The notes under the pieces were generated by a model. The model was not told the origin of the DNA, did no database searches, and was given only the letters and a program-made list of their open reading frames with translations. A program made the position numbers and the translations under genes. A stretch of DNA of 64,000 bases, taken from positions 3,416,001 through 3,480,000 of the forward strand of contig NZ_CP038015.1 in the NCBI RefSeq assembly GCF_004367585.1, written 5' to 3'. The stretch comes from Paenisporosarcina antarctica (GTDB lineage: Bacteria; Bacillota; Bacilli; Bacillales_A; Planococcaceae). Positions 1 through 64,000 of this stretch are shown in pieces; position 1 is the first letter of the stretch, and every line of letters starts with the position of its first letter.

Positions 1-553
1 GCGGAGTTACTTGGCCGCGATGGGTCTTTCTCCAATGACGGTAGTTGACAAATACTCCAAAACAGCACGCCCATATTCCCAGTACAATAAAAACCAAGCC
101 GATGTAAAACATTGGCGCAGCGGCAAGTGGTGGATAGAAAGTGTACATCACAGATGCATCACCCATGACGATCGTTGTAACTACAAGTACTACACCAATC
201 ACCATTAAAACAAAGCCAACCCAAGCCATTTTCCGAACCTTTGCTAATAGTCCTCCCAATGTGTGAGAAAACCCAGCATATAGATAACCAATACTAAAAG
301 TAGCTGTAAAGACAATAAGTAATAAAATTCCGTGTGCTGTTAACACTTGATAATAATTAAGCCATGATGGTAACTGTAATAAGCCTGATCGTTCTAAACC
401 TTGTAATAAGCCTAAAACCCCACCAATGAGCAGTGATATAAATGATACAGTTAGGAATGCTAGTGATAATTTTGCATCTTTTGTGTTTACACCTAATATT
501 TTTTTTGAATGTTTTTCTACTGTTTCATGTGTTTCACGGTTTTTCAGTACCAT
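1..553 (-). CDS. ba3-type cytochrome c oxidase subunit I, N-terminal part (runs off the window)
   Basis: This is the start of the haem-copper oxidase catalytic subunit, which reduces oxygen to water in the membrane and pumps protons. The frame is open from an ATG at 553 to the window edge, giving 184 codons. A strong purine-rich RBS (GGGAGGGAGGG) precedes the ATG. The protein has an acidic/basic N-terminus and then membrane segments; VLTAHG contains the His expected to ligand the low-spin haem, and MYTFYPPL is typical of ba3-type subunit I. It follows subunit II by 18 nt in the same operon. Partial only because of the window edge; no break is seen. The family is confident; the exact subtype name is inferred from the tiny IIa and short II subunits upstream. 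Confidence 0.9.
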   Translation of the reverse strand, partial: MVLKNRETHETVEKHSKKILGVNTKDAKLSLAFLTVSFISLLIGGVLGLLQGLERSGLLQLPSWLNYYQVLTAHGILLLIVFTATFSIGYLYAGFSHTLGGLLAKVRKMAWVGFVLMVIGVVLVVTTIVMGDASVMYTFYPPLAAAPMFYIGLVFIVLGIWACCFGVFVNYRHWRKTHRGQVTP

Positions 554-571
554 TAGGTTTCCCTCCCTCCC

Positions 572-1033
572 TTACTTCACCACAATTGTCGTGTACATCG
601 ACTGGTGACCAACACCACAATATTCATTACATAAAAATAAATATTCACCCGGTTCCGTAAACGTATGTGATATTTGCTGAATATGTCCTGGTGTAACCAT
701 GGCATTTATATTCGTGCCTGGAACCTGAACTCCATGAGTTACATCCTTTGATGTCATTTTGAAATGTACTTCTGATCCTACCGGAATTTCTATATTACTT
801 GGATTAAACGCAAATACCTCTAATGTCATGATTACTTCATACTCGTTCTCACCAATTTCATAAATACCAGGTTTATCAAATGGAGCTGTTTGATCTACTT
901 TCTGTGGATCAATCGTCTCCATACCACTCGGCGGTCCCATACTCAATGCAAATGTTTGATAACCCAGGATCACCATGAAAAGTATTAACACGCCTACAAT
1001 TATCGAAATCCAAATTTCTTCTGCTCTATGCAT
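572..1033 (-). CDS. ba3-type cytochrome c oxidase subunit II (CuA)
   Basis: This 153-aa subunit carries the binuclear CuA centre that accepts electrons from cytochrome c and passes them to subunit I. One N-terminal membrane anchor (about residues 8-30) is followed by an extracytoplasmic cupredoxin domain. CuA ligands are visible: His in DVTHGVQ, then CNEYCGVGHQSM, which supplies two Cys, His and Met. The single anchor and short length are typical of ba3 enzymes rather than caa3. The start has an AGGAGG box that overlaps the stop of the upstream subunit IIa gene, so translation is probably coupled. Confidence 0.95.
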   Translation of the reverse strand: MHRAEEIWISIIVGVLILFMVILGYQTFALSMGPPSGMETIDPQKVDQTAPFDKPGIYEIGENEYEVIMTLEVFAFNPSNIEIPVGSEVHFKMTSKDVTHGVQVPGTNINAMVTPGHIQQISHTFTEPGEYLFLCNEYCGVGHQSMYTTIVVK

Positions 1034-1045
1034 CTCATTGACCTC

Positions 1046-1198
1046 CTATACTCTTGACATAAATAACCAGAACACACCAATCCACATCACGATAATAACA
1101 GTACTAACAAATCCTACTGATACCAGCGTACCCCACAAGGAATTTTCCTCTTCCGACTTACTCTTTTTTTCTTTAGAAAACTGACCAACAGTCATCAT
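1046..1198 (-). CDS. cytochrome c oxidase subunit IIa (small single-TM subunit)
   Basis: A 50-aa reading frame starts at a tandem ATG-ATG (1198 or 1195) and ends in a TAG that lies against the RBS of the subunit II gene. The first 20 residues are charged (SKEKKSKSEEE), followed by SLWGTLVSVGF and one hydrophobic helix ending WIGVFWLFMSR. This pattern (charged head, S-L-x-G-T-L, one helix) is that of the ba3 oxidase subunit IIa family, a structural subunit that completes the two-helix fold of subunit II. Position directly ahead of subunits II and I supports the call. Function is from family knowledge. Confidence 0.85.
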   Translation of the reverse strand: MMTVGQFSKEKKSKSEEENSLWGTLVSVGFVSTVIIVMWIGVFWLFMSRV

Positions 1199-1270
1199 AA
1201 TCACTCCCTTCATCTTGAACTTATCTATTTAGCGTAGATGGTGGAAAACCATTATTAATGTAAAGATGAA

Positions 1271-1492
1271 TTAATAACCGCAGCTATTATTTGGCAACGC
1301 TATGTCGCTAGCACTGTACTGTACCCACACTTCATGACCAAAACAGCCACTGACGAATTTTATCCTAAGTCCACAAGATGATTTACTGTTTTGAATTACT
1401 CCATAGAAAGCAATTTCAACTGATAAATTCTCGCAAAATGGTAACAGTCTACTCCTCTTCAGATATCGTTTTTTCAGTATTACTGGTATCAT
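1271..1492 (-). CDS. possible small ORF coupled to ywiC (73 aa, unrecognised)
   Basis: The ATG overlaps the TGA of the upstream ywiC-like gene by four bases (ATGA), the usual arrangement of coupled genes. The product is 73 aa with several Cys and no membrane helix. I do not recognise it. It could equally be a chance frame in the roughly 290-nt gap between ywiC and the oxidase operon, because it has no independent RBS. Low confidence. Confidence 0.25.
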   Translation of the reverse strand: MIPVILKKRYLKRSRLLPFCENLSVEIAFYGVIQNSKSSCGLRIKFVSGCFGHEVWVQYSASDIALPNNSCGY

Positions 1493-2208
1493 GAATAAAA
1501 GTGTATACTCATGACGATAAAGAAGATTAACGCATTAACTATTTCCAAAATCCCCATTTTCATAGGGCGCATTGGTATTCTTGGACCCCCAATAGCTCGG
1601 ATTAAACTGGGCAAAAATGCAAGAGCAATCAACCATTTTCCAATAACCAGAAAAGCTAAAGGGACTAAGCTATGATAGATCCACGATAACCAGCGAAACT
1701 TTTGATTCTTTTTTTCTCGTAACACTGTTTTCACGAAAAATGTACTACCAACGAAGAATAATACAGATACACCTACTATCAGCCAGGCTAGTGTGTTAAT
1801 TTGGTTGGCTCCAAGCATATAAGTAGCAATCGAGCTTAGGGAAAAAGCAATAATTGCACTAATATCATTCCAGAAATATCTGTCTTTATTTCGAATTCCG
1901 AAATAGATGTTTAATAAAAAGAAAGGTATCATTAACAACCCAACGAATCCAATGGAAGGTCTCATCACGACCACTGGAATTATAAATACAATTGCAGTAA
2001 AAAAGTATCGATAAAACCAAGTCATATGAAATTTAACTTTCTTCTTTTTTATCGCTTGCACTAGGGGATACGTAGATAGATAAAGAGGTACCCATCCTAT
2101 TGCAAGAACTATTTGTAGCCAATCAAAACCACCAGCTACCATTCCTAAGACAAAGGGAACAACTAACATGGCCCAGGCACCATGCTGCTTTGACATATAT
2201 AGTTTCAC
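1489..2208 (-). CDS. ywiC: YwiC-like membrane protein
   Basis: A 239-aa integral membrane protein of the YwiC-like family. It opens with MSKQHGAWAMLVVPFVLG, the conserved signature in which QHGAWAM and a following Gly-rich helix are hallmarks. About seven hydrophobic segments follow, with a second conserved motif IGGPRIPMRPMKMG near the C-terminus. In Bacillus subtilis ywiC lies beside fnr and the nar genes, and here too it is divergent from a Crp/Fnr regulator. The function of the family is unknown. The ATG at 2208 starts MKLYMSKQ; the internal Met5 is an alternative start. Confidence 0.85.
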   Translation of the reverse strand: MKLYMSKQHGAWAMLVVPFVLGMVAGGFDWLQIVLAIGWVPLYLSTYPLVQAIKKKKVKFHMTWFYRYFFTAIVFIIPVVVMRPSIGFVGLLMIPFFLLNIYFGIRNKDRYFWNDISAIIAFSLSSIATYMLGANQINTLAWLIVGVSVLFFVGSTFFVKTVLREKKNQKFRWLSWIYHSLVPLAFLVIGKWLIALAFLPSLIRAIGGPRIPMRPMKMGILEIVNALIFFIVMSIHFYS

Positions 2209-2500
2209 TCTATTTCACCTCAATTTTAACCTTCTTTTTTCTCATTATTTTAAGTATGTAAAACACAATAAGGTTTGCTCTCCATGTAGTCACCTGTCAT
2301 TACGTATGATCATCCTCCGCCAACATGTCTAAATGGTCGCTACCCTATCAAAGGGAACCCTAGTCGACAGTTTCCCAAATAACCGACAAAAGGATTTTGG
2401 TTGTAATCTTGTAAGCTCGCTGTTTCAGCCCTATCATCTCCTGATATATTTCATTTAACAATTGCTTATTTCCATCTTACAAGTACTTTTATCATTTGGA

Positions 2501-2516
2501 TGTGAGATATATCATC
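2501..2516. promoter_or_regulatory. half-conserved Crp/Fnr-type site
   Basis: TGTGA-GATATA-TCATC: a perfect left arm and a degenerate right arm of the TGTGA-N6-TCACA consensus, 8 bases ahead of the better site at 2524. The pair could bind two dimers on one helical face. Weak alone. Confidence 0.35.
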
Positions 2517-2523
2517 AGTTTTA

Positions 2524-2539
2524 TATGATTTAAATCACA
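2524..2539. promoter_or_regulatory. Crp/Fnr-type operator upstream of the first Crp/Fnr gene
   Basis: TATGA-TTTAAA-TCACA matches TGTGA-N6-TCACA at nine of ten arm positions. It lies 82 bases before the ATG at 2621, so it is placed for autoregulation by the regulator just downstream, whose recognition helix (SRETVSR) is of the Crp type. Control of ywiC on the other strand is also possible. Confidence 0.6.
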
Positions 2540-2620
2540 TCTCTAAATAAAATAATAATCGATTAAAAATAAAGGATTATCGTGGTAAAATTGTAAGTGT
2601 AACCGGGAAGGAAGAGTAAA

Positions 2621-3310
2621 ATGAATCCTCAGTCAATACAAGATCTATTACAAAAATTCACTTTATTCAAAGATTTATCTAATGAAGAGATGTCATCTAT
2701 CGTTGAATTGGCAAAATCCAGAAGATATAAAAAAGGCACACATATATTTTTTCAAGGCGACACGCTCACCAACGTTTATTTCATCGACCAAGGAGCAGTA
2801 AAAATATATAAAACAGACATTCACGGCAAAGAACAAATTGTTAATGTTCTTAGTCCTGGTCAAATGTTTCCTCATCAAGGTTTTTTCCGACAAGATAACT
2901 GCCCGGCAAATGTTGAAGTTGCCGAAGACGCCAAGTTGATTTATATACCGATTCACTTATTTGAAATCTTTTTATACAATAATCCAGGTACTAGCGTTAA
3001 GTTATTTAAAGTATTAGGTGATTTAATAGTGGATTTGCAAAAACGGTTAGAAGAGCAGATTCTTCACAATACTTTTGAACAAATTATCATGTTGATATTA
3101 CGATTATTGGATACCCATGGTACTAAGATAGATGAAGATTCATTTATACTTAGTACACACTTTACAAATCAGGAATTAGCCAACATGATTGGTTCTAGCA
3201 GAGAAACTGTTAGTAGAACATTAAGCCAACTGAAAAAACTGAAAGTAGTTACAACTAATGACAAAGGTGACTTAGTTTTTAATAAGAAAGGATTAGAAGA
3301 ATTATTTTAA
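2621..3310 (+). CDS. Crp/Fnr-family transcriptional regulator (Crp-type recognition helix)
   Basis: A 229-aa DNA-binding regulator. Residues about 15-125 form a cyclic-nucleotide-binding-like beta barrel, with GTHIFFQGDTLTNVYFI and KIYKTDIHGKEQIV. A long dimerisation helix follows, then a winged helix with TNQELANMIGSSRETVSRTL at about 178-197. The recognition motif S-R-E-T-V-S-R resembles E. coli Crp, which reads TGTGA. Only one Cys is present, in DNCPANV, so it lacks the cysteine cluster of an FNR-type Fe-S sensor. The signal it senses is therefore not evident; nitrosative or redox control by another cofactor is possible. Matching operators precede this gene, the cgoX gene, the ric gene and the radical SAM gene. 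The RBS is GGAAGGAAG, 9 nt before ATG. Confidence 0.85.
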   Translation: MNPQSIQDLLQKFTLFKDLSNEEMSSIVELAKSRRYKKGTHIFFQGDTLTNVYFIDQGAVKIYKTDIHGKEQIVNVLSPGQMFPHQGFFRQDNCPANVEVAEDAKLIYIPIHLFEIFLYNNPGTSVKLFKVLGDLIVDLQKRLEEQILHNTFEQIIMLILRLLDTHGTKIDEDSFILSTHFTNQELANMIGSSRETVSRTLSQLKKLKVVTTNDKGDLVFNKKGLEELF

Positions 3311-3354
3311 TAGACCTTGCTAGACAACGTTAAAAGCATTCTTTTAAACCGACA

Positions 3355-3399
3355 AAAATCCTAGAAAGAACACCATATGGATGTTCTTTCTAGGATTTT
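3355..3399. terminator. bidirectional terminator between crp/fnr and cgoX
   Basis: A perfect 18-bp stem (arms 3355-3372 and 3382-3399, core TCCTAGAAAGAACA) with a 9-base loop and A/T flanks on both sides. The right arm covers the stop codon of the converging cgoX gene, so one hairpin serves both genes. Confidence 0.85.
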
Positions 3400-4799
3400 A
3401 AGTATTGCAATACATTAACAACTGCCGCTTCACCCTGATCTATACAATCTGGAATACCAATCCCATGATAAGATGCACCCGCTAAATATACACCTGGAAT
3501 CTTTTCTTTCATTTGTTCAGTCAATTTATCAAGTCTGTCTTTATGTCCAACTGTATATTGTGGCATGGCATTTACCCATCTTGTAACAACTGAAAACTCA
3601 GGTTTTTGAGTGATATTCATGAGTTTACTTAAATCATTCAATGCAATGTCAGTCAATTCTTGATCCGACAAATTAACTACACCTTCATCGCCTGGTTTAC
3701 CTAAGAAACATCGTAAAAGCACTTTACCTTCTGGTGTTGCTATTTTCGGCCATTTTTTATGGGTCCATGTACATGCAGTGATTCGATAGTCACTATTTCT
3801 AGCAACAACAAATCCAGTCCCGTCCATATCCTTCTTTATTGCTGATGCATCAAATGCCAAAGCTATATTTGCAACAGAGGATGTTGGTACCATTTCTTTC
3901 ACCGGAACCATAAACTCATATTGGTGAAACATCTGTTGCATAGCAAATGCTGGAGTAGCTAATATGACCGCATCCGCCAGATAACTTTCACCATTTCTAA
4001 ATTGCAAATAGTATTTATTATCTTTTCGTTCGATGTTCTCTACAGAAATGCCCTTCATGACAGTGCCATCTTCTAATTTCTCTTCGACCGCTTCTACTAA
4101 TGACTGTAGTCCGTTTTTTAAGCTATAGAACATGCTTGGTTTTGACCCTTTGGTCTTTTTCTTTTTCGGCATTGAAGTTTGTAAGCCTCGAACAAGACTT
4201 CGATGCTTTTGTTCAAGTTGATAAAAATTGGGGAAGGTTGCCATTAAGCTTAATTCGTTAATATCTCCAGCATATATACCAGAAAGTAAAGGCTCTACAA
4301 GATTATCGACTAATTCATCACCAAAGCGTCTCCGAAAAAATTTACCTAACGATTGATCACTTACTTGCTCACCCCTTGGTAAAACTACATCACAGGAAGC
4401 TCGTAATTTTCCTTTAGTGGAGAAAAGGCGAGAAAACAAAAATGGTCTTACTTCAGTTGGAATCCCCATAAATGATCCACTTGGCATCTTATGAAGCTTA
4501 TTTTTCACTAAAATAAAAGATTGTCCTGTTCCATTTTTAACTAAGTCATGCTCCAAACCTACTTCTTTCACTAATCTTGCAGCAGACTGTTTCCTTATTA
4601 AAAAAGAATCTGGACCACGTTCAATCATGTAGCCATCCTTCTTAATTGTTTTAATTTTGCCACCAAGATTATCGCTCGCTTCAATTAGCTTAATTTTATA
4701 TGGCAGTTGCTTCTCCTTTATTTCTTTTTGCAAATAATAAGCTGCTGTAAGCCCGGCAATTCCTCCTCCGACAATAGCGATATGCTTGTCTTTACTCAT
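3390..4799 (-). CDS. cgoX: coproporphyrinogen III oxidase (CgoX/HemY type)
   Basis: A 469-aa FAD enzyme of the HemG/HemY family. In Firmicutes this family oxidises coproporphyrinogen III to coproporphyrin III in the coproporphyrin-dependent haem pathway. An N-terminal Rossmann dinucleotide motif (IAIVGGGIAGLTAAYYL, about residues 7-23) is followed by RGPDSFL and, near the end, GVYLAGASYHGIGIPDCI, the C-terminal FAD-binding motif. The length is normal for the family. The gene stands alone rather than in a hemEHY cluster; a Crp/Fnr-type site lies about 220 nt upstream, and its neighbours act on haem and Fe-S/NO stress. The start at 4799 is preceded by GAAAGGA. Confidence 0.9.
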   Translation of the reverse strand: MSKDKHIAIVGGGIAGLTAAYYLQKEIKEKQLPYKIKLIEASDNLGGKIKTIKKDGYMIERGPDSFLIRKQSAARLVKEVGLEHDLVKNGTGQSFILVKNKLHKMPSGSFMGIPTEVRPFLFSRLFSTKGKLRASCDVVLPRGEQVSDQSLGKFFRRRFGDELVDNLVEPLLSGIYAGDINELSLMATFPNFYQLEQKHRSLVRGLQTSMPKKKKTKGSKPSMFYSLKNGLQSLVEAVEEKLEDGTVMKGISVENIERKDNKYYLQFRNGESYLADAVILATPAFAMQQMFHQYEFMVPVKEMVPTSSVANIALAFDASAIKKDMDGTGFVVARNSDYRITACTWTHKKWPKIATPEGKVLLRCFLGKPGDEGVVNLSDQELTDIALNDLSKLMNITQKPEFSVVTRWVNAMPQYTVGHKDRLDKLTEQMKEKIPGVYLAGASYHGIGIPDCIDQGEAAVVNVLQYLKS

Positions 4800-5016
4800 G
4801 AAACATCAGTCCTTTCGTCTTTTTCCCATTAAATGTTTGATGTTTTTTTATGATGATTTGTTTTACCACTTTTCAGCACCCCTATTTATATAGTTCAAGG
4901 CTAATTGTTGATTTTGATTCTTTATAGAAGTATTGCTGTATACTGAACGCTTTTTTATAACTAGATAGTTTTTCTCTATTACGGAATAAATTATATCAAG
5001 CAAATTAATTGGACTA

Positions 5017-5032
5017 TGTGTCCTAAATCACA
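5017..5032. promoter_or_regulatory. Crp/Fnr-type operator upstream of cgoX
   Basis: TGTGT-CCTAAA-TCACA matches nine of ten arm positions of TGTGA-N6-TCACA. It lies about 220 bases upstream of the cgoX start on the minus strand, in an AT-rich region with no better gene to serve. The distance implies a long leader or a distal promoter. Confidence 0.5.
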
Positions 5033-5034
5033 TA

Positions 5035-5244
5035 CTAAAACCTAAGTTTGTCGCCTTGATGAAGTTGTTGATTATCATTAACTAATAAAAAAGCCTTTAG
5101 AGGTAATAGATTCATACAAATTAAACAGCGGAGTGATAAGGGATCTGTGAAATCACTTTTTTGAGGATGCGTTATTTGGATATTTACCAAGTCATTTTGG
5201 GAAGCAGATATGAAAGGAAGTAGCATTCGAGCAATTGATACCAC
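5035..5244 (-). CDS. uncertain small ORF (up to 69 aa)
   Basis: A GTG-initiated frame with a possible internal ATG (5223 region) giving about 63 aa. The protein has no membrane helix and contains RCLICMNLLPLKAF. I do not recognise it. It has no visible RBS and lies beyond the terminator of the upstream ric gene, so it may be a decayed gene end or a chance frame. The surrounding 4800-5385 stretch holds nothing else except the operator at 5017 and the terminator at 5341. Confidence 0.25.
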   Translation of the reverse strand: MVSIARMLLPFISASQNDLVNIQITHPQKSDFTDPLSLRCLICMNLLPLKAFLLVNDNQQLHQGDKLRF

Positions 5245-5340
5245 TACTAAAATATGGATTAGTCGCAGGGATATGTTCTATTAGATACACATCGCTATCG
5301 CCCTACCCATCCATATTAATGGATTCTGAATCATTTTTCA

Positions 5341-5372
5341 TAAGAAAAAGTCTGCGATGTGTTCGCAGACTT
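5341..5372 (-). terminator. terminator of the ric gene
   Basis: AAGTCTGCGA and TCGCAGACTT form a perfect 10-bp stem (5348-5357 and 5363-5372) with a 5-base loop. On the minus strand it is followed by TTTTTCTTA, 14 bases after the ric stop codon. Confidence 0.85.
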
Positions 5373-5385
5373 GAGAAGAAAATTA

Positions 5386-6084
5386 TTAAATATATCTTGG
5401 GAAAAGAATATTCTGCTCTAAGTGTACGTGCATGAAAGTTTCTCCTTCAAGCAATTCAAGGCGCTTGTAAACGAGGCGGTAAGTACCACATCCGTCAACT
5501 GGAGGCGTAAAGTCAAACGTAATTTCTCTAAGTTCTTTTAAGATAGCACCAACATGGTCATGTTCTTTTTCAAGTTCTTTAATATAGCTAATGGTCTCTT
5601 CACGATTTTCGATTGAGTTTTCTGCTAGCTTTTTAATTAAAGGAAAAACTATTGTTTCTTCTTTAGCAGAGTGCTCAGTCATTTCTTTTTTATATTCAAA
5701 GAATAATTCTTTAACTCTAGCTAGTTCTGGATGAGATTCGCCATGTACCTTAAAGACCTTAGTTACATAAGGGCTAAGCTCTGCTAGTTCTACCATTAAT
5801 GGGCGATGAATATTGTTGATAACATGGTTAATAATAGTATTAGTATCAGATTCTAACCAGACATCCATATTTTTATCGGCTGGTGTACTATTTTCAAAAA
5901 CAACAGTTAATTCGTCCAATAATGTCGACACTTCTACATTATTTTCAATTGCTGCTGCAGTTATAGAAATGTTACCGCCACAGCAAAAGTCTATACGAAA
6001 ACGCTTGAAAACATCACTCGATTTAGGTAATTCATTTACAATATCTTTAACTAAAGTATTGGCTGAAATGGGTAGAGTCATCAT
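5386..6084 (-). CDS. ric: iron-sulfur cluster repair di-iron protein (RIC/ScdA/YtfE)
   Basis: A 232-aa protein that repairs Fe-S clusters damaged by NO or oxidants. The N-terminal DUF542/ScdA domain contains the conserved RIDFCCGGN (about residues 30-38). A hemerythrin-like domain follows, with spaced His/Glu ligands: NNIHRPLM, KVHGESHPEL, EHSAKEETIVFP, EKEHDHVG and FMHVHLEQNILFP. The length is standard. The gene is divergent from a radical SAM gene, with Crp/Fnr-type sites between them, which fits induction under low oxygen or nitrosative stress. GAAGGAGG precedes a tandem ATG-ATG; either can be the start. Confidence 0.93.
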   Translation of the reverse strand: MMTLPISANTLVKDIVNELPKSSDVFKRFRIDFCCGGNISITAAAIENNVEVSTLLDELTVVFENSTPADKNMDVWLESDTNTIINHVINNIHRPLMVELAELSPYVTKVFKVHGESHPELARVKELFFEYKKEMTEHSAKEETIVFPLIKKLAENSIENREETISYIKELEKEHDHVGAILKELREITFDFTPPVDGCGTYRLVYKRLELLEGETFMHVHLEQNILFPRYI

Positions 6085-6158
6085 TTATTTTTCCTCCTTC
6101 GAATTGTCGGTCTTTTTCTTCTTTACACTCTTATCTTAAAGGAACAAAATTTTTTATT

Positions 6159-6174
6159 AGTGACCCAAATCACT
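6159..6174. promoter_or_regulatory. Crp/Fnr-type operator upstream of ric
   Basis: AGTGA-CCCAAA-TCACT has perfectly symmetric arms, differing from TGTGA/TCACA only at the outermost base. It lies 75 bases upstream of the ric start. Confidence 0.6.
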
Positions 6175-6415
6175 CTTTGGGCTTTTTTTAAAAAGAATAA
6201 TAAAAAGCAATATCTTTGTCACTTTTCAACTCCCATTTATTCTTCCCTCTCTTAAATGAGAGCAAATATGTAATTGTTCTATAAATAGTTGATTAATTTC
6301 TTAGAACAGAGGCTTTTGGACTTCATTGTAATTGATAGAAATTTGTTAAACCCTTGAAGTTTTCAATAGTTTAATTTGTGTCTATTTGATGGAGTATATG
6401 ATGAGTATTTAAAAG

Positions 6416-6431
6416 TGTGAAATATATCACA
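6416..6431. promoter_or_regulatory. consensus Crp/Fnr-type operator upstream of the radical SAM gene
   Basis: TGTGA-AATATA-TCACA is a perfect match to TGTGA-N6-TCACA. It ends 58 bases before the ATG at 6490. It is the best of the sites in this cluster and lies in the 405-base divergent ric/radical SAM intergenic region. Confidence 0.7.
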
Positions 6432-6489
6432 CACAGTGCCACGAATGAATTTTATACTTGCTTTAACAATTTATTTAGGAGGGCTTAGA

Positions 6490-7626
6490 ATGTTTCCACA
6501 AGACTATAATGAAAATCCATTCATCGTTATCTGGGAGTTGACGCGTGCCTGCGAGCTAAAATGCCTACACTGTAGAGCTGAGGCTCAATACTTTCGTGAT
6601 CCCCGTGAATTAACGCTTGATGAGGGTAAAAAATTAATTGATGATATATATGATATGAATAATCCAATGCTCGTTTTTACTGGCGGGGATCCATTAATGC
6701 GACCAGACGTCTTTGAAATTGCCGAATATGCCGTAAAAAAAGGTGTGCGTGTTTCCATGACACCCTCTGCAACACCGAATGTCACGAAAGAAGCAATGAA
6801 AAAAGCAAAAGATGTTGGACTATCCAGATGGGCCTTCTCTATAGATGGACATTGTGCAGAAGTTCATGATCATTTTCGAGGGACAGCTGGCTCATTTGAT
6901 TTAACAATGAATGCAATCAGCTACTTACATGAATTAGAGATGCCTCTCCAAATTAATACGGTGATTTCAAGATACAATGTGGACTATCTGGATGAAATGG
7001 CTAAGATGGTAGAAAATCTTAATTGTGTATTATGGAGTGTGTTTTTCCTTGTTCCTACTGGACGAGGAAAAGAGAGTGATATGATCTCACCTGTAGAACA
7101 TGAAAAAGTATTACAGTGGTTATATAAATTGTCAAAACGAGTTCCTTTTGATATAAAAACAACTGCTGCACAACATTATCGTCGGGTAGTTATTCAAAAC
7201 AAAATGAGGGAAAGTGCTAGTAATGATGACACCATTCTCTATGAAGATGCTTTAATGAGTGGAAAGACCGGACAAATAGATGGCCTCGGCCGTGCACCTA
7301 AAGGCGTTAATGACGGGAATGGATTTGTGTTTATTTCCCATACCGGCGATGTCTTTCCAAGTGGATTGTTGCCAATAAATGCAGGGAATGTACGAAAAAC
7401 GTCCCTTGCGACGATCTATCGTGAATCAGAAGTGTTCCAAAATCTACGGAATCCCGATAAGTATAAAGGGAAATGTGGCGTATGTGAATTTCGTCATGTA
7501 TGTGGGGGATCCAGATCGAGAGCATTCAATATAACCGGAGATTATATGGAAAGCGAACCGTATTGTATTTATATTCCTAAGTCACTTCGAAAAAAGAAAA
7601 AACTACTGACTACTATAGAATCCTAA
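6490..7626 (+). CDS. radical SAM/SPASM protein, haem-related type
   Basis: A 378-aa radical SAM enzyme. CELKCLHC supplies the C-x3-C-x2-C cluster ligands at Cys21, 25 and 28, followed by FTGGDPLMRP. The C-terminal SPASM-like region has KCGVCEFRHVCGGSRSR and a final Cys for auxiliary Fe-S clusters. It resembles the TIGR04053/AhbD/NirJ-like group, whose members remodel haem or its precursors, but its substrate is not shown by sequence. A longer frame begins at GTG 6436. I prefer ATG 6490 because AGGAGGG lies 7-8 bases before it and the shorter product opens with MFPQDYNENPF. Neighbouring ric and cgoX genes share the same type of operator. Confidence 0.88.
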   Translation: MFPQDYNENPFIVIWELTRACELKCLHCRAEAQYFRDPRELTLDEGKKLIDDIYDMNNPMLVFTGGDPLMRPDVFEIAEYAVKKGVRVSMTPSATPNVTKEAMKKAKDVGLSRWAFSIDGHCAEVHDHFRGTAGSFDLTMNAISYLHELEMPLQINTVISRYNVDYLDEMAKMVENLNCVLWSVFFLVPTGRGKESDMISPVEHEKVLQWLYKLSKRVPFDIKTTAAQHYRRVVIQNKMRESASNDDTILYEDALMSGKTGQIDGLGRAPKGVNDGNGFVFISHTGDVFPSGLLPINAGNVRKTSLATIYRESEVFQNLRNPDKYKGKCGVCEFRHVCGGSRSRAFNITGDYMESEPYCIYIPKSLRKKKKLLTTIES

Positions 7627-7634
7627 AATCTATA

Positions 7635-7674
7635 GGGCCGAACGGTGCAAATACCACCGATCGGCTCTTTTTCT
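7635..7674 (+). terminator. terminator of the radical SAM gene
   Basis: GGGCCGAACGGTG (7635-7647) pairs with CACCGATCGGCTC (7655-7667) at 11 of 13 positions, followed by TTTTT. It begins 8 bases after the stop codon. Confidence 0.85.
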
Positions 7675-7699
7675 ACAGACAACCCCGGTATCTTCTCTG

Positions 7700-7939
7700 T
7701 TACTTATCCCATTCCATTCTAAATTCTGCGTAAGAGGTAGGTGTTTCATATAACCGTGCAAATTCTACTGCTATTCCCTCAACAATCTTAGGTTTTGAGT
7801 CAATTCCTTCCTCCATTTTCTTGTAAATCCAATACACCATATTTTCTGCTGTTGTATTCACGGGTGGTAACAACTCATTCCAATATGTAAGGTCTCCCCC
7901 ATATTTCTGCAATCCATCTACAATTTTAAAACCAAACAT
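7700..7939 (-). CDS. 6-pyruvoyl-tetrahydropterin synthase/QueD-like protein, C-terminal half only
   Basis: The 79-aa product matches the second half of the PTPS/QueD fold. PPVNTTAENMVYWIYKKMEEG is followed by RLYETPTSYAEF, whose Glu is a conserved catalytic/substrate residue in the family. Full-length members have about 120-145 aa, and an N-terminal half with the zinc His residues. That half is absent here, and the D-H pair normally before the LNE-like segment is replaced by KYGGDL. Yet there is an excellent RBS (AAAGGAGGAAG) at the right distance from ATG 7939, so the short form may be translated. It is either a remnant or a repurposed small protein. Upstream frames (7952-8197) do not continue the fold. 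Confidence 0.6.
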   Translation of the reverse strand: MFGFKIVDGLQKYGGDLTYWNELLPPVNTTAENMVYWIYKKMEEGIDSKPKIVEGIAVEFARLYETPTSYAEFRMEWDK

Positions 7940-8408
7940 TTTCTTCCTCCTTTAAGAATCTACAGATGATTTAAGTATCAGTTTAAAGAATAGGACTTGC
8001 CTTCTATTTAGGTCTAGTGATTTCCGTTTCAGGCGGATGCTTTCCACTGCAATCATTCTCCTTTTAAAAATCAACAGTGATACCAATATAGTTTTAAAAG
8101 TAAATATAAAAAATTGTCCTATCTTGTAAAATAAAAGTACCCAATATATAGATAGGACGTTCAGGTTTGGATCACTTATTCCAAAATAAACGGTCAAATC
8201 AAGCCTGGTTTATCATCAAAATAAACAGCCAAATAGTACCCAAATTAGCACCTCATTTGGAGGTTTTTTTATAATTAACAGAAAAATTTAAAGGTGAAAA
8301 TGGATATTGTTGGTATAATAAATAAAAGATATTTCTTTAATGAACTAATGATGCAGGTTAGTTGAGCGTAATATATTAGAAAAATCGAAAAAAGAGGAGT
8401 GTTAAATA

Positions 8409-8756
8409 ATGGATGATTCGATTGGTTACGTTATGGTCGCATTTATAATAATAGGTACAACATACGGTTTAGTTAGACAAATCCAACATATTATGACTAT
8501 CCAACGAATTAGAAAAACAGATTTATCTAATTACAAAAGGTCATTAATTGGATACTATCTAGAGTCTGGGTCACTTTTGGGTTTTCTCATTTCTTTTACA
8601 TTAAACGTATTAGTCGGAATACAAATAATCCAGTCAAGTCTAGTTACAAGTGATAAAACTGTTTTAAGTTGTTTTATATTTCTTGGTATATTTTTAATTA
8701 CTAAATTGATAGTCATTCCTAAAAACAGTAAACAACACAAATTATTAAAGGGATAA
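8409..8756 (+). CDS. hypothetical three-helix membrane protein (115 aa)
   Basis: An unrecognised protein with hydrophobic segments at about residues 6-22, 55-75 and 85-103, separated by a basic loop containing RQIQHIM and RIRKTDLSNYKR, and a lysine-rich C-terminus. The start is well supported by AGAGGAG about 9 nt before ATG. It is isolated and lies opposite the ATPase gene. Nothing in the sequence suggests a substrate or partner. Confidence 0.6.
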   Translation: MDDSIGYVMVAFIIIGTTYGLVRQIQHIMTIQRIRKTDLSNYKRSLIGYYLESGSLLGFLISFTLNVLVGIQIIQSSLVTSDKTVLSCFIFLGIFLITKLIVIPKNSKQHKLLKG

Positions 8757-8758
8757 CG

Positions 8759-9024
8759 GGATGCTTTATTAAATTATCGTTTGGTATTGAACTAACGGGC
8801 AACTGGGTTCTTGTCACATTAATTTTATTTATTTTCTTATCTTTTATAAAATGGGGAAAAGCTCCCCGCTTTACTAAAGATACAAAGTATTTTAGGAAGT
8901 TCTTTATAGCTTCATCCCCACGGGTAATAGCTATGACCCAATTATTTTATGGTAAGGATTATTCTCTTATAGTAATAAAACTTAACCCATATCTTTTCAT
9001 AATTACAGTGATATTTAACACTTA
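8759..9024 (+). other. open frame without a start codon, possible gene remnant
   Basis: A frame of about 88 codons runs from just behind the 115-aa gene to a TAA at 9022, with a hydrophobic helix (VLVTLILFIFLSFIKW) and then FRKFFIASSPRVIAM and FYGKDYSLIVIK. It has no ATG, GTG or TTG near its beginning and no RBS. It looks like the tail of a membrane protein gene that has lost its start, perhaps once fused to or following the upstream gene. Unidentified. Confidence 0.3.
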
Positions 9025-9026
9025 AT

Positions 9027-10946
9027 TTACGCATTGTCGATTATTTGTTTTCCACCGAATACATTAATTATTTTATCTTTGATTGTTTGTTTTTTTTCAC
9101 TGAATCTGATCAAGCGCATTGAGTTTAGAATAACAATCAATACACTCACTTCATGTATAAACATTCCTGATGCTAAATGTACGTTTCCTGCGAGTACACC
9201 AATTAACAACACAAAGACGATTGAAATAGCTATAAAAATATTTTGTTTCATATTTCGCATTGTTTTTTTAGATAATGAATAAGCATGAGAAAACTGCATA
9301 AGTTTATCGGCCATTAATACGACATCAGCAGTTTCCATGGATATGTCAGTTCCACCTTCGCCCATCGCTACTCCTATATCGGCTGTGGCAATTGCTGGCG
9401 CGTCATTGATACCGTCACCTGCCATGGCTACGACGTGTCCTTGCATTTTTAACTTTTTAATAAATTCAACTTTGTCTTCTGGCAATAATTCTGCATGAAA
9501 CTCATCCAAGCCTAGTTCGTTTGATACTAATGCAGCGGTGTGTCTATTATCTCCTGTTAGCATAATCACTTTTCGAATCCCATTTTTCCTCATTTCTTCT
9601 AAAGCCATAGAAGCATCTTCACGAATCTGATCGGCAATCGAGATTATGCCAGCTATTTGTCCATCAATTGCTGAAAAAATAGCTGTATTCCCTATTTTTT
9701 CTCGAGCTAATGCAAAATTTTCTGCTTCTTTTGAGATCATGATTCCTTCAGCATTCATCAATTTCCGGTTTCCTACAACTAGCACGTGATCATCTACTTT
9801 GGCTCGGATACCATTTCCCTTTATAATATCCACAGCTTTTGGTTTATAGCTTACATTGATATGTTTTTTTTGTGCTTCTTTAACAATAGTTCTACCCAAA
9901 TGATGTTCAGATGTGGTTTCTGCAAGCGCCACTAACCTTAATAATTCATCTGTTTCGTAATTGTTGAAGGTTTGGATATTTGTTACTTCTGGTTTGCCTT
10001 TTGTGAGAGTACCGGTTTTATCCAACACCAATGTGTTTACTTTGGAGAATCTATCCATTATTTCTCCACCTTTTATTAGAACACCATTTTTAGCGCCATT
10101 ACCGATACCAGCTACGTTAGAAACCGGGGCTCCAATTACCAAAGCACCTGGACAAGCAATTACCAAAAAGGTAATGGACAAGTGCAAATCTCGGGTAATG
10201 AAAAAAATGACAATGGATAATAAAGCAACTATGGGTGTATAGATGTTTGCAAATTTATCCAATACCTTCTGTGCTTTTGATTTTGATTCTTGTGCTTCTT
10301 CCACAAGCTCAATAATTTTAGCGAAAGTAGTGTCATCACCAACCTTTTCAGCCACAATTTCAATATATCCATTGTCTACAATCGTTCCACTAAATACTTT
10401 ATCCGCTATTCGTTTTGAAGCAGGCATTGATTCACCAGTTATAACTGCTTCATTTAAATATGCATGGCCAATTACAATACTTCCATCCACCGGCACTTTT
10501 CCACCCGCTCGAATAATAATGTGATCACCTTCTATTACTTCTTCAACAGGAACAAAAATATTCTCACCACCGCGTATCAGCAATGCTTCTTGAGGGGCCA
10601 TATCGATTAAGTTTTTTAATGAAGAGCGTGTTTTTTCTAGTGTTCTTACTTCCAAATATGCTCCGAATAAGAACAAGAACGTCACAACGGCAGACTCCGT
10701 GTATTCTTGGATGAAAAGAGCACCAATCACAGCAACTGTTACTAATAATTCTATGCTAAAAGCCTTCATTCGCAATGCTTGGTAAGCTTTCATAGAAATC
10801 GGAACACTTGCAATAATTGTTGCAAGAATAAGAGTGAAATCTACATATTTTGAATTACCTAGGAGATTTAAGGCAAATCCAAAGACTATGAGAAACCCTG
10901 ATATAGCGGTAATTTTATTTTTATATTTATTCACTATTTGAATCAC
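9027..10946 (-). CDS. heavy-metal P1B-type ATPase with CPG in place of CPC/SPC
   Basis: A 639-aa transition-metal efflux pump. The phosphatase loop TGES is at 170-173, the phosphorylated Asp at 309 in DKTGTLTKG, and the hinge GDGINDAPA near 515. It has no N-terminal metal-binding domain. Two family-defining motifs differ. The metal site in transmembrane helix 6 is ACPGALVIG (265-267) rather than CPC or SPC, and the HP dipeptide of the nucleotide domain is SEHHLG (348-349). Helix 8 has HEVSVLIVILN, closest to the HE-type helix of P1B-4 pumps (Co/Fe/Zn). Metal specificity cannot be assigned. The start is GTG behind AAGGAGGAG. A lone HMA domain is encoded 59 nt upstream. Confidence 0.88.
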   Translation of the reverse strand: MIQIVNKYKNKITAISGFLIVFGFALNLLGNSKYVDFTLILATIIASVPISMKAYQALRMKAFSIELLVTVAVIGALFIQEYTESAVVTFLFLFGAYLEVRTLEKTRSSLKNLIDMAPQEALLIRGGENIFVPVEEVIEGDHIIIRAGGKVPVDGSIVIGHAYLNEAVITGESMPASKRIADKVFSGTIVDNGYIEIVAEKVGDDTTFAKIIELVEEAQESKSKAQKVLDKFANIYTPIVALLSIVIFFITRDLHLSITFLVIACPGALVIGAPVSNVAGIGNGAKNGVLIKGGEIMDRFSKVNTLVLDKTGTLTKGKPEVTNIQTFNNYETDELLRLVALAETTSEHHLGRTIVKEAQKKHINVSYKPKAVDIIKGNGIRAKVDDHVLVVGNRKLMNAEGIMISKEAENFALAREKIGNTAIFSAIDGQIAGIISIADQIREDASMALEEMRKNGIRKVIMLTGDNRHTAALVSNELGLDEFHAELLPEDKVEFIKKLKMQGHVVAMAGDGINDAPAIATADIGVAMGEGGTDISMETADVVLMADKLMQFSHAYSLSKKTMRNMKQNIFIAISIVFVLLIGVLAGNVHLASGMFIHEVSVLIVILNSMRLIRFSEKKQTIKDKIINVFGGKQIIDNA

Positions 10947-11005
10947 TTTTAACTCCTCCTTCTCTATTATTTAGCGACAAATTTTGATTACAACGTCATC
11001 TTTGA

Positions 11006-11242
11006 TTATTCATTTTTCTTGCTCTTAACTTTCACCGATAAAACTGGATACCCTAATTTTTGAATTGTTTCTCCGATTTTTTTTGCATCTATCTGCGTAT
11101 CATCAAATTCTGTTCGTACATTGCTAGAGTTAAAGAAAACTTTTGCTGAAGCCACGCCATTTATTTTAGAAAGTGTAGTTTCAATTTTTTTGATACATGA
11201 TGGACAAGTTAATGATTCTAATTGAAAAACTGCTTTTACCAT
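11006..11242 (-). CDS. stand-alone heavy-metal-associated (HMA) domain protein
   Basis: This 78-aa protein has one ferredoxin-like HMA fold with the metal motif LTCPSCIKKIE (Cys13 and Cys16) and a lysine-rich tail. Such proteins bind a soft metal and hand it to a P1B ATPase. The pump encoded next lacks an HMA domain, so the pair looks like a split pump. The family motif is usually MxCxxC; here the Met position is Leu. AGGAGG precedes the ATG. A TTGAT-N4-ATCAA box lies 61 bases upstream of the start. Confidence 0.88.
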   Translation of the reverse strand: MVKAVFQLESLTCPSCIKKIETTLSKINGVASAKVFFNSSNVRTEFDDTQIDAKKIGETIQKLGYPVLSVKVKSKKNE

Positions 11243-11302
11243 TATTTTTTCCTCCTATTGTTTTACATATTCTAATCTTAAAATAAAACTTGAATTAATA
11301 AC

Positions 11303-11316
11303 TTGATGTAAATCAA
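11303..11316. promoter_or_regulatory. FNR-type box upstream of the HMA/ATPase genes
   Basis: TTGAT-GTAA-ATCAA is a perfect match to the FNR consensus TTGAT-N4-ATCAA. It lies 61 bases upstream of the HMA start on the minus strand. The second Crp/Fnr gene at 12598, whose recognition helix is of the FNR kind, is the likely partner. Confidence 0.6.
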
Positions 11317-11560
11317 TATTCACAAACTTTATTTCTTTTTAATCAAAGTTTCGAAATGAATAGAAAAACAAAACAGGGTATTAATAAGCTTGGCCACTGA
11401 AAAATTCTATATGAAATTTTAAGTTAATGATTAAGATAAATTTGATATTGCCCCCTATTAGAAAAGAAAATAGCGTTACTTTTTCAGGAACTAAGATGAC
11501 ACTGCTGGTTTTTCATTCCGATTGTCAGTTGGAAAATTTGAAGTCCATATTTGAGGATGA

Positions 11561-11653
11561 CCACTTGAACAAATAAATGAAATATTTGACCGTACGAGTA
11601 GTGGTCAAATTAGCGGTCGTGTTGTTATCACAACAGATAAATCACAAGGTTAA
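11561..11653 (+). pseudogene. alcohol dehydrogenase C-terminal remnant
   Basis: After a stop codon, a 30-codon frame reads PLEQINEIFDRTSSGQISGR followed by VVITT, the typical end of a zinc-dependent medium-chain dehydrogenase. No upstream coding part is present. The rest of 11317-11688 holds no recognisable gene. Confidence 0.5.
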
Positions 11654-11688
11654 ATTGAAATCGATTCACATTGAATACTTCATCATCT

Positions 11689-11721
11689 AAAAAACACTCT
11701 CCATCATTACTTGGAGAGTGT
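11689..11721 (-). terminator. minus-strand terminator hairpin
   Basis: ACACTCTCC and GGAGAGTGT form a perfect 9-bp stem (11694-11702 and 11713-11721). On the minus strand it is followed by TTTTTT. No intact minus-strand gene lies to its right, so it may be left over from a lost gene or may block antisense transcription from the flavodoxin region. Confidence 0.6.
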
Positions 11722-11744
11722 CGTTGTAAATTTTTATACATAAA

Positions 11745-11760
11745 CTTGATATACATCAAG
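11745..11760. promoter_or_regulatory. FNR-type box upstream of the flavodoxin gene
   Basis: CTTGAT-ATAC-ATCAAG is a perfect inverted repeat and a perfect TTGAT-N4-ATCAA match. It ends 110 bases before the flavodoxin ATG at 11871. Confidence 0.6.
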
Positions 11761-11870
11761 GAGTTTTGAAACATTCTAATTTAAGATGAGTACACAAGGA
11801 GATTAAAAATTAATTGAGTAATAATCACTTCATTTTTAATACTCTTTCGAATGAAAAAGGAGTGTTTTTT

Positions 11871-12353
11871 ATGAAACAAATACTCATCCATTATACGAGT
11901 GAAACCGGCAATACAGATCAAATTGCCAATTTACTAAAACAACACTTAGAAAAAAGAGGATTCGCTATCACTATGAAGCAAATCGGACTAGAAGATATAG
12001 TAAATATTTCAGAACTTCATCAATTTGATGGCATTCTTTTCGGCACATATACGTACTTCGATGGCGAACTACCTTTTGAAATTGAAGTTTATTATGATTT
12101 TCTCGAAGAAATAGATTTGACTGGTACTGTTGTTGGTGTTTTCGGATCCGGCGACACATCTTACGCCTTATTCTGCCATGCTGTGGACTTAATGAAAAAG
12201 CAATTTGAACAAACTCATGCGACTGTCATTAACCACACCGTGAAAGTGGACCTGTATCCTGAAGATGAAGAAACACTGGCAGCCATCAAGAAATTAGCAG
12301 ATCAATTTGAGGATGCATTGATACATTCTTTACCAGTTGGAAATCCATGTTAG
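11871..12353 (+). CDS. flavodoxin
   Basis: A 160-aa FMN-binding electron carrier. It starts MKQILIHYTSETGNTDQIAN, in which YTSETGNT is the phosphate-binding loop of FMN; FGTYTYFDGELP and VFGSGDTSYALFC are the two later FMN loops. The length is typical of short-chain flavodoxins. The longer frame from 11814 is rejected because AAAAGGAG lies 8 bases before ATG 11871. An FNR-type box upstream suggests use under low oxygen, for example as a donor to radical SAM or other reductive enzymes nearby (inference). Confidence 0.92.
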   Translation: MKQILIHYTSETGNTDQIANLLKQHLEKRGFAITMKQIGLEDIVNISELHQFDGILFGTYTYFDGELPFEIEVYYDFLEEIDLTGTVVGVFGSGDTSYALFCHAVDLMKKQFEQTHATVINHTVKVDLYPEDEETLAAIKKLADQFEDALIHSLPVGNPC

Positions 12354-12597
12354 TGCGTTCACTTTTCAAAAAGCAGAATGTATATTTTTTGAATTAATTC
12401 ATTGAAGGTTGATAATTAAGAGTGAAAAAGTTAATAATGGATATATATTTTGTATTCCTCTTACTAAGTTTTTTATTGAGTAGCGAATCCATTCAACCTT
12501 AGAATCAAAGATATACAATTTCCCCAATTTTAAACTTGATCTATTAAACTTTTAAGGGTATTTTTTCACAATACACAGACATTAGGGGAGGGTATAC

Positions 12598-13305
12598 ATG
12601 AGCAATAAAGAATCGTGCAACCATTATAAGGAAGGAACAAAGGAAAGTTACAAATTGTGCATCTCCCTCGTTCCGATTTTTAATCATCTTGATCAACTTG
12701 AAATGGAAGAAATTGTCCATACAATCAAATCGCTTACACTCAAGCGGAAAGAACTGCTTTACAACGCTGGAGAAGATTCCAATTCCATGTATATCGTTAA
12801 TAAAGGTAGATTAAAAATTTATCGTTTATCAGAACTGGGTAAAGAACAGCTTATTCGTATTGTGAGTCCAGGTGAATTTACAGGTGAGTTAGCACTTTTC
12901 AAAAAATCAAGCCATGAAAACTACGCAGAAGCGATGGAACAGACTGAAGTTTGCATGATGACTGGTACAGATCTTTATGAGTTTCTGTTAAAATACCCAC
13001 AGATTTCCTTGAAAATACTTACTGAATTCTCCAACCGGCTTGACCGGACGGAAAGCCAGATAACTAGTTTTGCAACAGAAGATGTAGAAACACGTATCGC
13101 CCTTTATATAGCTGAACAGTATGAAGGAAGCCGATCCATGGAAATCCAGCTGCCTATGTCCCGGAAAGACCTTGCTTCCTATCTCGGGACGACTCCTGAA
13201 ACCATCAGCAGAAAGTTAGCTAAATTCGAAGAAGAAGGTTGGATTCAGCAGAAAGGCCAGCGTGGTTTCCAGATTTTAGACTTAGACGCATTATTGCTCG
13301 TCTAA
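12598..13305 (+). CDS. Crp/Fnr-family regulator with N-terminal cysteines (FNR/FLP-like)
   Basis: A 235-aa regulator. The N-terminal segment holds Cys7 and Cys21, and Cys119 lies in the barrel (TEVCMMTG), an arrangement that could ligate an Fe-S cluster or form a redox disulfide as in FLP proteins. The sensory barrel spans about 30-140 (SMYIVNKGRLKIYR). The winged helix is DLASYLGTTPETISRKLAKF at about 196-215. The P-E-T-I-S-R recognition motif is like E. coli FNR, which reads TTGAT. Two perfect TTGAT-N4-ATCAA boxes lie upstream. The RBS is AGGGGAGGG. Its GC content looks higher than that of its surroundings. Confidence 0.88.
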   Translation: MSNKESCNHYKEGTKESYKLCISLVPIFNHLDQLEMEEIVHTIKSLTLKRKELLYNAGEDSNSMYIVNKGRLKIYRLSELGKEQLIRIVSPGEFTGELALFKKSSHENYAEAMEQTEVCMMTGTDLYEFLLKYPQISLKILTEFSNRLDRTESQITSFATEDVETRIALYIAEQYEGSRSMEIQLPMSRKDLASYLGTTPETISRKLAKFEEEGWIQQKGQRGFQILDLDALLLV

Positions 13306-13386
13306 GACTACATCTCTAAGATTCTAAATACATGCCGTAGCGACAATTTGCTTCAAATTTAGTCTACTTACTAAATTCGACTAGTC

Positions 13387-13426
13387 GTGCCAAACCCAAG
13401 TGTTTCATGGGTTTGGCACTTTTTTA
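13387..13426 (+). terminator. terminator downstream of the second crp/fnr gene
   Basis: A perfect 12-bp stem: GTGCCAAACCCA (13387-13398) pairs with TGGGTTTGGCAC (13408-13419), followed by TTTTTT. Confidence 0.9.
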
Positions 13427-14064
13427 CGTACTCCACTTTAAATCTACACGGGGTGGGAAATGAATAGTTGCAACAAATAATGGCTCTCCCTACTTACCTT
13501 CTGATATCCCAGAAACCGCAAAAGGAATCGAAACTGTCAGTTTATGGGCAATAATTTCTGACATAAGTCGAGACGACCAGGGTCACAGATGCAATAAAAG
13601 CTGTTTCATCTGTTCTTAGAGCTATACCGATAATAGTATAAATGATTGCTCCTCCGATACTTGCAAGAGTCATGAGTAAAATGATGGTTAAATCCAATAT
13701 CCGTTCTAATCTTCTTCAAGAGTAAGATGACTCTTCAGTTTAATGATGGTGCTGGCAAATGAACTTCCCAGACATCATAACCACCAACCCTGGGACTGCT
13801 TTAATTAATTAAAGTATATTAAAGCAACAAAACACAATATTTTTTAATGGAAGGAGTCTTATCATTCCATAAAATATACTAACGTTTGCGTTGGAAAATA
13901 AAGAAATAACCCAACTGAGCTACCAACTCAAAGATGGGTTATTTTTTATGACTATAGTATAGGTGTTGATAAGATCAATATCGTATAAACTTCTAGAAAC
14001 AACACTTGTGCATAATAATTTGCATTTAAAATTCTAGCAATCTACTAATCTCGGATTCATGTGA
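13427..14064. other. non-coding stretch with a possible membrane-protein remnant
   Basis: No intact gene. On the minus strand about 13555-13725 there is a hydrophobic open frame (LTIILLMTLASIGGAIIY) without a start that ends at a TAA near 13555; I cannot name it. At 13780-13806 lies a partial copy of the GTCCCTGGGAC repeat family. A hairpin at 13905-13943 is listed separately. Confidence 0.4.
13905..13943. terminator. hairpin downstream of the hexuronate operon
   Basis: AATAACCCA (13905-13913) pairs with TGGGTTATT (13935-13943). T-runs flank it on both strands, the better one on plus (TTTTTT). It is the nearest terminator-like structure after the eda stop codon on the minus strand. Confidence 0.5.
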
Positions 14065-14682
14065 CTAGTGAACCTTTTCTACCCATTCCTTCGCCATGTT
14101 ACGTAGAGTTTTCCAATCTTGCGCTGCAATTACTTTTTTATCGAGCAACGCACTGCCTGCTCCTACCGCAATTGCTCCAGCATCTAAATAAGAACGAGCA
14201 TTATCAGCATCGATTCCTCCAGTAACCATTATTGGAATGTGACTTAATGGACCTTTAACATCTTTAACGAACCCGGGTCCGAGCGACGAGGCAGGGAATA
14301 GTTTTACAGCTATTGCACCAGCATCATATGCACGCAACATTTCACTCGGAGTGAATACACCAGGGATCATAGGTATCCCTCTTGCTACTGCATACTGGAT
14401 GACTTCTTCTTGTAGAACAGGAGCCACAATAAATTGTGCACCCGCTTCTATTGCACGATGACAATCATTAATGGATAAGATAGTTCCTGCGCCTATCAGC
14501 ATTTTGTCACCAAATTTCGTAACACTATTACGGATAATTTCCTCAACTCGTTCTGTCTCCATCGTAATTTCCACAATATGAATACCACTGTCATATAAAG
14601 CACTTATAATCTCATCTGCATATTCATAAGGAATTTTGCGTAGGACAGGTACGAGTGGATTATCTTTTAAAAAATTCAACAT
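14065..14682 (-). CDS. eda: KDPG / 4-hydroxy-2-oxoglutarate aldolase
   Basis: A 205-aa class I aldolase that splits 2-keto-3-deoxy-6-phosphogluconate into pyruvate and glyceraldehyde-3-phosphate. The TIM-barrel motifs are intact: EITMET with the general acid/base Glu, LIGAGTIL, and AIAVKLFPAS with the Schiff-base Lys. The length is normal. It is the last gene of the hexuronate operon, 9 nt after kdgK, with RBS GTAGGTG. It completes the route from glucuronate or galacturonate-derived fructuronate to central metabolism. Confidence 0.95.
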   Translation of the reverse strand: MLNFLKDNPLVPVLRKIPYEYADEIISALYDSGIHIVEITMETERVEEIIRNSVTKFGDKMLIGAGTILSINDCHRAIEAGAQFIVAPVLQEEVIQYAVARGIPMIPGVFTPSEMLRAYDAGAIAVKLFPASSLGPGFVKDVKGPLSHIPIMVTGGIDADNARSYLDAGAIAVGAGSALLDKKVIAAQDWKTLRNMAKEWVEKVH

Positions 14683-14691
14683 TTTTCACAC

Positions 14692-15639
14692 CTACCTCAC
14701 TATGATTTCGCGTTTCCCAAGAAATTGTTCAACTTCTTCCAAGTAAGGCAAGCCTTCATTATCTCCGTTAACCTGAACAACCATGGCTCCAATCGCATTG
14801 GCAAAAGTCAGTCGTTCTTCAATTGACCATCCTTGAAGCAGACCATACAAATATCCCGAATCAAATCCGTCTCCCGCTCCAACTGTGTCTACTACTTTTG
14901 TCACTGGATATCCCGGTACGTGTTTCCATGCACCATCAACTAAAGCATACGAGCCCTTGTCAGCATCTTTCATCACGACAGACTTAAATTGGTAAGAAGA
15001 CAATTTTTTTAGTAATTCATCTTCATTTTTTGAGTCAAATAGTAATTCTAGTTCATCACGCGAGGTTAGCAAATGGTCCACGTAAGGTAAATATGTAAGC
15101 AATGTTTCTCTGGCTTCCTCAGCAGACCAAAGGCGCAATCGAATATTTGGATCGAAGGATACTACAATCCCTTTCTCTTTAGCCCACACCAGAGCACGCA
15201 AGGTAATTGCTCGGTTTTGCTCTAGAATTGCACAAAATACCCCTGTTAAATGGATAATCTTTGCTCGGCTCATATACTCAAAAGGCAAAGATTCAGGTGA
15301 AAGCGTTTCTGTTGGTGAAGGAAGACGATAATAGAACGTACGACCGTCTCCCGTTTCTTGAACTTCTTTAAAGTTGAGTGATGTTGCGTAACCAGGCATA
15401 AGATGTACTTCACTGATATCTACGCCTTCACCACGAACTGTATTGATAATATGTCGCCCAAACTCATCCTTACCTAACCGACTTATCCATCCAGCATCGA
15501 GACCAAGGCGAGCACAACCAAGCATGACATTTAGTTCGGCACCGCCAATTTTTCTTTCAAATGTATTAACGAAACGTAAAGGTCCTTTTGTGGAAGGATC
15601 GAATGTAATCATGCCATCTCCAATTGTTATAATATCCAT
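14692..15639 (-). CDS. kdgK: 2-keto-3-deoxygluconate kinase
   Basis: A 315-aa PfkB/ribokinase-family kinase that phosphorylates KDG to KDPG. N-terminal ITIGDGMITF and GGAELNVMLGCARLGL are followed near the C-terminus by DTVGAGDGFDSGYLYG, which carries the catalytic Asp and the anion hole. The neighbours (uxuA, uxuB, eda) fix the substrate as KDG rather than another sugar. The gap to uxuB is 134 nt and contains a 7-bp hairpin (GACTCTT, 15747-15753, with 15768-15774) directly after the uxuB stop, perhaps an mRNA processing or attenuation element. The RBS is GAAAGGAGATG. Confidence 0.93.
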   Translation of the reverse strand: MDIITIGDGMITFDPSTKGPLRFVNTFERKIGGAELNVMLGCARLGLDAGWISRLGKDEFGRHIINTVRGEGVDISEVHLMPGYATSLNFKEVQETGDGRTFYYRLPSPTETLSPESLPFEYMSRAKIIHLTGVFCAILEQNRAITLRALVWAKEKGIVVSFDPNIRLRLWSAEEARETLLTYLPYVDHLLTSRDELELLFDSKNEDELLKKLSSYQFKSVVMKDADKGSYALVDGAWKHVPGYPVTKVVDTVGAGDGFDSGYLYGLLQGWSIEERLTFANAIGAMVVQVNGDNEGLPYLEEVEQFLGKREIIVR

Positions 15640-15773
15640 CTTGTCTCATCTCCTTTCGCACTATTTGACCAACTTTGATACTCCAGTAGCATGATTACAT
15701 CAATTAACTAATATGGCCCTTACTCCCTATTCCACTTCAACATCTTGACTCTTGTGAATTTATCCCAAAGAGT

Positions 15774-16628
15774 CTATACTCCTGAATACCCCATGAACCC
15801 ACCATCAACTGGGACTGTGATTCCAGTTACAAAACCAGACATATTGTCATCCACTAACCATAACATTGTTCCAAGTAAGTCTTCAGGCTTACCAAACCGT
15901 TTCATTGGCGTATGTGAAATAATTTTATTGGATCTTGGTGTTAAAGATCCATCTTCATTTGTTAATAAATTTTTGTTTTGTTCCGTTAAGAAGAAACCTG
16001 GTGCAATTGCATTAACACGCACACCCGCATCTGCAAAATGAACCGCTAACCATTGTGTAAGATTTTCGATGCCCGCTTTTGCAGCACTATATGCTGGAAC
16101 CTTTGTCATTGGAGACGGTGCACTCATTGACGACATATTGACCACAACCGACCCTTTACGATTCAGCATATCCTTCGCAAAAATTTGAGTCGGAATTAGT
16201 GTTCCTAGAATATTTAAATCAAAAACAAAACCGAATCCTTCTTTTGTTAAATCAAAAAACGTTTGTATATTTTTATCTTCCAAATCTCCGGTTTCAAATG
16301 TTTCTTTTGTAGTAATTCCTTGGGAGTGATTCCCACCTGCTCCATTAATCAAAATATCGCATAAACCGAACTTTTCTGTTATTTCTAAGTGAGCACGTTG
16401 CACACTTTCTTTGTTCAATACGTCACAAGCAATAGCGATTGCTTGTCCCCCAGCACTGATTATATTACTCTCTACTACTTTGCCTTTTTCTAAAGTCCGG
16501 TTAAGAATGGCAACCTTTACCCCTTGTCGTCCTAATTCTCTTGCCATTGCACTACAAAGCACTCCACTTCCGCCTGTAATGACTGCTACTTTCCCTTTTA
16601 AATTTTCATTGATTCCCAACATACTCAC
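15774..16628 (-). CDS. uxuB: D-mannonate oxidoreductase (fructuronate reductase), SDR type
   Basis: A 284-aa short-chain dehydrogenase. The cofactor loop is [16 protein letters not shown] (about residues 17-32), NGAGGNHS follows, and the catalytic Ser and Tyr-Lys lie in MSSMSAP and [11 protein letters not shown]. It reduces fructuronate to mannonate. The family is the SDR type found in Bacillus and not the long-chain UxuB of E. coli. The GTG start overlaps the uxuA stop by 4 nt (GTGA); the ATG two codons later is the alternative start. Substrate assignment rests on the adjacent uxuA and uxaC. Confidence 0.88.
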
Positions 16629-17695
16629 ACACTACTTTCTGTTTGTTGAAGTGTATCCCAAATACCCCAGAGGTACATTATGCCAAGGGCACGATCGTAT
16701 AATCCGTAACCTGGACGGCATACTTCTCCCCAAATATGTCTACCATGGTCAGGTCTTGTATATCCTGTAAAGCCAATTTCATGAAATGCTTTTACAATTC
16801 CTACGACATCAATAGAGCCATCACTCATCTTATGTGAGGTTTCAATAAAGTCCCCATTTTCAAAACGTTTCAAGTTACGAATATGTGCTAAATGGATTCG
16901 TTCACCAAATTCCTTGACGATTCCAGTCAAATTATTCTTTCCATTTGCACCTAATGAACCACTACAAAAAGTAAGTCCATTATATGGACTGTCTACTAAG
17001 CTATATAGTCTTCTAATGTTTTCACTACTATTAATGATTCTTGGCAATCCAAATACAGGCCAAGGTGGATCATCTGGATGTATCGCCATTTTTATATCGT
17101 GTTGTTCTGCCACTGGAATAATTTCTTCTAAAAAATATTGTAGATTATCCCATAGCTTTTCTTCTGTAACATTCTTATATGCTTCGAATAATTCAGACAG
17201 TTGATCTAAACGCTCTGGTTCCCAACCTGGCAAAGTAAAATCTTTGTTTTTAAAAACACTATTTACTAGCTCATTAGGTTGTATGTTTTCAACCTTTGAC
17301 TTTTCGTAAAATAAAGCAGTGGAACCATCTTCCAATTCTTTGAATAAATCTGTCCGAATCCAGTCAAATACTGGCATGAAATTATAGCAAATTACTTTTA
17401 CGCCTACTTTAGATAATTCCTTAATTGTTTCTTTATAATTGTCGATGTATTGCTGTCTCGAGGAGAGTCCTAATTTAATATCTTCATGAATGTTTACACT
17501 TTCAACTACATCTATGTTTAAACCATATTGATCAGCTTGTTTTTTGACTTCTAAAATTTTATCGAGTGGCCATTTTTCGCCTACCCTTACATCATGTAAA
17601 GCCCACACAATACCCGTTACTCCTGGAATTTGCTTAATATGGGATAATGACACATTATCATTTCCCTGTCCAAACCATCTAAATGTCATTTGCAT
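16625..17695 (-). CDS. uxuA: mannonate dehydratase
   Basis: A 356-aa TIM-barrel enzyme that dehydrates D-mannonate to 2-keto-3-deoxygluconate. It begins [17 protein letters not shown], and has [18 protein letters not shown], where His/Asp bind the metal, [16 protein letters not shown], and [11 protein letters not shown] near the C-terminus. All are standard UxuA motifs at normal length. It overlaps the following uxuB by 4 nt and follows uxaC by 19 nt, so the three are co-translated or nearly so. Confidence 0.96.
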
Positions 17696-17714
17696 GTTTT
17701 TTCACCTATCTATC

Positions 17715-19118
17715 CTATGATTCTATATCTAAATATTTATCAATGTTAAAGTAACATATATCTTTTACTATCTTTTCTAACGTTTCAAAGTCTGCTGGAT
17801 ATTCACCATTTTCTACCCATCTACCAATCATGTTACAAAGAATTCTTCTGAAGTATTCATGTCTCGTGTACGATAAGAAACTTCTAGAATCCGTTAGCAT
17901 ACCTACAAATTTAGACAAGAGACCACAATTTGCAAGCACCTTTAGTTGTTCTTCCATCCCATCCCGTTGATCGCCGAACCACCAAGCGGAACCAAATTGA
18001 ATTTTCCCAGGAATCTCATCTTGAAAGTTTCCAATCATGGCTGCAACCATGTAATTATCTCTAGGATTTAAATTATAAATAATCGTCTTTGGTAAAGTAT
18101 CTACATAGTCCAATGAGTTTAATAAGTTAGAAAGGTCTTCTGCATATATAAAATCCGCAATTGAATCAAACCCCGTATTCGGTCCTACTGTTTCTAGCTT
18201 TTTAGTATTATTGCTTCTCAATGCTCCGATATGTAATTGCATTGCCCATCCCTGGTCTTTGTAAAGCTTTCCAAGTGCTTTCAGAATCGCCGTCTTGTAC
18301 TTGATGATTTCACCTTTACTCAAGACTTCGTTCGACAACCCTTTCAGAAAAATGCTATTCACTTCTTCTTCGTCTGCTTCAGAATAGAAGTTGGAGTCTA
18401 ATCCATGGTCGGATAATCTGCATCCAACTTCATGAAAGTAATCAACTCTTACATGTAATCCTCTTACTAGGTCAGTAAAATTATTCATTTGAATTCCTGT
18501 CAAATCTTCTAGTTTTGCTATCCAGTCACTGAAGTCCCTGCTTTCTACTGCTATAGCTCCATCCGGACGAAAAGTAGGCAATACATGTACATCGAAAGAT
18601 AAATCTTCTTTAATTTCTTTATGGTAAGTAAGGTCATCTAAAGGATCATCAGTTGTGCATAGTCCCTTGACATTAGATCTTTTGATCAATTCTCGAGCTG
18701 TAAAAGCGTCAGTTTGAAGTAGTCGATTGCAGTGTTCCCATATCTCATCAGCAGTTTGACCAGAAAGCAATTTTGGCATATCGAAATAGCGTTGTAGTTC
18801 TAAATGGGTCCAGTGATACAACGGGTTTCCTATTGTGTATGGAACCGTTTCAGCCCATTTTTGAAACTTCTCTCTTTCATCGCCGCTACCAGTTATCCAC
18901 TTTTCCGGTACACCGTTACTTCTTAGAGCTCTCCATTTGTAATGATCGTCACTCAACCAAATCTCTGTTAGGTTTGAAAATGATTTATTTTCCGCAATAT
19001 CCTTTGCAGTCAAATGGCAATGATAATCAAAGATTGGCATTTCTTTTGCATAATCATGATAGAGCAATTTAGCCGTATCATTTTCTAATAAGAAGTTGTC
19101 ATCCATAAATGCCTTCAT
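17715..19118 (-). CDS. uxaC: glucuronate (uronate) isomerase
   Basis: A 467-aa amidohydrolase-fold enzyme that isomerises D-glucuronate to fructuronate (and galacturonate to tagaturonate). Metal-site motifs are visible: PIFDYHCHL near the N-terminus, GLCTTDDP, and MQLHIGALRSNNTK. The C-terminus has YTRHEYFRRILCNMIG. The length is normal. No tagaturonate reductase (UxaB) or altronate dehydratase is in the window, so the operon is aimed at the glucuronate branch. The start at 19118 has an AGGAGGG-type RBS (GGAGGGTTC). Confidence 0.96.
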   Translation of the reverse strand: MKAFMDDNFLLENDTAKLLYHDYAKEMPIFDYHCHLTAKDIAENKSFSNLTEIWLSDDHYKWRALRSNGVPEKWITGSGDEREKFQKWAETVPYTIGNPLYHWTHLELQRYFDMPKLLSGQTADEIWEHCNRLLQTDAFTARELIKRSNVKGLCTTDDPLDDLTYHKEIKEDLSFDVHVLPTFRPDGAIAVESRDFSDWIAKLEDLTGIQMNNFTDLVRGLHVRVDYFHEVGCRLSDHGLDSNFYSEADEEEVNSIFLKGLSNEVLSKGEIIKYKTAILKALGKLYKDQGWAMQLHIGALRSNNTKKLETVGPNTGFDSIADFIYAEDLSNLLNSLDYVDTLPKTIIYNLNPRDNYMVAAMIGNFQDEIPGKIQFGSAWWFGDQRDGMEEQLKVLANCGLLSKFVGMLTDSRSFLSYTRHEYFRRILCNMIGRWVENGEYPADFETLEKIVKDICYFNIDKYLDIES

Positions 19119-19150
19119 ACTGAACCCTCCTATCTTTTAGTATTTAGTTA

Positions 19151-19909
19151 TTAATCCATTAATAAGCCACCGTTTACCTCAATAATTTCTCCGGTAATAT
19201 AACTCGCATAATCTGAAGCTAGATACAGTGCTGCACCTGCTACTTCTTTTGGAGTACCTTCCCTACCTAACGGGACTTGGCCAGCCATTCGTTCACGCAA
19301 CTCTGGTGTAGAGAATTGATCATGGAAAGGTGTTGTAACTATTCCCGGCGCTATTCCATTGACACGTATATTGTCATTCACCAGTTCTTTAGCGAGTCCT
19401 CTTGTTAAGGTACTGACTGCTGCTTTGGCAGCTGCATAAGCAACAGCTCCAACACCCCCTCCGTTCCGCGCAGCAATGGAAGTCATATTGACGATGACCC
19501 CTTTTTCCTGTTGTTTCATAAGTGGCAACACAGATTGCGTGACATGGAAAACTGAGGTGAAATTGGTATTAATAATTTTTTCTAATGTATCTTGGTCTAA
19601 ATCTTCAATTTTAGAACGCTTCACCATAGAACCCGCATTATTGATTAAAATATCGATTCTATCATATTTATTTTTGATTTCGGCCACCATCTGATCAACT
19701 TGGTTTCTATCTGTAACATCTCCCAAGACAAGAATAGCGTTAGAATTTCTCTTTTGGACTTCTCTTAAAGTTATATTTGCTTCCTCAGGGTTAGAATTTC
19801 CATGAACTATAACAGTTGCTCCATGCTCCGCAAATTCCAACGCAATAGCTCTCCCTATTCCAGTACTACTTCCGGTAACCCAAACAACTTTTTCAGTAAA
19901 AGAAAACAC
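19151..19909 (-). CDS. SDR-family oxidoreductase of the hexuronate operon
   Basis: A 252-aa classical short-chain dehydrogenase with cofactor loop TGSSTGIG, NNAG, catalytic Ser in MTSIAARNG and Tyr/Lys in AYAAAKAAV. It resembles KduD/FabG-like enzymes; the substrate is not evident. Within this operon it may act on a uronate or its deoxy-keto form and provide a second entry point, in addition to the SDR-type UxuB. A longer frame begins at ATG 19924, but that ATG overlaps the GGAGGG box. I therefore place the start at GTG 19909, seven bases after the box. It follows dctM by 33 nt. Confidence 0.85.
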   Translation of the reverse strand: MFSFTEKVVWVTGSSTGIGRAIALEFAEHGATVIVHGNSNPEEANITLREVQKRNSNAILVLGDVTDRNQVDQMVAEIKNKYDRIDILINNAGSMVKRSKIEDLDQDTLEKIINTNFTSVFHVTQSVLPLMKQQEKGVIVNMTSIAARNGGGVGAVAYAAAKAAVSTLTRGLAKELVNDNIRVNGIAPGIVTTPFHDQFSTPELRERMAGQVPLGREGTPKEVAGAALYLASDYASYITGEIIEVNGGLLMD

Positions 19910-19942
19910 AGCGCAACCCTCCATTTTAGAATATTAATCGTG

Positions 19943-21223
19943 TTACATAAACAGATCAGGTATAAATGTTACGATTCCTGGAACAAAAACTAGGAACAGG
20001 ACCAGTACAAGAACACCTAAGATAAAAGGAATTGCTTCTTTTATATATTCTTCTATTGGTACATTCATAATAGAAGTGGTCGTATACATGGTCACTCCGA
20101 CTGGCGGAGTCATACCACCGAAAGTTATAATTGTCATCATTAAAATCCCAAAATGAACTGGATCTACACCAACTTGTGTAACAATCGGTAAGAAAATCGG
20201 TGTTAATAATAAAACCAAGACGGTAGATTCAATAAACATACCTGCAACAACAAGGAATAACAGAATAATTAACAGTAATAGCGTTCCGTTACTAGTAATT
20301 CCGATTAAAAAATCAGCTGCATTTTGTGGCAAGCGATCATAGGTAATTAAGAATCCTAAAATAGAAGACGTTGCAATAATTAATAGAATAGAAGCATTAT
20401 CTGTAACTGATTGTTCAATTGATTGTATTAAGTTTTTCCAATTAAGTTCCTTGTAGACAAAGAATCCAATAACTAATGCGTAAAACACGGCAAAGGCTCC
20501 TGCTTCAGACGCTGTAAATATGCCGAAACGAATACCAACCACCAGAATTACTGGGAATAATAGAGCCCAAATACTTTCTTTAAAAGCTATTAAAACTTCT
20601 TTAAAGGTAGCCCTCTTCGTAATAATATCTTGATCATACCCTCTTTTTTTGGCGACTAAATACGAAACAATCATTAAAACAAGCATCATAAGAATACCTG
20701 GAATAATCCCAGCTAAGAAGAGTTTCCCTATCGAAACTTGTCCGACATATCCATATAAGATCAGACCGATACTAGGTGGAATCGTTGCAGTAATTAAAGA
20801 ACTAATAGCAATTACAGCAGCAGAATACCCTCCCGAATATCCTCTTGCAATCATTTTGTGTCCTAATATTCTACTTTGCATGGCAGCATCTGCATTAGCT
20901 GAACCAGATACTCCTCCCATAATCGTACTAAGTACAATTGAAACATGTGCTAGACTTCCAATTAAATGGCCAGTTAAAGCATTGGAAAAACGAATTAGAC
21001 GTTCCGTGATTCCAGAGGAGTTCATAAGATTACCTGCCAGGATAAAAAACGGAACAGCTAATAATGGAAATGATTGGGTACCCGCTACCATTCTCTGAGT
21101 AACTATTTCTACCGGTAAATTTGGTTCTATTATGAAAAAGGATAAACTTGCTATACCTATTGCAAAAGCAACTGGCATATTCAAAAATAACAAAACGAAA
21201 AAAATTATAGCGACAAGTAACAT
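19943..21223 (-). CDS. dctM: TRAP transporter large permease (DctM type)
   Basis: This 426-aa membrane protein of the IT superfamily is the ion-coupled translocation channel of a TRAP transporter. About 12 hydrophobic helices are seen. Characteristic motifs are FPLLAVPFFILAGNLMNSSG, GGVSGSANADAAMQ, TATIPPSIGLILYG and FGGMTPPVGVTMY. It lies 21 nt downstream of dctQ. With dctP and dctQ upstream and uronate enzymes downstream, the substrate is probably glucuronate or another hexuronate. Confidence 0.95.
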   Translation of the reverse strand: MLLVAIIFFVLLFLNMPVAFAIGIASLSFFIIEPNLPVEIVTQRMVAGTQSFPLLAVPFFILAGNLMNSSGITERLIRFSNALTGHLIGSLAHVSIVLSTIMGGVSGSANADAAMQSRILGHKMIARGYSGGYSAAVIAISSLITATIPPSIGLILYGYVGQVSIGKLFLAGIIPGILMMLVLMIVSYLVAKKRGYDQDIITKRATFKEVLIAFKESIWALLFPVILVVGIRFGIFTASEAGAFAVFYALVIGFFVYKELNWKNLIQSIEQSVTDNASILLIIATSSILGFLITYDRLPQNAADFLIGITSNGTLLLLIILLFLVVAGMFIESTVLVLLLTPIFLPIVTQVGVDPVHFGILMMTIITFGGMTPPVGVTMYTTTSIMNVPIEEYIKEAIPFILGVLVLVLFLVFVPGIVTFIPDLFM

Positions 21224-21244
21224 CTATTTCACCCCTTTTCCCAC

Positions 21245-21733
21245 TTAAACGACTTCGCTTTTAAATGACTTGAATCTCTCTTTCAACTTAAAGAAAAGTG
21301 TTATTATCATCAACGTACTTCCAATTGGTACTGACATTGTAACTAAAGAATAACTTACCGTTAGATTGCTAATTACCCTCACAGAATTCTCGATGCTTAG
21401 TTTAATTCCAAAAATCATTAAGAAGAATAAAAAAGCTATGATTAATAGGAATATAACACTCTCTAAAATTGCCTTTGTTTTTTTAGAGAGTTTCTTTGTG
21501 AAGAAATCTACACTAATATGTTTGTCTTCACGTAAGGCTCGATTTGCTCCTAAGAAAATTACCCAAACAAATAAAAGTTGAGCAAATTCAACGGACCATG
21601 AGAGCGGATAACCCGCCCACCTCACGACCGAAGCAAAAAGCACAAAGGCTACTACACCTACCATCAATAAGTTCGTAATAAAATTTTCAGTTTTCACATA
21701 CATTTGAGAGAATTTTCTAATCATTATTATCAC
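21245..21733 (-). CDS. dctQ: TRAP transporter small permease (DctQ type)
   Basis: A 162-aa four-helix membrane protein. WAGYPLSWSVEFAQLLFVWV followed by LGANRALREDKHISVDFF is the DctQ signature. It binds the large subunit and is essential for TRAP uptake in the family. It starts 3 nt after the dctP stop, at GTG 21733 or the in-frame ATG 21724. The stop is 21 nt before dctM. Confidence 0.93.
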   Translation of the reverse strand: MIIMIRKFSQMYVKTENFITNLLMVGVVAFVLFASVVRWAGYPLSWSVEFAQLLFVWVIFLGANRALREDKHISVDFFTKKLSKKTKAILESVIFLLIIAFLFFLMIFGIKLSIENSVRVISNLTVSYSLVTMSVPIGSTLMIITLFFKLKERFKSFKSEVV

Positions 21734-21736
21734 TCT

Positions 21737-22756
21737 CTATTTTCCTAGAATTTTATTAATTTCTTCACGTAACTCTTTGTATCCTTCGAATTTTTCGTAT
21801 ACTACACTTGTAGCTTCCTTAAAGGGCTCGATATCTACTTCGTTAACTTTTACACCTTCGTCAATCATTTTTTGTTCAAAATCAGCTAGCGAATCCACCG
21901 TATTATTAGATGCTTTTTCTCCAGCCTTTGATGCTTCCTCATATATAATCGTTTGGTATTCTTCAGGTAGTTCAGCCATCCAATCAGCACCAGCTACGAT
22001 TCCAGTTACCAGTTGGAAGTGAGCAGTTTTAGTAATATAATCTACTACTTCATGAAGGTTGGCACCATAAGTTGCGGGATGTTGTGCTTCTGCGCCATCA
22101 ATTACACCTTGTTGAATTCCTGGGTACACTTCAGAAAATGCCATACCTGCTGGGCTTGCACCCATTGCTGTAATGGTTTCTGTCCAAACAGCTGCACCCG
22201 GAGTACGTAACTGAAGTCCTTTCAGATCTGCCGGTGTTTTAATTTCTTTATTCGTCAATAGATGTCTTTCCCCTTGATACCAGTTAAAAGATAATACTTG
22301 TAAATTGTGGTTTTCAGATAACTCTTCTTCCCAACCTTTAAATAACTCAGATTGTACTACTTGATTTGCTTCATCAAAACTATCAACAAGATATGGAGCT
22401 GACAATATCCCCATTTGTGGGACCATTTCAGCTAATCTTCCTGCATCTACTATTACCGCAACATTTGTACCGACTTTTGCTTGTTCAATAATATCCTTGT
22501 CATCACCTAAGGAACCGTTTCCAAAAATCTCTATATTTACTTTATTGTCTGTCTTTTCTGCAACGTTCTCTTTGAACTCAACTAAACCTTGATAAATTGG
22601 ATCTGTTTCAGCAAGAGCTGTCCCTAATTTTAGTGTATAAACTTCTTCATTTCCGCCCTTATCACTAGCATTTTCATTCGTATTTTCTTCCCCACCACAC
22701 GCTCCTAATAAAACCATTGTTGAAGCTACTAGTAATAATAAATTTTTCTTCATCAT
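21737..22756 (-). CDS. dctP: TRAP transporter substrate-binding lipoprotein (DctP type)
   Basis: This 339-aa solute receptor has a lipoprotein signal peptide (MMKKNLLLLVASTMVLLGAC, lipobox LGAC with lipidated Cys20) and an acidic linker. DctP motifs include KLGTALAETDPIYQGL and LKGLQLRTPGAAVWTETITA, which contains the Arg that binds the substrate carboxylate. It captures an organic acid outside the membrane and presents it to DctQM. The operon indicates a uronate. The RBS is AAAGGGG. A cre site lies 36-48 nt upstream of the start. Confidence 0.95.
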   Translation of the reverse strand: MMKKNLLLLVASTMVLLGACGGEENTNENASDKGGNEEVYTLKLGTALAETDPIYQGLVEFKENVAEKTDNKVNIEIFGNGSLGDDKDIIEQAKVGTNVAVIVDAGRLAEMVPQMGILSAPYLVDSFDEANQVVQSELFKGWEEELSENHNLQVLSFNWYQGERHLLTNKEIKTPADLKGLQLRTPGAAVWTETITAMGASPAGMAFSEVYPGIQQGVIDGAEAQHPATYGANLHEVVDYITKTAHFQLVTGIVAGADWMAELPEEYQTIIYEEASKAGEKASNNTVDSLADFEQKMIDEGVKVNEVDIEPFKEATSVVYEKFEGYKELREEINKILGK

Positions 22757-22791
22757 TTGTTTATCCCCTTTGAATAATTTTTATTTACCAA

Positions 22792-22804
22792 TAAAGCGCT
22801 TTCA
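22792..22804 (-). promoter_or_regulatory. catabolite-responsive element (cre)
   Basis: Read on the minus strand the site is TGAAAGCGCTTTA, a near-perfect CcpA cre. It lies in the 62-nt gap between gntR and dctP, close to the dctP RBS. CcpA bound there would repress by roadblock or at an internal promoter, leaving gntR less affected. Confidence 0.75.
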
Positions 22805-22818
22805 TTTTGTTCAAAATA

Positions 22819-23505
22819 TTATTTAAAATATTGACTGTATTCTATTTTCAGATTCTCTTGATCAAATCTTAATTTTTTCAAATGTTCTTCCATGACTTTA
22901 TCGGCAACATCTGGTTTTTTCTCTTTAATTGCATTGAAAATTTGTTCATGTTGTTCCAAAATAAGGTCCCAGTTGTAATTAGCGGCCAAGCTAAGCATCC
23001 TAATTCGGTTTATATGGGCATTCATTTGCTGAATCAACAATGAAATTCTCTCTTTCCCACATCCAATGCTAATGGTATGGTGAAACGCTTCATCTAGTTC
23101 AAATAACTTTTCAAAGTTATTTTCCTGTACACACTGTTTTTGCATGATTAAATTTGTTTCTAACACTACAAGACTTGCATCTGTAAATTTCTCACAGGCA
23201 ACCCTCACTGTAGCTCGTTCCAGATGCTCTCTGATAAACCTAGCTTCCTCTACATGAAACAAGTCAATTAACGAAACTACTGTTCCTCTTTGTGGATATA
23301 CCTCTACTAGTTCTTCCTGTGCCAATTTAACAAAAGCTTCTCTAACCGGCGTTCTGCTGACCTCTAGCATTTCTGAAATTTCCTTTTCAGAAATATTCTG
23401 ACCGGGTTTTATTTTAAGTGAGATAATGTTTTCCTTTAATATTTCATATACATAATCCCTTGTAGAAAAACTTTTAACTTTCTTTTTTGGGTCTATCGTT
23501 AGCAT
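22819..23505 (-). CDS. GntR-family regulator, FCD type, of the hexuronate operon
   Basis: A 228-aa repressor. The N-terminal winged helix has RDYVYEILKENIISLKIKPG and EISEMLEVSRTPVREAFVKL (about 45-64), the FadR-subfamily recognition helix. The C-terminal FCD domain has Asp/His metal ligands in ELDEAFHHTI and EQHEQIF. Ligands of this class in uronate operons are often the sugar acid itself. It is the first gene before dctP and lies just downstream of a palindrome (23540-23565), so autoregulation is likely. The start is ATG 23505 after AAGGGGGG. Confidence 0.9.
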   Translation of the reverse strand: MLTIDPKKKVKSFSTRDYVYEILKENIISLKIKPGQNISEKEISEMLEVSRTPVREAFVKLAQEELVEVYPQRGTVVSLIDLFHVEEARFIREHLERATVRVACEKFTDASLVVLETNLIMQKQCVQENNFEKLFELDEAFHHTISIGCGKERISLLIQQMNAHINRIRMLSLAANYNWDLILEQHEQIFNAIKEKKPDVADKVMEEHLKKLRFDQENLKIEYSQYFK

Positions 23506-23539
23506 TAAATCCCCCCCTTACTCTTTCAAACATATTAGC

Positions 23540-23565
23540 ACACTACCACACTTGTATGGTAGTGT
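23540..23565. promoter_or_regulatory. palindromic operator candidate upstream of gntR
   Basis: ACACTACCA and TGGTAGTGT are perfect inverted 9-mers separated by 8 bases, ending 35 bases before the gntR start. TGGT-N-ACCA-like half sites suit an FCD-type GntR dimer. The right arm is followed by TTTTTT on the plus strand, so a plus-strand terminator is the alternative, but no plus-strand gene precedes it. Confidence 0.55.
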
Positions 23566-23834
23566 TTTTTATAAATTTTTTTATTATTCTTTCTATTTTA
23601 AGAATCAGACATATTGTAGCCCTGTAATTATCCTGTTCTTGCAATTAAATTAACCTAACGCCAACTACGTTTAAGCAATTACTAATCTCCTTTTTTCTAA
23701 AAGTATATTAAAAATCTAATAACATACTAGCCAGCCTGTAAACACCTAAAGAAGTAGAGATAAAAACTGCCCCCTTGTCAAACTAGTTGATCCTTCTATA
23801 CATATTTTTTATAACGGGTACCCACTAACTATTG
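23566..23834. other. non-coding stretch before repeat copy A
   Basis: AT-rich sequence upstream of gntR. No reading frame, hairpin or operator beyond those listed was found here. Confidence 0.5.
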
Positions 23835-24040
23835 AAAGCAAAAGAAAAAACAAAGTGATTAGATCACTTTGTTTTTTCATTTTTCTTTAGGCAATCTTCA
23901 ATTGGCGCCACTTAATAAAAAGAATGACTTACACACCACAATTACCCTATTAACATAAGTAGCGTCCGAAGATTCCTGAGTCAGAAACAAACGCGTATGT
24001 TTAAACCTTCATGTTTATTTCTGTCCCTGGGACTACTTTA
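23835..24040. repeat. dispersed repeat, long form, copy A
   Basis: This segment of about 205 bp is largely repeated at 30634-30844. It starts with a T-tailed hairpin (CAAAGTGA...TCACTTTG, 23851-23871). A shared middle (AAGAATGACTTACACACCAC) follows, and then the GTCCCTGGGAC-family element at 23952-24040. That element has CAGAAACAAAC and a near-inverted GTTTATTTCTG, then TCCCTGGGAC. Confidence 0.8.
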
Positions 24041-24042
24041 AA

Positions 24043-24231
24043 GGTGGTTACTATGATTATTTAAAATGTCCGCAACGGAAGCACCGCAAAGACATTGAAG
24101 CTATCAAGCGGGCGTTCAACAAAAGCAAAGGAACCTATGAAAGTAAATATATAACGGATGAATGCAGAATACTCATCTTCGATTGCGACCATATAAGGCA
24201 TAGAGTGGTTCATTATCAATCGTCCATCTAG
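24043..24231 (+). pseudogene. unidentified gene fragment next to repeat copy A
   Basis: A 62-codon open frame runs out of the repeat without a start codon: GGYYDYLKCPQRKHRKDIEA, then basic and aromatic residues including CRILIFDCDHIRHRVV, then TAG. Its composition looks like a real soluble protein. I do not recognise it. It may be the 3' end of a gene truncated by insertion of the repeat. Confidence 0.35.
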
Positions 24232-24289
24232 CCGGTTGATGGACCCGTTATCCTACATAATTCTCACAACTCATCTACAATTTAAAGCT

Positions 24290-24850
24290 TCATTTCATCT
24301 TTTCTATTTCTTGAAGCATGAAGTCATAGTTCATTGCACCAGGCGCAATAAATTGTATTCGACCAGTTGAATCAATCATATAAGAAGTAGGGTATGCCTG
24401 TACTTGATAGGTAGTTGCCACATCTGAGTTTGCATCCATCAGTATCGGAAAAGTCAAACCGAAGTCTTTTACAAACTCTGTTACGTCTTCCTCAGCTTTT
24501 TCTGACTCTGTCATATTGACCGCCAAAATCTCTATATCCACGTCCGTCTGTTCATATAGTTTCTGCATGTCTGGCATTTCTGCTCTGCATGGTGGGCACC
24601 AAGTAGCCCAAAAGTTTATGAAGACACGTTGCCCTCTATAGTCAGATAAACGAGCAGTTTTACCCTCCAATGTTGTTAGTTCAAAATCGGGTGCTATATT
24701 GCCAATTGCAAGTCCTGTCTCCTCAGAACCGACAGCCTCATCAACCCTTGTATCTTCTTGGTTTGCTATCTCTTCCCTTGAATTTACAAGATCAAAAACA
24801 GTCCAACTAACCATTAACGTTATAACCACAACAAGAATTGTTTTTTTCAT
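24290..24850 (-). CDS. ResA-like extracytoplasmic thiol-disulfide oxidoreductase
   Basis: This 186-aa thioredoxin-fold protein has an N-terminal membrane anchor (about 4-20) and an acidic linker. The TlpA/ResA domain has APDFELTTLEGK, NFWATWCPPCRAEMP with redox Cys85 and Cys88, and the cis-Pro loop YQVQAYPTSYMID. It faces outside the membrane and reduces or rearranges thiols, receiving electrons from CcdA encoded 18 nt upstream. It is the last gene of the osmC-ccdA operon. Whether it serves cytochrome c maturation (ResA), spores (StoA) or peroxide defence is not shown; the OsmC context favours redox stress. Confidence 0.9.
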   Translation of the reverse strand: MKKTILVVVITLMVSWTVFDLVNSREEIANQEDTRVDEAVGSEETGLAIGNIAPDFELTTLEGKTARLSDYRGQRVFINFWATWCPPCRAEMPDMQKLYEQTDVDIEILAVNMTESEKAEEDVTEFVKDFGLTFPILMDANSDVATTYQVQAYPTSYMIDSTGRIQFIAPGAMNYDFMLQEIEKMK

Positions 24851-24868
24851 TGATGATAACCCCCATAC

Positions 24869-25636
24869 CTATCCTAGTTTTGATAACCAAGTATCTTCTA
24901 TTAATTCAAGTAGAAATCCTGTAATAAGCGGCATTAGACCAAAAAACAACACCAGACCCATTATTATCATAATGACGCCGCCCACTTTCATAATCACTTG
25001 GCTTCGACGAACGATCCATTTCGTTGATCCGAGGAAAAAAGTTAATATAAGGAATGGCAAAGCAAAACCAATGACGTACATCACAGTGTAAAGAAGGCCT
25101 TGGCCGGGATTGCTTGCAGCCAAAAGTAGGATGGACCCGAAAATCGGTCCGATACAAGGAGTCCAGCCCGCTGCAAAGCCGAGTCCAATAAAAAATGTTC
25201 CAATATATCCAGCAGGTCTTTTTGAAAATTGAAAACGTCTTTCCTTCATTAATTCTGTAATATTAATCCAACCTGCGATAAAGAAGCCCATAATAACGAT
25301 AAAAATACCCGCAATGCGCTGGATAAATAAACCTGAATCACCCATTAATAAAGTTTGAATCCATTCGCCTAAAAAAGAAGCACTGGCTCCCAGACTAATG
25401 AACACGAGTGAAACTCCTGATAGAAAGACGATTGAATGGCTCAATAATTTCTTGCGGATTTGAGTGCTTTGATTTCCCTGCAATTCTTTTACACTGATTC
25501 CGGTTATGTAGGACAGGTACGCAGGAAAAATAGGCAGTACGCAAGGTGACAAAAAGGAAAGAGCCCCAGCACCAACAGCCAGCAACATTCCGACAATTAA
25601 GACTGTATCTGTTTCAATTCCGCTCAATATAACCAC
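24869..25636 (-). CDS. ccdA: CcdA-type cytochrome c biogenesis / thiol electron carrier
   Basis: A 255-aa membrane protein of the DsbD/CcdA family that carries electrons from cytoplasmic thioredoxin to exported thiol proteins. Six to seven helices are seen. The two membrane Cys are in SFLSPCVLPIFPAYLSYITG (Cys32) and AAGWTPCIGPIFGSIL. The length fits CcdA. It overlaps the upstream membrane gene by 23 nt and precedes the ResA-like gene. GTG 25636 is the called start; the in-frame TTG at 25627 is possible. Confidence 0.92.
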   Translation of the reverse strand: MVILSGIETDTVLIVGMLLAVGAGALSFLSPCVLPIFPAYLSYITGISVKELQGNQSTQIRKKLLSHSIVFLSGVSLVFISLGASASFLGEWIQTLLMGDSGLFIQRIAGIFIVIMGFFIAGWINITELMKERRFQFSKRPAGYIGTFFIGLGFAAGWTPCIGPIFGSILLLAASNPGQGLLYTVMYVIGFALPFLILTFFLGSTKWIVRRSQVIMKVGGVIMIIMGLVLFFGLMPLITGFLLELIEDTWLSKLG

Positions 25637-26273
25637 TCTTTCTTTGATTTAATATGAGATGAGTAAAACTCACTGCAAAAAACAAACCTACAAACCAAGG
25701 TGTCATCATATACCCAAATACCGTAACAAAAGGCTGGATAGTCGTAATAAAATATATTCCTAAAGACCATCCGATTAACAAGGCACTTATTAAGGTATGG
25801 CTTCCCATACGTCCCTGGGCGGTTAGGATGAGGATGAGAAGAATTGCCAGTAAAACCATATAGCTAACTGAATATGTATTGTCATACAAGACAAACTGCA
25901 TAAATTCATACAAAAATGAAGCTATTAAAAACACAAAAATAAAAGACTGGATAAACAACATCATATTCATTTGACCCCGTTGAGACTTAAAAAATAGGTA
26001 TAATGAGCTGAATAACACAGCTAGATAAAACGCACTCGAATCGCTAGGATAAGCCAATATAGCCAATGGATCATTGATAAATACAGTAAAATTCATGATG
26101 ATTTTTCCGACCCAAATAAAAAGCACGAAATTAATAAGTTGCGAAGTTATTTCTTCTATATGTCTTTTCCTCTGCTCTTTAGGTAAATCACTCATCATGT
26201 AAAAAGATAGAATTCCTCCAAACATACTACTAATAGTAATAAAAATTGGTATTAATTTAGTAGTCTCCACCAT
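25614..26273 (-). CDS. hypothetical membrane protein between osmC and ccdA
   Basis: A 219-aa protein with about six hydrophobic helices, an N-terminal charged loop (KEQRKRHIEEI) and YMMTPWFVGLFFAVSFTHLI near the end. I do not recognise it. A longer frame starts at TTG 26294, but AAAAGGGG lies inside that extension, 9 bases before ATG 26273, so the ATG is preferred. It lies between osmC and ccdA in the operon and overlaps ccdA, so it probably works with the thiol-redox pair in the membrane (inference from context). Confidence 0.75.
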   Translation of the reverse strand: MVETTKLIPIFITISSMFGGILSFYMMSDLPKEQRKRHIEEITSQLINFVLFIWVGKIIMNFTVFINDPLAILAYPSDSSAFYLAVLFSSLYLFFKSQRGQMNMMLFIQSFIFVFLIASFLYEFMQFVLYDNTYSVSYMVLLAILLILILTAQGRMGSHTLISALLIGWSLGIYFITTIQPFVTVFGYMMTPWFVGLFFAVSFTHLILNQRKSGYIERN

Positions 26274-26324
26274 TGATGATGTACCCCTTTTCAATGTCTT
26301 GCTTGATCAAACACATGCCGAAGG

Positions 26325-26729
26325 TCAACGGACATCACCATTGAGTGTGGACGACTTGACTATGAAAGTTAGATCAATCGAATGGATGACAGACTGAATC
26401 ATTCCACAATTTTTGACGACTAAATCAGCTATCTTCAGTGCATTTTGTTCGCTTATGCTTTGGTCTGATTGGACATAGGCAGTTATGGAAAGTTGTTCAA
26501 TTCGGTTGGCATGATCCGGATTTCTGACAGATGAGACGTCCATCTCTATCCTTTTGTGCTCAACCCTTTTCTTTTTTAAAATATTTCCGAGCAAAGTTCC
26601 ACTGCATCCAACTAAAGAAGAGATCAAAAGTTCATACGGACGATAACCAATTGTGTCGTTAGGAGAAATAGGTAGCAACCCGAAACCTAAATCGCCCACT
26701 ATTTTTTCATTTTCGATTGTAAATTTCAT
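26325..26729 (-). CDS. OsmC/Ohr-family protein
   Basis: A 134-aa OsmC-fold protein. Both conserved cysteines are present: Cys42 in LVGCSGTLLG and Cys108 in VVKNCGMIQSV. In this family the pair reduces organic or fatty-acid hydroperoxides. The arrangement is nearer to the YhfA/general OsmC group than to Ohr. It heads the four-gene operon, behind AAAGGGG and a promoter region with tandem 10-mers (26768-26787) that also occurs ahead of the two-component system. Confidence 0.88.
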   Translation of the reverse strand: MKFTIENEKIVGDLGFGLLPISPNDTIGYRPYELLISSLVGCSGTLLGNILKKKRVEHKRIEMDVSSVRNPDHANRIEQLSITAYVQSDQSISEQNALKIADLVVKNCGMIQSVIHSIDLTFIVKSSTLNGDVR

Positions 26730-26767
26730 TTTGAACTAAACCCCTTTCAAATTGATTATGAACATGG

Positions 26768-26787
26768 TTTGTTAAGATTTGATTAAG
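26768..26787 (-). promoter_or_regulatory. tandem response-regulator-type sites upstream of osmC
   Basis: Two adjacent 10-mers, TTTGTTAAGA and TTTGATTAAG on plus. On the minus strand, the direction of transcription, AACAAA is followed after 7 bases by CATAAT, a plausible -10 box. The same two 10-mers and the same 7-base spacing to CATAAT occur upstream of the response regulator gene at 28844-28863. Confidence 0.65.
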
Positions 26788-26804
26788 ACAATCACACTTC
26801 CATA

Positions 26805-27872
26805 TTATCGAGTCAACGTATGTAAAGGAAAGTCCATCCAAAACGTATGATGAGTGCCATCTGTATCTAGACCGATATTGCCTTTATGCGCGGTGATAAT
26901 GCTTTGGCTAATTGCAAGCCCAAGACCGGCACCGTTAGACTTAGTGCTTCTTGATTTTTCTAAACGGTAAAATCGTTCAAAGATCATAGTCTTTTTTTCA
27001 GGATCAATAAATCGACCACAATGAGTGAAGGTTATGATATACCTATTATTTTTTATCTCTCCATTAATCTTCAAGAATGTTCCCGTATTATAATCAAGGA
27101 TGTTTTGAAGCACGTTAGTAAAGACTTGCATAAGACCATCTCTATTGCCCAATATCTCAGCATCCTTAATGGTAAACTGCATATCCGCAATTTGATTCTG
27201 TAGTTTCAATTGAAAGGCTGTTAAAGACTCTGACAGCACTTTGTTAATTTCCACTTGATCAAACTGCTTTTCTAAAAAATAAATTCCGTTATTCCAATAA
27301 TTTAATTCTGATATAAGCTCAACAATTCTTGTAATTCGTCGGGATTCTTCCAACAGTGAACCAAATAATTCAGGGTTTCCATCAATTACTTTGTTTTGCA
27401 GTGCTTCTAGATAACCGTTTATATTGGTCAATGGTGTCCGAAGCTCATGTGCAATATCCTTCAGCATTTCTTCCCTTTGTACTTGAACGGAAGTGAGCGT
27501 TTCTGACATTGAATTGAAGTTCTCAATTAATCCCTTTATTTCTCCTGTAGCCGAACTTTCAATTTTGGAAGGTGTTTTGCCTTCTTTGATTTCTTTTGCC
27601 GCATTCGATAAATGCTTAATGGGGTCAACAATTTTTTTCACTGTAAAATAATGAAACAACCCTGCAATAATAAATGTCACAATGCTGACTTTCCAAAGAA
27701 ATCCATTCAATGTATCAACAAATTCCTGTCCTGTGACTTGTTGTGAATTAACCAAATAGCAGGCATAATCCGTCACAGACAAAGCAGCAAGGAGAATGAC
27801 GAGCAAGATAACAAGGCTATTCAACGCAACCAGTCTTAACAATAGGTTGGATAACTTTCTAAAGACCCACAA
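26805..27872 (-). CDS. sensor histidine kinase (OmpR-partner type)
   Basis: A 355-aa membrane kinase. Two membrane helices (about 15-35 and 60-80) flank a very short external loop of about 25 residues. A HAMP linker (VKKIVDPIKHLSNAAKEI) follows, then the phospho-acceptor His142 in LKDIAHELRTPLTNINGY, an N box near NVLQNILDYN and a G box GAGLGLAISQSI. The short loop argues against binding a bulky external ligand, and sensing within the membrane is more likely. It overlaps the response regulator by 14 nt. It lies directly upstream of osmC on the same strand. Confidence 0.9.
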   Translation of the reverse strand: MWVFRKLSNLLLRLVALNSLVILLVILLAALSVTDYACYLVNSQQVTGQEFVDTLNGFLWKVSIVTFIIAGLFHYFTVKKIVDPIKHLSNAAKEIKEGKTPSKIESSATGEIKGLIENFNSMSETLTSVQVQREEMLKDIAHELRTPLTNINGYLEALQNKVIDGNPELFGSLLEESRRITRIVELISELNYWNNGIYFLEKQFDQVEINKVLSESLTAFQLKLQNQIADMQFTIKDAEILGNRDGLMQVFTNVLQNILDYNTGTFLKINGEIKNNRYIITFTHCGRFIDPEKKTMIFERFYRLEKSRSTKSNGAGLGLAISQSIITAHKGNIGLDTDGTHHTFWMDFPLHTLTR

Positions 27873-28566
27873 ATTTATACCCCATTCCCCTCACAGTCTG
27901 AATATAATCTTTGGGTGTCTTTTCACTAATCTTTCCTCTCAAATGCTTGATATGAACATCAATGGTCCGATCGGATACAGATTTTTCATTATTTTCGTAA
28001 ATCATATTCAAGATTTGTTCCCTGGATAAAACCTGACTAGGATGTTGCATAAATGTATGGAGCAACTTAAATTCGAAGTGGGTTAATTCAAGCTGTTCTC
28101 CATTTATCCACGCTTCGCCTTTTGCCGGTTTAATCGTAAATCCTGTAAAACTTAACTTCCCGCAACGGCTTGCCGTTCTTCTTAATACGGCCTCTATTCT
28201 AACCATTAATTCAGCAGGGCTGAAAGGCTTGACAACATAGTCATCAGCACCTAATTTGAAGCCTTCTATTTTGTTTTTTTCAGTAGCTTTTGCCGAAAGC
28301 ATGATTATGGGCATCATATTTTTTAAATCTTCACGCACCCATCTGCATATCTCTTCACCACTGACTTTTGGTAACATGAGATCAAGTATTAAAATACATG
28401 GATCGAACTGTTGAATTTTCTCCTTTGCCTCAGCTCCATTATCAGCTTCAATGACCTCATATCCGTCCTTGATTAAATAGATCTTAATGAGATTCCGGAT
28501 TTTTGGATCGTCTTCTACAATTAATACAGATTTGCCAATGAGATTTGTTTGATTCAAGTTTTTCAC
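27859..28566 (-). CDS. OmpR/PhoB-type response regulator
   Basis: A 235-aa regulator. The receiver domain has acidic ED at 18-20, phospho-acceptor Asp62 in ILILDLMLPKVSG, and Lys in DYVVKPFSP. The C-terminal winged helix has LTHFEFKLLHTFMQHP, SDRTIDVHIKHLRGKI and IQTVRGMGYKF. Such factors bind direct repeats with 10-11-bp spacing; a pair of this kind lies upstream at 28844 and again ahead of osmC. Start MKNLNQTN at ATG 28566. Confidence 0.92.
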   Translation of the reverse strand: MKNLNQTNLIGKSVLIVEDDPKIRNLIKIYLIKDGYEVIEADNGAEAKEKIQQFDPCILILDLMLPKVSGEEICRWVREDLKNMMPIIMLSAKATEKNKIEGFKLGADDYVVKPFSPAELMVRIEAVLRRTASRCGKLSFTGFTIKPAKGEAWINGEQLELTHFEFKLLHTFMQHPSQVLSREQILNMIYENNEKSVSDRTIDVHIKHLRGKISEKTPKDYIQTVRGMGYKFVGL

Positions 28567-28843
28567 CTTTTCTACAATTGAAATATTCTTATTTCCTTCA
28601 TTAAATTAAGCAAATCTGCAAAGATAATACTTAATCCAATAATAAACCTAATGAACCTTATCTATTGCGTTTTACAATTGACTAGCATTTTAGAGTTTTC
28701 AATCTTACCACCCGTTAAGTGAGTGGTATATGAGGATAAAGGAAAATAATATGGAGAGAAAAAAGACAACATCCACCCTGCTAAAGCAAAAAATCCCAAT
28801 GTAATTCATAACAACATTCCTTTACAATCCATTATGAATGGGC

Positions 28844-28863
28844 TTTGTTAAAGTTTGATTAAG
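28844..28863 (-). promoter_or_regulatory. tandem response-regulator-type sites upstream of the two-component system
   Basis: TTTGTTAAAG and TTTGATTAAG as adjacent 10-mers on plus; on the minus strand AACAAA is followed after 7 bases by CATAAT. This matches the osmC promoter in both sequence and spacing and predicts autoregulation. The rest of 28567-29130 holds no gene. Confidence 0.65.
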
Positions 28864-29130
28864 AAAAAGCATATTTGATTAATTGTTTCTATTCCAATGC
28901 ATTGTGACTTGATAAAAATATACTACCGTAATATTTAATGAGGCAGTCAGTCTATAATTACACTAAGGGAAATTAACAATAATAAAAACACGGCTATATC
29001 TTGAAATGCCGGTTGAACTATTCAACATACAAGACTTAATCCAACATTTTATATACAATAGCAATGAAAGACGAATCAGGTTTTTAATAAACTCCATATT
29101 AGTTAGGCCCAAATTTTATATATCGGAGGG

Positions 29131-29250
29131 ATGAAAGTGATCAATAAATTCAAGAAATTAATAAGTAATCCCAAAATACAAAAGGCAGTCAAAGAAAAGG
29201 TTCTCCCATTGGTGAAAAAAGAAATGGAAAAGAGAAAAACAAAAAAGTAA
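29131..29250 (+). CDS. micro-ORF encoding a lysine-rich peptide (37-39 aa)
   Basis: ATG 29131 directly follows GGAGGG, so the better-spaced start is GTG 29137, six bases after the box. The product is strongly basic: INKFKKLISNPK followed by a Lys/Val helix and a KKEMEKRKTKK end. It has no membrane helix. A strong terminator lies 112 nt downstream. I cannot assign a function. The RBS and terminator make it more than a chance frame. Confidence 0.5.
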   Translation: MKVINKFKKLISNPKIQKAVKEKVLPLVKKEMEKRKTKK

Positions 29251-29650
29251 GACTATCGATAGTAGAATTAGGATGATCCATCCTGAGTAATCGTTTAACT
29301 AAATATTAACTAGATGTATATCTTATAATGTTAATTTTCTTTTACCACGTATATCATTGCACCCCCTAATGCCTTCTCATTAGGGGGTTTTTTTGTTATA
29401 CAGAAATCCGCTGAACTGAACGATACATTTTCATCATATTTTTTGATTTAATTTCTTTATCCTATACTTTTGAATAGGGGAGGATTTTTGATCAGATCAG
29501 CTAACAGCTAATTACAAGTCTCAGCCTTTTTTTAAGAAAGCTTTTTTAATCCTCATGGTAATTCAATATGTCCTACAATTTAATCCCCTTATTTTTGGAC
29601 TATTATATAGAAAAGGTGTTTAACTCTTTTTATTATTTGAAAAAAATCTC
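29251..29650. other. non-coding stretch with a terminator
   Basis: AT-rich sequence holding only the terminator at 29362-29395. No further frame with an RBS was seen. Confidence 0.5.
29362..29395 (+). terminator. strong plus-strand terminator
   Basis: CCCCCTAATG (29362-29371) and CATTAGGGGG (29378-29387) form a perfect 10-bp stem with a 6-base loop, followed by TTTTTTTT. Confidence 0.92.
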
Positions 29651-29884
29651 TCATTTGATTTTTTTTTCAACAAAAGTCCAAATAACAAATATTATAATAA
29701 AAGCACCAAAAACTAACAACGATGCATTAAAAGCAAAATCAAAATCCAATTCCCTTACTCTTCGATATTCGGTGCTACCTTGGTCCATTATTTTAAAACT
29801 CATATCTTTATAATCCATAAGAACAAAAGATAAAACCAATCCAATTATAGTTCCAGCTAATAAAGATAGGGAGAATTTTTTCAT
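29651..29884 (-). CDS. hypothetical two-helix membrane protein (77 aa)
   Basis: Hydrophobic helices at about residues 5-22 and 50-70 flank a charged segment (YRRVRELDFDF), with a KKIK end. A good RBS (ATAGGAGG) precedes the ATG at 29884. Not recognised. It is isolated, with no operon partner. Confidence 0.55.
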   Translation of the reverse strand: MKKFSLSLLAGTIIGLVLSFVLMDYKDMSFKIMDQGSTEYRRVRELDFDFAFNASLLVFGAFIIIFVIWTFVEKKIK

Positions 29885-30350
29885 AAGCTATGCCTCCTAT
29901 AGATAGTTTAAAATTTCAAGTACTAAAATAAGAAAAGTAGAATTAGAGTAAATTCTTTAAATTTTATTTTGTTGTAGTATATTTTAGCATAAATATCCAA
30001 TTTACCTATAAAAATACTGAAAATTCTCCCCTTGGTTTCTTGTCTAAAGAGTGCATTGAATTTGTGACTTTTTTATCTGTCCGTAAGAAATTATTCATTT
30101 ACTCAAATGGATTGTATGACATAGCGCTGAATCAGGATGGTTTTGTACGTGCACAATATAAAAAGCACCAATGAAAGAGCTAGTAAATTAGCTTTTCCAT
30201 TAGCGCTTTCCCTATTGATGATCTACGTGTAGGTATTGAAAAACAACTGCTTTTATCAAACATCAATTGTGGTATTCTAAGCCGCCTTGTAAAGGCAACC
30301 GATTGTTCCACTAGAACATTTGGCTAATTTATATATACAATAATTTACAT
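29885..30350. other. non-coding stretch with a short protein-like remnant
   Basis: On plus at about 30047-30175 an open frame without a start reads KECIEFVTFLSVRKKL, then YSNGLYDIALNQDGFVRAQY, then TGA. Codon use looks protein-like but I cannot name it. Nothing else is evident. Confidence 0.35.
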
Positions 30351-30497
30351 TTAATTAATATTTTCAAACACTAATGCAATTAGATAAAACGGGATACCGA
30401 CAATTAACATCCCTGCTAAAAGGTAACAAATACTTGTAAAAATAAATTTCAAGATATCTTTTATCGCCCCTGCAAAATCATCAATAAATCTTGTCAT
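30351..30497 (-). CDS. small membrane protein (48 aa)
   Basis: It has an RBS (TGGAGGG) before ATG 30497. The N-terminus MTRFIDDFAGAIKDILKF looks amphipathic, and one hydrophobic helix, YLLAGMLIVGIPFYLIALVF, follows. No homologue is recognised. The tight RBS and a single clean helix suggest a genuine small membrane protein. Confidence 0.5.
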   Translation of the reverse strand: MTRFIDDFAGAIKDILKFIFTSICYLLAGMLIVGIPFYLIALVFENIN

Positions 30498-30633
30498 TCC
30501 TATCCCTCCAGTCTAATCATAGCTTTATGGGATTGTATCACGTATAACTCCTAGGTTGACATAACCCACCTTCCAGGAAGCGATTACCATTGTTGGGGAT
30601 CTTATAAAAGAATTGCTGTAAATATTGTTGCTG
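30498..30633. other. non-coding stretch before repeat copy B
   Basis: No gene or clear signal seen. With the repeat copy B that follows and the AT-rich segment 30845-31075, this makes a non-coding stretch of about 580 bases between the 48-aa and 60-aa genes. Confidence 0.5.
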
Positions 30634-30844
30634 TTGAAAGAAAAATTGAAAAAGCAAAGTGAGCAACTCACTTTGCTTTTTTCTCTTTCTTTTGGAAATC
30701 TTCAATTTGCTCCACATCTATAAAAAAGAATGACTTACACACCACAATTACCCTATTAGCATAAGTAGCGTCCGAAGATGCCTGGGTCAGAAACAAACGC
30801 GTATGTTTAAACTTTCATGTTTGTATCTGTCCCTGGGACTACCT
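30634..30844. repeat. dispersed repeat, long form, copy B
   Basis: The second copy of the roughly 205-bp repeat at 23835. It has a T-tailed hairpin (GCAAAGTGA...TCACTTTGC, 30654-30676), the same middle (AAGAATGACTTACACACCAC), and a GTCCCTGGGAC-family element at 30760-30844 with CAGAAACAAACGCG and GTCCCTGGGACTAC. Confidence 0.8.
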
Positions 30845-31075
30845 TATGAAAAAAGAGTACCTTAAAGTAGACCAGTAGTAACAGTATTTTTAAGCATGTA
30901 TTTATTGTTCATTTTTTTACTGTTGATGAAAGAAAGATTATCTTAACCATATAAGGGTTTAAAAATATAATTGATAAACTAATTAAGAATTGGTATAGGG
31001 TGAAAAATACCTACAAAAAGCTATGACGTATATTTCTACTTCCATTTCTCATACTAAAAAAAAGGAGTGATACCT

Positions 31076-31258
31076 ATGGCGAAACGGACAAAGAAAAATG
31101 ACGCAGAACAAAAGAATAAACAAGGGTTTGACTCTAGCAAAACAGATTCCGAATTCTCTAAAGAATTCGGAAGTGCAAATGCTAATCGAGCAAAAAAAGA
31201 AAAGGCAAAAAAAGAAAAAGCATCCAAAAACCAAGGGGAATGGAAAGGAATGCATTGA
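31076..31258 (+). CDS. small hydrophilic lysine-rich protein (60 aa), possibly spore-associated
   Basis: ATG 31076 follows AAAGGAG at good spacing; the longer frame from 31067 contains the RBS and is rejected. The product is very polar: MAKRTKKNDAEQKNKQGF, then SEFSKEFGSANANRAKKEK and repeated KKEK units. The F-x-x-E-F-x-S-x-x-N pattern is faintly like gamma-type small acid-soluble spore proteins, but there is no clear repeat and this is only a suggestion. No Cys, no membrane helix. Confidence 0.5.
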   Translation: MAKRTKKNDAEQKNKQGFDSSKTDSEFSKEFGSANANRAKKEKAKKEKASKNQGEWKGMH

Positions 31259-31413
31259 TTGTTTTATCAAGACTTGGCGTAGGGGGTTTCCAACAGAATA
31301 TAACTGTATAATCTACAGCGTGGATTTTTTCCATTGTTACTCATCTAAACCTTTAAGAGGAAGTAAACTAACAGTTAATATTTTGTCCTAACTAAGTGTT
31401 TTTTATGTACTAA

Positions 31414-31487
31414 CACCGTCCCTGGGTCATCAGAAACAAACGCGATTGTTGAAACTTTCATGTTTGTTTCTGTTCCTAGGACTGCTT
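31414..31487. repeat. GTCCCTGGGAC-family element, copy C
   Basis: GTCCCTGGG is followed by CAGAAACAAAC (31431-31441), and after 20 bases by its exact inverse GTTTGTTTCTG (31462-31472), then TTCCTAGGAC. The outer arms also pair almost completely, so the whole element can fold into one long hairpin. It fills most of the 31259-31564 intergenic stretch, which contains no gene. Confidence 0.8.
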
Positions 31488-31564
31488 TAATTATCGAAAT
31501 AGATTAAAGTTACGTGTCTCTTACAAACCCACACTGTGCTGCATTGACGGCCTTTTATTATTAC

Positions 31565-32992
31565 TTAAAATCTTGGAGCCACTCTTTTCTTCGTGGCTTG
31601 CTCATAAGAATATGCTAGTTCAATTAATCTTGGTTCACTATAAGCCTTTGCACTAAATGTAACCCCAACTGGCATGCCTTCAGTTGTATAACCAGCAGGG
31701 ATGGTTATCGATGGATAGCCTGCTTTTGCAGGTATTGCTGCACCACGGTTGCTCTCAAATAATAAAGCATCTAAGTTGTTCTCAGCCATGACTACATCGA
31801 TTCCCTCGTTAGCTGAATTTCTTATGTCGATTTCACGGTGTTCTAAGTAGGTTTGATCATAAGGATCATCACTCATCGTTTGAGCCTTTTCAAGTTCAAT
31901 TTGCCCGAATTTCATTCTAACGTCTGGGTCCTGTTTATTAAATTCAATAAGATCTACTAGTGATTTAATCGGAACTTCTTTTGAAACCTTACGTAAATAA
32001 GCATTTATATCATGTTTGAATTCATGCCACAAAACAATAGAAGTGAAACTTGTTTTAGGGATCGTTACTTCTTCAATAATTGCACCTTGTGATTTAATCT
32101 CTTCAATGGCTTCTTCAATTATCTTTCTTTCATCTGTATCTACAGCGCTTAAAAACGATCTATCTACACCGATTCTAGCTCCATTTAACCCTTCTGCTAT
32201 TAAATGTTTCGTATAATCTTTTAATGCCTTTCCTTGACTCGCTTGCGTAATTGGATCCATTTCGTCCACTCCGGTTATCACGCCAAGTGTTATCGCCGCG
32301 TCTGTAACAGTTCGAGTCATCGGGCCTGCAGTATCTTGGCTATGTGAAAGTGGAATAATGCCTGTTCGACTAACTAACCCAACAGTTGGTTTAATCCCAA
32401 CTAATGAATTAGCACTCGCTGGACTCAGGATTGAACCTGAAGTTTCCGTCCCAATCGCCACAGCAGCAAAGTTAGATGCAATCCCCGCTCCAGAACCTGA
32501 ACTAGAACCACCCACACTTCCTGCAATAAATGAACCTACTCCATAAGGATTTAAGACCTGTCCACCTAATCCACTGTATCCACTAGGAACATCTTCAGTC
32601 ATAAAGTAAGCCCATTCACTCATATTAGCTTTCCCGAGAATAATAGCCCCTGCTTGTCGCAGTTGCTTAGCAACAAATGAGTCGTCTTTGGCAAAGTTAT
32701 TTTCAAGAGCAAATGATCCTGCAGTTGTTGGCATCTTGTCAGTTGTTTCAATATTGTCTTTTAAAATAACAGGAATGCCATGTAAAGGACCTCGAATGCC
32801 TTTTTCACAAACTTTATCCAACTCAGCAGCTATTTTTAAAGCATCTGGGTTAACGCTTACTATTGCGTTGATTTTTGGACCATTTCGATTGTAAGCTTTT
32901 ATTCTATCTAAATACATTTGAACTAATTGTACCGATGTCATTTGATTTGCTTCGTATGCTAGTTGAATTTCTGTGATGGTATATTCTTTCAC
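31565..32992 (-). CDS. amidase signature family hydrolase
   Basis: This 475-aa amidase hydrolyses a C-N amide bond. The Ser-cisSer-Lys triad is visible: Lys78 in PVILKDNIETT, the Gly/Ser block GSVGGSSSGSGAG (159-170) with the cis-Ser, and the nucleophile Ser187 in GTETSGSILSP. The C-terminus has GMPVGVTFSAKAYSEPRL. It resembles stand-alone amidases rather than GatA, since no gatB or gatC is adjacent. The substrate is unknown. Monocistronic, with a short upstream region and no operon neighbour. Confidence 0.9.
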   Translation of the reverse strand: MKEYTITEIQLAYEANQMTSVQLVQMYLDRIKAYNRNGPKINAIVSVNPDALKIAAELDKVCEKGIRGPLHGIPVILKDNIETTDKMPTTAGSFALENNFAKDDSFVAKQLRQAGAIILGKANMSEWAYFMTEDVPSGYSGLGGQVLNPYGVGSFIAGSVGGSSSGSGAGIASNFAAVAIGTETSGSILSPASANSLVGIKPTVGLVSRTGIIPLSHSQDTAGPMTRTVTDAAITLGVITGVDEMDPITQASQGKALKDYTKHLIAEGLNGARIGVDRSFLSAVDTDERKIIEEAIEEIKSQGAIIEEVTIPKTSFTSIVLWHEFKHDINAYLRKVSKEVPIKSLVDLIEFNKQDPDVRMKFGQIELEKAQTMSDDPYDQTYLEHREIDIRNSANEGIDVVMAENNLDALLFESNRGAAIPAKAGYPSITIPAGYTTEGMPVGVTFSAKAYSEPRLIELAYSYEQATKKRVAPRF

Positions 32993-33372
32993 GTTGATTC
33001 TCCTTTTTTGTGGTGTTATTCTACTACCGAATTTTCAAGAAAAATTGCTTCTCCAGGAACATAATCGGTGAACCTGGAAGATGTGTAGTTGCTTATTATC
33101 AGAGTAATTCCCTACTTCTAAACAGTTAAGGTATTGGAAAACAATTCTTAGTTTTATATTAACATTTTCAAAGTAAGTTTCCGGTTTTTAATTTTGAATA
33201 TTACAATATATGAATTAGTAACCATCTTACTAATTGAAGTGAAACTGAAAAACTTTTTATTAATTAATGGTTCATGTTAGCCAACTCTCTCATATTCAAA
33301 TAAAACAGTAGTAACCTTCCCCTCGATCAGATTTCCAAATTGCATGTTCTTTTATTGTTAAATAAAATAGTA
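32993..33372. other. non-coding stretch
   Basis: About 380 AT-rich bases upstream of the amidase. I see no gene, operator or hairpin here. Confidence 0.5.
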
Positions 33373-33412
33373 AAAGCTCTCAGACAAATAGATTTGTCTG
33401 AGAGCTTTTTTT
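33373..33412 (+). terminator. orphan terminator
   Basis: AAAGCTCTCAGACAAAT (33373-33389) pairs perfectly with 33392-33408, followed by TTTTTTT. A very strong hairpin, but no gene ends here on either strand, which suggests that a gene has been lost or that it belongs to a repeat. Confidence 0.85.
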
Positions 33413-33488
33413 CGTTTATTATATTTGTGCATTTATTCCTGGTTTAGTTTTTTATCTGAGACTCATGTTAAACTCTTACCTCTATAAC

Positions 33489-33510
33489 TACCGTCCCTGG
33501 GATTGCTTTA
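33489..33510. repeat. GTCCCTGGGAC-family element, short copy
   Basis: ACCGTCCCTGGGATTGCTTT: the two ends of the family joined without the inner CAGAAACAAAC/GTTTGTTTCTG part. A short form of the same kind is at 13780-13806. Confidence 0.7.
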
Positions 33511-33752
33511 CCAATCTGATGGCCGATTCTATTGGGAAATTCCTTGAAAATCTGAATCACATTCAAAATAATCATGCATTTTCTCACCTCAATGAAGAGA
33601 TTCTAAATGAACATGAAGCCAAATTAATGATTATTTATCAAGAGTCCTGTTACTGTACATTGATAGCAAAACTCAATCGTAACAATTAAAAGTTCTAAAA
33701 CTATTAATACATGTTCCAGAAAGTTTAGGAGTCACGGTAGTTTTGTAGTAAT

Positions 33753-33794
33753 AAAACCTTCAAATCCCTAAAGTACGGGGGTTGAAGGTTTTTT
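33753..33794 (+). terminator. terminator hairpin
   Basis: AAAACCTTCAA (33753-33763) pairs with TTGAAGGTTTT (33782-33792), with inner CCC/GGG pairing and a following T-run. No intact plus-strand gene precedes it in 33413-33752, which holds no convincing gene. Confidence 0.75.
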
Positions 33795-33894
33795 ATTGTT
33801 TTCTAAATATTTAAGGCTTATCTACACAAGTTGAACTTATATCGTATCTGTTTTTAGATGTCTTCTGAAAATTTGATGATATGAAAACAGGCAA

Positions 33895-34350
33895 TCACTT
33901 CTTACTGTTCCACTCCTCTAATGACATCATATGAAATTCTCCTTCGAAATCTAATTTCAATGGAGTCATCAGTTCAAGTGAATTTCCATCTGGGTCTTGA
34001 AAATAAATGGCAGCGTGAACATGGGGGTTGTTTGACAAAACCAAAGGCTGTTTTTCAGGTGGAAAACCAAAATCGGTTTTTATTTTTATTCCTTTCTGCT
34101 CCAGCCATTCTTTCGCATTTCCCATATTTTCAATGTCCACTTGGAAAGCGATATGCCTTAATGATGGATGATAAGGTGTGTCAACTTTATCCGTTTCCCA
34201 TAACCCTATCCAACTATGCCCTTTCTCAATCCAGAAAAAGGCTAATTTTTCTTTTTGATAGGCAACTTCTAACCCTAATTTCTTATAAAACTCTATTGAT
34301 TTCAAAAGATTTCTTACAGGTAGATGTGCTTCGTAGAGTCCTTTTATCAC
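33895..34350 (-). CDS. VOC-family (glyoxalase/bleomycin resistance fold) protein
   Basis: A 151-aa protein with two beta-alpha-beta-beta-beta units. MIKGLYEAHLPVRNLLKSIE and FYKKLGLEVAY are followed by LRHIAFQVD and AAIYFQDPDGNSLELM. The metal-ligand pattern His (EAHLPV), His (LRHIAF), Glu (SLELM) suggests a metal enzyme such as a fosfomycin-type transferase or a dioxygenase-like member. The exact reaction is not inferable. Standard length; RBS AAAGGGAGAAG. Confidence 0.88.
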   Translation of the reverse strand: MIKGLYEAHLPVRNLLKSIEFYKKLGLEVAYQKEKLAFFWIEKGHSWIGLWETDKVDTPYHPSLRHIAFQVDIENMGNAKEWLEQKGIKIKTDFGFPPEKQPLVLSNNPHVHAAIYFQDPDGNSLELMTPLKLDFEGEFHMMSLEEWNSKK

Positions 34351-34429
34351 AACTCTTCTCCCTTTCTTGTATTAACGCTCTTCACCACTTGTCATCAGTA
34401 AGTTGCCGCTCCCATCGAAAATCCATGCA

Positions 34430-34615
34430 CTATAATCTAATCACGTTATGTTCATTAATTAATAGTTGAACCCGTTGCTGATAATCTTTACGTTCATGCC
34501 TGCCATAACCGATGTAGTCTCCCTCACTCTCACCATGACCTCTTGCATTTGGCTTCATTACATCAAACACTTGTTCACGATAGAACTTGGTAATACCTAC
34601 CACTCTTGTCTTACT
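34430..34615 (-). pseudogene. alpha/beta-hydrolase remnant
   Basis: An open frame without a start that enters from a neighbouring frame. It contains KPNARGHGESEGDYIGYGRH followed by ERKDYQQRV. The R-G-H-G-x-S-E-G-D-Y-I-G-x-G-x-H-E-R-x-D-Y block is typical of the lid/cap-proximal part of YqkD-like alpha/beta hydrolases. The catalytic Ser and His parts are missing. A decayed gene between the VOC and GNAT genes. Confidence 0.6.
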
Positions 34616-34623
34616 TAATAGAA

Positions 34624-35406
34624 CTACCCTCTAATCTCTTTAATGCTTTTTCCACCTAAAAATGCGTGTCCTTTTTTTAGCGTCTCTACTGTTTGAAAGC
34701 CGTATTTTTGATACACTTTTTCGATATTTTCATTAATAGGAAACACCCAAAGGTTTTCTAATTCTAGTTTTACCGCTTCATTTTGAATATAATGGATCAA
34801 ATCACCAATCAGACCTCTACCTCTATACGCTTCTAATGTAGCGACACTCTCCATACGGGCTTGTTTTTCAGTAATAAAGAGACAAGCCGTTGCACAGGCC
34901 ATCCCATTAAATCGGAGCAAATAGTGAATAAAACTTGAATGTTTAAATTCGTGTTCAAAGGCTTTTTCCCTTATTTCTTTACCACCGAATTCTTTAATAC
35001 TGCATTCAATAGCTAGTGCTTCTGAATAATTGTCATCCGTTACAACTTCAATTGTAACTCCTTCACGCTGCTCTTGTTCCAGTATCTTTTTATCCCACAA
35101 TTGAACGGGAGAAGTCAATTCTTCGAAACCAAATTGATTTTGCTTTAATTTTGAAATAAGCTCTTGTTGGGCATCTACATTGTATATATAAAATCTTGGA
35201 AGTATATTACTTGCTTCATAGAAGCTAACCACTTCATCAATGATAGTTTGATGATTAGGATTAGGATCATAAATATAGGCATGATTAGCATCATAATAAT
35301 CAGGCTGACTTTCATTGCAAAACAACGAACCCCAAGTAGTATCCTTACGTGTTGAAAAGGTTTCCAAATAGGCAAAATCTAAAAGAAAAATATCGTGTAT
35401 ATTCAT
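34624..35406 (-). CDS. GNAT-family N-acetyltransferase
   Basis: A 260-aa protein. The N-terminal 120 residues lack a recognisable motif. The C-terminal GNAT domain has MESVATLEAYRGRGLIGDLI (about 192-211), the acetyl-CoA pyrophosphate loop R-G-R-G-x-x-G-x-L, and a final VYQKYGFQTVETLKKG. It transfers an acetyl group from acetyl-CoA to an unknown amine. The extra N-terminal domain is probably a degenerate second GNAT fold, as in many two-domain members. Monocistronic; a GGAGGG-type RBS precedes ATG. Confidence 0.88.
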   Translation of the reverse strand: MNIHDIFLLDFAYLETFSTRKDTTWGSLFCNESQPDYYDANHAYIYDPNPNHQTIIDEVVSFYEASNILPRFYIYNVDAQQELISKLKQNQFGFEELTSPVQLWDKKILEQEQREGVTIEVVTDDNYSEALAIECSIKEFGGKEIREKAFEHEFKHSSFIHYLLRFNGMACATACLFITEKQARMESVATLEAYRGRGLIGDLIHYIQNEAVKLELENLWVFPINENIEKVYQKYGFQTVETLKKGHAFLGGKSIKEIRG

Positions 35407-35648
35407 GATTATATCCTCCCTCCACAGATCAAAGTTGTTTATTACTAGTCATACTTCTTGCTAGTTTTCTTTTTGAAATAATCTTTTTCTTCTATCTAAA
35501 AGTATATACAACAATAATCAAAATATCTTCTGTAAAATCCCTAACTAATCCTGCAAGATATTAAATTTTAATGGGTAATTGAAACTTGGTACGATATGTT
35601 TCATCCATAAGTCGCGAATTATTGGTCTGAATGTTATAAGTAATCGAA

Positions 35649-35942
35649 CTAAATATTGTACTCTTCTAACCATTCAAGAATTTTTTTCTTGGAATAGTCA
35701 ATCTCAAAGCTGTACCAACTTTCTTCTAATGTTGTCTTTAAAATTCAAGATTGATTTTCTCTCATTTAGTATTTTACGCAACTCATCTCTAACGACTGGC
35801 TCTTGTCCTTTTGTGAAAGAGACCATGATTTCATATGCTTTGGAAGAAGAAATTTGAGGAATCACAATTCGTCCATCTCCGCTTCATCTGTCAATTCTGG
35901 AACATCAAGTAGGATCTCGCCTGTTAAACGATGTCTTTGCAA
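35649..35942 (-). pseudogene. UPF0158-family gene, frameshifted and truncated
   Basis: Three frames must be joined. The first is LTGEILLDVPELTDEAEMDE, then TGA. The second is VIPQISSSKAYEIMVSF with VVRDELRKILNERKSILNFK. The third is EESWYSFEIDYSKKKILEWL, then the end. Joined, they give the usual UPF0158 order, ending in F-K-x-x-L-x-x-x-x-x-W-Y-x-F. There are at least two frameshifts (near 35866 and about 35740), and no start codon is found upstream. The flanking parts of 35407-36154 hold no other gene. Confidence 0.65.
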
Positions 35943-36154
35943 GGGTGAATCAGAAACGCCGGATTAAGACCCTGACAGTGAGCGGTGAATAGTTTCAGGC
36001 GTATTGCTTTCTGCGAAAAGAAAAGCGGACATTCATAATGGACAATGTACTTTCAGGAATCCCCGTCATTCACAAAAGAGCGCATGATCGTCTGACTTCA
36101 ATCCCTCTTTCGAAATATGATAGACTGAAAGAAATGAATTTTGGAGTGTGAATC

Positions 36155-36595
36155 ATGAGACTGACCGTTTATCTTGCAGGAGAAATTCACAGTACTTGGC
36201 GCGAAGAAATCAAACAGAAAGTCCTGGCACTCAATCTGCCGGTCGATTTTATCGGTCCGATGGAAAATCATGACCGTTCAGACAATATCGGAGAAGAGAT
36301 TCTAGGGGAACAAACCAGTGCTGTATTTAAAGATGCTGCCGCTTCAAGCTTCAATAATCTGCGGACCAGTGTATTGATGCATAAAGCTGATCTGGTTATC
36401 GCCTTGTTCGGCGAGCAATACAAACAATGGAATACAGCAATGGATGCAAGTACTGCAATTGCTGGCGGCAAGCCTGTCATCATCATCCGTCCGGAGAAAT
36501 TGCATCACCCACTGAAGGAGCTTTCCGCTAAAGCCAGTGCCACAGTCGAAACTTCCGACCAGGCCATCAAAGCGCTGTCCTATATTTTTGAATAG
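36155..36595 (+). CDS. ytoQ: YtoQ-family protein
   Basis: A 146-aa protein that starts MRLTVYLAGEIHSTWREEI and has VDFIGPMENHDRSDNIGE and DLVIALFGEQYKQWNTAMDA, the signature of the YtoQ family, related in fold to nucleoside 2-deoxyribosyltransferases. The biological role is unknown. The RBS is TTGGAG. Its base composition appears more GC-rich than that of its neighbours. Its last 12 codons and the downstream 270 bases are duplicated near 45.8 kb, beside a decayed second copy. Confidence 0.88.
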   Translation: MRLTVYLAGEIHSTWREEIKQKVLALNLPVDFIGPMENHDRSDNIGEEILGEQTSAVFKDAAASSFNNLRTSVLMHKADLVIALFGEQYKQWNTAMDASTAIAGGKPVIIIRPEKLHHPLKELSAKASATVETSDQAIKALSYIFE

Positions 36596-36868
36596 AATTT
36601 TCGAGTGGATGTAAAAAGGAGAAAGATGCTGTTTCCACAGCATCTTTCTCCTTTTTTTGTTTGTTCAGATGAGCATCCTTCAATGAGAGTACTGCATCTC
36701 TTAGACGCGACATTTCTCATTTCGTTCACTATATAATTTCATAATTATTCCCCTATATGTTTAACCACTGTCCTTGAGACTGCTAAATTTTATGAGTTTC
36801 GACATTTCCCAGGAAATATGTCGAAACTTACGTATTTAGACTACTTGGTGAGAGTTACTTTCAATTGA
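36557..36868. repeat. ytoQ-tail duplication, copy 1
   Basis: This segment of about 310 bp covers the ytoQ 3' end, its terminator, a GTCCCTGGGAC-like short element (36764-36786) and a hairpin (TTTCGACAT...ATGTCGAAA, about 36797-36827). It matches 45800-46129 with small indels. Confidence 0.8.
36613..36658 (+). terminator. ytoQ terminator
   Basis: AAAAAGGAGAAAGATGCTG (36613-36631) pairs perfectly with 36638-36656, with a 6-base loop, followed by TT; the T-run lies in the right arm. It begins 18 nt after the stop. Confidence 0.9.
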
Positions 36869-37297
36869 GAAACGTTATTGCTTATACCGGTAAGTTAATT
36901 TGGTAACCAACTACTAAAAATCGAGAATTTTATTTATATATTATCACGGCTCGTCTCTAGTATTACTGCAACAGATATGTGTAATTTCAATTCATTGCAT
37001 AAGTAATGCGACATTATCTAGCTGACTAACAATTTCTGGCCAATCCGCTCTTACATTCGCCCTACCCTTTTTTTGGATGTATCCATAGAATTCATCCGAT
37101 TAATTAATAAGTTCCGAAAGAAGCAATTAGCGTGTATAGCGTAGATTAATTCTTATTTGATTTGCCCTGAACCGAACAATTGTAGGGATACCTTGACGAT
37201 ACCAATCGCGTAATCTAGATGACTCGTTAAATCTATTTAAATTGCCATCCGCACCCTAATAGAGTGGATATTATCATGCTTAGAACATACTCTTATG
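36869..37297. other. non-coding stretch
   Basis: About 430 bases between the ytoQ-tail repeat and the converging GGDEF/EAL gene. I find no gene, terminator or operator I would support. Confidence 0.45.
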
Positions 37298-39415
37298 TTA
37301 AAATAATTCGCGTTCAATATACCAATTGTAAAAAGATTCTGCCGAGGCTGGAGCACATAAAAAATAACCTTGTGCAATGTCGCACTCCAAGTCCACCAAT
37401 TTATTCCATACTCCCTTTTGTTCAATGCCTTCTGCTACCACTCGAAGTCCTAAGTTATGCGCTAAATTAATAATGGTACGAACTATTATTTCATTATTCT
37501 TATCTTCAGTCATATCCATGACGAAGGATTTATCCACTTTTATTTCATCTACTGACAGGTTCTTCAAATAGGCCAATGAAGAATATCCGGTACCAAAATC
37601 ATCAATCGATAATTTAATACCCATTGAAGAAAGATGCTTCAGGGTCTCCATCGCCCGAACTGGATCACTCATGATGAGGCTTTCGGTTATTTCTAAAGTT
37701 AGTGTTTTGGGATCTATATTGTATTTATACAATATCCTCTGCACATTATCCGGCAGATGGAAGTCCTGCAAATCGGAAGCAGATAAGTTAACGGAAATAT
37801 GTAAGTTTAATCCCTCTTCACACCATTTTTTGCTTTGATGCAAAGCCTTTTCCAATACCCATAATGTTAGCTTCTTCATTAATCCATTTTGCTCAGCCAT
37901 AGGAATAAATATATCGGGTGGAATGTAACCTTGAAGTGGATGAATCCACCTTGATAGTACTTCTACTCCCACAACTTTTTTCGTTTTCATATCCATTTGT
38001 GGTTGATAATAGAGTATTAGTTTATCGTGTACTAAAGTATCCCTTAAGTCACTGAGCAGACTTAACTGTTCTATCGTGTGAGTATCAAGATCAGTTGAAA
38101 AAATAGAATACTCTCTATCTGTTCGTTTTGCTGTATACATCGCAATGTCTGCCCTTTTCATTAAAGTTTCCACGTTTTCGCCATGATCCGGGAAAAAAAC
38201 AATTCCCTGACTTAAGCGAATTGATAATATATGATTGTTTAGAATGAAGGGCTGTTCAATGGCACTAATAATCTTGTTGGCCATTTCTAGTGTTTGTTCC
38301 TGTGAAGTCATAGGTAAGAACACAACAAACTCATCACCACCCAAACGAGCTACAGTATCAGTTACTCTGACTAAATCGGATAGTCTACTCCCAACCTCCT
38401 TGAGCATTAAATCTCCATAATGGTGACCCAATGTATCATTGATGGTCTTGAAGTGATCCAAATCGATTAAAATTAATGAAAGAGGATTCCGTTCATTTTT
38501 TGCCAATAATATCCCTTGCTCTAATCTATCGTACAACAAAATTCGATTTGGTAGAGAAGTTAATGAATCATGAAGTGCTTGATGCTCTAATGCTTCCCTT
38601 TGCTGTTTGAGTTCACTTATGTCTCGTACTGTACACGCATAAATCACATGATCTTCAAGATGTACCATCCCCAACTGGATCTCAGCTGGAAAAATACTTT
38701 CATCATTACGTAAACCTGTTACTTCAAATCGTTTATCCACTTCATGACCAAACTCTTCAGCGAGTAATAAATCTGGAATTAACTTCCTTAATTTTTCACC
38801 TATAAGTTCTGACTCTTCATAGCCAAACATTCGCTTTACTGCAGGATTGACCGTGAGAATATCAAAAGTTTCATTATACGTAATAATCGTGTCCATGGAT
38901 GTGTCGCGGACAATTTTAGCCAAAGCTTCTGTTCTTCTTAATTGTAATGTAATGTCAGAAAGCTCTTGATTGGACTTTTCTAGATCATGTGTTTTTTCAA
39001 GCACTAGAGCCGTTTGTGCTTCGAGTCCTTTATTGTTTTGGTTAATAAAAGAAAAGCCTTCGATTTTTGAATTTAGTACATCTGGTTTAAATATGTAGTC
39101 AATCGCTCCGACAAAGTAACCCGTATCTACATTTTCTGGCATGCTAATCACTGTTTTAAAAATAATCGGGTTATCCTTGGTTTTCTTTCTCGATTTTATT
39201 ATCTGTGCTGTTTCAAAACCATTTAAGCCTGGCATTTGTACATCCAATAAAATGACGGCAAACTCATTCTTCAACAAGCACTTTAATGACTCTTCTCCTG
39301 AATATGCTCGAATCAAGTTGTAGTTCATATCACCCAACACTGCTTCTAAAGCAAGCAGGTTTTCTGGTAGGTCATCTACTAGTAAAACATTTACTTTTTC
39401 ATTATTCCTTTGCAT
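37298..39415 (-). CDS. REC-PAS-GGDEF-EAL cyclic-di-GMP turnover protein
   Basis: A 705-aa cytoplasmic protein. It has a receiver domain (about 5-120, Asp58 in ILLDVQMPG), a coiled linker, a PAS domain (about 160-275, TYNETFDILTVNPAVKRMFG), GGDEF (about 280-440, intact GGDEF in ARLGGDEFVVFLP) and EAL (about 455-700). The EAL catalytic set looks intact: VEVLSRW (EVL), VNLSA, LEITES, DDFGTGYSS, IKVDKSF and AEGIE. It could make or break c-di-GMP; which dominates cannot be read. A longer frame from GTG 39430 contains the GAGGAGG box, so ATG 39415 is the start. No histidine kinase is adjacent. Confidence 0.92.
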   Translation of the reverse strand: MQRNNEKVNVLLVDDLPENLLALEAVLGDMNYNLIRAYSGEESLKCLLKNEFAVILLDVQMPGLNGFETAQIIKSRKKTKDNPIIFKTVISMPENVDTGYFVGAIDYIFKPDVLNSKIEGFSFINQNNKGLEAQTALVLEKTHDLEKSNQELSDITLQLRRTEALAKIVRDTSMDTIITYNETFDILTVNPAVKRMFGYEESELIGEKLRKLIPDLLLAEEFGHEVDKRFEVTGLRNDESIFPAEIQLGMVHLEDHVIYACTVRDISELKQQREALEHQALHDSLTSLPNRILLYDRLEQGILLAKNERNPLSLILIDLDHFKTINDTLGHHYGDLMLKEVGSRLSDLVRVTDTVARLGGDEFVVFLPMTSQEQTLEMANKIISAIEQPFILNNHILSIRLSQGIVFFPDHGENVETLMKRADIAMYTAKRTDREYSIFSTDLDTHTIEQLSLLSDLRDTLVHDKLILYYQPQMDMKTKKVVGVEVLSRWIHPLQGYIPPDIFIPMAEQNGLMKKLTLWVLEKALHQSKKWCEEGLNLHISVNLSASDLQDFHLPDNVQRILYKYNIDPKTLTLEITESLIMSDPVRAMETLKHLSSMGIKLSIDDFGTGYSSLAYLKNLSVDEIKVDKSFVMDMTEDKNNEIIVRTIINLAHNLGLRVVAEGIEQKGVWNKLVDLECDIAQGYFLCAPASAESFYNWYIERELF

Positions 39416-39823
39416 AGTAGCCCTCCTCACTATTAAATAGACTCTCGGCGCATTCGCCGTTCTTTGGAGATCAAGGGTCCTAACGATGTTCTCGGAGTTT
39501 GAACCTTTTATGACTTCCTTAAACGTTTATGGGGCTCGGATGAACTTAATGTAAAGCCATTCATTAAACCAAAACGTTAGAATAAGAAAAAGGAGAAAAG
39601 CAGCGCCTAGGAATCCGGGCACTAACAAAAAGTTAGTCAATCGAGCACTTCGATATGGTTCAAAATAAAAACAATCACAAATCCTTGAGGTATCTGCGGA
39701 ATTAGGGCTGGCTATGGGGACCCAAATGCCCTTGGTATTGTTGGAGATGGTACACCAGTGGAGACATCCAGATACCCACCGATTGTCAGTATTAACTATT
39801 ATGACTTAGGTGTGTTTCCTTGT
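39416..39823. other. non-coding stretch with fragments
   Basis: On minus at about 39531-39626 a start-poor frame encodes one hydrophobic helix (LLVPGFLGAAFLLFLILTF) ending in FIRAP. On plus near 39706-39780 there is a protein-like fragment (YGDPNALGIVGDGTPVE). Both look like decayed genes that I cannot name. Confidence 0.35.
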
Positions 39824-40369
39824 TTATCGGAAGTTTTCAATCCAATTCTTTTGTTGATCTTGCTTATAGAAGATATGTCTCTCACATTTCACGCAATTAA
39901 TAATGGGGGCATCTTCTTTTTTATAGGCTTTGAAGTATTGCGCTTTACTTAAATTATGACACGAAAAACAGAACTTTTGAGTCTCGGGTAACAACGATTC
40001 TGCTACAATCCTTTTGATTTCAATATCCCTGTGCGTTCGGGTAGAAATTATTAACTCGTCTATTGTTTTGAGTGAGTGACGTAACATCAAAATCTCGTTT
40101 TCCATTTCGCGCATTTTGGCACACATCACATTATCAATGTTTGTCTTATCTTTTTCTTCTTCTATAAACCTCAAATCCAGTAAATTATTGTAAGAGAGGT
40201 GGTATACCTTAGAAAGCTTTTTCAGCATATGTAAAGAAGGGTTACGTACATCTTGTTCATAATAAGAAATTAGGGATGGGTGTGATTGGGATTTTTCACC
40301 TGCTATTTTTAAAGTCCACCCCAATTCTCTACGCCTTTTTTTTAACACATTTGCTAGTTGTTTTGACAT
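39824..40369 (-). CDS. XRE-type regulator with C-terminal zinc ribbon
   Basis: A 181-aa protein. The N-terminal HTH (about 5-60) has RRRELGWTLKIAGEKS, ISYYEQDVRNPSL and LKKLSKVYHLSYNNLL. A coiled middle (MREMENEILMLRHSLKTID) follows, then a four-Cys ribbon: CFSCHN at about 133-138 and CVKCERH at about 158-164. It starts 2 nt after the stop of the MazG-like gene, so the two are co-transcribed. Regulators of this form often accompany phage or island genes; here the pairing suggests control of the MazG-like gene. Confidence 0.8.
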   Translation of the reverse strand: MSKQLANVLKKRRRELGWTLKIAGEKSQSHPSLISYYEQDVRNPSLHMLKKLSKVYHLSYNNLLDLRFIEEEKDKTNIDNVMCAKMREMENEILMLRHSLKTIDELIISTRTHRDIEIKRIVAESLLPETQKFCFSCHNLSKAQYFKAYKKEDAPIINCVKCERHIFYKQDQQKNWIENFR

Positions 40370-40371
40370 TT

Positions 40372-40713
40372 CTAATATGCCTTTCCATGTTTGTAAGGGC
40401 GGGTTTCATTCACTAACATTTTTTCGGAAATCGCTAGTTCCAGGTCGATATTCAGTAAATCGGATAAATCAAAGACACGAATACAAACATCTGCAAGTTC
40501 TTCCACGAAATTTTCTTTATCCCCTTTGCAATCAGCTTCTAATGCTTCACTATGCACCTGCGCCAACATCGTGCCAATCTCATATATTTCATCATGCCAC
40601 TCTTTAGTAATAGCTATTTCATTTGCCTCTTTCATGTAAAATGGAATGGTTTCCCCTTGATACTCAACATTCTTGTTTAACTCGGCTATTACTTCTTTTG
40701 TTGTCTGTCCCAT
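40372..40713 (-). CDS. MazG-like NTP pyrophosphohydrolase
   Basis: A 113-aa all-alpha protein of the MazG superfamily. EIYEIGTMLAQVHSEALEA is followed by ENFVEELADVCIRVFDLSD. The E-x-x-x-E...E-E-x-x-D pattern (EALEAD, VEELADV) binds magnesium. These enzymes cleave NTPs or dNTPs and are common in phages and stress islands. The longer frame from 40752 contains AGGAGGG, so ATG 40713 is chosen. It is coupled to the XRE regulator downstream. Confidence 0.78.
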   Translation of the reverse strand: MGQTTKEVIAELNKNVEYQGETIPFYMKEANEIAITKEWHDEIYEIGTMLAQVHSEALEADCKGDKENFVEELADVCIRVFDLSDLLNIDLELAISEKMLVNETRPYKHGKAY

Positions 40714-40970
40714 ATTTATTTTCCCTCCTAGTGGGGTTTTGCATGAGTTCATCTAAGTAGTTTTCATATTCAGTAGACGTTGTTGGTTCTTCAAGTTTGT
40801 GTGTTGCTAGTATGTTATGTAAAATCGTATCGTCTACATTATCGAATCCATCTAATTGCGAAAAGTTTTCGCTATATAAAAATAATTTTTTAAATTGTTC
40901 ATGTCACAATCTACTCCAATATTCACTTTTATGCATGCATAGACGTAGCTGGCATTCCAGTGGATTTCAC

Positions 40971-41156
40971 TTAGACACTGATAGGAAGAACATTCGCTCC
41001 GGCTAAACCTACAAAAGTTGCGTCTACCCTGTTCGCTATTGTTTCCGCTACACCGTTAACCCCTACGTACAATCCCTTTGTTATAGCGATTACCACAAAA
41101 TTGTTTGGTGCAACTACCGTAGCTTTTTGAGCTACAGATTTGGTTACTTTGGATTG
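40971..41156 (-). pseudogene. unidentified gene remnant
   Basis: An open frame without a start codon: KVTKSVAQKATVVAPNNFVV, then TKGLYVGVNGVAETIANRVD, then TAA. It is rich in Ala, Val and Gly, like a structural or surface protein end. It sits in a desert (40714-41434) with no intact gene. I cannot identify it. Confidence 0.35.
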
Positions 41157-41434
41157 TTACTCTAGGTATCCAAATAATCGATTTCATCATGCAAGGGCTT
41201 GTTGGGTTAATCTAATGACCCGCATTTACGGCCTCCAACGGGACACCTTGGGCACGATTGATAACTATAAATCTCAAAACCGACAAAAGTGTAGGTCCCC
41301 ACTAGCTTGTGGAACCAAGAATGTGAAACTCTGTGTTCGAAAGCGAAATATGGCCCTACATTCAATACGTTAAAAAAAGATAAAAATACGTAAAAATGCG
41401 ACATATCTCACGTGTAGTCATCTTTTATTTAATT

Positions 41435-41563
41435 TCATCTAAGACGCTTTTTAGAGTGTTTCCCAATTTTTATCCAATAAGTATTATCATGTACTTCAAA
41501 ATAAAATCGTATATTTATTAGTTTGAATGGCGTCCAAATTTCTTTAAAATAATAATAAGGCAT
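41435..41563 (-). CDS. micro-ORF (42 aa)
   Basis: GGAAGGGGGAGG precedes ATG 41563. The product is aromatic and basic: MPYYYFKEIWTPFKLINIRF, then NTYWIKIGKHSKKRLR. Not recognised. The RBS is strong, which gives it some credit. Confidence 0.45.
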   Translation of the reverse strand: MPYYYFKEIWTPFKLINIRFYFEVHDNTYWIKIGKHSKKRLR

Positions 41564-41755
41564 AATAACCTCCCCCTTCCAAACAACCTCTATATTAGGA
41601 GGGATTTAAAATATATTTAATATTCCTTTAACGTCTCATACCCATTTACTAATAGTAATTACTAGCATATCTATTTTGGCCACTTCATTAGCGTTGTGTG
41701 AATTTAGTTTGAAGATTCAATTTATTTATTGTATTTTTTCGAAAAGGGAAACACT

Positions 41756-42058
41756 CTAATAAAGGTGAGCTGACTTGCGGATCCACACATAGTGTGGTTT
41801 CCAAATTGCTACCCTTAGCCATCGGTATATTTGAAGAATCATTGTCCGGCTCTTTGTTTCGAGTTGATGTTTACATGGTGTTTTTGACCATTTGAAAAAT
41901 AGTTCGATTGCCCATCTTAATTTATACATCTTAGAAATTTCATCAGAAGTTAAATCAAATCGATTTGTATCCAATCGTAAAAGATTGCCTTTAGAATCTT
42001 TTACTTCTATCACTGATGTCACCTGTTCTTCAAATAAAGAAAAATTTATATTTAACAA
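41756..42058 (-). pseudogene. IS4-type transposase remnant
   Basis: The frame contains LTSDEISKMYKLRWAIELFF, the region around the catalytic Glu (Y-x-x-R-W-x-I-E-x-F-F) of IS4-family DDE transposases. After FFKW the sequence leaves the family (frameshift or fusion), and the rest of the transposase and both inverted repeats are missing. It is a dead fragment. Flanking 41564-41755 and 42059-42385 have no gene. Confidence 0.65.
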
Positions 42059-42385
42059 ATGAGTTATCTAGTGTATTCTTATCCATGAGTTAGTTCTTTT
42101 TAATGGATTTGGATGGGAAAACCACCTGTCTTTCTTTTATAAAGGACTTTTTCTATGGAATTATTGAATGTTTTGAAAATTATTAATAATACAAAATTAT
42201 CAACACCACTTTAGTGGTAGCACTTATAATATATATAGTTCTAAAAAACTAGTCTAGATGAAGAATTACACTTTCGAACTAGTAATTTCGGGATTTTAGT
42301 CACAAAACACCCATTTTATTGTGACTTAAGTAATGAATGTGATAAAATAAATAGTATTAAAAAAGTCATTCTACGTGAGGACATA

Positions 42386-43546
42386 ATGAATTTACAAATT
42401 AAAAAAGCAATAAATATATTCACTACTATCTTCGTAATAGGAGCAACTGTTTTCTTATTGCTCCATACGACTAAGTTTTCTCTTGAACTATGCTTGCTAT
42501 CCTTCACTTATATCTTTGTTTTCGTGATTCGAGATTTTATTTTAAAAATCGATTTACACCGAATTACAGGCATCCTGTTTTTATTCTTTCAATTAGCATT
42601 GGCTTTGGTCATCTTTGTATGGTCGGGAAGCTTTTTTGCACAAATTTTTGTCTTAATTCTTATAGGAGAATTCACCTTGCGTCATTCTAGAAATCTCTCT
42701 ATTATCTTTACCATAGTGAGCTATACTTTCAGTCTTCTAAGCCTAATGATATACAACAATTTTCCGCCATTTGAACAAATATACGCTCTCTTACCCAGAG
42801 TCATAGAATACTTTGCTATTTTCGGGATTAGTCACCTTGCACAAATTGCTTTTCATCAAAAAAATCAGCTGGCTAGTGACCATGCACTATTGCAAAGCGC
42901 CTCGATTGAATTGGAGAAAAAATCAATATTGCAAGAGCGAACTAGAATATCCCGTGAAATTCATGACTCGGTTGGGCATACGCTAACATCAGCGATAGTT
43001 GGATTGCAATGTGCATCACATGCTATAGAAAAAAAAAATTATTCCCTTGCTAAAGATATGATTGGAAGAACGAAAGCACATATTAACAGCGGTTTGGATG
43101 ACGTGCGAAGTTCCGTACATTTGTTGCGCGAAAACGTCCTAGGTCCCCAGTTCATACCAGAGCTTATTAAACTAATTGATGAAACAAAGAAGCAAACCAA
43201 CGTGGAAATTGCATGCGAAGTAGACACAACGATATCTAATCTATCTTCATTAATCGAGATCACACTCTATCGTGCACTACAAGAGGGCCTTACCAATGGA
43301 ATTCGGCACGGTTCTAGTACCTATTTCCACTTCTCATTGACTCAACATTCTGATTACATAGAATTTACATTATTTAATAATGGTAAATCCCCAATCCAAA
43401 TAGTTCATGGCTTTGGTCTAAAAACCATGAAAGAAAGAGTAACTGATGTAGGCGGGAAGTTGTCAATTTCAAACAAATTTTCTGCCAACGGTGTTACATT
43501 GAAGATAAAAATACCTATTCAGGCAAAATCTACTGGACAGGAGTGA
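42386..43546 (+). CDS. NarL-partner sensor histidine kinase
   Basis: A 386-aa kinase. Five to six N-terminal membrane helices (residues 8-150) with almost no external loops are followed by HisKA_3, ERTRISREIHDSVGHTLTSA with phospho-acceptor His193, and an ATPase domain with EGLTNGIRHG and GFGLKTMKERV. This layout is like DesK or LiaS types that sense membrane or envelope state. It overlaps the response regulator by 4 nt. No obvious target gene adjoins the pair. Confidence 0.9.
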   Translation: MNLQIKKAINIFTTIFVIGATVFLLLHTTKFSLELCLLSFTYIFVFVIRDFILKIDLHRITGILFLFFQLALALVIFVWSGSFFAQIFVLILIGEFTLRHSRNLSIIFTIVSYTFSLLSLMIYNNFPPFEQIYALLPRVIEYFAIFGISHLAQIAFHQKNQLASDHALLQSASIELEKKSILQERTRISREIHDSVGHTLTSAIVGLQCASHAIEKKNYSLAKDMIGRTKAHINSGLDDVRSSVHLLRENVLGPQFIPELIKLIDETKKQTNVEIACEVDTTISNLSSLIEITLYRALQEGLTNGIRHGSSTYFHFSLTQHSDYIEFTLFNNGKSPIQIVHGFGLKTMKERVTDVGGKLSISNKFSANGVTLKIKIPIQAKSTGQE

Positions 43547-44229
43547 GTGAATTGTCTAAATCAACCATTCTTATTGCTGACGATCAGCCCTTAATTCGTG
43601 ACGGTTTAGCAGCTATTTTAAGCATGGAGAAAGAATATATCATAGTCGCAAAAACGGGCGATGGTTTGGAAACGATAAAGCAAGTACAAGTGCATCGCCC
43701 TCAGCTTGTTTTGATGGATATTCAAATGCCGAATTTAAATGGTTTGAAAGCAACAAAGATAATTAAAACTAAATTTCCTGATACGAAGGTATTGATATTG
43801 ACGACCTTTGAAGATGAAGATTACATATGGGAAGCGATATCTCATGGAGCTAGCGGCTTTTTAGTAAAGGGGGATGACACGGAAAAAATACTTTCTACTG
43901 TCAAGGAATGCTTAGATGGCAGGATAAATTACCCCTCAAGTATTCAGTTACGTCTTGCACAGGCACTCCTGACAACTGAACTTAATGAAAAGCAATCGTC
44001 GAAGGATATGATTACAAATCATTTTGATGATGAAAAGTTGAATAGCTTGTCCATACAAGAACGAGACATTGTAAGGAAATTAAAACAAGGGAAGTCTAAT
44101 CAAACTATTGCTTCTGAATTGTATTTATCTACTGGTACCATAAAAAATTATCTTAGTATTATTTATAAAAAGCTGCAGGTTTCAAGTCGGTCTAAAGTAG
44201 TCGCATACCTCTACGAAAATGATCTTTAA
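43543..44229 (+). CDS. NarL/LuxR-type response regulator
   Basis: A 228-aa regulator with a receiver domain (acidic ADDQP, Asp59 in LVLMDIQMPNLNG, Lys in GFLVKGDD) and a C-terminal LuxR HTH (LSIQERDIVRKLKQGKSNQT, then GTIKNYLSIIYKKLQV). Two starts are possible: GTG 43543, overlapping the kinase stop, or TTG 43552, which has AGGAG at the better distance. The region after the gene to 44384 has no terminator I can name. Confidence 0.9.
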   Translation: MSELSKSTILIADDQPLIRDGLAAILSMEKEYIIVAKTGDGLETIKQVQVHRPQLVLMDIQMPNLNGLKATKIIKTKFPDTKVLILTTFEDEDYIWEAISHGASGFLVKGDDTEKILSTVKECLDGRINYPSSIQLRLAQALLTTELNEKQSSKDMITNHFDDEKLNSLSIQERDIVRKLKQGKSNQTIASELYLSTGTIKNYLSIIYKKLQVSSRSKVVAYLYENDL

Positions 44230-44384
44230 TGGGTCTGTGTCCCTTCCATATAGATAAAGTGCAGAGAACGTGGGAAAGATATTGACAAGGAGGATTCACA
44301 CTCGACAATATAGTAGGATATCCCCCTATCATTGATTTACTTTGTAATACTCTTTATTTTTTATGATATTTCATAAAATCAATA

Positions 44385-45395
44385 TTAAGTTAAATCATAG
44401 CGATAGGTAACCGTGCTGCTCTTTCCACTAGGCGGAGCATGAATAATTTCATATGAAAATAATTTCAAGCTTGACATTGCTCCGCAAACTGAGGGATAAC
44501 TGTTTTTCAGATTCATTGCCAAATGGATGTCACGAGCACATATATCTCCTGTCTTTTCTCCTGCCGCTTTTTCTGCTAGAAGAATCTCGGTAATAACAGC
44601 TCGGATGTCCTCTGTTCTATTAGAGCTGCTCGAGGAATTTTTAATGTTAAGTGGCCTAACTGATTCTTTAACTCGGAATTCGCTTGAAAAATGGATTAAG
44701 CGTTCGATCATGGGAATATCCTTTTTGACGGATAAAATTTCAGCTACTTTCCAAAAATACATATCGATTGTTTTCATTGGAGTGTATGTTAAATCATCAG
44801 TTGATGTTTCTTCAATAAAACTAGAAAATTCTTCTTGATGCTGATCATAAAACGTTTGCAACTGATTAAATGAACGTTGGTTAAACTGACCTGACACCCC
44901 GTGAAGTCTTGCTGCTTCTCTAAAAAATCTGTCATACGCTGGAACTACACCATACACCCCTAATAGAATTTTTGAAGTCAATGTATCTGTAATTTCAAGA
45001 TGAGTTGATTCTTCTTCCTTTGTTTCATGCATTAATGGTTGATAAACAGCCCTTGTATCAGAAATTAATTGATTCAATAATTCTTGATCTTGCTGATTAT
45101 TGTAATTTAATACCGTACCATCAAAGAAAGATCGATACTTTTCTTTCTTCACGACATGTTCAATGAATTCCTTATGTATTAAATAATCCCTTTGCAGTAA
45201 AAAGGAATTTCGCAACATTCCCCAGCTCGCTAAATAGAATGCAAGGTGTAAACAAGCATGCTCCACAACTTTTGGTTTATCTAAATCATGGTGAATCTCT
45301 TTAAAAAACTTATAACAATGTTCCCAGGACTTGAATCGATGATTGTCAAACTTTATCGTTTCATTGTGGTATGCGAACAACACTTCTTTAATCAT
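44385..45395 (-). CDS. uncharacterised 336-aa protein
   Basis: A soluble, mostly helical protein. The N-terminal half has FKSWEHCYKFFKEIHHD and ACLHLAFYLASWGMLRNSFL. The centre has LLGVYGVVPAYDRFFREAAR. A polyserine linker (SSSSSNRTED, about 258-267) leads to a C-terminal 70-residue segment ending SYPSVCGAMSSLKLFSYEII and HAPPSGKSSTVTYRY. This last part looks like a small winged-helix DNA- or RNA-binding domain. I recall this architecture only as conserved hypothetical. It is flanked by decayed and duplicated DNA. RBS AGGGGTG before ATG 45395. Confidence 0.65.
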   Translation of the reverse strand: MIKEVLFAYHNETIKFDNHRFKSWEHCYKFFKEIHHDLDKPKVVEHACLHLAFYLASWGMLRNSFLLQRDYLIHKEFIEHVVKKEKYRSFFDGTVLNYNNQQDQELLNQLISDTRAVYQPLMHETKEEESTHLEITDTLTSKILLGVYGVVPAYDRFFREAARLHGVSGQFNQRSFNQLQTFYDQHQEEFSSFIEETSTDDLTYTPMKTIDMYFWKVAEILSVKKDIPMIERLIHFSSEFRVKESVRPLNIKNSSSSSNRTEDIRAVITEILLAEKAAGEKTGDICARDIHLAMNLKNSYPSVCGAMSSLKLFSYEIIHAPPSGKSSTVTYRYDLT

Positions 45396-45775
45396 GACTT
45401 CACCCCTAAATTATGTATTTATATCTAAGTATTCGACAATGTTATATGATTTCCCTTTATTTTCCTTAGGGAAGTTATATGGATAAATAAGTTTCTCTAA
45501 TTGGTTGGGTACAATGATGAATTGGCATTGCTCTTTTATAAGTTAAAACTCCATTTATTGGATATTGTGGTAAATTAATTGTACAAAAGATGGTTCCCTT
45601 CTAACAGAGATGTCACTTTTTTATTGTTCTACTCAGTATAGAATGATTAGCATCTGGTCTGATCAGAAATAACACTAGATCATTCACGGAACTATCTTCA
45701 GAACAATCCATTGTACTTGAACCTCTTCTACAAATAAAGTTGGAATTTCTTTAACGCGACGAGCCTTAATTTAAA
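45396..45775. other. non-coding stretch
   Basis: About 380 bases between the 336-aa gene and the decayed ytoQ end. AT-rich; I see no gene, repeat or clear regulatory site. Confidence 0.45.
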
Positions 45776-45838
45776 AAGCCTGCTGAAGTCGATACTTGCG
45801 ACGAGGCAATCAAAGCGCTGTCCTTTATTTTTGAATAG
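45776..45838 (+). pseudogene. second ytoQ 3' end
   Basis: The frame reads KPAEVDTCDEAIKALSFIFE and stops; intact ytoQ ends DQAIKALSYIFE. Only the last 20 or so codons remain, and earlier parts do not match. It marks a duplicated or replaced copy of ytoQ. Confidence 0.65.
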
Positions 45839-46129
45839 AATTTTCGAGTGGATCTAAAATGGAGAAAAGATGGTCTTACCACAGCATCTTTTCTCCATTT
45901 TTTGTTTGTTCAGATGAGCAGCTTTCAATGAGGGACTGCATCCCTTGTACGCGACATTTCTCATTTCGTCCACTTTATAATTTCATAATTCTCCCCATAT
46001 ATGTTTAACCACAGTCCCTGAAGCTGCTAAATTTTTTGAGTTTAGACATTTCCCGGGAAATATGTCGAAACTTACGAATTTATACGACTTTGTTATTGCG
46101 TCGATTATTGAGAGTTACTTTCAATTGAC
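45800..46129. repeat. ytoQ-tail duplication, copy 2
   Basis: It matches 36557-36868: the ytoQ end, a terminator hairpin (GGAGAAAAGATG...CATCTTTTCTCC), the segment GCGACATTTCTCATTTCGT, a short GTCCCTGGGAC-like element (46009-46029) and the hairpin TTTAGACAT...ATGTCGAAA. It carries about 15 extra bases near its right end. Confidence 0.8.
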
Positions 46130-46215
46130 TTTGCTTTTCCTTCTTTCTTTTAAGGCAATCTTACTAAGTCGCATTGCGATCTTCACACATGTCTTCATTC
46201 CAGAGCAGGTAATTA

Positions 46216-46288
46216 CCACCGTCCTTGGGTCAAAACAAACACGAATGTTAAACTTTCATGTTTGTTTCTGTCCCTGAGACTCCTTTAA
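46216..46288. repeat. GTCCCTGGGAC-family element, copy D
   Basis: ACCACCGTCCTTGGGTCAAA, then ACAAACACG, then CATGTTTGTTTCTGTCCCTG and AGACTCCTTT. The inner arms (AAACAAAC/GTTTGTTT) are intact and the outer arms slightly diverged. Confidence 0.75.
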
Positions 46289-46323
46289 CTCTTACCCCTT
46301 TTTAGAAATCACATTAAATGAGC

Positions 46324-47517
46324 TTAAGCTAATTTAGGAAGTTGTTTACGTATGACCATTGTATAATATACAGCTATGAATAAAACAAAAATAGCCATAA
46401 ACAAATATAAGTTTGAATAGCCTAAAGCTCCTGCTACGATACCTAAAATGAACGAACCTAATGCAACTCCAGTATCGAAAAACGTGAAAAAGGTTGCTGT
46501 TGCGTAAGTACTTCGTTTATTTGGTGATGATTGAATGACAAGTGCTTGGAAACTAGGTAACAATGTACCATATCCTAAACCAATTAATCCACCAGCGATT
46601 AGTAGCATCGTTGGAGTACTCGTTATACTGAGGAGATATAAACCAACTGAATAAATAATGAGTGAAGGAATGATAACAATATTTGGTCCCATTGAATCAA
46701 ACAGTCTTCCTGTTATAGGTCTAAACAAGATCATGATGGCAGCAAACGTAACAAAAAAGAAACTAGCGGCTTGGACCATACCTATTGACTGTGCATAAAT
46801 TGAAATAAATGAAAGTATACTTGCATAGGAAAAAGAGACAAACATGCCAACCATTGAAATGGCTATTGCTCTTTTTTCAAATAGATCCGACCATGTAATT
46901 CTTCGTCTCTCACTACTACTACTACTACTACTAACTGGTACAACTTCATCTTTAACTTTAACTGCTAAACTACAAATCAAACCAATAACCCCGATAATTC
47001 CAAACAGTATGAAAATCATTGTGTAAGAAATCAACGGTTGTAATGTCAAGGCAATAAATGGACCTGCAACCAACGCTACATTCATTGATAATCCAAAATA
47101 ACCAATTCCTTCTCCTCTACGTTCGGGAGGAACAAGGTCAACCACAATGGAAATGGTCACTGTCGTCGCAATACTAAACGAAATACCATGGATGAGTCGC
47201 AAGACAAGGAAAAGACTAATGTCATCTGTTAATGTATATGAAAATGTAGATAAGGCAAATGCGGTCATACTCAGGAGCAACATTCGCTTTTTACCAAACT
47301 TTTCTATAATCATTCCCGAAAAAGGTCTAACAATTATGACTGACAAAAAGAAAATCGTCGTGACGAGCCCTGCCTGTGCCACTGTGCCACTAGGTAGATC
47401 CAGAATATATAGAGGTAAAAGTGTGATGAACGCATAAAGTGCAACAAAAATAAAAAAGTTACTAACAGCGATATTAATAAAGTCTCTAGTCCAAATTGGC
47501 TTTTTATTAGTTGTCAT
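46324..47517 (-). CDS. MFS transporter (drug/metabolite efflux type)
   Basis: This 397-aa protein of 12 predicted helices has MFS motif A (GKKRMLLLSMTAF region after RPFSGMIIEKFG) and a second copy-like RPITGRLFDSMG after helix 8. DLVPPERRGEGIGYFGLSMN is typical of YfcJ/drug-resistance members. A run of seven Ser (AGT repeat, 46912-46932) lies in the central loop. It overlaps the MarR gene, which probably represses it, by 11 nt. A longer frame from TTG 47523 exists; ATG 47517 has GGGGAG at 8-base spacing. Exporter of an unknown toxic compound. Confidence 0.88.
   Translation of the reverse strand: MTTNKKPIWTRDFINIAVSNFFIFVALYAFITLLPLYILDLPSGTVAQAGLVTTIFFLSVIIVRPFSGMIIEKFGKKRMLLLSMTAFALSTFSYTLTDDISLFLVLRLIHGISFSIATTVTISIVVDLVPPERRGEGIGYFGLSMNVALVAGPFIALTLQPLISYTMIFILFGIIGVIGLICSLAVKVKDEVVPVSSSSSSSERRRITWSDLFEKRAIAISMVGMFVSFSYASILSFISIYAQSIGMVQAASFFFVTFAAIMILFRPITGRLFDSMGPNIVIIPSLIIYSVGLYLLSITSTPTMLLIAGGLIGLGYGTLLPSFQALVIQSSPNKRSTYATATFFTFFDTGVALGSFILGIVAGALGYSNLYLFMAIFVLFIAVYYTMVIRKQLPKLA
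46912..46932 (-). repeat. trinucleotide repeat encoding seven serines
   Basis: ACT repeated seven times on plus (AGT on the coding strand). It lies inside the MFS gene between VPV and ERRRITW in the cytoplasmic loop between the two six-helix halves. Changes in copy number would keep the frame. Confidence 0.9.
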
Positions 47518-47926
47518 GTTCAATACTCCCCCCGACTTTTTTTAGTAATCCGGAGAGTTGCTGAAGTTCAACTTCAGATAATGATGCTAACATTTTCTTC
47601 TCAACGATATCAACTCGAGATTTAATTTGCGGAATCAATACTTTCGCTTCATTAGTAAGATGAACAGTTCGCTCGCGCTTATCCTTTCCTGCTTGTCTCG
47701 TAATAAGTTTATGATCTTCTAATTTCACGAGCGTTCTTGTTATAGTAGGGGCTTCTACATGTAAATATCTCCAGAGTTCGGTTTGTGTCATGGAACCGAA
47801 TTGATTAAGGCAAAAAAGAATCGACCACTGTGCACTATATAAGCCAAACTCTTTTAAAGTTTCGTTGACTTCTTTAATAGAAAGCCTCGATTTTTGATTT
47901 ATTTCATGAAATATCAAATTAGTCAT
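47507..47926 (-). CDS. MarR-family repressor
   Basis: A 139-aa dimeric winged-helix regulator. LYSAQWSILFCLNQFGSMTQ and EAPTITRTLVKLEDHKLI form the recognition part; the wing is RQAGKDKRERTVHLT. It overlaps the MFS gene, and a perfect 22-bp palindrome lies 11 bases upstream of its start. The usual model is autorepression with release by a small, often phenolic or drug, ligand that the MFS exporter removes. The ligand is unknown. Confidence 0.92.
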   Translation of the reverse strand: MTNLIFHEINQKSRLSIKEVNETLKEFGLYSAQWSILFCLNQFGSMTQTELWRYLHVEAPTITRTLVKLEDHKLITRQAGKDKRERTVHLTNEAKVLIPQIKSRVDIVEKKMLASLSEVELQQLSGLLKKVGGSIEHDN

Positions 47927-47937
47927 CTCTTCCCTAC

Positions 47938-47959
47938 ATTACTTACCTAGGTAAGTAAT
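47938..47959. promoter_or_regulatory. MarR operator palindrome
   Basis: ATTACTTACCT is followed at once by its exact reverse complement AGGTAAGTAAT: a perfect 22-bp palindrome without spacer, 11 bases upstream of the marR start. Confidence 0.85.
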
Positions 47960-48010
47960 TATTCTTTCAGAAGTATATAGTCTATTCCTATTTTTGTAAA
48001 GAAAATTGGT

Positions 48011-48186
48011 TTATTGCTATTGTAGATGCAGCTAACCAACCCATTGTGGTGAAATCCTTTATTGCTGTTTAGCCCAGTTAACTAGTCTCATAATCGCTTT
48101 CAATAGAAGGTTAGAACGCTTTATAAGAAAGAAAAAAGAAAGAAAACAAAAGGCTGCCGAGATTGTATCTTCGGTAGCCTTGTTTA
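48011..48186. repeat. dispersed repeat with terminator, copy 1
   Basis: It matches 63820-63966 (shared blocks TGTAGATGCA, GGTGAAATCCTTT, TAGTCTCAT and CTTTATAAGAAA). It ends in a hairpin AAGGCTGCCGA...TCGGTAGCCTT (48150-48181). No gene lies within it. Confidence 0.75.
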
Positions 48187-48223
48187 GTTATAGGAAGTTA
48201 TTCTTCTTTGGTTACTACTTATA

Positions 48224-48300
48224 ACCACCATCCACTGGTCAGCAACAAACGAGATCGTTTAAACTTTCATGTTTGTTTGTTTCTTTCCCTGGGACTGCTA
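48224..48300. repeat. GTCCCTGGGAC-family element, copy E
   Basis: ACCACCATCCACTGGTCAGC, then AACAAACGAG, then CATGTTTGTTTGTTTCTTTC and CCTGGGACTGCTA. It is the most diverged full copy and has a 4-base GTTT expansion in the right arm. Confidence 0.7.
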
Positions 48301-48333
48301 AATCCGAAAAATATATACGTTTTTCTACTGATT

Positions 48334-48636
48334 TTATTTATATATTGAAATTATTTCATCATTTTCAACAGACAAATAAATTTTCTGAAGAGGATTAGGT
48401 AAAGTCCTCTTTAAATATATTTTTTCTATGTCATTTAATTTCTCTATTTCAATTATTATATTTTTTTGTTTTTCTATTAGATAGTTATTGGTTCTTAGCT
48501 TTATTTTAAATTCAGTAGAATAGGAGTTTAATTCAATGAAGAATTGTTTTTTGTTATCCTTAAATATCTCAAGTAAATCATCTGCAACTGAAATTGAATG
48601 GTCAATAATCATTGTTGAGTCACCAAATTGTTCCAT
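48334..48636 (-). CDS. hypothetical protein (100 aa)
   Basis: A small soluble protein with alternating strands and a Lys/Glu/Ile-rich composition (NNYLIEKQKNIIIEIEKLND, then YLKRTLPNPLQKIYLSVEND). GAGGG precedes the ATG at 48636. Not recognised. Its very AT-rich codons and its neighbouring remnant (48753-48923) would suit an immunity-type or horizontally acquired gene, but this is speculation. Confidence 0.5.
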   Translation of the reverse strand: MEQFGDSTMIIDHSISVADDLLEIFKDNKKQFFIELNSYSTEFKIKLRTNNYLIEKQKNIIIEIEKLNDIEKIYLKRTLPNPLQKIYLSVENDEIISIYK

Positions 48637-48752
48637 TAATTACCCTCAAATACTTCCTTACCTCTAGATAAATATGGTGCATTGGATTTAACAAATCGCA
48701 AAATATCATTTGCATTATTTTAATTGATTATTTAATTATTTGAGTCTAATAT

Positions 48753-48923
48753 TTATCCATTATTCAGAATCGAACTATTCACCTTTTTAACTGTGAATGG
48801 TAAGTCTGTAGTTATAAAACTTTCCATTGGGGTAATAGTTCCTATAAGGTCTCTCTCTACGTTTTCTATTAATTTTTTATTCTTAACTTTTTGAATTACC
48901 TTTTCTTCTACTAAATTATTTTT
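48753..48923 (-). pseudogene. unidentified small gene remnant
   Basis: An open frame of 56 codons without a start: NNLVEEKVIQKVKNKKLIEN, then DLIGTITPMESFITTDLPFT, then TAA. The composition is like that of the 100-aa gene nearby. The remainder of 48637-49041 has only the kinase terminator. Confidence 0.35.
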
Positions 48924-48999
48924 TTAGTGCTTTTCCCAATACAATCTGCCGATTTGCCAGTGGCTGATAGATGGCTGAGAAGGTTACCAATTAACTTAA

Positions 49000-49032
49000 A
49001 AAGACGTGTCCCAAAGTAAACTTTGGACACGC
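49000..49032 (-). terminator. terminator of the isomerase/transketolase/kinase operon
   Basis: CGTGTCCCAAAG (49005-49016) pairs with CTTTGGACACG (49021-49031) with one bulge and a 4-base loop. On minus it is followed by TCTTTTT. It lies 10 bases after the kinase stop. Confidence 0.9.
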
Positions 49033-49041
49033 TTTCTTTCA

Positions 49042-50532
49042 TTATTTCATTAAGACACTTTGTACCGTTTGTTTCCACCCACGATAATATTCTTTTCTTA
49101 CTTCGTCTGACATCGTAGGTTGATACAATTTATTTTCTAGATTAAGCTTACTTATTTCATCGATTGAATCCCAGATTCCTACACCTAACCCAGCCAGGTA
49201 GACAGAACCCATTGACGATAATTCCGCAACGTTAGAAACGACAACATTTGTTGCTAACATATCTGATTGGAACTGCATCAGGAAGCTGTTTGCTGTTGCA
49301 CCACCATCAACTCTTAACTCTTTCATGTTGATGTTTGACTCTGATTTCATGAGTTCGATTGCATCTTTTACTTGATAAGCTATACTTTCTAATGCCGCAC
49401 GAACGAAGTGTGCTTTTCCTGTGTTTGTGCTGATTCCCATAATCGCTGCTCGTGCATACGAGTTCCAGTATGGTGCACCTAATCCAACAAAAGCAGGGAC
49501 GAAATAAATTCCTTGATTATCTGAAATAGAACGAGCTAATGATTCAACCTCATTGACGTCGTTAATCAACTCTAGATTTTCCTTCAGCCACCTAATGGTA
49601 TCACCTGTACTATGAATGATTCCTTCAAGTGCATAACTTATTTCACCATTTATCCCCCAGGCGATAGAGGTGACCAAACCATTCTCCGCCCGCACCAACT
49701 CTCCCGTGTGCATTAATACTGATGTACCTGTGCCATAGGTTGCTTTGGCCATGCCTTTTTCAAAACATTTTTGACCAAATAACGCGCCTTGTGAATCACC
49801 GATAACCCCTGAAATAGGCAGACCTGTAAATGGAAGGTCGGCATCTGCTAACACACCAAATTCATCATTTGAGCTTCTCACTTTAGGGAGCATAGGAGCT
49901 GGTATTCGGAATATTTCTAGTAATTCAGCGTCCCACTCAAGTGTATGAATATTATATAAAAGTGTCCTACTCGCATTCGTATAGTCTGTAGCATGGACCT
50001 TACCACCAGTTAGCTTCCAGATAAGCCAACTATCAATGGTTCCAAGTATGAGCTTACCTTCATTCGCACGTTCCCTCACACCTGGTATTGTGTCCATGAT
50101 CCATTTAACTTTAGATGCTGAAAAATAAGGATCGAGCTTTAAACCAGTTTTTGATTTTATCGCATTTTCGTACCCTAAGAGCTTTAGCTCCTTACACAGA
50201 TCAGCGGTTCTTCTGCATTGCCATACAATTGCATTATAGACAGGAACGCCTGTCTCTTTATCCCAAACAACGATGGTTTCCCTTTGGTTTGTAATTGCTA
50301 AAACACTCAACTCGCTCAGTGAAATCGAGGCTGATTCAACCACTTCTAATAATACTCTTTTAACATTCTCATAGATTTCAATCGGGTCATGCTCTACCCA
50401 CCCTAGCTGCGGGTAATATTGCTTATGACTGACGGCCCTTTTATGTGTGATCGTTCCAGTTGTATTGACAAGAAGTGCCTTTGTTCCAGATGTACTTTGA
50501 TCAATGGCAAGAATATATTCCGTTGTCGTCAT
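49042..50532 (-). CDS. FGGY kinase, glycerol-kinase-like with altered substrate pocket
   Basis: A 496-aa sugar/polyol kinase. Most of it follows GlpK: NQRETIVVWDKETG, AIVWQCRRTADLC, LDPYFSASKVKWI, TDYTNASRTLLYN and GLGAPYWN. The first motif is DQSTSGTKA instead of DQGTTSSRA. The catalytic loop is GDSQGALFGQ (GlpK GDQQAALFGQ), and GTSVLMHTG replaces GCFMLMNTG, so the Gln and Phe that contact glycerol become Ser. Arg-Glu, Trp, Tyr and Asp are kept. It probably phosphorylates a larger polyol or ketose. There is no glpF or glpD nearby. It is the last gene of an operon with the split transketolase. Confidence 0.85.
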   Translation of the reverse strand: MTTTEYILAIDQSTSGTKALLVNTTGTITHKRAVSHKQYYPQLGWVEHDPIEIYENVKRVLLEVVESASISLSELSVLAITNQRETIVVWDKETGVPVYNAIVWQCRRTADLCKELKLLGYENAIKSKTGLKLDPYFSASKVKWIMDTIPGVRERANEGKLILGTIDSWLIWKLTGGKVHATDYTNASRTLLYNIHTLEWDAELLEIFRIPAPMLPKVRSSNDEFGVLADADLPFTGLPISGVIGDSQGALFGQKCFEKGMAKATYGTGTSVLMHTGELVRAENGLVTSIAWGINGEISYALEGIIHSTGDTIRWLKENLELINDVNEVESLARSISDNQGIYFVPAFVGLGAPYWNSYARAAIMGISTNTGKAHFVRAALESIAYQVKDAIELMKSESNINMKELRVDGGATANSFLMQFQSDMLATNVVVSNVAELSSMGSVYLAGLGVGIWDSIDEISKLNLENKLYQPTMSDEVRKEYYRGWKQTVQSVLMK

Positions 50533-50545
50533 CTTCGCACCTCTA

Positions 50546-51511
50546 CTAGTTAGTTAACAGTTGTTCTGCTAGCTTTTTCACATTCTCTACACATAGTCCG
50601 TAATGTTTAAATACTTGAGCTGAAGTTCCTGTAATAGCTGGTTCATCTGGAATTCCCAAAATCTTCATCGGTACGGGATGATTTTGAACGACAACCTCTG
50701 CTACAGCAGCACCTAATCCACCATGGATGCTATGTTCTTCAATCGTAATAATTCTACCAGTTTCCTTTGCTGCTTTAATAATCGCCTCTTCATCCAAAGG
50801 TTTGATCGTATGAATATTAATAACACGACAGTGGATTCCAACTTGTTCTAATGCTTCAGCAGAGTCTAATGCGACACGAACGGTTTCTCCGCTTGCAATA
50901 ATGGTAAGGTCATTCCCAGTCTTCATCGTAACGGCCTTCCCAATTTCAAATTCATAGTCTTCCGAAAGATACGAATCCTCTACTGGATTACGTCCAATTC
51001 GAACATATACAGGTTGATCAAATTCCACTAACGCCTCAATCATCTTTTTCGCTTCATGGCGATCTGCTGGCATCATGACATGCAGACCTGGAATCGCGCG
51101 CGTCACCGCTAAATCTTGGAGTGAGTGATGTGACATTCCAAGCGCGCCATAACTGACACCACCACTGATACCAATTAATTTCACATTTGTCTGTGAATAA
51201 GCAACATCCACCTTAATTTGTTCGATACTTCTCATACTTAAAAAACAGGCAGGTGATGCAATGAATGGCTTTTTCCCTGAGTGAGCTAAACCTGAAGCCA
51301 TACCAACGATATTTTGTTCAGCAATTCCCACTTCAACGATTTGTTCAGGTAGTTCATTTCCAAATTGCACCATAGAAGCGGATCCTCTTGAATCACTAGT
51401 GAGAACTAAAATATCTCTATTTTTCTTTCCTAATTCTAACAATGTATCACTGATGACTTGACGGTTAGCAATCTTATTACTACGTGTAGGTTTTAAAGCG
51501 ACATTCTTCAT
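50546..51511 (-). CDS. transketolase, C-terminal subunit
   Basis: This 321-aa protein has the pyrimidine-binding and C-terminal domains. VEVGIAEQNIVGMASGLAHS contains the Glu that activates thiamine diphosphate. MSHHSLQDLAVTRAIPGLHV and MPADRHEAKKMIEALV follow, then IITIEEHSIHGGLGAAVAEV. Its ATG overlaps the stop of the N-terminal subunit gene (ATGA), so the two halves are made together. Split transketolases are used in special sugar pathways such as apulose-4-phosphate or sulfosugar routes. The acceptor is unknown here. Confidence 0.9.
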   Translation of the reverse strand: MKNVALKPTRSNKIANRQVISDTLLELGKKNRDILVLTSDSRGSASMVQFGNELPEQIVEVGIAEQNIVGMASGLAHSGKKPFIASPACFLSMRSIEQIKVDVAYSQTNVKLIGISGGVSYGALGMSHHSLQDLAVTRAIPGLHVMMPADRHEAKKMIEALVEFDQPVYVRIGRNPVEDSYLSEDYEFEIGKAVTMKTGNDLTIIASGETVRVALDSAEALEQVGIHCRVINIHTIKPLDEEAIIKAAKETGRIITIEEHSIHGGLGAAVAEVVVQNHPVPMKILGIPDEPAITGTSAQVFKHYGLCVENVKKLAEQLLTN

Positions 51512-52338
51512 ACTAAAACCTCCAGTTGTTTTGAAAGTTCATCTATTGCCAAATTAAACTGTTCTTCCGTAGGTACCTTATGATGCCAAGCCACTTGATT
51601 TTCAGAAAAAGAAATGCCTTTGCCCTTAACTGTGTTGGCAACAATCATCGTCGGCTTACCTGCAACTCTTGGCGTAGTTGAGAATACTTCCACCAACTGC
51701 TCAATATCATTTCCATCTACTTCGACAACTTCCCAGCCAAAGCTTCTCCACTTGTCTCCTAATGGTTCCAATCCCATAACGTCTTCGGTGCTTCCAGTAA
51801 TTTGCAATCGATTACGGTCGATAATTGCAATAAGATTATCAAGCTTATACTGAGCGGCAGCCATGGCACCTTCCCATATAGAGCCTTCTGCTTGCTCTCC
51901 ATCTCCCATTAATGTGTAAACTTTATATGACTTCCCGTCCAATTTAGCTGCTAAAGCCATACCAACAGAAATCGGCAGTCCATGTCCTAACGCACCCGTA
52001 TTCATTTCAATACCAGGCACCTTATTATTAGGATGTCCGATGAGTCTTGATCCAAATTGCGAAAAAGTTTTTAATTCTTCCTTTGGGAAAAAGCCCTTAT
52101 CAGCTAAAATTGACCACAAGGCTTCAACTGAATGTCCTTTACTTTGAACATAGCGATCACGATCGGCCCATTTTGGCTTACTTGGATCAATATTCATCAC
52201 TTTATAGTACAAAACAGTTAAGATATCAGTACTCGATAATGAGCCACCAGTATGTCCTGTACGTGCTTCATAAATCATCGTTAATAGGTCCATCCGGATT
52301 TCGACGGCTTTTCTTTTTAGAAAAGTAATTTCTTCCAT
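51508..52338 (-). CDS. transketolase, N-terminal subunit
   Basis: This 276-aa protein has the thiamine-diphosphate-binding domain. ARTGHTGGSLSSTDILTVLY and YVQSKGHSVEALW are followed by GDGEQAEGSIWEGAMAAAQY and NLIAIIDRNRLQITG, which hold the metal/diphosphate motif (GDG...N). With the next gene it makes a full transketolase of about 597 aa, shorter than the house-keeping enzyme of about 665. The RBS is GGGAGGG. The gap to the isomerase-like gene is 60 nt. Confidence 0.92.
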   Translation of the reverse strand: MEEITFLKRKAVEIRMDLLTMIYEARTGHTGGSLSSTDILTVLYYKVMNIDPSKPKWADRDRYVQSKGHSVEALWSILADKGFFPKEELKTFSQFGSRLIGHPNNKVPGIEMNTGALGHGLPISVGMALAAKLDGKSYKVYTLMGDGEQAEGSIWEGAMAAAQYKLDNLIAIIDRNRLQITGSTEDVMGLEPLGDKWRSFGWEVVEVDGNDIEQLVEVFSTTPRVAGKPTMIVANTVKGKGISFSENQVAWHHKVPTEEQFNLAIDELSKQLEVLV

Positions 52339-52398
52339 GAATGTAGCCCTCCCAATTCTTGATTTTTATTTAGGCTTGTGCTCCCCTAAATGATTTGA

Positions 52399-53835
52399 TT
52401 ACTTATTCAGATCACTTCCACGCAGCCAAGCCTTAATTTCTTCCACAGTTGGATCTACTGGATCTGGAGTTAAACCTGGAATGTATTCACACGCTTCAAA
52501 AAGCACAGGAATAACGTTCGCATGAATTCCAACTGAATGGTGAATATATGGACCTTTAACAAGCTTTTCTTCCCATAACGGCCAATCATTTACTTCTACC
52601 CATACATAGGAACCTCTCGTGAATGGCCCATCAATACCTTTTGCTTTTCCAAGAAAAATGGAATATTCACCATGATCACCATCAAAGCGTGCGAGCGTCA
52701 TCTCTCCACCCTTGATTTCCCCTTCATGTGTACCAGGAGCATGATCGTCAAATAAGAAATGTTTTTTTAGTTGCGGCTTGTCTTCAACACTTAACGATAC
52801 CGGGAAGTTACCACAATGGAATAATAACTCACCATTTGGATTTTCAGGGTGTCGAATTGTAATATCTGCAAAGAACGTAGGAGCGGTATTTAATGTAGCT
52901 GCCTGAACCATGATAGATGTAATCGCACCATGAATATCTGTTTCACAAACTACAGGAATTTGCTCATCCGTTAGAATCGCATTGGCTAAACATGGCATAA
53001 TACCGATAAGGTCTTGTAAAGTTGACCAGCATTGAATCGCAATCGCTGAACTTCCTGTCTCTGTGGCTATTTGTTTCATCGCTACTTTTAATGAAGCAAT
53101 TCGGAGAATATCCTTTTCTGTGACGGCACTCCAGTCAAGCTCTTTTTTAATATAGCTAATTGCTTTAGCTAATTCTGGGCTATCCTTTTTTTCAACTTTT
53201 AGCGTTGCTTTTGTCAATTCATCAAGGGTAATCGGATGAATCTGTATACCAAAGGTCTCCAATAATTCACCCTCATTACAAATTACAGACCAAAAATCCG
53301 AGGGTCTCGTTGAGATTTGTAAGATTCGTAGATTCGAAAATTGTTTAACAACATTTGCCGCTCCTATGAAGTTTTTAAATCCCCTTTCAAAAATCGGAGC
53401 ATCTATTGCACAATTTGTAATATAAGTAAATTTCACATTAAATCTTCTTAAAACTTTACCGGTTGCAATAATTCCACATTGTGTATCTCGAAGCCGCATT
53501 CCATCTGCTAGTGGCGCTTCATCTCTTGGTCCCCAAAGCAATACTGGCTTTCCAATTGCTTTTGCGATCCGTGCAACAACATCTTCGGTTCCAAAATTAC
53601 AATGAGGGAAAAACAACGCATCCACTTCAGCATCTCTAAAATGTTTAATAATTGCCGCTTCTTCATGACGCTCAAACAACAAACCCTCATCGTTTATACC
53701 TTCCAAATCGACGATTTCAATATCCATTCCAAAAATTTCTATTTTTTCTCTAATTAGATTTTTATATTTTAGTGCATCTTCTTTACTAAATGTGAACCTT
53801 CGTGTTGGCGCAAAACCCAGTTTTAACTTTTCCAT
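52399..53835 (-). CDS. L-fucose/L-arabinose isomerase family protein
   Basis: A 478-aa protein. LGFAPTRRFTFSKEDALKY and DALFFPHCNFGTEDVVARIA begin the fold; AIAIQCWSTLQDLIGIMPCL, PVVCETDIHGAITSIMV (Glu) and PTFFADI (Asp), with GPYIHHSVGIHAN (His), supply the expected metal ligands of a manganese aldose-ketose isomerase. The C-terminal domain has KGGEMTLARFDGDHGEY. It opens the operon with the split transketolase and the kinase. The likely reaction is aldose to ketose; the sugar is unknown. AGGAGG precedes ATG. Confidence 0.8.
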   Translation of the reverse strand: MEKLKLGFAPTRRFTFSKEDALKYKNLIREKIEIFGMDIEIVDLEGINDEGLLFERHEEAAIIKHFRDAEVDALFFPHCNFGTEDVVARIAKAIGKPVLLWGPRDEAPLADGMRLRDTQCGIIATGKVLRRFNVKFTYITNCAIDAPIFERGFKNFIGAANVVKQFSNLRILQISTRPSDFWSVICNEGELLETFGIQIHPITLDELTKATLKVEKKDSPELAKAISYIKKELDWSAVTEKDILRIASLKVAMKQIATETGSSAIAIQCWSTLQDLIGIMPCLANAILTDEQIPVVCETDIHGAITSIMVQAATLNTAPTFFADITIRHPENPNGELLFHCGNFPVSLSVEDKPQLKKHFLFDDHAPGTHEGEIKGGEMTLARFDGDHGEYSIFLGKAKGIDGPFTRGSYVWVEVNDWPLWEEKLVKGPYIHHSVGIHANVIPVLFEACEYIPGLTPDPVDPTVEEIKAWLRGSDLNK

Positions 53836-53984
53836 CCCTAAAAACCTCCTGTTACAGTCTCAATGAATTTTTTATATCAAAAACAACTATAAGTACTAAA
53901 TTCGGGCGTTAGACTCGTAAATAAAGTGCATATACTTGCACTAGTTAGTTGGATGCACCAGCTTAGTGAAAGGGCACGCTTATT

Positions 53985-54000
53985 ACTAAACTAATTTAGT
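53985..54000. promoter_or_regulatory. LacI-type operator candidate 1
   Basis: ACTAAA-CTAA-TTTAGT has perfect 6-bp arms. It lies 150 bases upstream of the isomerase start. The same arms and spacer length occur at 62640-62655, ahead of the second LacI gene. Confidence 0.6.
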
Positions 54001-54059
54001 CGTGTTTACTTATTTCTTTTAATAATAACAACTTAAATCATATCAGTCAACGAGTTACA

Positions 54060-54073
54060 TAAACTAATTTAGT
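54060..54073. promoter_or_regulatory. LacI-type operator candidate 2
   Basis: TAAACTAATTTAGT is identical to 14 of the 16 bases of the site at 53985, 73 bases away, as expected for a pair of looped or cooperative sites. Confidence 0.55.
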
Positions 54074-54246
54074 TGAATTTCGGTATTTATTTGTGATAGA
54101 ATTCTCCTTTTTTTAGACAAGACAACGATAACCATTGGTACAACAAGATTCTAATTACTACTAATCTATGAAAATACCACTAAACTTAAACTAAAATATA
54201 ACTAAACATATTTTTCATCTTTTAGATTACTGGTCCGAAAACCTGA

Positions 54247-55743
54247 TCAAGATCGAAACTGGGCTAGTTTATGATTAATTTCTTTTGTTTTCGAATAAAC
54301 CATTTGATAGATTTCAAATAATTGTTGGTACTTCTCAACACGATCTTTGTGTGGGTGAAATTCAGATGAGTACTGAATAAATTTCTTTGCACATTCTTCC
54401 AACGATGAAAACCAACCCACACCATAGGCTGCTAACATGGCTGCACCCAAACCAGGTCCTTGTTCACTTTTCAATTTTATTACCTTTGCATTAAAAATAT
54501 CGGCCTGGATCTGTAACCAACTATCGCTTTTCGCTCCACCACCGATGGAGATGATGGTATCAACATTTTTTCCTGCTTGCCGGAATAGTTGAATCGTTTC
54601 ATTTAGTGAAAAAGTAATCCCTTCAAGCACTGCTCTAACAAAGTGCTCTTGCCGATGGGACCCACTGATTCCAATGAAACTCCCACGTATCAATGAATCT
54701 GGATGAGGGGTTCTTTCTCCAAACAAATAGGGTGTAAACAGCAGTCCCTCTGAACCTACAGGAACGTCATAAATCGCGTCAATCATTTGTTCAAACGTCT
54801 CGTTCTGTGCAAAAGTATTCTTGAACCAGGTTAAACTTTGACCCGCAGACAAGGTAACCCCCATGGAATAAAAGGAATTCACTTTTCCATGATTAAAAAA
54901 GTGAACATTCCCTTGGTAATCTGTTTCTTTATCACTTTCATAGGAAAGAATGACACCGGATGTCCCGATACTGCACAACGTATCCTTTGATGATAGAATT
55001 CCAGCCCCTATTGCACCGCAAGCATTATCGGCTCCTCCGGCAAATACCTTTGTCTGCACACTGAGTCCTAATTCACTTGCCACTTCTGGCCGCACTGTTC
55101 CAACTAGTGCATGTGATTCCACAAGCGGAGGACAAATAGTTTCGGGGATAGAAAATTTACGAAGAATCTCAGAATTCCACTCTTTGTTCACCACATCTAA
55201 AAGGAGCGTTCCTGCCGCATCAGAATATTCGCTGTGGATCATCCCGGTCATCCAATACCGGACATAATCCTTAGGTAGCAAGAATACAGCCGCTTGTTTA
55301 AAGAGATCCGGTTCATGTTCTTGCACCCATAAGATTTTCGGGAGGGTGAAGCCTTCTAATACTAGATTCTTAGAGATAGCTAGAATTTCCTCTCCAAATT
55401 CTTCCGTAATCCTTTCACATTGTTGGCTCGTCCTTGTGTCATTCCAAAGAATTGCAGGACGCAATACCTGAAAATTTTCATTTAATAAAACTAATCCATG
55501 CATCTGACCGGAGTAACTGATTCCTTCGATATCACTACTATCACCTGTAAAAATTGACACTAACTCAGCTAGCGCCTTTGCCGTTTGTTTAACCCATTCC
55601 TCTGGATTCTGTTCACTATATCCAGCACTTTTTTGAATAAGCGGGTACGGGTGAGAAACTTCTGCTACAACTTCGCCAGACTGATCCACTAAAATTGCTT
55701 TTACTGCACTCGTTCCTAAATCAATTCCGATAACATACTTCAT
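54247..55743 (-). CDS. xylulokinase-like FGGY kinase
   Basis: A 498-aa kinase. It starts YVIGIDLGTSAVKAILVD, has ISYSGQMHGLVLLN (the XylB substrate motif), ILWNDTRTSQQC, GGADNACGAIGAG with the catalytic Asp, and ISIGGGAKSDSWLQIQAD. It phosphorylates a ketose, D-xylulose in the closest family. A longer frame starts at GTG 55752; ATG 55743 has AGGAG at 8-base spacing. It is the last gene of the rbs-like operon, 28 nt after rbsK. There is no xylose isomerase, so the substrate may arise from the isomerase-like protein of the next unit. Confidence 0.88.
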   Translation of the reverse strand: MKYVIGIDLGTSAVKAILVDQSGEVVAEVSHPYPLIQKSAGYSEQNPEEWVKQTAKALAELVSIFTGDSSDIEGISYSGQMHGLVLLNENFQVLRPAILWNDTRTSQQCERITEEFGEEILAISKNLVLEGFTLPKILWVQEHEPDLFKQAAVFLLPKDYVRYWMTGMIHSEYSDAAGTLLLDVVNKEWNSEILRKFSIPETICPPLVESHALVGTVRPEVASELGLSVQTKVFAGGADNACGAIGAGILSSKDTLCSIGTSGVILSYESDKETDYQGNVHFFNHGKVNSFYSMGVTLSAGQSLTWFKNTFAQNETFEQMIDAIYDVPVGSEGLLFTPYLFGERTPHPDSLIRGSFIGISGSHRQEHFVRAVLEGITFSLNETIQLFRQAGKNVDTIISIGGGAKSDSWLQIQADIFNAKVIKLKSEQGPGLGAAMLAAYGVGWFSSLEECAKKFIQYSSEFHPHKDRVEKYQQLFEIYQMVYSKTKEINHKLAQFRS

Positions 55744-55771
55744 CCATTTCACTCCTAAAAGCTTGCAAAAG

Positions 55772-56650
55772 CTAATTATTTTCTACATCCTCACGCGTTG
55801 GCATTCCTTTTTGCGCACCCATCTTAGTTGTCGAAAGACCTGCTGCTGTATTCGCAAATAGAATTGCTTCGCGGAGTGGGCGGCCTTCAGAAATTGCGAC
55901 ACCAAAGGCTCCAGTAAACGTATCACCTGCTCCAGTCGTATCAACTACATCCACTTTAATAGAAGGTACAGTTATCACGCTATTTCCGTCGCAGTATACA
56001 ACACCTTTTTCCCCACAGGTAATCAAAAGTTTAGTAGGAAATTTTCTCAATGTTTCTTCGATACTGCTTGAGGTGTTCAAAACGGTGAGATATTCATGTT
56101 CATTCGGAGTAATATAGGTAATCCGGGTTAAAACTTCTTCCGGTATTGCGATAGCCGGTGCCGGATTAAGGATGATGATCTTATCATACGGAGAAAGATA
56201 TTTCGTCATAAACACAATGCTTTCTAGTGGGACCTCTAATTGCATAAGAATAACGTCAAATGACACCAAGGATTCCGCAACTTTTGTTAAATACTCTTCA
56301 TTGGTATATTTATTTGCGCCTGGAACGACGACAATACGATTGTCTTTTTCACAGATTTCAATCACTGCTACTCCTGTAGGGATATTGTCCAAAATGTTTA
56401 TGTAGGTTGTATCAATGTTTTCTTCTAATAAATTAGCCAATAAAATTTCTCCATTTTGATCCTTACCAATCGAACCAAACATCGTAACCTCCCCACCAAG
56501 CCTTGCTGCAGCAACCGCTTGATTGGCTCCCTTACCACCTGGAGATGCAAAGAAGTTACTTCCAAGAACGGTTTCCCCTTTTTTGGGGCTTATATCCGTC
56601 TCTACTACTAAATCCATATTTATACTACCGATCACAGCAATTTTCGCCAT
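55772..56650 (-). CDS. rbsK: ribokinase
   Basis: A 292-aa PfkB-family kinase. VIGSINMDLVVETD at the start, GGKGANQAVAAARLGGEV (residues about 41-58), ILNPAPA, ITPNEHEY and DTTGAGDTFTGAFGVA with the catalytic Asp are all ribokinase-specific. It phosphorylates ribose or a related sugar at O5. It lies between the binding-protein gene and the xylB-like gene. AGGAGGAG precedes ATG. An upstream hairpin at 56776 may lower its expression relative to rbsB. Confidence 0.93.
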   Translation of the reverse strand: MAKIAVIGSINMDLVVETDISPKKGETVLGSNFFASPGGKGANQAVAAARLGGEVTMFGSIGKDQNGEILLANLLEENIDTTYINILDNIPTGVAVIEICEKDNRIVVVPGANKYTNEEYLTKVAESLVSFDVILMQLEVPLESIVFMTKYLSPYDKIIILNPAPAIAIPEEVLTRITYITPNEHEYLTVLNTSSSIEETLRKFPTKLLITCGEKGVVYCDGNSVITVPSIKVDVVDTTGAGDTFTGAFGVAISEGRPLREAILFANTAAGLSTTKMGAQKGMPTREDVENN

Positions 56651-56775
56651 CGTTTGCTCCTCCTAATTGATTGTACGTAAACGATAAGTATTTGTAGCAA
56701 ACTTCGCTTTCCTATCATTAAAGTGAAATTCTCAGCAGTATTTGGTCTTACTGCCTGCTACAAGGGAATTAAAAA

Positions 56776-56804
56776 CCCCCTTTAATTTAAAAGCTAAAGG
56801 GGGG
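56776..56804 (-). terminator. intra-operon attenuator hairpin between rbsB and rbsK
   Basis: CCCCCTTTA (56776-56784) pairs perfectly with TAAAGGGGG (56795-56803). On minus it is followed by TTTTTAATT. It lies 26 bases after the rbsB stop, so it would give more binding protein than kinase. Confidence 0.7.
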
Positions 56805-56829
56805 AAATCTTTTAATCTGGATAGTTTTT

Positions 56830-57768
56830 TTACTTTTTATCAGACATAAAAACATCAACTAAAACTTCTGCTTCTGGTTTTTTATCATCTTCTAAGAAAT
56901 CGTGTACATAATTAACTGCCTCAGACCCGATAAAATCAAAATCTTGAACAGCTGTTACAGACATTTGACCTTGATCAATGAGATCGTACGCTTCATTTGC
57001 TCCGTCGAAACCAATAACAATAATTCCATCATCACTTCTACCAGCTGTTTCAATAGCACGTGCAATACCAACAGCCATTGTATCATTTTGCGCAAATACA
57101 ACATCAATATCATCATGCTTGGCAAGCAAATCAGACATTGCCGCTTCTGCAGGAGCCATCGAGAAGTCACCTACAGCTGTATCAATAATTTCAAATTTAC
57201 TGCTTGCGTTTTCAGCAGGATCAATAATACTTAAGAAGCCGCCCCCACGTTCACGTTGTGGAGCAGTACCGATAACACCTTCCATATGAATTACATTACC
57301 ACCTTCAGGTAATTTTTCTTGGAGCCATTCACCAACAAGTTTTCCACCTTTTAGGTTATCAGTTACTAAGTATGAAAGAACTCCATCTACTTCTACTGCT
57401 CGGTCCACTGTAACAACCGGAATATCTTGTGCAATCGCATCCTTAATCGCATTTGCTGTTGATGACTCATCAGCAGGGTTAATAATAATAGCTTCTATCC
57501 CTTTTTGAAGAGCATCCTCAATTTGTGAAGGTTGCATGGATGCATCATTTTGTCCATCATAAACTAATACTTCATAGCCTAACTCTTCCCCTTGTTTAAC
57601 TACTGAATCACGAAGGACATGGAAGAAAGGATTCCCCAAGTCGGCCATCAATAAAGCAATCTTCTTTTTGCCTGCCTCTTCTTCTCCACCTGTTTCGTTG
57701 TTACTACATCCTCCTAAAACCAGTAAGAATGCTGCTAATGCTAAAAATACTAACGATAACTTTTTCAT
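56830..57768 (-). CDS. rbsB: ABC sugar transporter substrate-binding lipoprotein
   Basis: This 312-aa periplasmic-binding-protein-type receptor has a lipoprotein signal peptide (KKLSLVFLALAAFLLVLGGC, lipobox LGGC, lipidated Cys21) and an acidic linker, then a type I binding fold: IALLMADLGNPFFHVLRDSV, GIEAIIINPADESSTANAI, VVTVDRAV and VFAQNDTMAVGIARAIE. The PFF and Asp/Arg residues match RbsB-like proteins for ribose or other monosaccharides. The permease follows 27 nt after rbsB. RBS GGGGGG before ATG. Confidence 0.92.
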   Translation of the reverse strand: MKKLSLVFLALAAFLLVLGGCSNNETGGEEEAGKKKIALLMADLGNPFFHVLRDSVVKQGEELGYEVLVYDGQNDASMQPSQIEDALQKGIEAIIINPADESSTANAIKDAIAQDIPVVTVDRAVEVDGVLSYLVTDNLKGGKLVGEWLQEKLPEGGNVIHMEGVIGTAPQRERGGGFLSIIDPAENASSKFEIIDTAVGDFSMAPAEAAMSDLLAKHDDIDVVFAQNDTMAVGIARAIETAGRSDDGIIVIGFDGANEAYDLIDQGQMSVTAVQDFDFIGSEAVNYVHDFLEDDKKPEAEVLVDVFMSDKK

Positions 57769-57795
57769 TTCTTTACCCCCTATTTTTTTTACTAT

Positions 57796-58734
57796 TTATC
57801 TAGCACTCTTACGGTCTAAAAGAACCGCAAGTAAAATAACTAGCCCTTTAATGAATTGCTGAAAGAAAGCAGACACTCCGATAATATTTAGACCATTATT
57901 AAGTACACCTATAATCAGGACACCAATAAAGGTTCCAAACAACCTACCTTTTCCGCCAGCTAAACTTGTACCACCAATAACAACCGCTGCAATGGCATCT
58001 AATTCGAAACCCATTCCTGCAGTAGGCTGTGATGAACTAAGACGTGACGTTAAGATAACACCTGCAAGCGCCGACATCGCACCACTAATGACATAAACCA
58101 TTGTTTTAATTCGGTTAGTCGGCATCGAGGAAAGTCTTGCCACTTCTTCGTTTCCACCTATCGCATAAACACCACGCCCAAAAACTGTATTTTGCAAAAC
58201 AATTAATAGAATGATTAAGACAACAATGAAAATAATCATCGGAAATGGAATTCCCATCACACTGCCTTGGCTAAAGAAATCTAGTATTGGAGAGTTTGCG
58301 GTAATCCCCATCGCAGGAATACCATCAGACATGATCATCGTTACTCCTCTAAACATAGTCATTGTAGCTAAAGTAACAATGAAGGCTTGTAATTTAACTT
58401 TCGAAATAAAGAATCCGTTAAATAGACCAAGTAATGCACCAATAATTAGAACGGCTGGGATGGCAATGATATCAGGCGTTCCACTTGCAATGAGCAATCC
58501 TAATATCATGCCGGATAACCCTAAAATAGCCCCTACCGATAAATCAATTCCGCCCGTTAAAATAACAAAGGTCATCCCAAAAGCAATCAAACCATTAATG
58601 GAAACCTGGCGAAAAATATTTAGAATATTGTACATCGATAAAAATTTTGGGTTCATAAAGGATATGATCAAAACTAAAACAAGTAAAACAATAAATGTTC
58701 CGTACTTTTTATAAATATTGCCGATTTTATCCAC
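57796..58734 (-). CDS. rbsC: ABC sugar transporter permease
   Basis: A 312-aa membrane protein of the RbsC/BPD_transp_2 family. About eight to ten helices; INGLIAFGMTFVILTGGIDL, SVGAILGLSGMILG and GRGVYAIGGNEEVARLSSMP are the standard motifs, and SLAGGKGRLFGTFIGVLIIG follows. A longer frame reaches back into rbsA; I place the start at GTG 58734 because GGAGGG lies 7 bases before it and the product then opens MDKIGNIYKKYG. It starts 1 nt after the rbsA stop. Confidence 0.92.
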   Translation of the reverse strand: MDKIGNIYKKYGTFIVLLVLVLIISFMNPKFLSMYNILNIFRQVSINGLIAFGMTFVILTGGIDLSVGAILGLSGMILGLLIASGTPDIIAIPAVLIIGALLGLFNGFFISKVKLQAFIVTLATMTMFRGVTMIMSDGIPAMGITANSPILDFFSQGSVMGIPFPMIIFIVVLIILLIVLQNTVFGRGVYAIGGNEEVARLSSMPTNRIKTMVYVISGAMSALAGVILTSRLSSSQPTAGMGFELDAIAAVVIGGTSLAGGKGRLFGTFIGVLIIGVLNNGLNIIGVSAFFQQFIKGLVILLAVLLDRKSAR

Positions 58735-58735
58735 T

Positions 58736-60220
58736 TTATATCCCTCCGCCTGTTGCAAATTCCATGATTTTTTCTTGTGTTGCATCTTTAATATCAAAAA
58801 TCTTTTTAATCTTTTTCTCATGCATAACGGCAACACGATCACAAATACCTAGTACCTCGGGGAGCTCACTTGAAACAACGATGATGGCAACTCCATCTTT
58901 TTTCAATAGGTTGATAATTTCATAGATTTCCTTCTTCGCCCCTATATCTACACCCCTTGTCGGTTCGTCAAGAATGAGAATTTTGGGTTGGGTAATCAAC
59001 CATTTGGCGATAACAATTTTCTGTTGATTCCCACCACTCAATTTGCCAACTTCAATTGTTTGATTTGGAGTTCGGACATTTAATTTTTTGATATATTCGG
59101 AGACAACCTCCGAAATTTTCCCCTTGTTAACAAACTTATTTTCAGTAAATGTTTTTAAAGAGGGGAGCACTGTATTTTCCGCAACAGAAAAGCTTAAGAT
59201 TAATCCTTCATTTTTCCTGTCCTCGGTGATAAAGCCGATTCCCATTTTCTTCGCCACAATCGGGGAATTAATTTTAACTTCCTTTTGATTAATCAAAATC
59301 GAACCTGATTCAAAGGGCACACTACCAAAGATGGCATGCATGACATCGGTGCGGCCTGAACCCATTAATCCAGAGAATCCAAGAATCTCTCCTTTTCTCA
59401 ATTCGAAATTTATATCCTCAAATTTCCCTTTTTTCGTCAACCCTTTCACAGATAGAACTACTTCTCCAGGTTCCATTTCTATTCTTGGAAATCGATCTTC
59501 CAAATCATATCCAACCATCATACTGACAATCTCATTGAAGGAAGTATCCTCCGTTGCCTTTTGCCCAATAAACGAACCATCACGCATCACGGTAATTTGA
59601 TCACATAATTCAAAGATTTCTTCCATACGGTGAGAAATATAAACAAAGGAAACGCCTTTCTCTTTTAACCCTCGGATGATGTTAAAGAGTAAATCAATTT
59701 CTTTATCTGTTAACGCCGCAGTAGGCTCATCCATAATAATAAGCTCCGCATCCATTAATAACGCTTTGGCGATTTCAACTAGTTGCCTTTTACCAACGGA
59801 AATTTCTTTAATGAGTGCATTTGGATCTACATCCAGTCCAAGTAAATTCAGCTTTTCTCTTGCTTGCTTTACCATCGACTTTTTATCGATTAGACCAAAT
59901 TTATTCCTTTTTTCTTTACCTAAAAACATGTTATCTACAATGCTCATTTCGTTTAATACGTTTAATTCTTGATGAATAAAAGCCATCCTCTTATTCTCAC
60001 TATCTTTAATCGTATGAAAATCTTGAACAGTACCGTTAATTTCGATGTTTCCAGTATCCTTTGTATAAACCCCTGTTAGAATTTTCATTAATGTTGATTT
60101 ACCAGCACCATTTTCACCCATAAGTGCGTGTATTTCCTTTTCCTTCACGTGAATCTTGGCATTTTTCAAAACTTTAACTTCGCCAAAACTCTTACTAATT
60201 TCAGTCATTTTTAACTCCAC
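58736..60220 (-). CDS. rbsA: ABC sugar transporter ATP-binding protein (two domains)
   Basis: A 494-aa protein with two fused ATPase domains. The first has GENGAGKSTLMKILTG (Walker A), ISVGKRQLVEIAKALL and LIIMDEPTAALT. The second has a degenerate P-loop, GLMGSGRTDVMHAIFG, then LSGGNQQKIVIAKWL and ILILDEPTRGVD. This is the RbsA/MglA type. The likely start is GTG 60220 after GGGAGGTG; the ATG four codons later is possible. It follows lacI by 40 nt. Confidence 0.94.
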   Translation of the reverse strand: MELKMTEISKSFGEVKVLKNAKIHVKEKEIHALMGENGAGKSTLMKILTGVYTKDTGNIEINGTVQDFHTIKDSENKRMAFIHQELNVLNEMSIVDNMFLGKEKRNKFGLIDKKSMVKQAREKLNLLGLDVDPNALIKEISVGKRQLVEIAKALLMDAELIIMDEPTAALTDKEIDLLFNIIRGLKEKGVSFVYISHRMEEIFELCDQITVMRDGSFIGQKATEDTSFNEIVSMMVGYDLEDRFPRIEMEPGEVVLSVKGLTKKGKFEDINFELRKGEILGFSGLMGSGRTDVMHAIFGSVPFESGSILINQKEVKINSPIVAKKMGIGFITEDRKNEGLILSFSVAENTVLPSLKTFTENKFVNKGKISEVVSEYIKKLNVRTPNQTIEVGKLSGGNQQKIVIAKWLITQPKILILDEPTRGVDIGAKKEIYEIINLLKKDGVAIIVVSSELPEVLGICDRVAVMHEKKIKKIFDIKDATQEKIMEFATGGGI

Positions 60221-60260
60221 CGATTACACCTCCCGTTTTAGGAATTGAAATTAAATTTCA

Positions 60261-61241
60261 TCATTTTGATACTCTAGTGCTATCTCTTTTAACAAGATTT
60301 GGTTTTATTATGATTTTTTTTTGATCCACGGCTTCACCTTTAATTAATTTCAAAAGAGCCTCTACCAAAGTTCTACCAACCTCTTGGACAGATTGTTCAA
60401 TCGTTGTTAAGGATGGAAAGAGAAATTCTCCAATATAACTATTATCAAACCCAATCACTTGTACTTCTTCTGGTATTCGAACATTTTTTTGTTGGAAATA
60501 GCGGATAACAGTGGCTGCCGCGATATCGTTAAAAACGAAAATCCCATCATATTTTTCAATATCTTCTAACGTTTTTATATTTGCCTCCAGCATCTTCCTT
60601 TGAAAGTCAGTTTCAAATTGAATTAAATCAACTGTGATGTTTTTCTCCCTTGCACTTTCAATAAAACCTCTAGTCCGCTCGGATATCGCATCCGCAAAAA
60701 GCGGACCGGCTACATGCACCAAATTTCTGCATCCGCATTCATATAAGTGATTGAAAGCTAGACTTCCTCCGGTAAAGTTATCTGTTGCTACAGTTATGAT
60801 CTTTTCAGAAATATAACTTTCAAAAGAAACAACTGGAATATCATAGGCTGCATACTCATTTTTACACTGACTTCTTACTGTGATAATTCCCGCAACACGA
60901 TGACCTTGTAAAACATTGATATAGTTGCTTTCTTTCTCAAAATCATCGTTTGTATTACATAGAAAAATTGAAAACCCTTGTTCACTTGCATATTCTTCAA
61001 TGATTAGTGCCAACTCATTAAAGTATGGGTTCGAGATATTAGGAACTAATAGTCCAATAATTTTCGAATTTCTAGTAAAAATAGCTCTAGCTAACTCGTT
61101 CGGTTTATAGTGTGATTTCTCAATAACCCGTTCAATCTTAGCCCTAGATCGCTCACTTACATAACCTGTATTGTTTATGTAACGTGATACAGTCGAAATT
61201 CCAACACCAGCCTCTTTGGCAATTTCCCTCATATTTGCCAT
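60261..61241 (-). CDS. LacI-family regulator of the rbs-like operon
   Basis: A 326-aa regulator. The HTH is MREIAKEAGVGISTVSRYIN (about 4-23), followed by a hinge helix and a ribose-binding-like sensor domain (IIGLLVPNISNPYFNELALI, PEEVQVIGFDNSYIGEFLFP and LTTIEQSVQEVGRTLVEAL). It is the first gene of the rbs unit on the same strand and probably controls itself and rbsACBK-xylB. A cre-like palindrome lies 46 nt upstream. The inducer is probably the transported sugar or its phosphate. Confidence 0.92.
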   Translation of the reverse strand: MANMREIAKEAGVGISTVSRYINNTGYVSERSRAKIERVIEKSHYKPNELARAIFTRNSKIIGLLVPNISNPYFNELALIIEEYASEQGFSIFLCNTNDDFEKESNYINVLQGHRVAGIITVRSQCKNEYAAYDIPVVSFESYISEKIITVATDNFTGGSLAFNHLYECGCRNLVHVAGPLFADAISERTRGFIESAREKNITVDLIQFETDFQRKMLEANIKTLEDIEKYDGIFVFNDIAAATVIRYFQQKNVRIPEEVQVIGFDNSYIGEFLFPSLTTIEQSVQEVGRTLVEALLKLIKGEAVDQKKIIIKPNLVKRDSTRVSK

Positions 61242-61286
61242 ATCGCTTCACATCCTTTTTTCACTGCTTCAAGAAGCCTAACAATC

Positions 61287-61300
61287 AGTAAGCGCTTACA
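61287..61300. promoter_or_regulatory. cre / LacI-type operator upstream of the rbs unit
   Basis: GTAAGCGCTTAC (61288-61299) is a perfect 12-bp palindrome in the CcpA form TGTAAGCGCTTACT, 46 nt before the lacI start. A central CG is shared by cre and many LacI operators, so it may bind CcpA, the adjacent LacI, or both. The rest of 61242-61559 has no gene. Confidence 0.7.
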
Positions 61301-61559
61301 TGATTTATAAAATAAGTGCTAGATTTACTTTATGTATTTCACTAGCCTTTTGCATAATATACCGCTGAAATTTGCTATTGAATAATGTAATTGCCGAAAC
61401 TTTCAGTTTTATGAAACATGTTCCATAAAACTGATTTTAAGAGATTGACAAGAAAATGTCAAGACTAAATATACTAGTTTTTAATAAACAAACTAATTAT
61501 TTGATTAACTACTATTTAGTGATACTAGGAGAATGAAAATAATCCCCTAGTTAGATCAC

Positions 61560-62597
61560 CTACACTTTTTTACATGATTTCCGTATCGTAAGTCTTGTAT
61601 CAACAATTGTTTTTAATCTTACGTTACCTGTATTATTTATTAAGCGAATGACCTGTTCAACTGCCTTTGTAGCCATCATTTCCTTTTCAACGTGGACCGT
61701 TGTTAATTCTGGACTAATAATGACAGATTCTGAAATATTATCAAAACCCACAACGGAAATATCTTCCGGCACCCGTAAGCCTAATTCATTTAGTGATTTG
61801 ATAACACTAATGGCTAAATAATCATTTTCACAGAATAAAGCAGTTGGTAATGCTTTGTTATTTTTGATTCTCTCCTTTATCTGCTTCTGAAATTGTTCCT
61901 GTGCAGACAAAATGGATGGGGACAATACAAATATGTCTTCCTCAGCTAGTTGAAAACCTAGATCATTCTGAGCTTTCTCAAACCCTTTTTTCCTACTCTC
62001 GAAGTTGTGCATCCTAAAGTCTGACTGAACATAACCAATATGCTTATGACCTTGCTTTACCATATAAGAACACGCTTGGTAAGCGCCCATAATATTATTC
62101 ATCACAACAAAATCAACCTCTAGTTCATCTACAAGATTATCGAGTACCACCAAGTTTTTCTGGATTGCCAAAACGGCTTCAATTTGTTTTTTATTTAGGT
62201 TCGTACCCAATAAAATAATCCCATTATGTTCGGATTCCTTTTGAAGCACTCGTATATCTCGTTCAAATTGTGAAATATCAATCGTTGAAAATAATAAGGA
62301 GTAGCCCCTCAAGCGACTTTGTTCTTCAATATAGTGAATGAGCTCCATAAAAAATGGCTGTTTATTATATTGCTCTAACACAAATGTTGAATCAATGATA
62401 GCTAAAAACCGCAGGGAATTATTCATGCGATAAACCTGTTCAGCCTTTACCATGGAGCGGGGAATATATCCTGTCTCTTTTACGATTTTTAATATTTTTT
62501 CTCTTGTTTCCTTGCTTATACCAGCTTTCCCACTTAGTGCAAGCGAGACGGCAGATTTGGATACACTAGCAAGTTTAGCAATATCATCCATTTTCAT
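61560..62597 (-). CDS. second LacI-family regulator
   Basis: A 345-aa regulator. The HTH MDDIAKLASVSKSAVSLALS (about 3-22), with recognition residues SKSAVSLAL, differs from the first regulator (ISTVSRYIN), so it should read another operator. The sensor domain has LRFLAIIDSTFVLEQYNKQP, LPTALFCENDYLAISVIKSL and VPEDISVVGFDNISESV. It stands alone. Palindromes with arms ACTAAA/TTTAGT lie 43 bases upstream of its own start and ahead of the isomerase operon, suggesting that it controls both. Confidence 0.9.
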   Translation of the reverse strand: MKMDDIAKLASVSKSAVSLALSGKAGISKETREKILKIVKETGYIPRSMVKAEQVYRMNNSLRFLAIIDSTFVLEQYNKQPFFMELIHYIEEQSRLRGYSLLFSTIDISQFERDIRVLQKESEHNGIILLGTNLNKKQIEAVLAIQKNLVVLDNLVDELEVDFVVMNNIMGAYQACSYMVKQGHKHIGYVQSDFRMHNFESRKKGFEKAQNDLGFQLAEEDIFVLSPSILSAQEQFQKQIKERIKNNKALPTALFCENDYLAISVIKSLNELGLRVPEDISVVGFDNISESVIISPELTTVHVEKEMMATKAVEQVIRLINNTGNVRLKTIVDTRLTIRKSCKKV

Positions 62598-62639
62598 GTA
62601 ATTATGTCACCTTTCATTATTTCTTAGCAAACTATTATT

Positions 62640-62655
62640 ACTAAATAAATTTAGT
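62640..62655. promoter_or_regulatory. LacI-type operator candidate 3 (autoregulation)
   Basis: ACTAAA-TAAA-TTTAGT: perfect arms and a 4-base spacer, 43 bases upstream of the second lacI start. It has the same arms as the site at 53985. Confidence 0.6.
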
Positions 62656-62723
62656 TTACTATTATTTATTTAAATGGGCAAGTATCCTTATTTACAGGAA
62701 TTTCTTAACGATGGCGGCTTTTT

Positions 62724-62740
62724 ACTAAACTAAATTTGTT
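62724..62740. promoter_or_regulatory. LacI-type operator candidate 4
   Basis: ACTAAACTAAATTTGTT shares the left half of the site at 53985 exactly and has a diverged right half. It lies 84 bases upstream of candidate 3. The remaining 62598-63026 shows no gene. Confidence 0.4.
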
Positions 62741-62932
62741 TATGAATCAACCTTATTTCTACTCTAAACACAAAGTTAAATCGCCACCATATAGTAGCGA
62801 TCATCACAAAGCATCGTGGACCGAATCAGTTTCTAGTCAAAAGACGAAGCACCAGTTAGTTCAGTATCCATCTATAAAATAATAACATACTGTTTAATCC
62901 TGTAATTGTGAATTTCTGACTTTATTAATAAA

Positions 62933-62959
62933 ACAAAAAGACCATCGTTTGATGATCTT
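62933..62959 (-). terminator. terminator of the DUF1801 gene
   Basis: AAGACCATC (62938-62946) pairs with GATGATCTT (62951-62959) at eight of nine positions. On minus the hairpin is followed by TTTTGTTTTATT. It lies 68 bases after the stop. Confidence 0.7.
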
Positions 62960-63026
62960 GTAACTGATAAACTAAAATCAACAATTTTCGCCAGATTGAA
63001 TTGGATTTAGAACAATGGCAATAGCT

Positions 63027-63449
63027 TTATTCGTTAGGATAAAGATTTTGATAAGTTTCTACTGTATGTTTAATTAAATACTTTAAAACATTGGTATCGA
63101 TATCAGCTAATTTATTAACATAAATACAAGCCTTACTCTTCGTGTGTTTACCAAAGTTTTCTAATAATTTTTCTCTTTCCTCACTTTCATAGGCCAAATA
63201 AAGACTAATTTTCGCCTTTCTTGGTGAAAACCCCACTAAAGGTGCATCCCCTTTATGTCCTGATACATACTTATAGTGATAGCTACCAAAGCCTATAATA
63301 CTAGGACCCCACATTTTTGCGTCATAACCAGTTATCTCTTCAAAAATTTCTAATAACTGATATGCATCTGCTTTCTTCTTCTCATTTTCCACATTTTCAA
63401 TAAATTCAATTACACTATTGTCGGTTTCTTTCATCTTCGGTTCATACAT
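63027..63449 (-). CDS. DUF1801-domain protein
   Basis: A 140-aa protein of the YdhG-like DUF1801 family. ADAYQLLEIFEEITGYDAKM and WGPSIIGFGSYHYKYVSGHK are followed by FSPRKAKISLYL and SKACIYVNKLADID, the conserved order of the family. The fold is small alpha/beta, with some relation to metal- or iron-handling frataxin-like proteins. The function is unproven. Monocistronic with its own terminator. Confidence 0.9.
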   Translation of the reverse strand: MYEPKMKETDNSVIEFIENVENEKKKADAYQLLEIFEEITGYDAKMWGPSIIGFGSYHYKYVSGHKGDAPLVGFSPRKAKISLYLAYESEEREKLLENFGKHTKSKACIYVNKLADIDTNVLKYLIKHTVETYQNLYPNE

Positions 63450-63819
63450 ATGCGCTCTCCTATTCTCTGAGTAAATACTTCTTTACATTATTGTCATAAT
63501 TATTACATTCTTGAATACAAGTCCAATTTCCTACAAAAAAGAATAATCTTTAAATAACCAATTACCCTACAAATACTTTTGAGAAGTTCATAAACTTCCC
63601 CCTTATATAAAACATTTTATGCAAAATTTCAGTTTTTTTGATATTTTACTATCTTTTAATGTTGTAGGAATCTAAAAGTCTTTGTTATTGAAAATACATG
63701 CCACTTGTATTCATAATCAATTTTGACAAATAAGTCATATATTTAATTTCTACTGCTATTCAACTAACCTCTTAGAAAATGAAAAGTTTTATTTTATAAA
63801 GACCCGAAAACAAATAGAT
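63450..63819. other. non-coding stretch before the right-end repeat
   Basis: About 370 AT-rich bases upstream of the DUF1801 gene. I see no reading frame with an RBS and no hairpin. Confidence 0.45.
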
Positions 63820-63966
63820 ATATTGTTATCGTAGATGCAACTAACTAATTCATTGAGGTGAAATCCTTTCTATGCTGCTTTATCTAGTCTCATCAAAAGT
63901 TAGAACACTTTATAAGAAAAGAATATAAAAGGCTGCCGATATTGTTTCTTCGGCAGCCTTTTTTGA
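63820..63966. repeat. dispersed repeat with terminator, copy 2
   Basis: It matches 48011-48186, with the internal part after GGTGAAATCCTTT shortened. It ends in AAAAGGCTGCCGA (63927-63939) paired with TCGGCAGCCTTTT (63950-63962) and a T-run, an excellent terminator. No gene end is near. Confidence 0.75.
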
Positions 63967-64000
63967 TACTTTTTTGAATAGATATTTTTATTATAAGCGG

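Follow-up and report, generated by a model that had tools for sequence, protein, structure and literature searches.

The 64,000-nucleotide stretch of the Paenisporosarcina antarctica genome analysed here (the window) contains a set of four genes on the minus strand, hereafter the quartet. ISO (52399-53835, 478 aa) encodes a protein of clade A of the arabinose/fucose isomerase superfamily and is proposed to be a D-apiose isomerase. It is followed by TKN (51508-52338, 276 aa) and TKC (50546-51511, 321 aa), which overlap by 4 bases and are proposed to encode the N-terminal (AptA-like) and C-terminal (AptB-like) subunits of an apulose-4-phosphate transketolase. The last gene, KIN (49042-50532, 496 aa), belongs to the glycerol-kinase branch of the FGGY kinases and is a proposed AplK-like apulose kinase. 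A terminator-like hairpin (48998-49037, minus strand, -18.2 kcal/mol, z -4.6) lies 3' of the quartet. In domain searches, TKN matched Transketolase_N, TKC matched Transket_pyr and Transketolase_C, and KIN matched FGGY_N and FGGY_C. These searches and the list of open reading frames placed the four genes exactly where the first-pass annotation had put them, and the RbsABC, RbsK-like and XylB-like genes that it described upstream were present as well.

Quartet loci were found at least 80 times, in Bacillaceae and Paenibacillaceae, with flanks fetched to at most 10 kb. The order isomerase, transketolase N, transketolase C and FGGY kinase was retained in 79 of 80 related loci, which argues against a chance assembly; at the 80th, the contig ended before the gene order was complete. 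Records from Listeria and Monoglobus annotate the quartet genes as fucose/arabinose isomerase family, transketolase and glycerol kinase.

The transketolase subunits and the kinase

The reference for comparison was the D-apiose transketolase pathway, with ApsI, AplK and AptA/AptB (MetaCyc PWY-8089), from Pectobacterium and E. coli ST131/STc14. PMC13001218 reports growth on D-apiose for P. carotovorum and for E. coli strains with the SE15-type cluster, SE15 itself not being among the strains tested. In the transketolase tree, TKN and four enterobacterial AptA rows, that of E. coli among them, belonged to one clade of 26 rows (support 100/98), apart from the 28 other split transketolases of the phylum sample, which were taken as general. 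A quick tree grouped TKC with four enterobacterial AptB rows in a set of 25 rows (SH-aLRT 99), apart from 26 others. The first-pass annotation had held that a grouping with general or DXP-like transketolases would speak against its reading; this did not occur, and the pair instead shared a clade with AptA/AptB. Two columns of TKN, chosen by scanning the same alignment, separated the groups, as H119 was present in 25 of 25 ungapped apt-type rows and 2 of 28 general rows, and H253 in 24 of 24 and 0 of 28. The apt clade includes a row, L165, from a genome (G028) in which a single kinase match was found at E up to 1e-80, and this was of the glycerol-kinase type.

KIN resembled GlpK in being a full-length FGGY kinase that scored above the curated GlpK cut-off (632 vs 590 bits), but two residues of the glycerol pocket were altered. 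We take these to be Q246 and F270 in glycerol-kinase numbering. Glutamine and phenylalanine occupied the two positions in all 17 glycerol kinases, including one from the source genome, and none of the 17 had the serine pair. In contrast, all 24 apt-type rows, E. coli AplK among them, had serine at both positions, and KIN, likewise with two serines, had an identical pocket signature. Plain glycerol use by KIN was rejected on the altered pocket, and the source genome has a separate, ordinary GlpK (C1:2549847-2551316). The kinase tree left the enterobacterial AplK proteins on an open fork and did not by itself place them.

The score over the glycerol-kinase cut-off might also mean that the same sugar is used in another order, with the transketolase cleaving apulose that carries no phosphate, which yields xylulose 5-phosphate along with dihydroxyacetone, and KIN then phosphorylating dihydroxyacetone. 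On chemical grounds, taking two carbons off apulose would indeed leave dihydroxyacetone. However, E. coli AplK is itself closely related to glycerol kinase (495 bits), and KIN has both AplK pocket changes, which are absent from glycerol kinases and would be expected for a larger substrate. We therefore consider this order improbable and prefer a phosphorylation of apulose before the transketolase step.

The isomerase

ISO matched the fucose-isomerase C domain (PF02952) below threshold, at 24.9 bits vs a cut-off of 29.3, and its sole NCBIfam match was SftI. The sulfofructose transketolase is split. The sulfoquinovose SftI and sulfofructose transketolase pathways share with the quartet the isomerase superfamily and the use of a transketolase. 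A sulfoquinovose route was nevertheless rejected, since ISO scored 104.7 bits, far under the SftI cut-off of 700.

The predicted structure of ISO was a modest model (mean pLDDT 63.7, with a weak C-terminal domain). Its fold matched L-arabinose isomerase (Z 19.6, rmsd 4.5, 388 residues), L-fucose isomerase (Z 16.8, rmsd 4.2, 388 residues) and D-arabinose isomerase 3a9r (Z 17.1, rmsd 4.0, 380 residues), and E298, D324 and H433 were retained in at least 97% of 45 isomerase rows of clades A and B together. An arabinose/fucose isomerase fold, with 3a9r among the solved matches, would suit the use of an ordinary pentose, for instance D-arabinose by way of ribulose, in which case TKN/TKC would be a surplus general transketolase. 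Such a role is extremely unlikely given that the transketolase lay outside the general group and that KIN scored far under the ribulokinase and xylulokinase cut-offs.

A fucose-type isomerase had been regarded in the first-pass annotation as a departure from the known pathway, in contrast to a xylose-isomerase-like apiose isomerase. This view was not supported, since in three enterobacterial clusters that hold aptA, aptB and aplK a protein of the fucose/arabinose isomerase family is likewise encoded between the last two genes; the isomerase superfamily is thus a likeness. What survives of the contrast is distance, as ISO shared only about 27% identity with the enterobacterial apt-cluster isomerase, stood on a separate deep branch and was not orthologous. 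The isomerase-first gene order of the window also differed from that of the enterobacterial clusters. According to PMC13001218, the E. coli apiose cluster supports growth on D-apiose although it lacks apsI, and isomerase orthology was therefore not taken as defining for the pathway.

In five genomes the fetched stretch around a clade A isomerase held no apt genes, one of these stretches stopping about 0.5 kb past the gene, and the kinase matches of these genomes at E up to 1e-60 included none of AplK type. This suggests that clade A isomerases also serve something else. On the isomerase tree, with 38 rows labelled, the fewest changes of apt linkage were three, a number that does not discriminate between one origin and two. 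We tentatively raise the possibility that an apiose isomerase arose twice in one superfamily, as clade A in Bacilli and some Clostridia and as clade B in enterobacteria and other Clostridia, each joining the same transketolase and kinase, so that the first step of the pathway would be interchangeable. If true, two deeply split isomerases occupying the same pathway position would illustrate clearly how one member of a superfamily can replace another.

The control region and the LacI-family regulator

The promoter-like and operator-like sites of the quartet fell in the 411-base gap upstream. The promoter-like site (TTGACT-17-TATTAT, 54022-54050, minus strand) was a consensus match only, and such sites numbered 43 in the region vs 47.5 expected. 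It was flanked by operator-like sites 1 (53987-54000) and 2 (54060-54073), both on the minus strand. Two more sites lay upstream of LACI2, a LacI-family regulator gene about 8 kb from the quartet (61560-62597, minus strand), namely site 3 with one mismatch (62642-62655, minus strand) and site 4 (62729-62742, plus strand). When as many as three mismatches were allowed, the operator pattern was about as frequent in the window as in shuffles (25 vs 24.4), and only the close matches stood out. A relative of LACI2 (above 40% identity, within 1.5 kb) was divergent from ISO in 64 of the 80 loci.

Judged by the placement of these relatives and the shared operator-like sites, LACI2 is likely the repressor of the quartet, whereas the enterobacterial apiose clusters have a SorC-like sugar-binding regulator. 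We infer that this dedicated repressor would act at the paired sites around the promoter and silence both its own gene and the quartet as long as no inducer is present. This supplies a predicted repressor and its operator for the quartet. Joint control of the quartet and RbsABC by the same operator was rejected, as no operator-like site with at most one mismatch was found between 54073 and 62642.

Apiosidases, importers and the proposed pathway

Matches to the apiosidase family PF13204 lay within 10 kb of the isomerase in 21 of 69 cases vs 0.21 expected, about 100 times chance, and this linkage was seen in 18 of 40 genomes; seven of the 40 related genomes lacked a PF13204 gene. In a Listeria record the quartet stands in a row with a beta-glucoside PTS and a PF13204 gene, and Monoglobus pectinilyticus has the quartet and a PF13204/DUF5060 gene. 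A genome search found no PF13204 gene in the source genome, and the organism would therefore need either apiose that is already free or a different hydrolase. Next to the quartet, loci L028 and L079 carry importers that share 48-59% identity with the importer of the E. coli SE15 cluster, and L127 and L131 carry similar ones (43-53% identity). The L028 binding protein was 74% identical to PDB 4ry0, titled ribose transporter protein, and matched 5ibq at E 1.5e-135, presumably a structure solved with apiose.

The grouping with AptA/AptB, the AplK-type pocket, the apiosidase linkage and the E. coli-type importers beside the quartet in relatives argue strongly that the quartet is the D-apiose transketolase pathway already known from other bacteria, which we regard as very probable. 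The first-pass annotation had offered a variant route for apiose or for another sugar, and the apiose part is thus well supported. Gene content and order, the transketolase clade, the kinase pocket, the apiosidase linkage and the operator-like sites were computed. The substrate and product of every step, the action of the repressor and the cargo of the importer are inferred. An RbsABC-type importer would bring in D-apiose, ISO would convert it to D-apulose, and KIN, as a glycerol-kinase-like FGGY kinase, would form apulose 4-phosphate. TKN/TKC would then transfer a two-carbon unit from apulose 4-phosphate to glyceraldehyde 3-phosphate, so that xylulose 5-phosphate and dihydroxyacetone phosphate are formed.

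The same three steps might serve a different, rarer sugar, with apiose merely its relative. The occurrence of clade A isomerases outside apt contexts, a window importer that is not of the E. coli branch and a source genome without an apiosidase would fit such a sugar, but relatives show apiosidase linkage and, in the four loci above, an E. coli-type importer beside the quartet, and the AptA and AplK signatures are common to the quartet and E. coli. We thus find a rarer sugar very unlikely. Among the matches listed in the literature on apiose pathways, split transketolases and apiosidases, no account of the quartet was found. If the apiose reading is true, an isomerase/transketolase/glycerol-kinase set in Listeria, Monoglobus and at least 80 loci becomes a testable apiose pathway, and the residue signatures would distinguish two pairs of enzymes, apulose kinase vs glycerol kinase and apulose-phosphate transketolase vs general split transketolase.

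The window encodes, on the minus strand, an RbsB-like binding protein (56830-57768), an RbsC-like permease (57796-58842) and an RbsA-like ATPase (58736-60220), which are probably the importer of the quartet. An RbsABC-type importer is a likeness to the reference pathway, but the window importer belongs to another branch, and its RbsB shared only 25% identity with the counterpart in the E. coli cluster. Importers of the window type tracked the quartet, in that an orthologue of RbsB with at least 78% identity was found in 5 of 40 quartet genomes, in four of them within 10 kb of ISO. RbsABC may instead have a ribose role, since the nearest solved relatives of RbsB are named D-ribose-binding proteins, RbsK adjoins RbsB and there was no closer RbsA elsewhere in the source genome. 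The first-pass annotation had placed the RbsK- and XylB-like kinases upstream of the unit. As conserved members they were rejected, because relatives of both above 60% identity accompanied the quartet in just 1 of 80 loci (L009, with an isomerase 97% identical to ISO); weaker XylB/RbsK relatives, at up to 45% identity, occurred in L025 and L084.

The four-gene unit and its split transketolase

Four minus-strand genes were confirmed where the first-pass annotation had placed them, namely the isomerase (52399-53835), transketolase N (TKN, 51508-52338), transketolase C (TKC, 50546-51511) and the FGGY kinase (49042-50532), and this quartet ends in a terminator-like hairpin. Judged from sequence, the quartet appears to be a Gram-positive version of the known apiose pathway, with all biochemical steps being predictions. 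This version would combine a divergent isomerase with a predictable LacI regulon.

PMC13001218 gives the E. coli SE15 genes as aptA, aptB and aplK, and shows growth on D-apiose for E. coli strains with such a cluster. The reference sequences were taken from the E. coli SE15 record, and the identity to its proteins was 46% for TKN, 35% for TKC and 38% for the kinase. Identity alone is no proof since other split transketolases of the phylum reach up to 57% identity to TKN, and trees were therefore built. The comparison of both subunits with AptA/AptB had been proposed in the first pass, and in it TKN grouped with AptA in a 26-row clade that included four enterobacterial AptA rows (support 100/98). 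This clade was separate from 28 phylum-sample rows, presumed general irrespective of their gene neighbours, and from the second pair in two clostridial loci, L138 and L140. A quick tree of TKC agreed (25-row set, support 99). Among columns selected by an alignment scan, H119 of TKN was present in 25/25 apt-type rows versus 2/28 general rows, and H253 in 24/24 (one gap) versus 0/28. Each of the clostridial clusters (L138:9899-18021 and L140:9146-17249) carries two split transketolase pairs, one in the apt clade and one outside. A clade B isomerase accompanies them, as does a TAL_FSA transaldolase, the latter identified in L140; our guess is that the hosts of these clusters are gut bacteria.

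The kinase scored above the glycerol kinase cut-off. At the positions that we take to be Q246 and F270 in E. coli GlpK numbering, it has S and S. This pocket pair was found in 24/24 apt-type kinases compared, including E. coli AplK and the L137 kinase, whose fetched stretch has a clade B isomerase next to it and lacks a transketolase pair. Q and F were found in 17/17 glycerol kinases compared, one of them from the window's own genome. The kinase tree set these 17 apart (SH-aLRT 93) and did not resolve the placement of enterobacterial AplK.

Two isomerase clades

The L-fucose isomerase C-domain match of the window's isomerase was sub-threshold. Its predicted structure, a model of modest confidence, matched L-arabinose isomerase (Z 19.6, rmsd 4.5) and L-fucose isomerase (Z 16.8, rmsd 4.2), each over 388 aligned residues, and the top-scoring row of another fold was lower at Z 11.5. 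E298, D324 and H433, which by comparison with fucose isomerase could plausibly bind the metal, were each conserved in ≥97% of the 45 rows from clades A and B.

The first pass had taken the known apiose isomerase to be xylose-isomerase-like. Records of Sodalis, Rahnella and Klebsiella speak against this: between aptB and aplK they carry a gene whose annotation is either fucose/arabinose isomerase family or fucose isomerase. According to PMC13001218, the E. coli cluster resembles the Pectobacterium one but is without apsI. From these annotations and this description, we infer that ApsI, the apiose isomerase, belongs to the fucose/arabinose isomerase family. In the E. coli SE15 apiose cluster (L118:32042-33657), two SDR oxidoreductases are present and an isomerase is absent, as PMC13001218 notes for Escherichia too.

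The window's isomerase was ~27% identical to the isomerases of the Sodalis, Rahnella and Klebsiella apt clusters, and a quick tree placed the window's and the enterobacterial isomerases in two clades with long branches. Clade A contained the window's group, Listeria, Monoglobus, several apt-carrying Clostridia and five rows without apt neighbours. No AplK-type kinase was found among matches with E ≤1e-60 in these five genomes; four had glycerol-kinase-type matches only and one had none. One entry, L207, was read by eye. The apt-less clade A loci were L129:9356-16308, where the isomerase lies beside two URO-D-like proteins and an ABC importer, L132:5410-10482, where it lies beside a class II aldolase and an FGGY kinase, L135, L136 and L130, whose stretch stops at a contig end close to the isomerase. 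Besides the enterobacteria, clade B contained L141 and L142, which also carry a transketolase and a kinase of apt type, and L137, which carries the kinase. L138 and L140 belong to it as well; in their genomes an apt-type transketolase lies nearby, and the AplK-type kinase is encoded at another place. In three other clade B genomes (G024, G318 and G198) the kinase matches were glycerol-kinase-type only. Apiose use may have had one origin or two.

Spread of the unit and its proposed LacI regulator

A scan of relatives with one genome per species retained the best 80 of 150. These 80 loci were from Bacillaceae and Paenibacillaceae (75-97% identity), and the order isomerase-TKN-TKC-kinase was seen in 79; in the 80th, the contig stops within TKN. 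Of the same best 80, 64 have a relative of the LacI-family regulator LACI2 (61560-62597) that is oriented divergently to the isomerase. Within the window's genus, the isomerase was present in 1/9 genomes, the window's own, and 93/398 genomes of a phylum sample had some isomerase relative, mostly distant.

Upstream of the isomerase, ACTAAATTAGTTTA occurs in exact form once on each side of a promoter-like site, and two near copies lie upstream of LACI2. Promoter-like sites in general were not enriched (43 versus 47.5 in shuffles). The pattern ACTAAATTWGTTTA, defined after the sites had been seen, gave 4 matches in the window with at most one mismatch versus 0.34 expected, all upstream of the isomerase or LACI2. 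Its exact matches in the whole genome numbered three, all at the isomerase and LACI2 promoters, versus one for the reversed control. The half-site ACTAAAC was present in 55/57 LACI2-isomerase gaps of relatives versus 6.4 expected.

Importers and apiosidases near the unit

RbsB orthologues of at least 78% were found in 5/40 genomes, the next matches being at most 41%. Four were within 10 kb of the isomerase; in the fifth genome (G408), the isomerase is near a contig end and RbsB near the start of another contig. Since RbsB orthologues track the isomerase, RbsABC is likely the importer of the quartet's sugar. Counter to this, RbsABC may carry ribose as well, because ribose proteins were the best family for the three importer proteins (all below the curated ribose cut-offs), the solved relatives of RbsB are ribose-binding, RbsK is above the ribokinase cut-off and no closer RbsA was found elsewhere in the window's genome. 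XylB-like and RbsK-like kinases (54247-56650) lie between the importer and the quartet, with a hairpin between RbsB and RbsK; among loci seen, the window and L009 alone have both of them (>60% identity) alongside the quartet. Another kind of importer, with 43-59% identity to the importer of the E. coli cluster, adjoins the set in L028, L079, L127 and L131, and occurs with a clade B isomerase in L142.

PF13204 apiosidases were among the neighbour families of the quartet. Across 40 genomes, which are related so that counts are not independent, 21/69 matches were within 10 kb of the isomerase versus 0.21 expected (67/69 exceeding the family cut-off), in 18/40 genomes. No PF13204 match was found anywhere in 7/40 related genomes, and none in the window's genome. 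In a Listeria monocytogenes record (L123:5296-13086), a beta-glucoside PTS and then a PF13204 gene come after the quartet, which suggests uptake of an apiosyl glucoside. Mapped by order alone, this locus matches lmo1031-lmo1035, listed in PMC2996996. Monoglobus pectinilyticus has the quartet, a PF13204/DUF5060 gene and an RbsABC set. Nucleoside-hydrolase-like proteins also recur near the quartet (L012:14831-16354 and L041:14817-15746), in a Sde182-type (6-locus cluster) and an IU_nuc_hydro type (14-locus cluster), and these are possibly unrecognised glycosidases.
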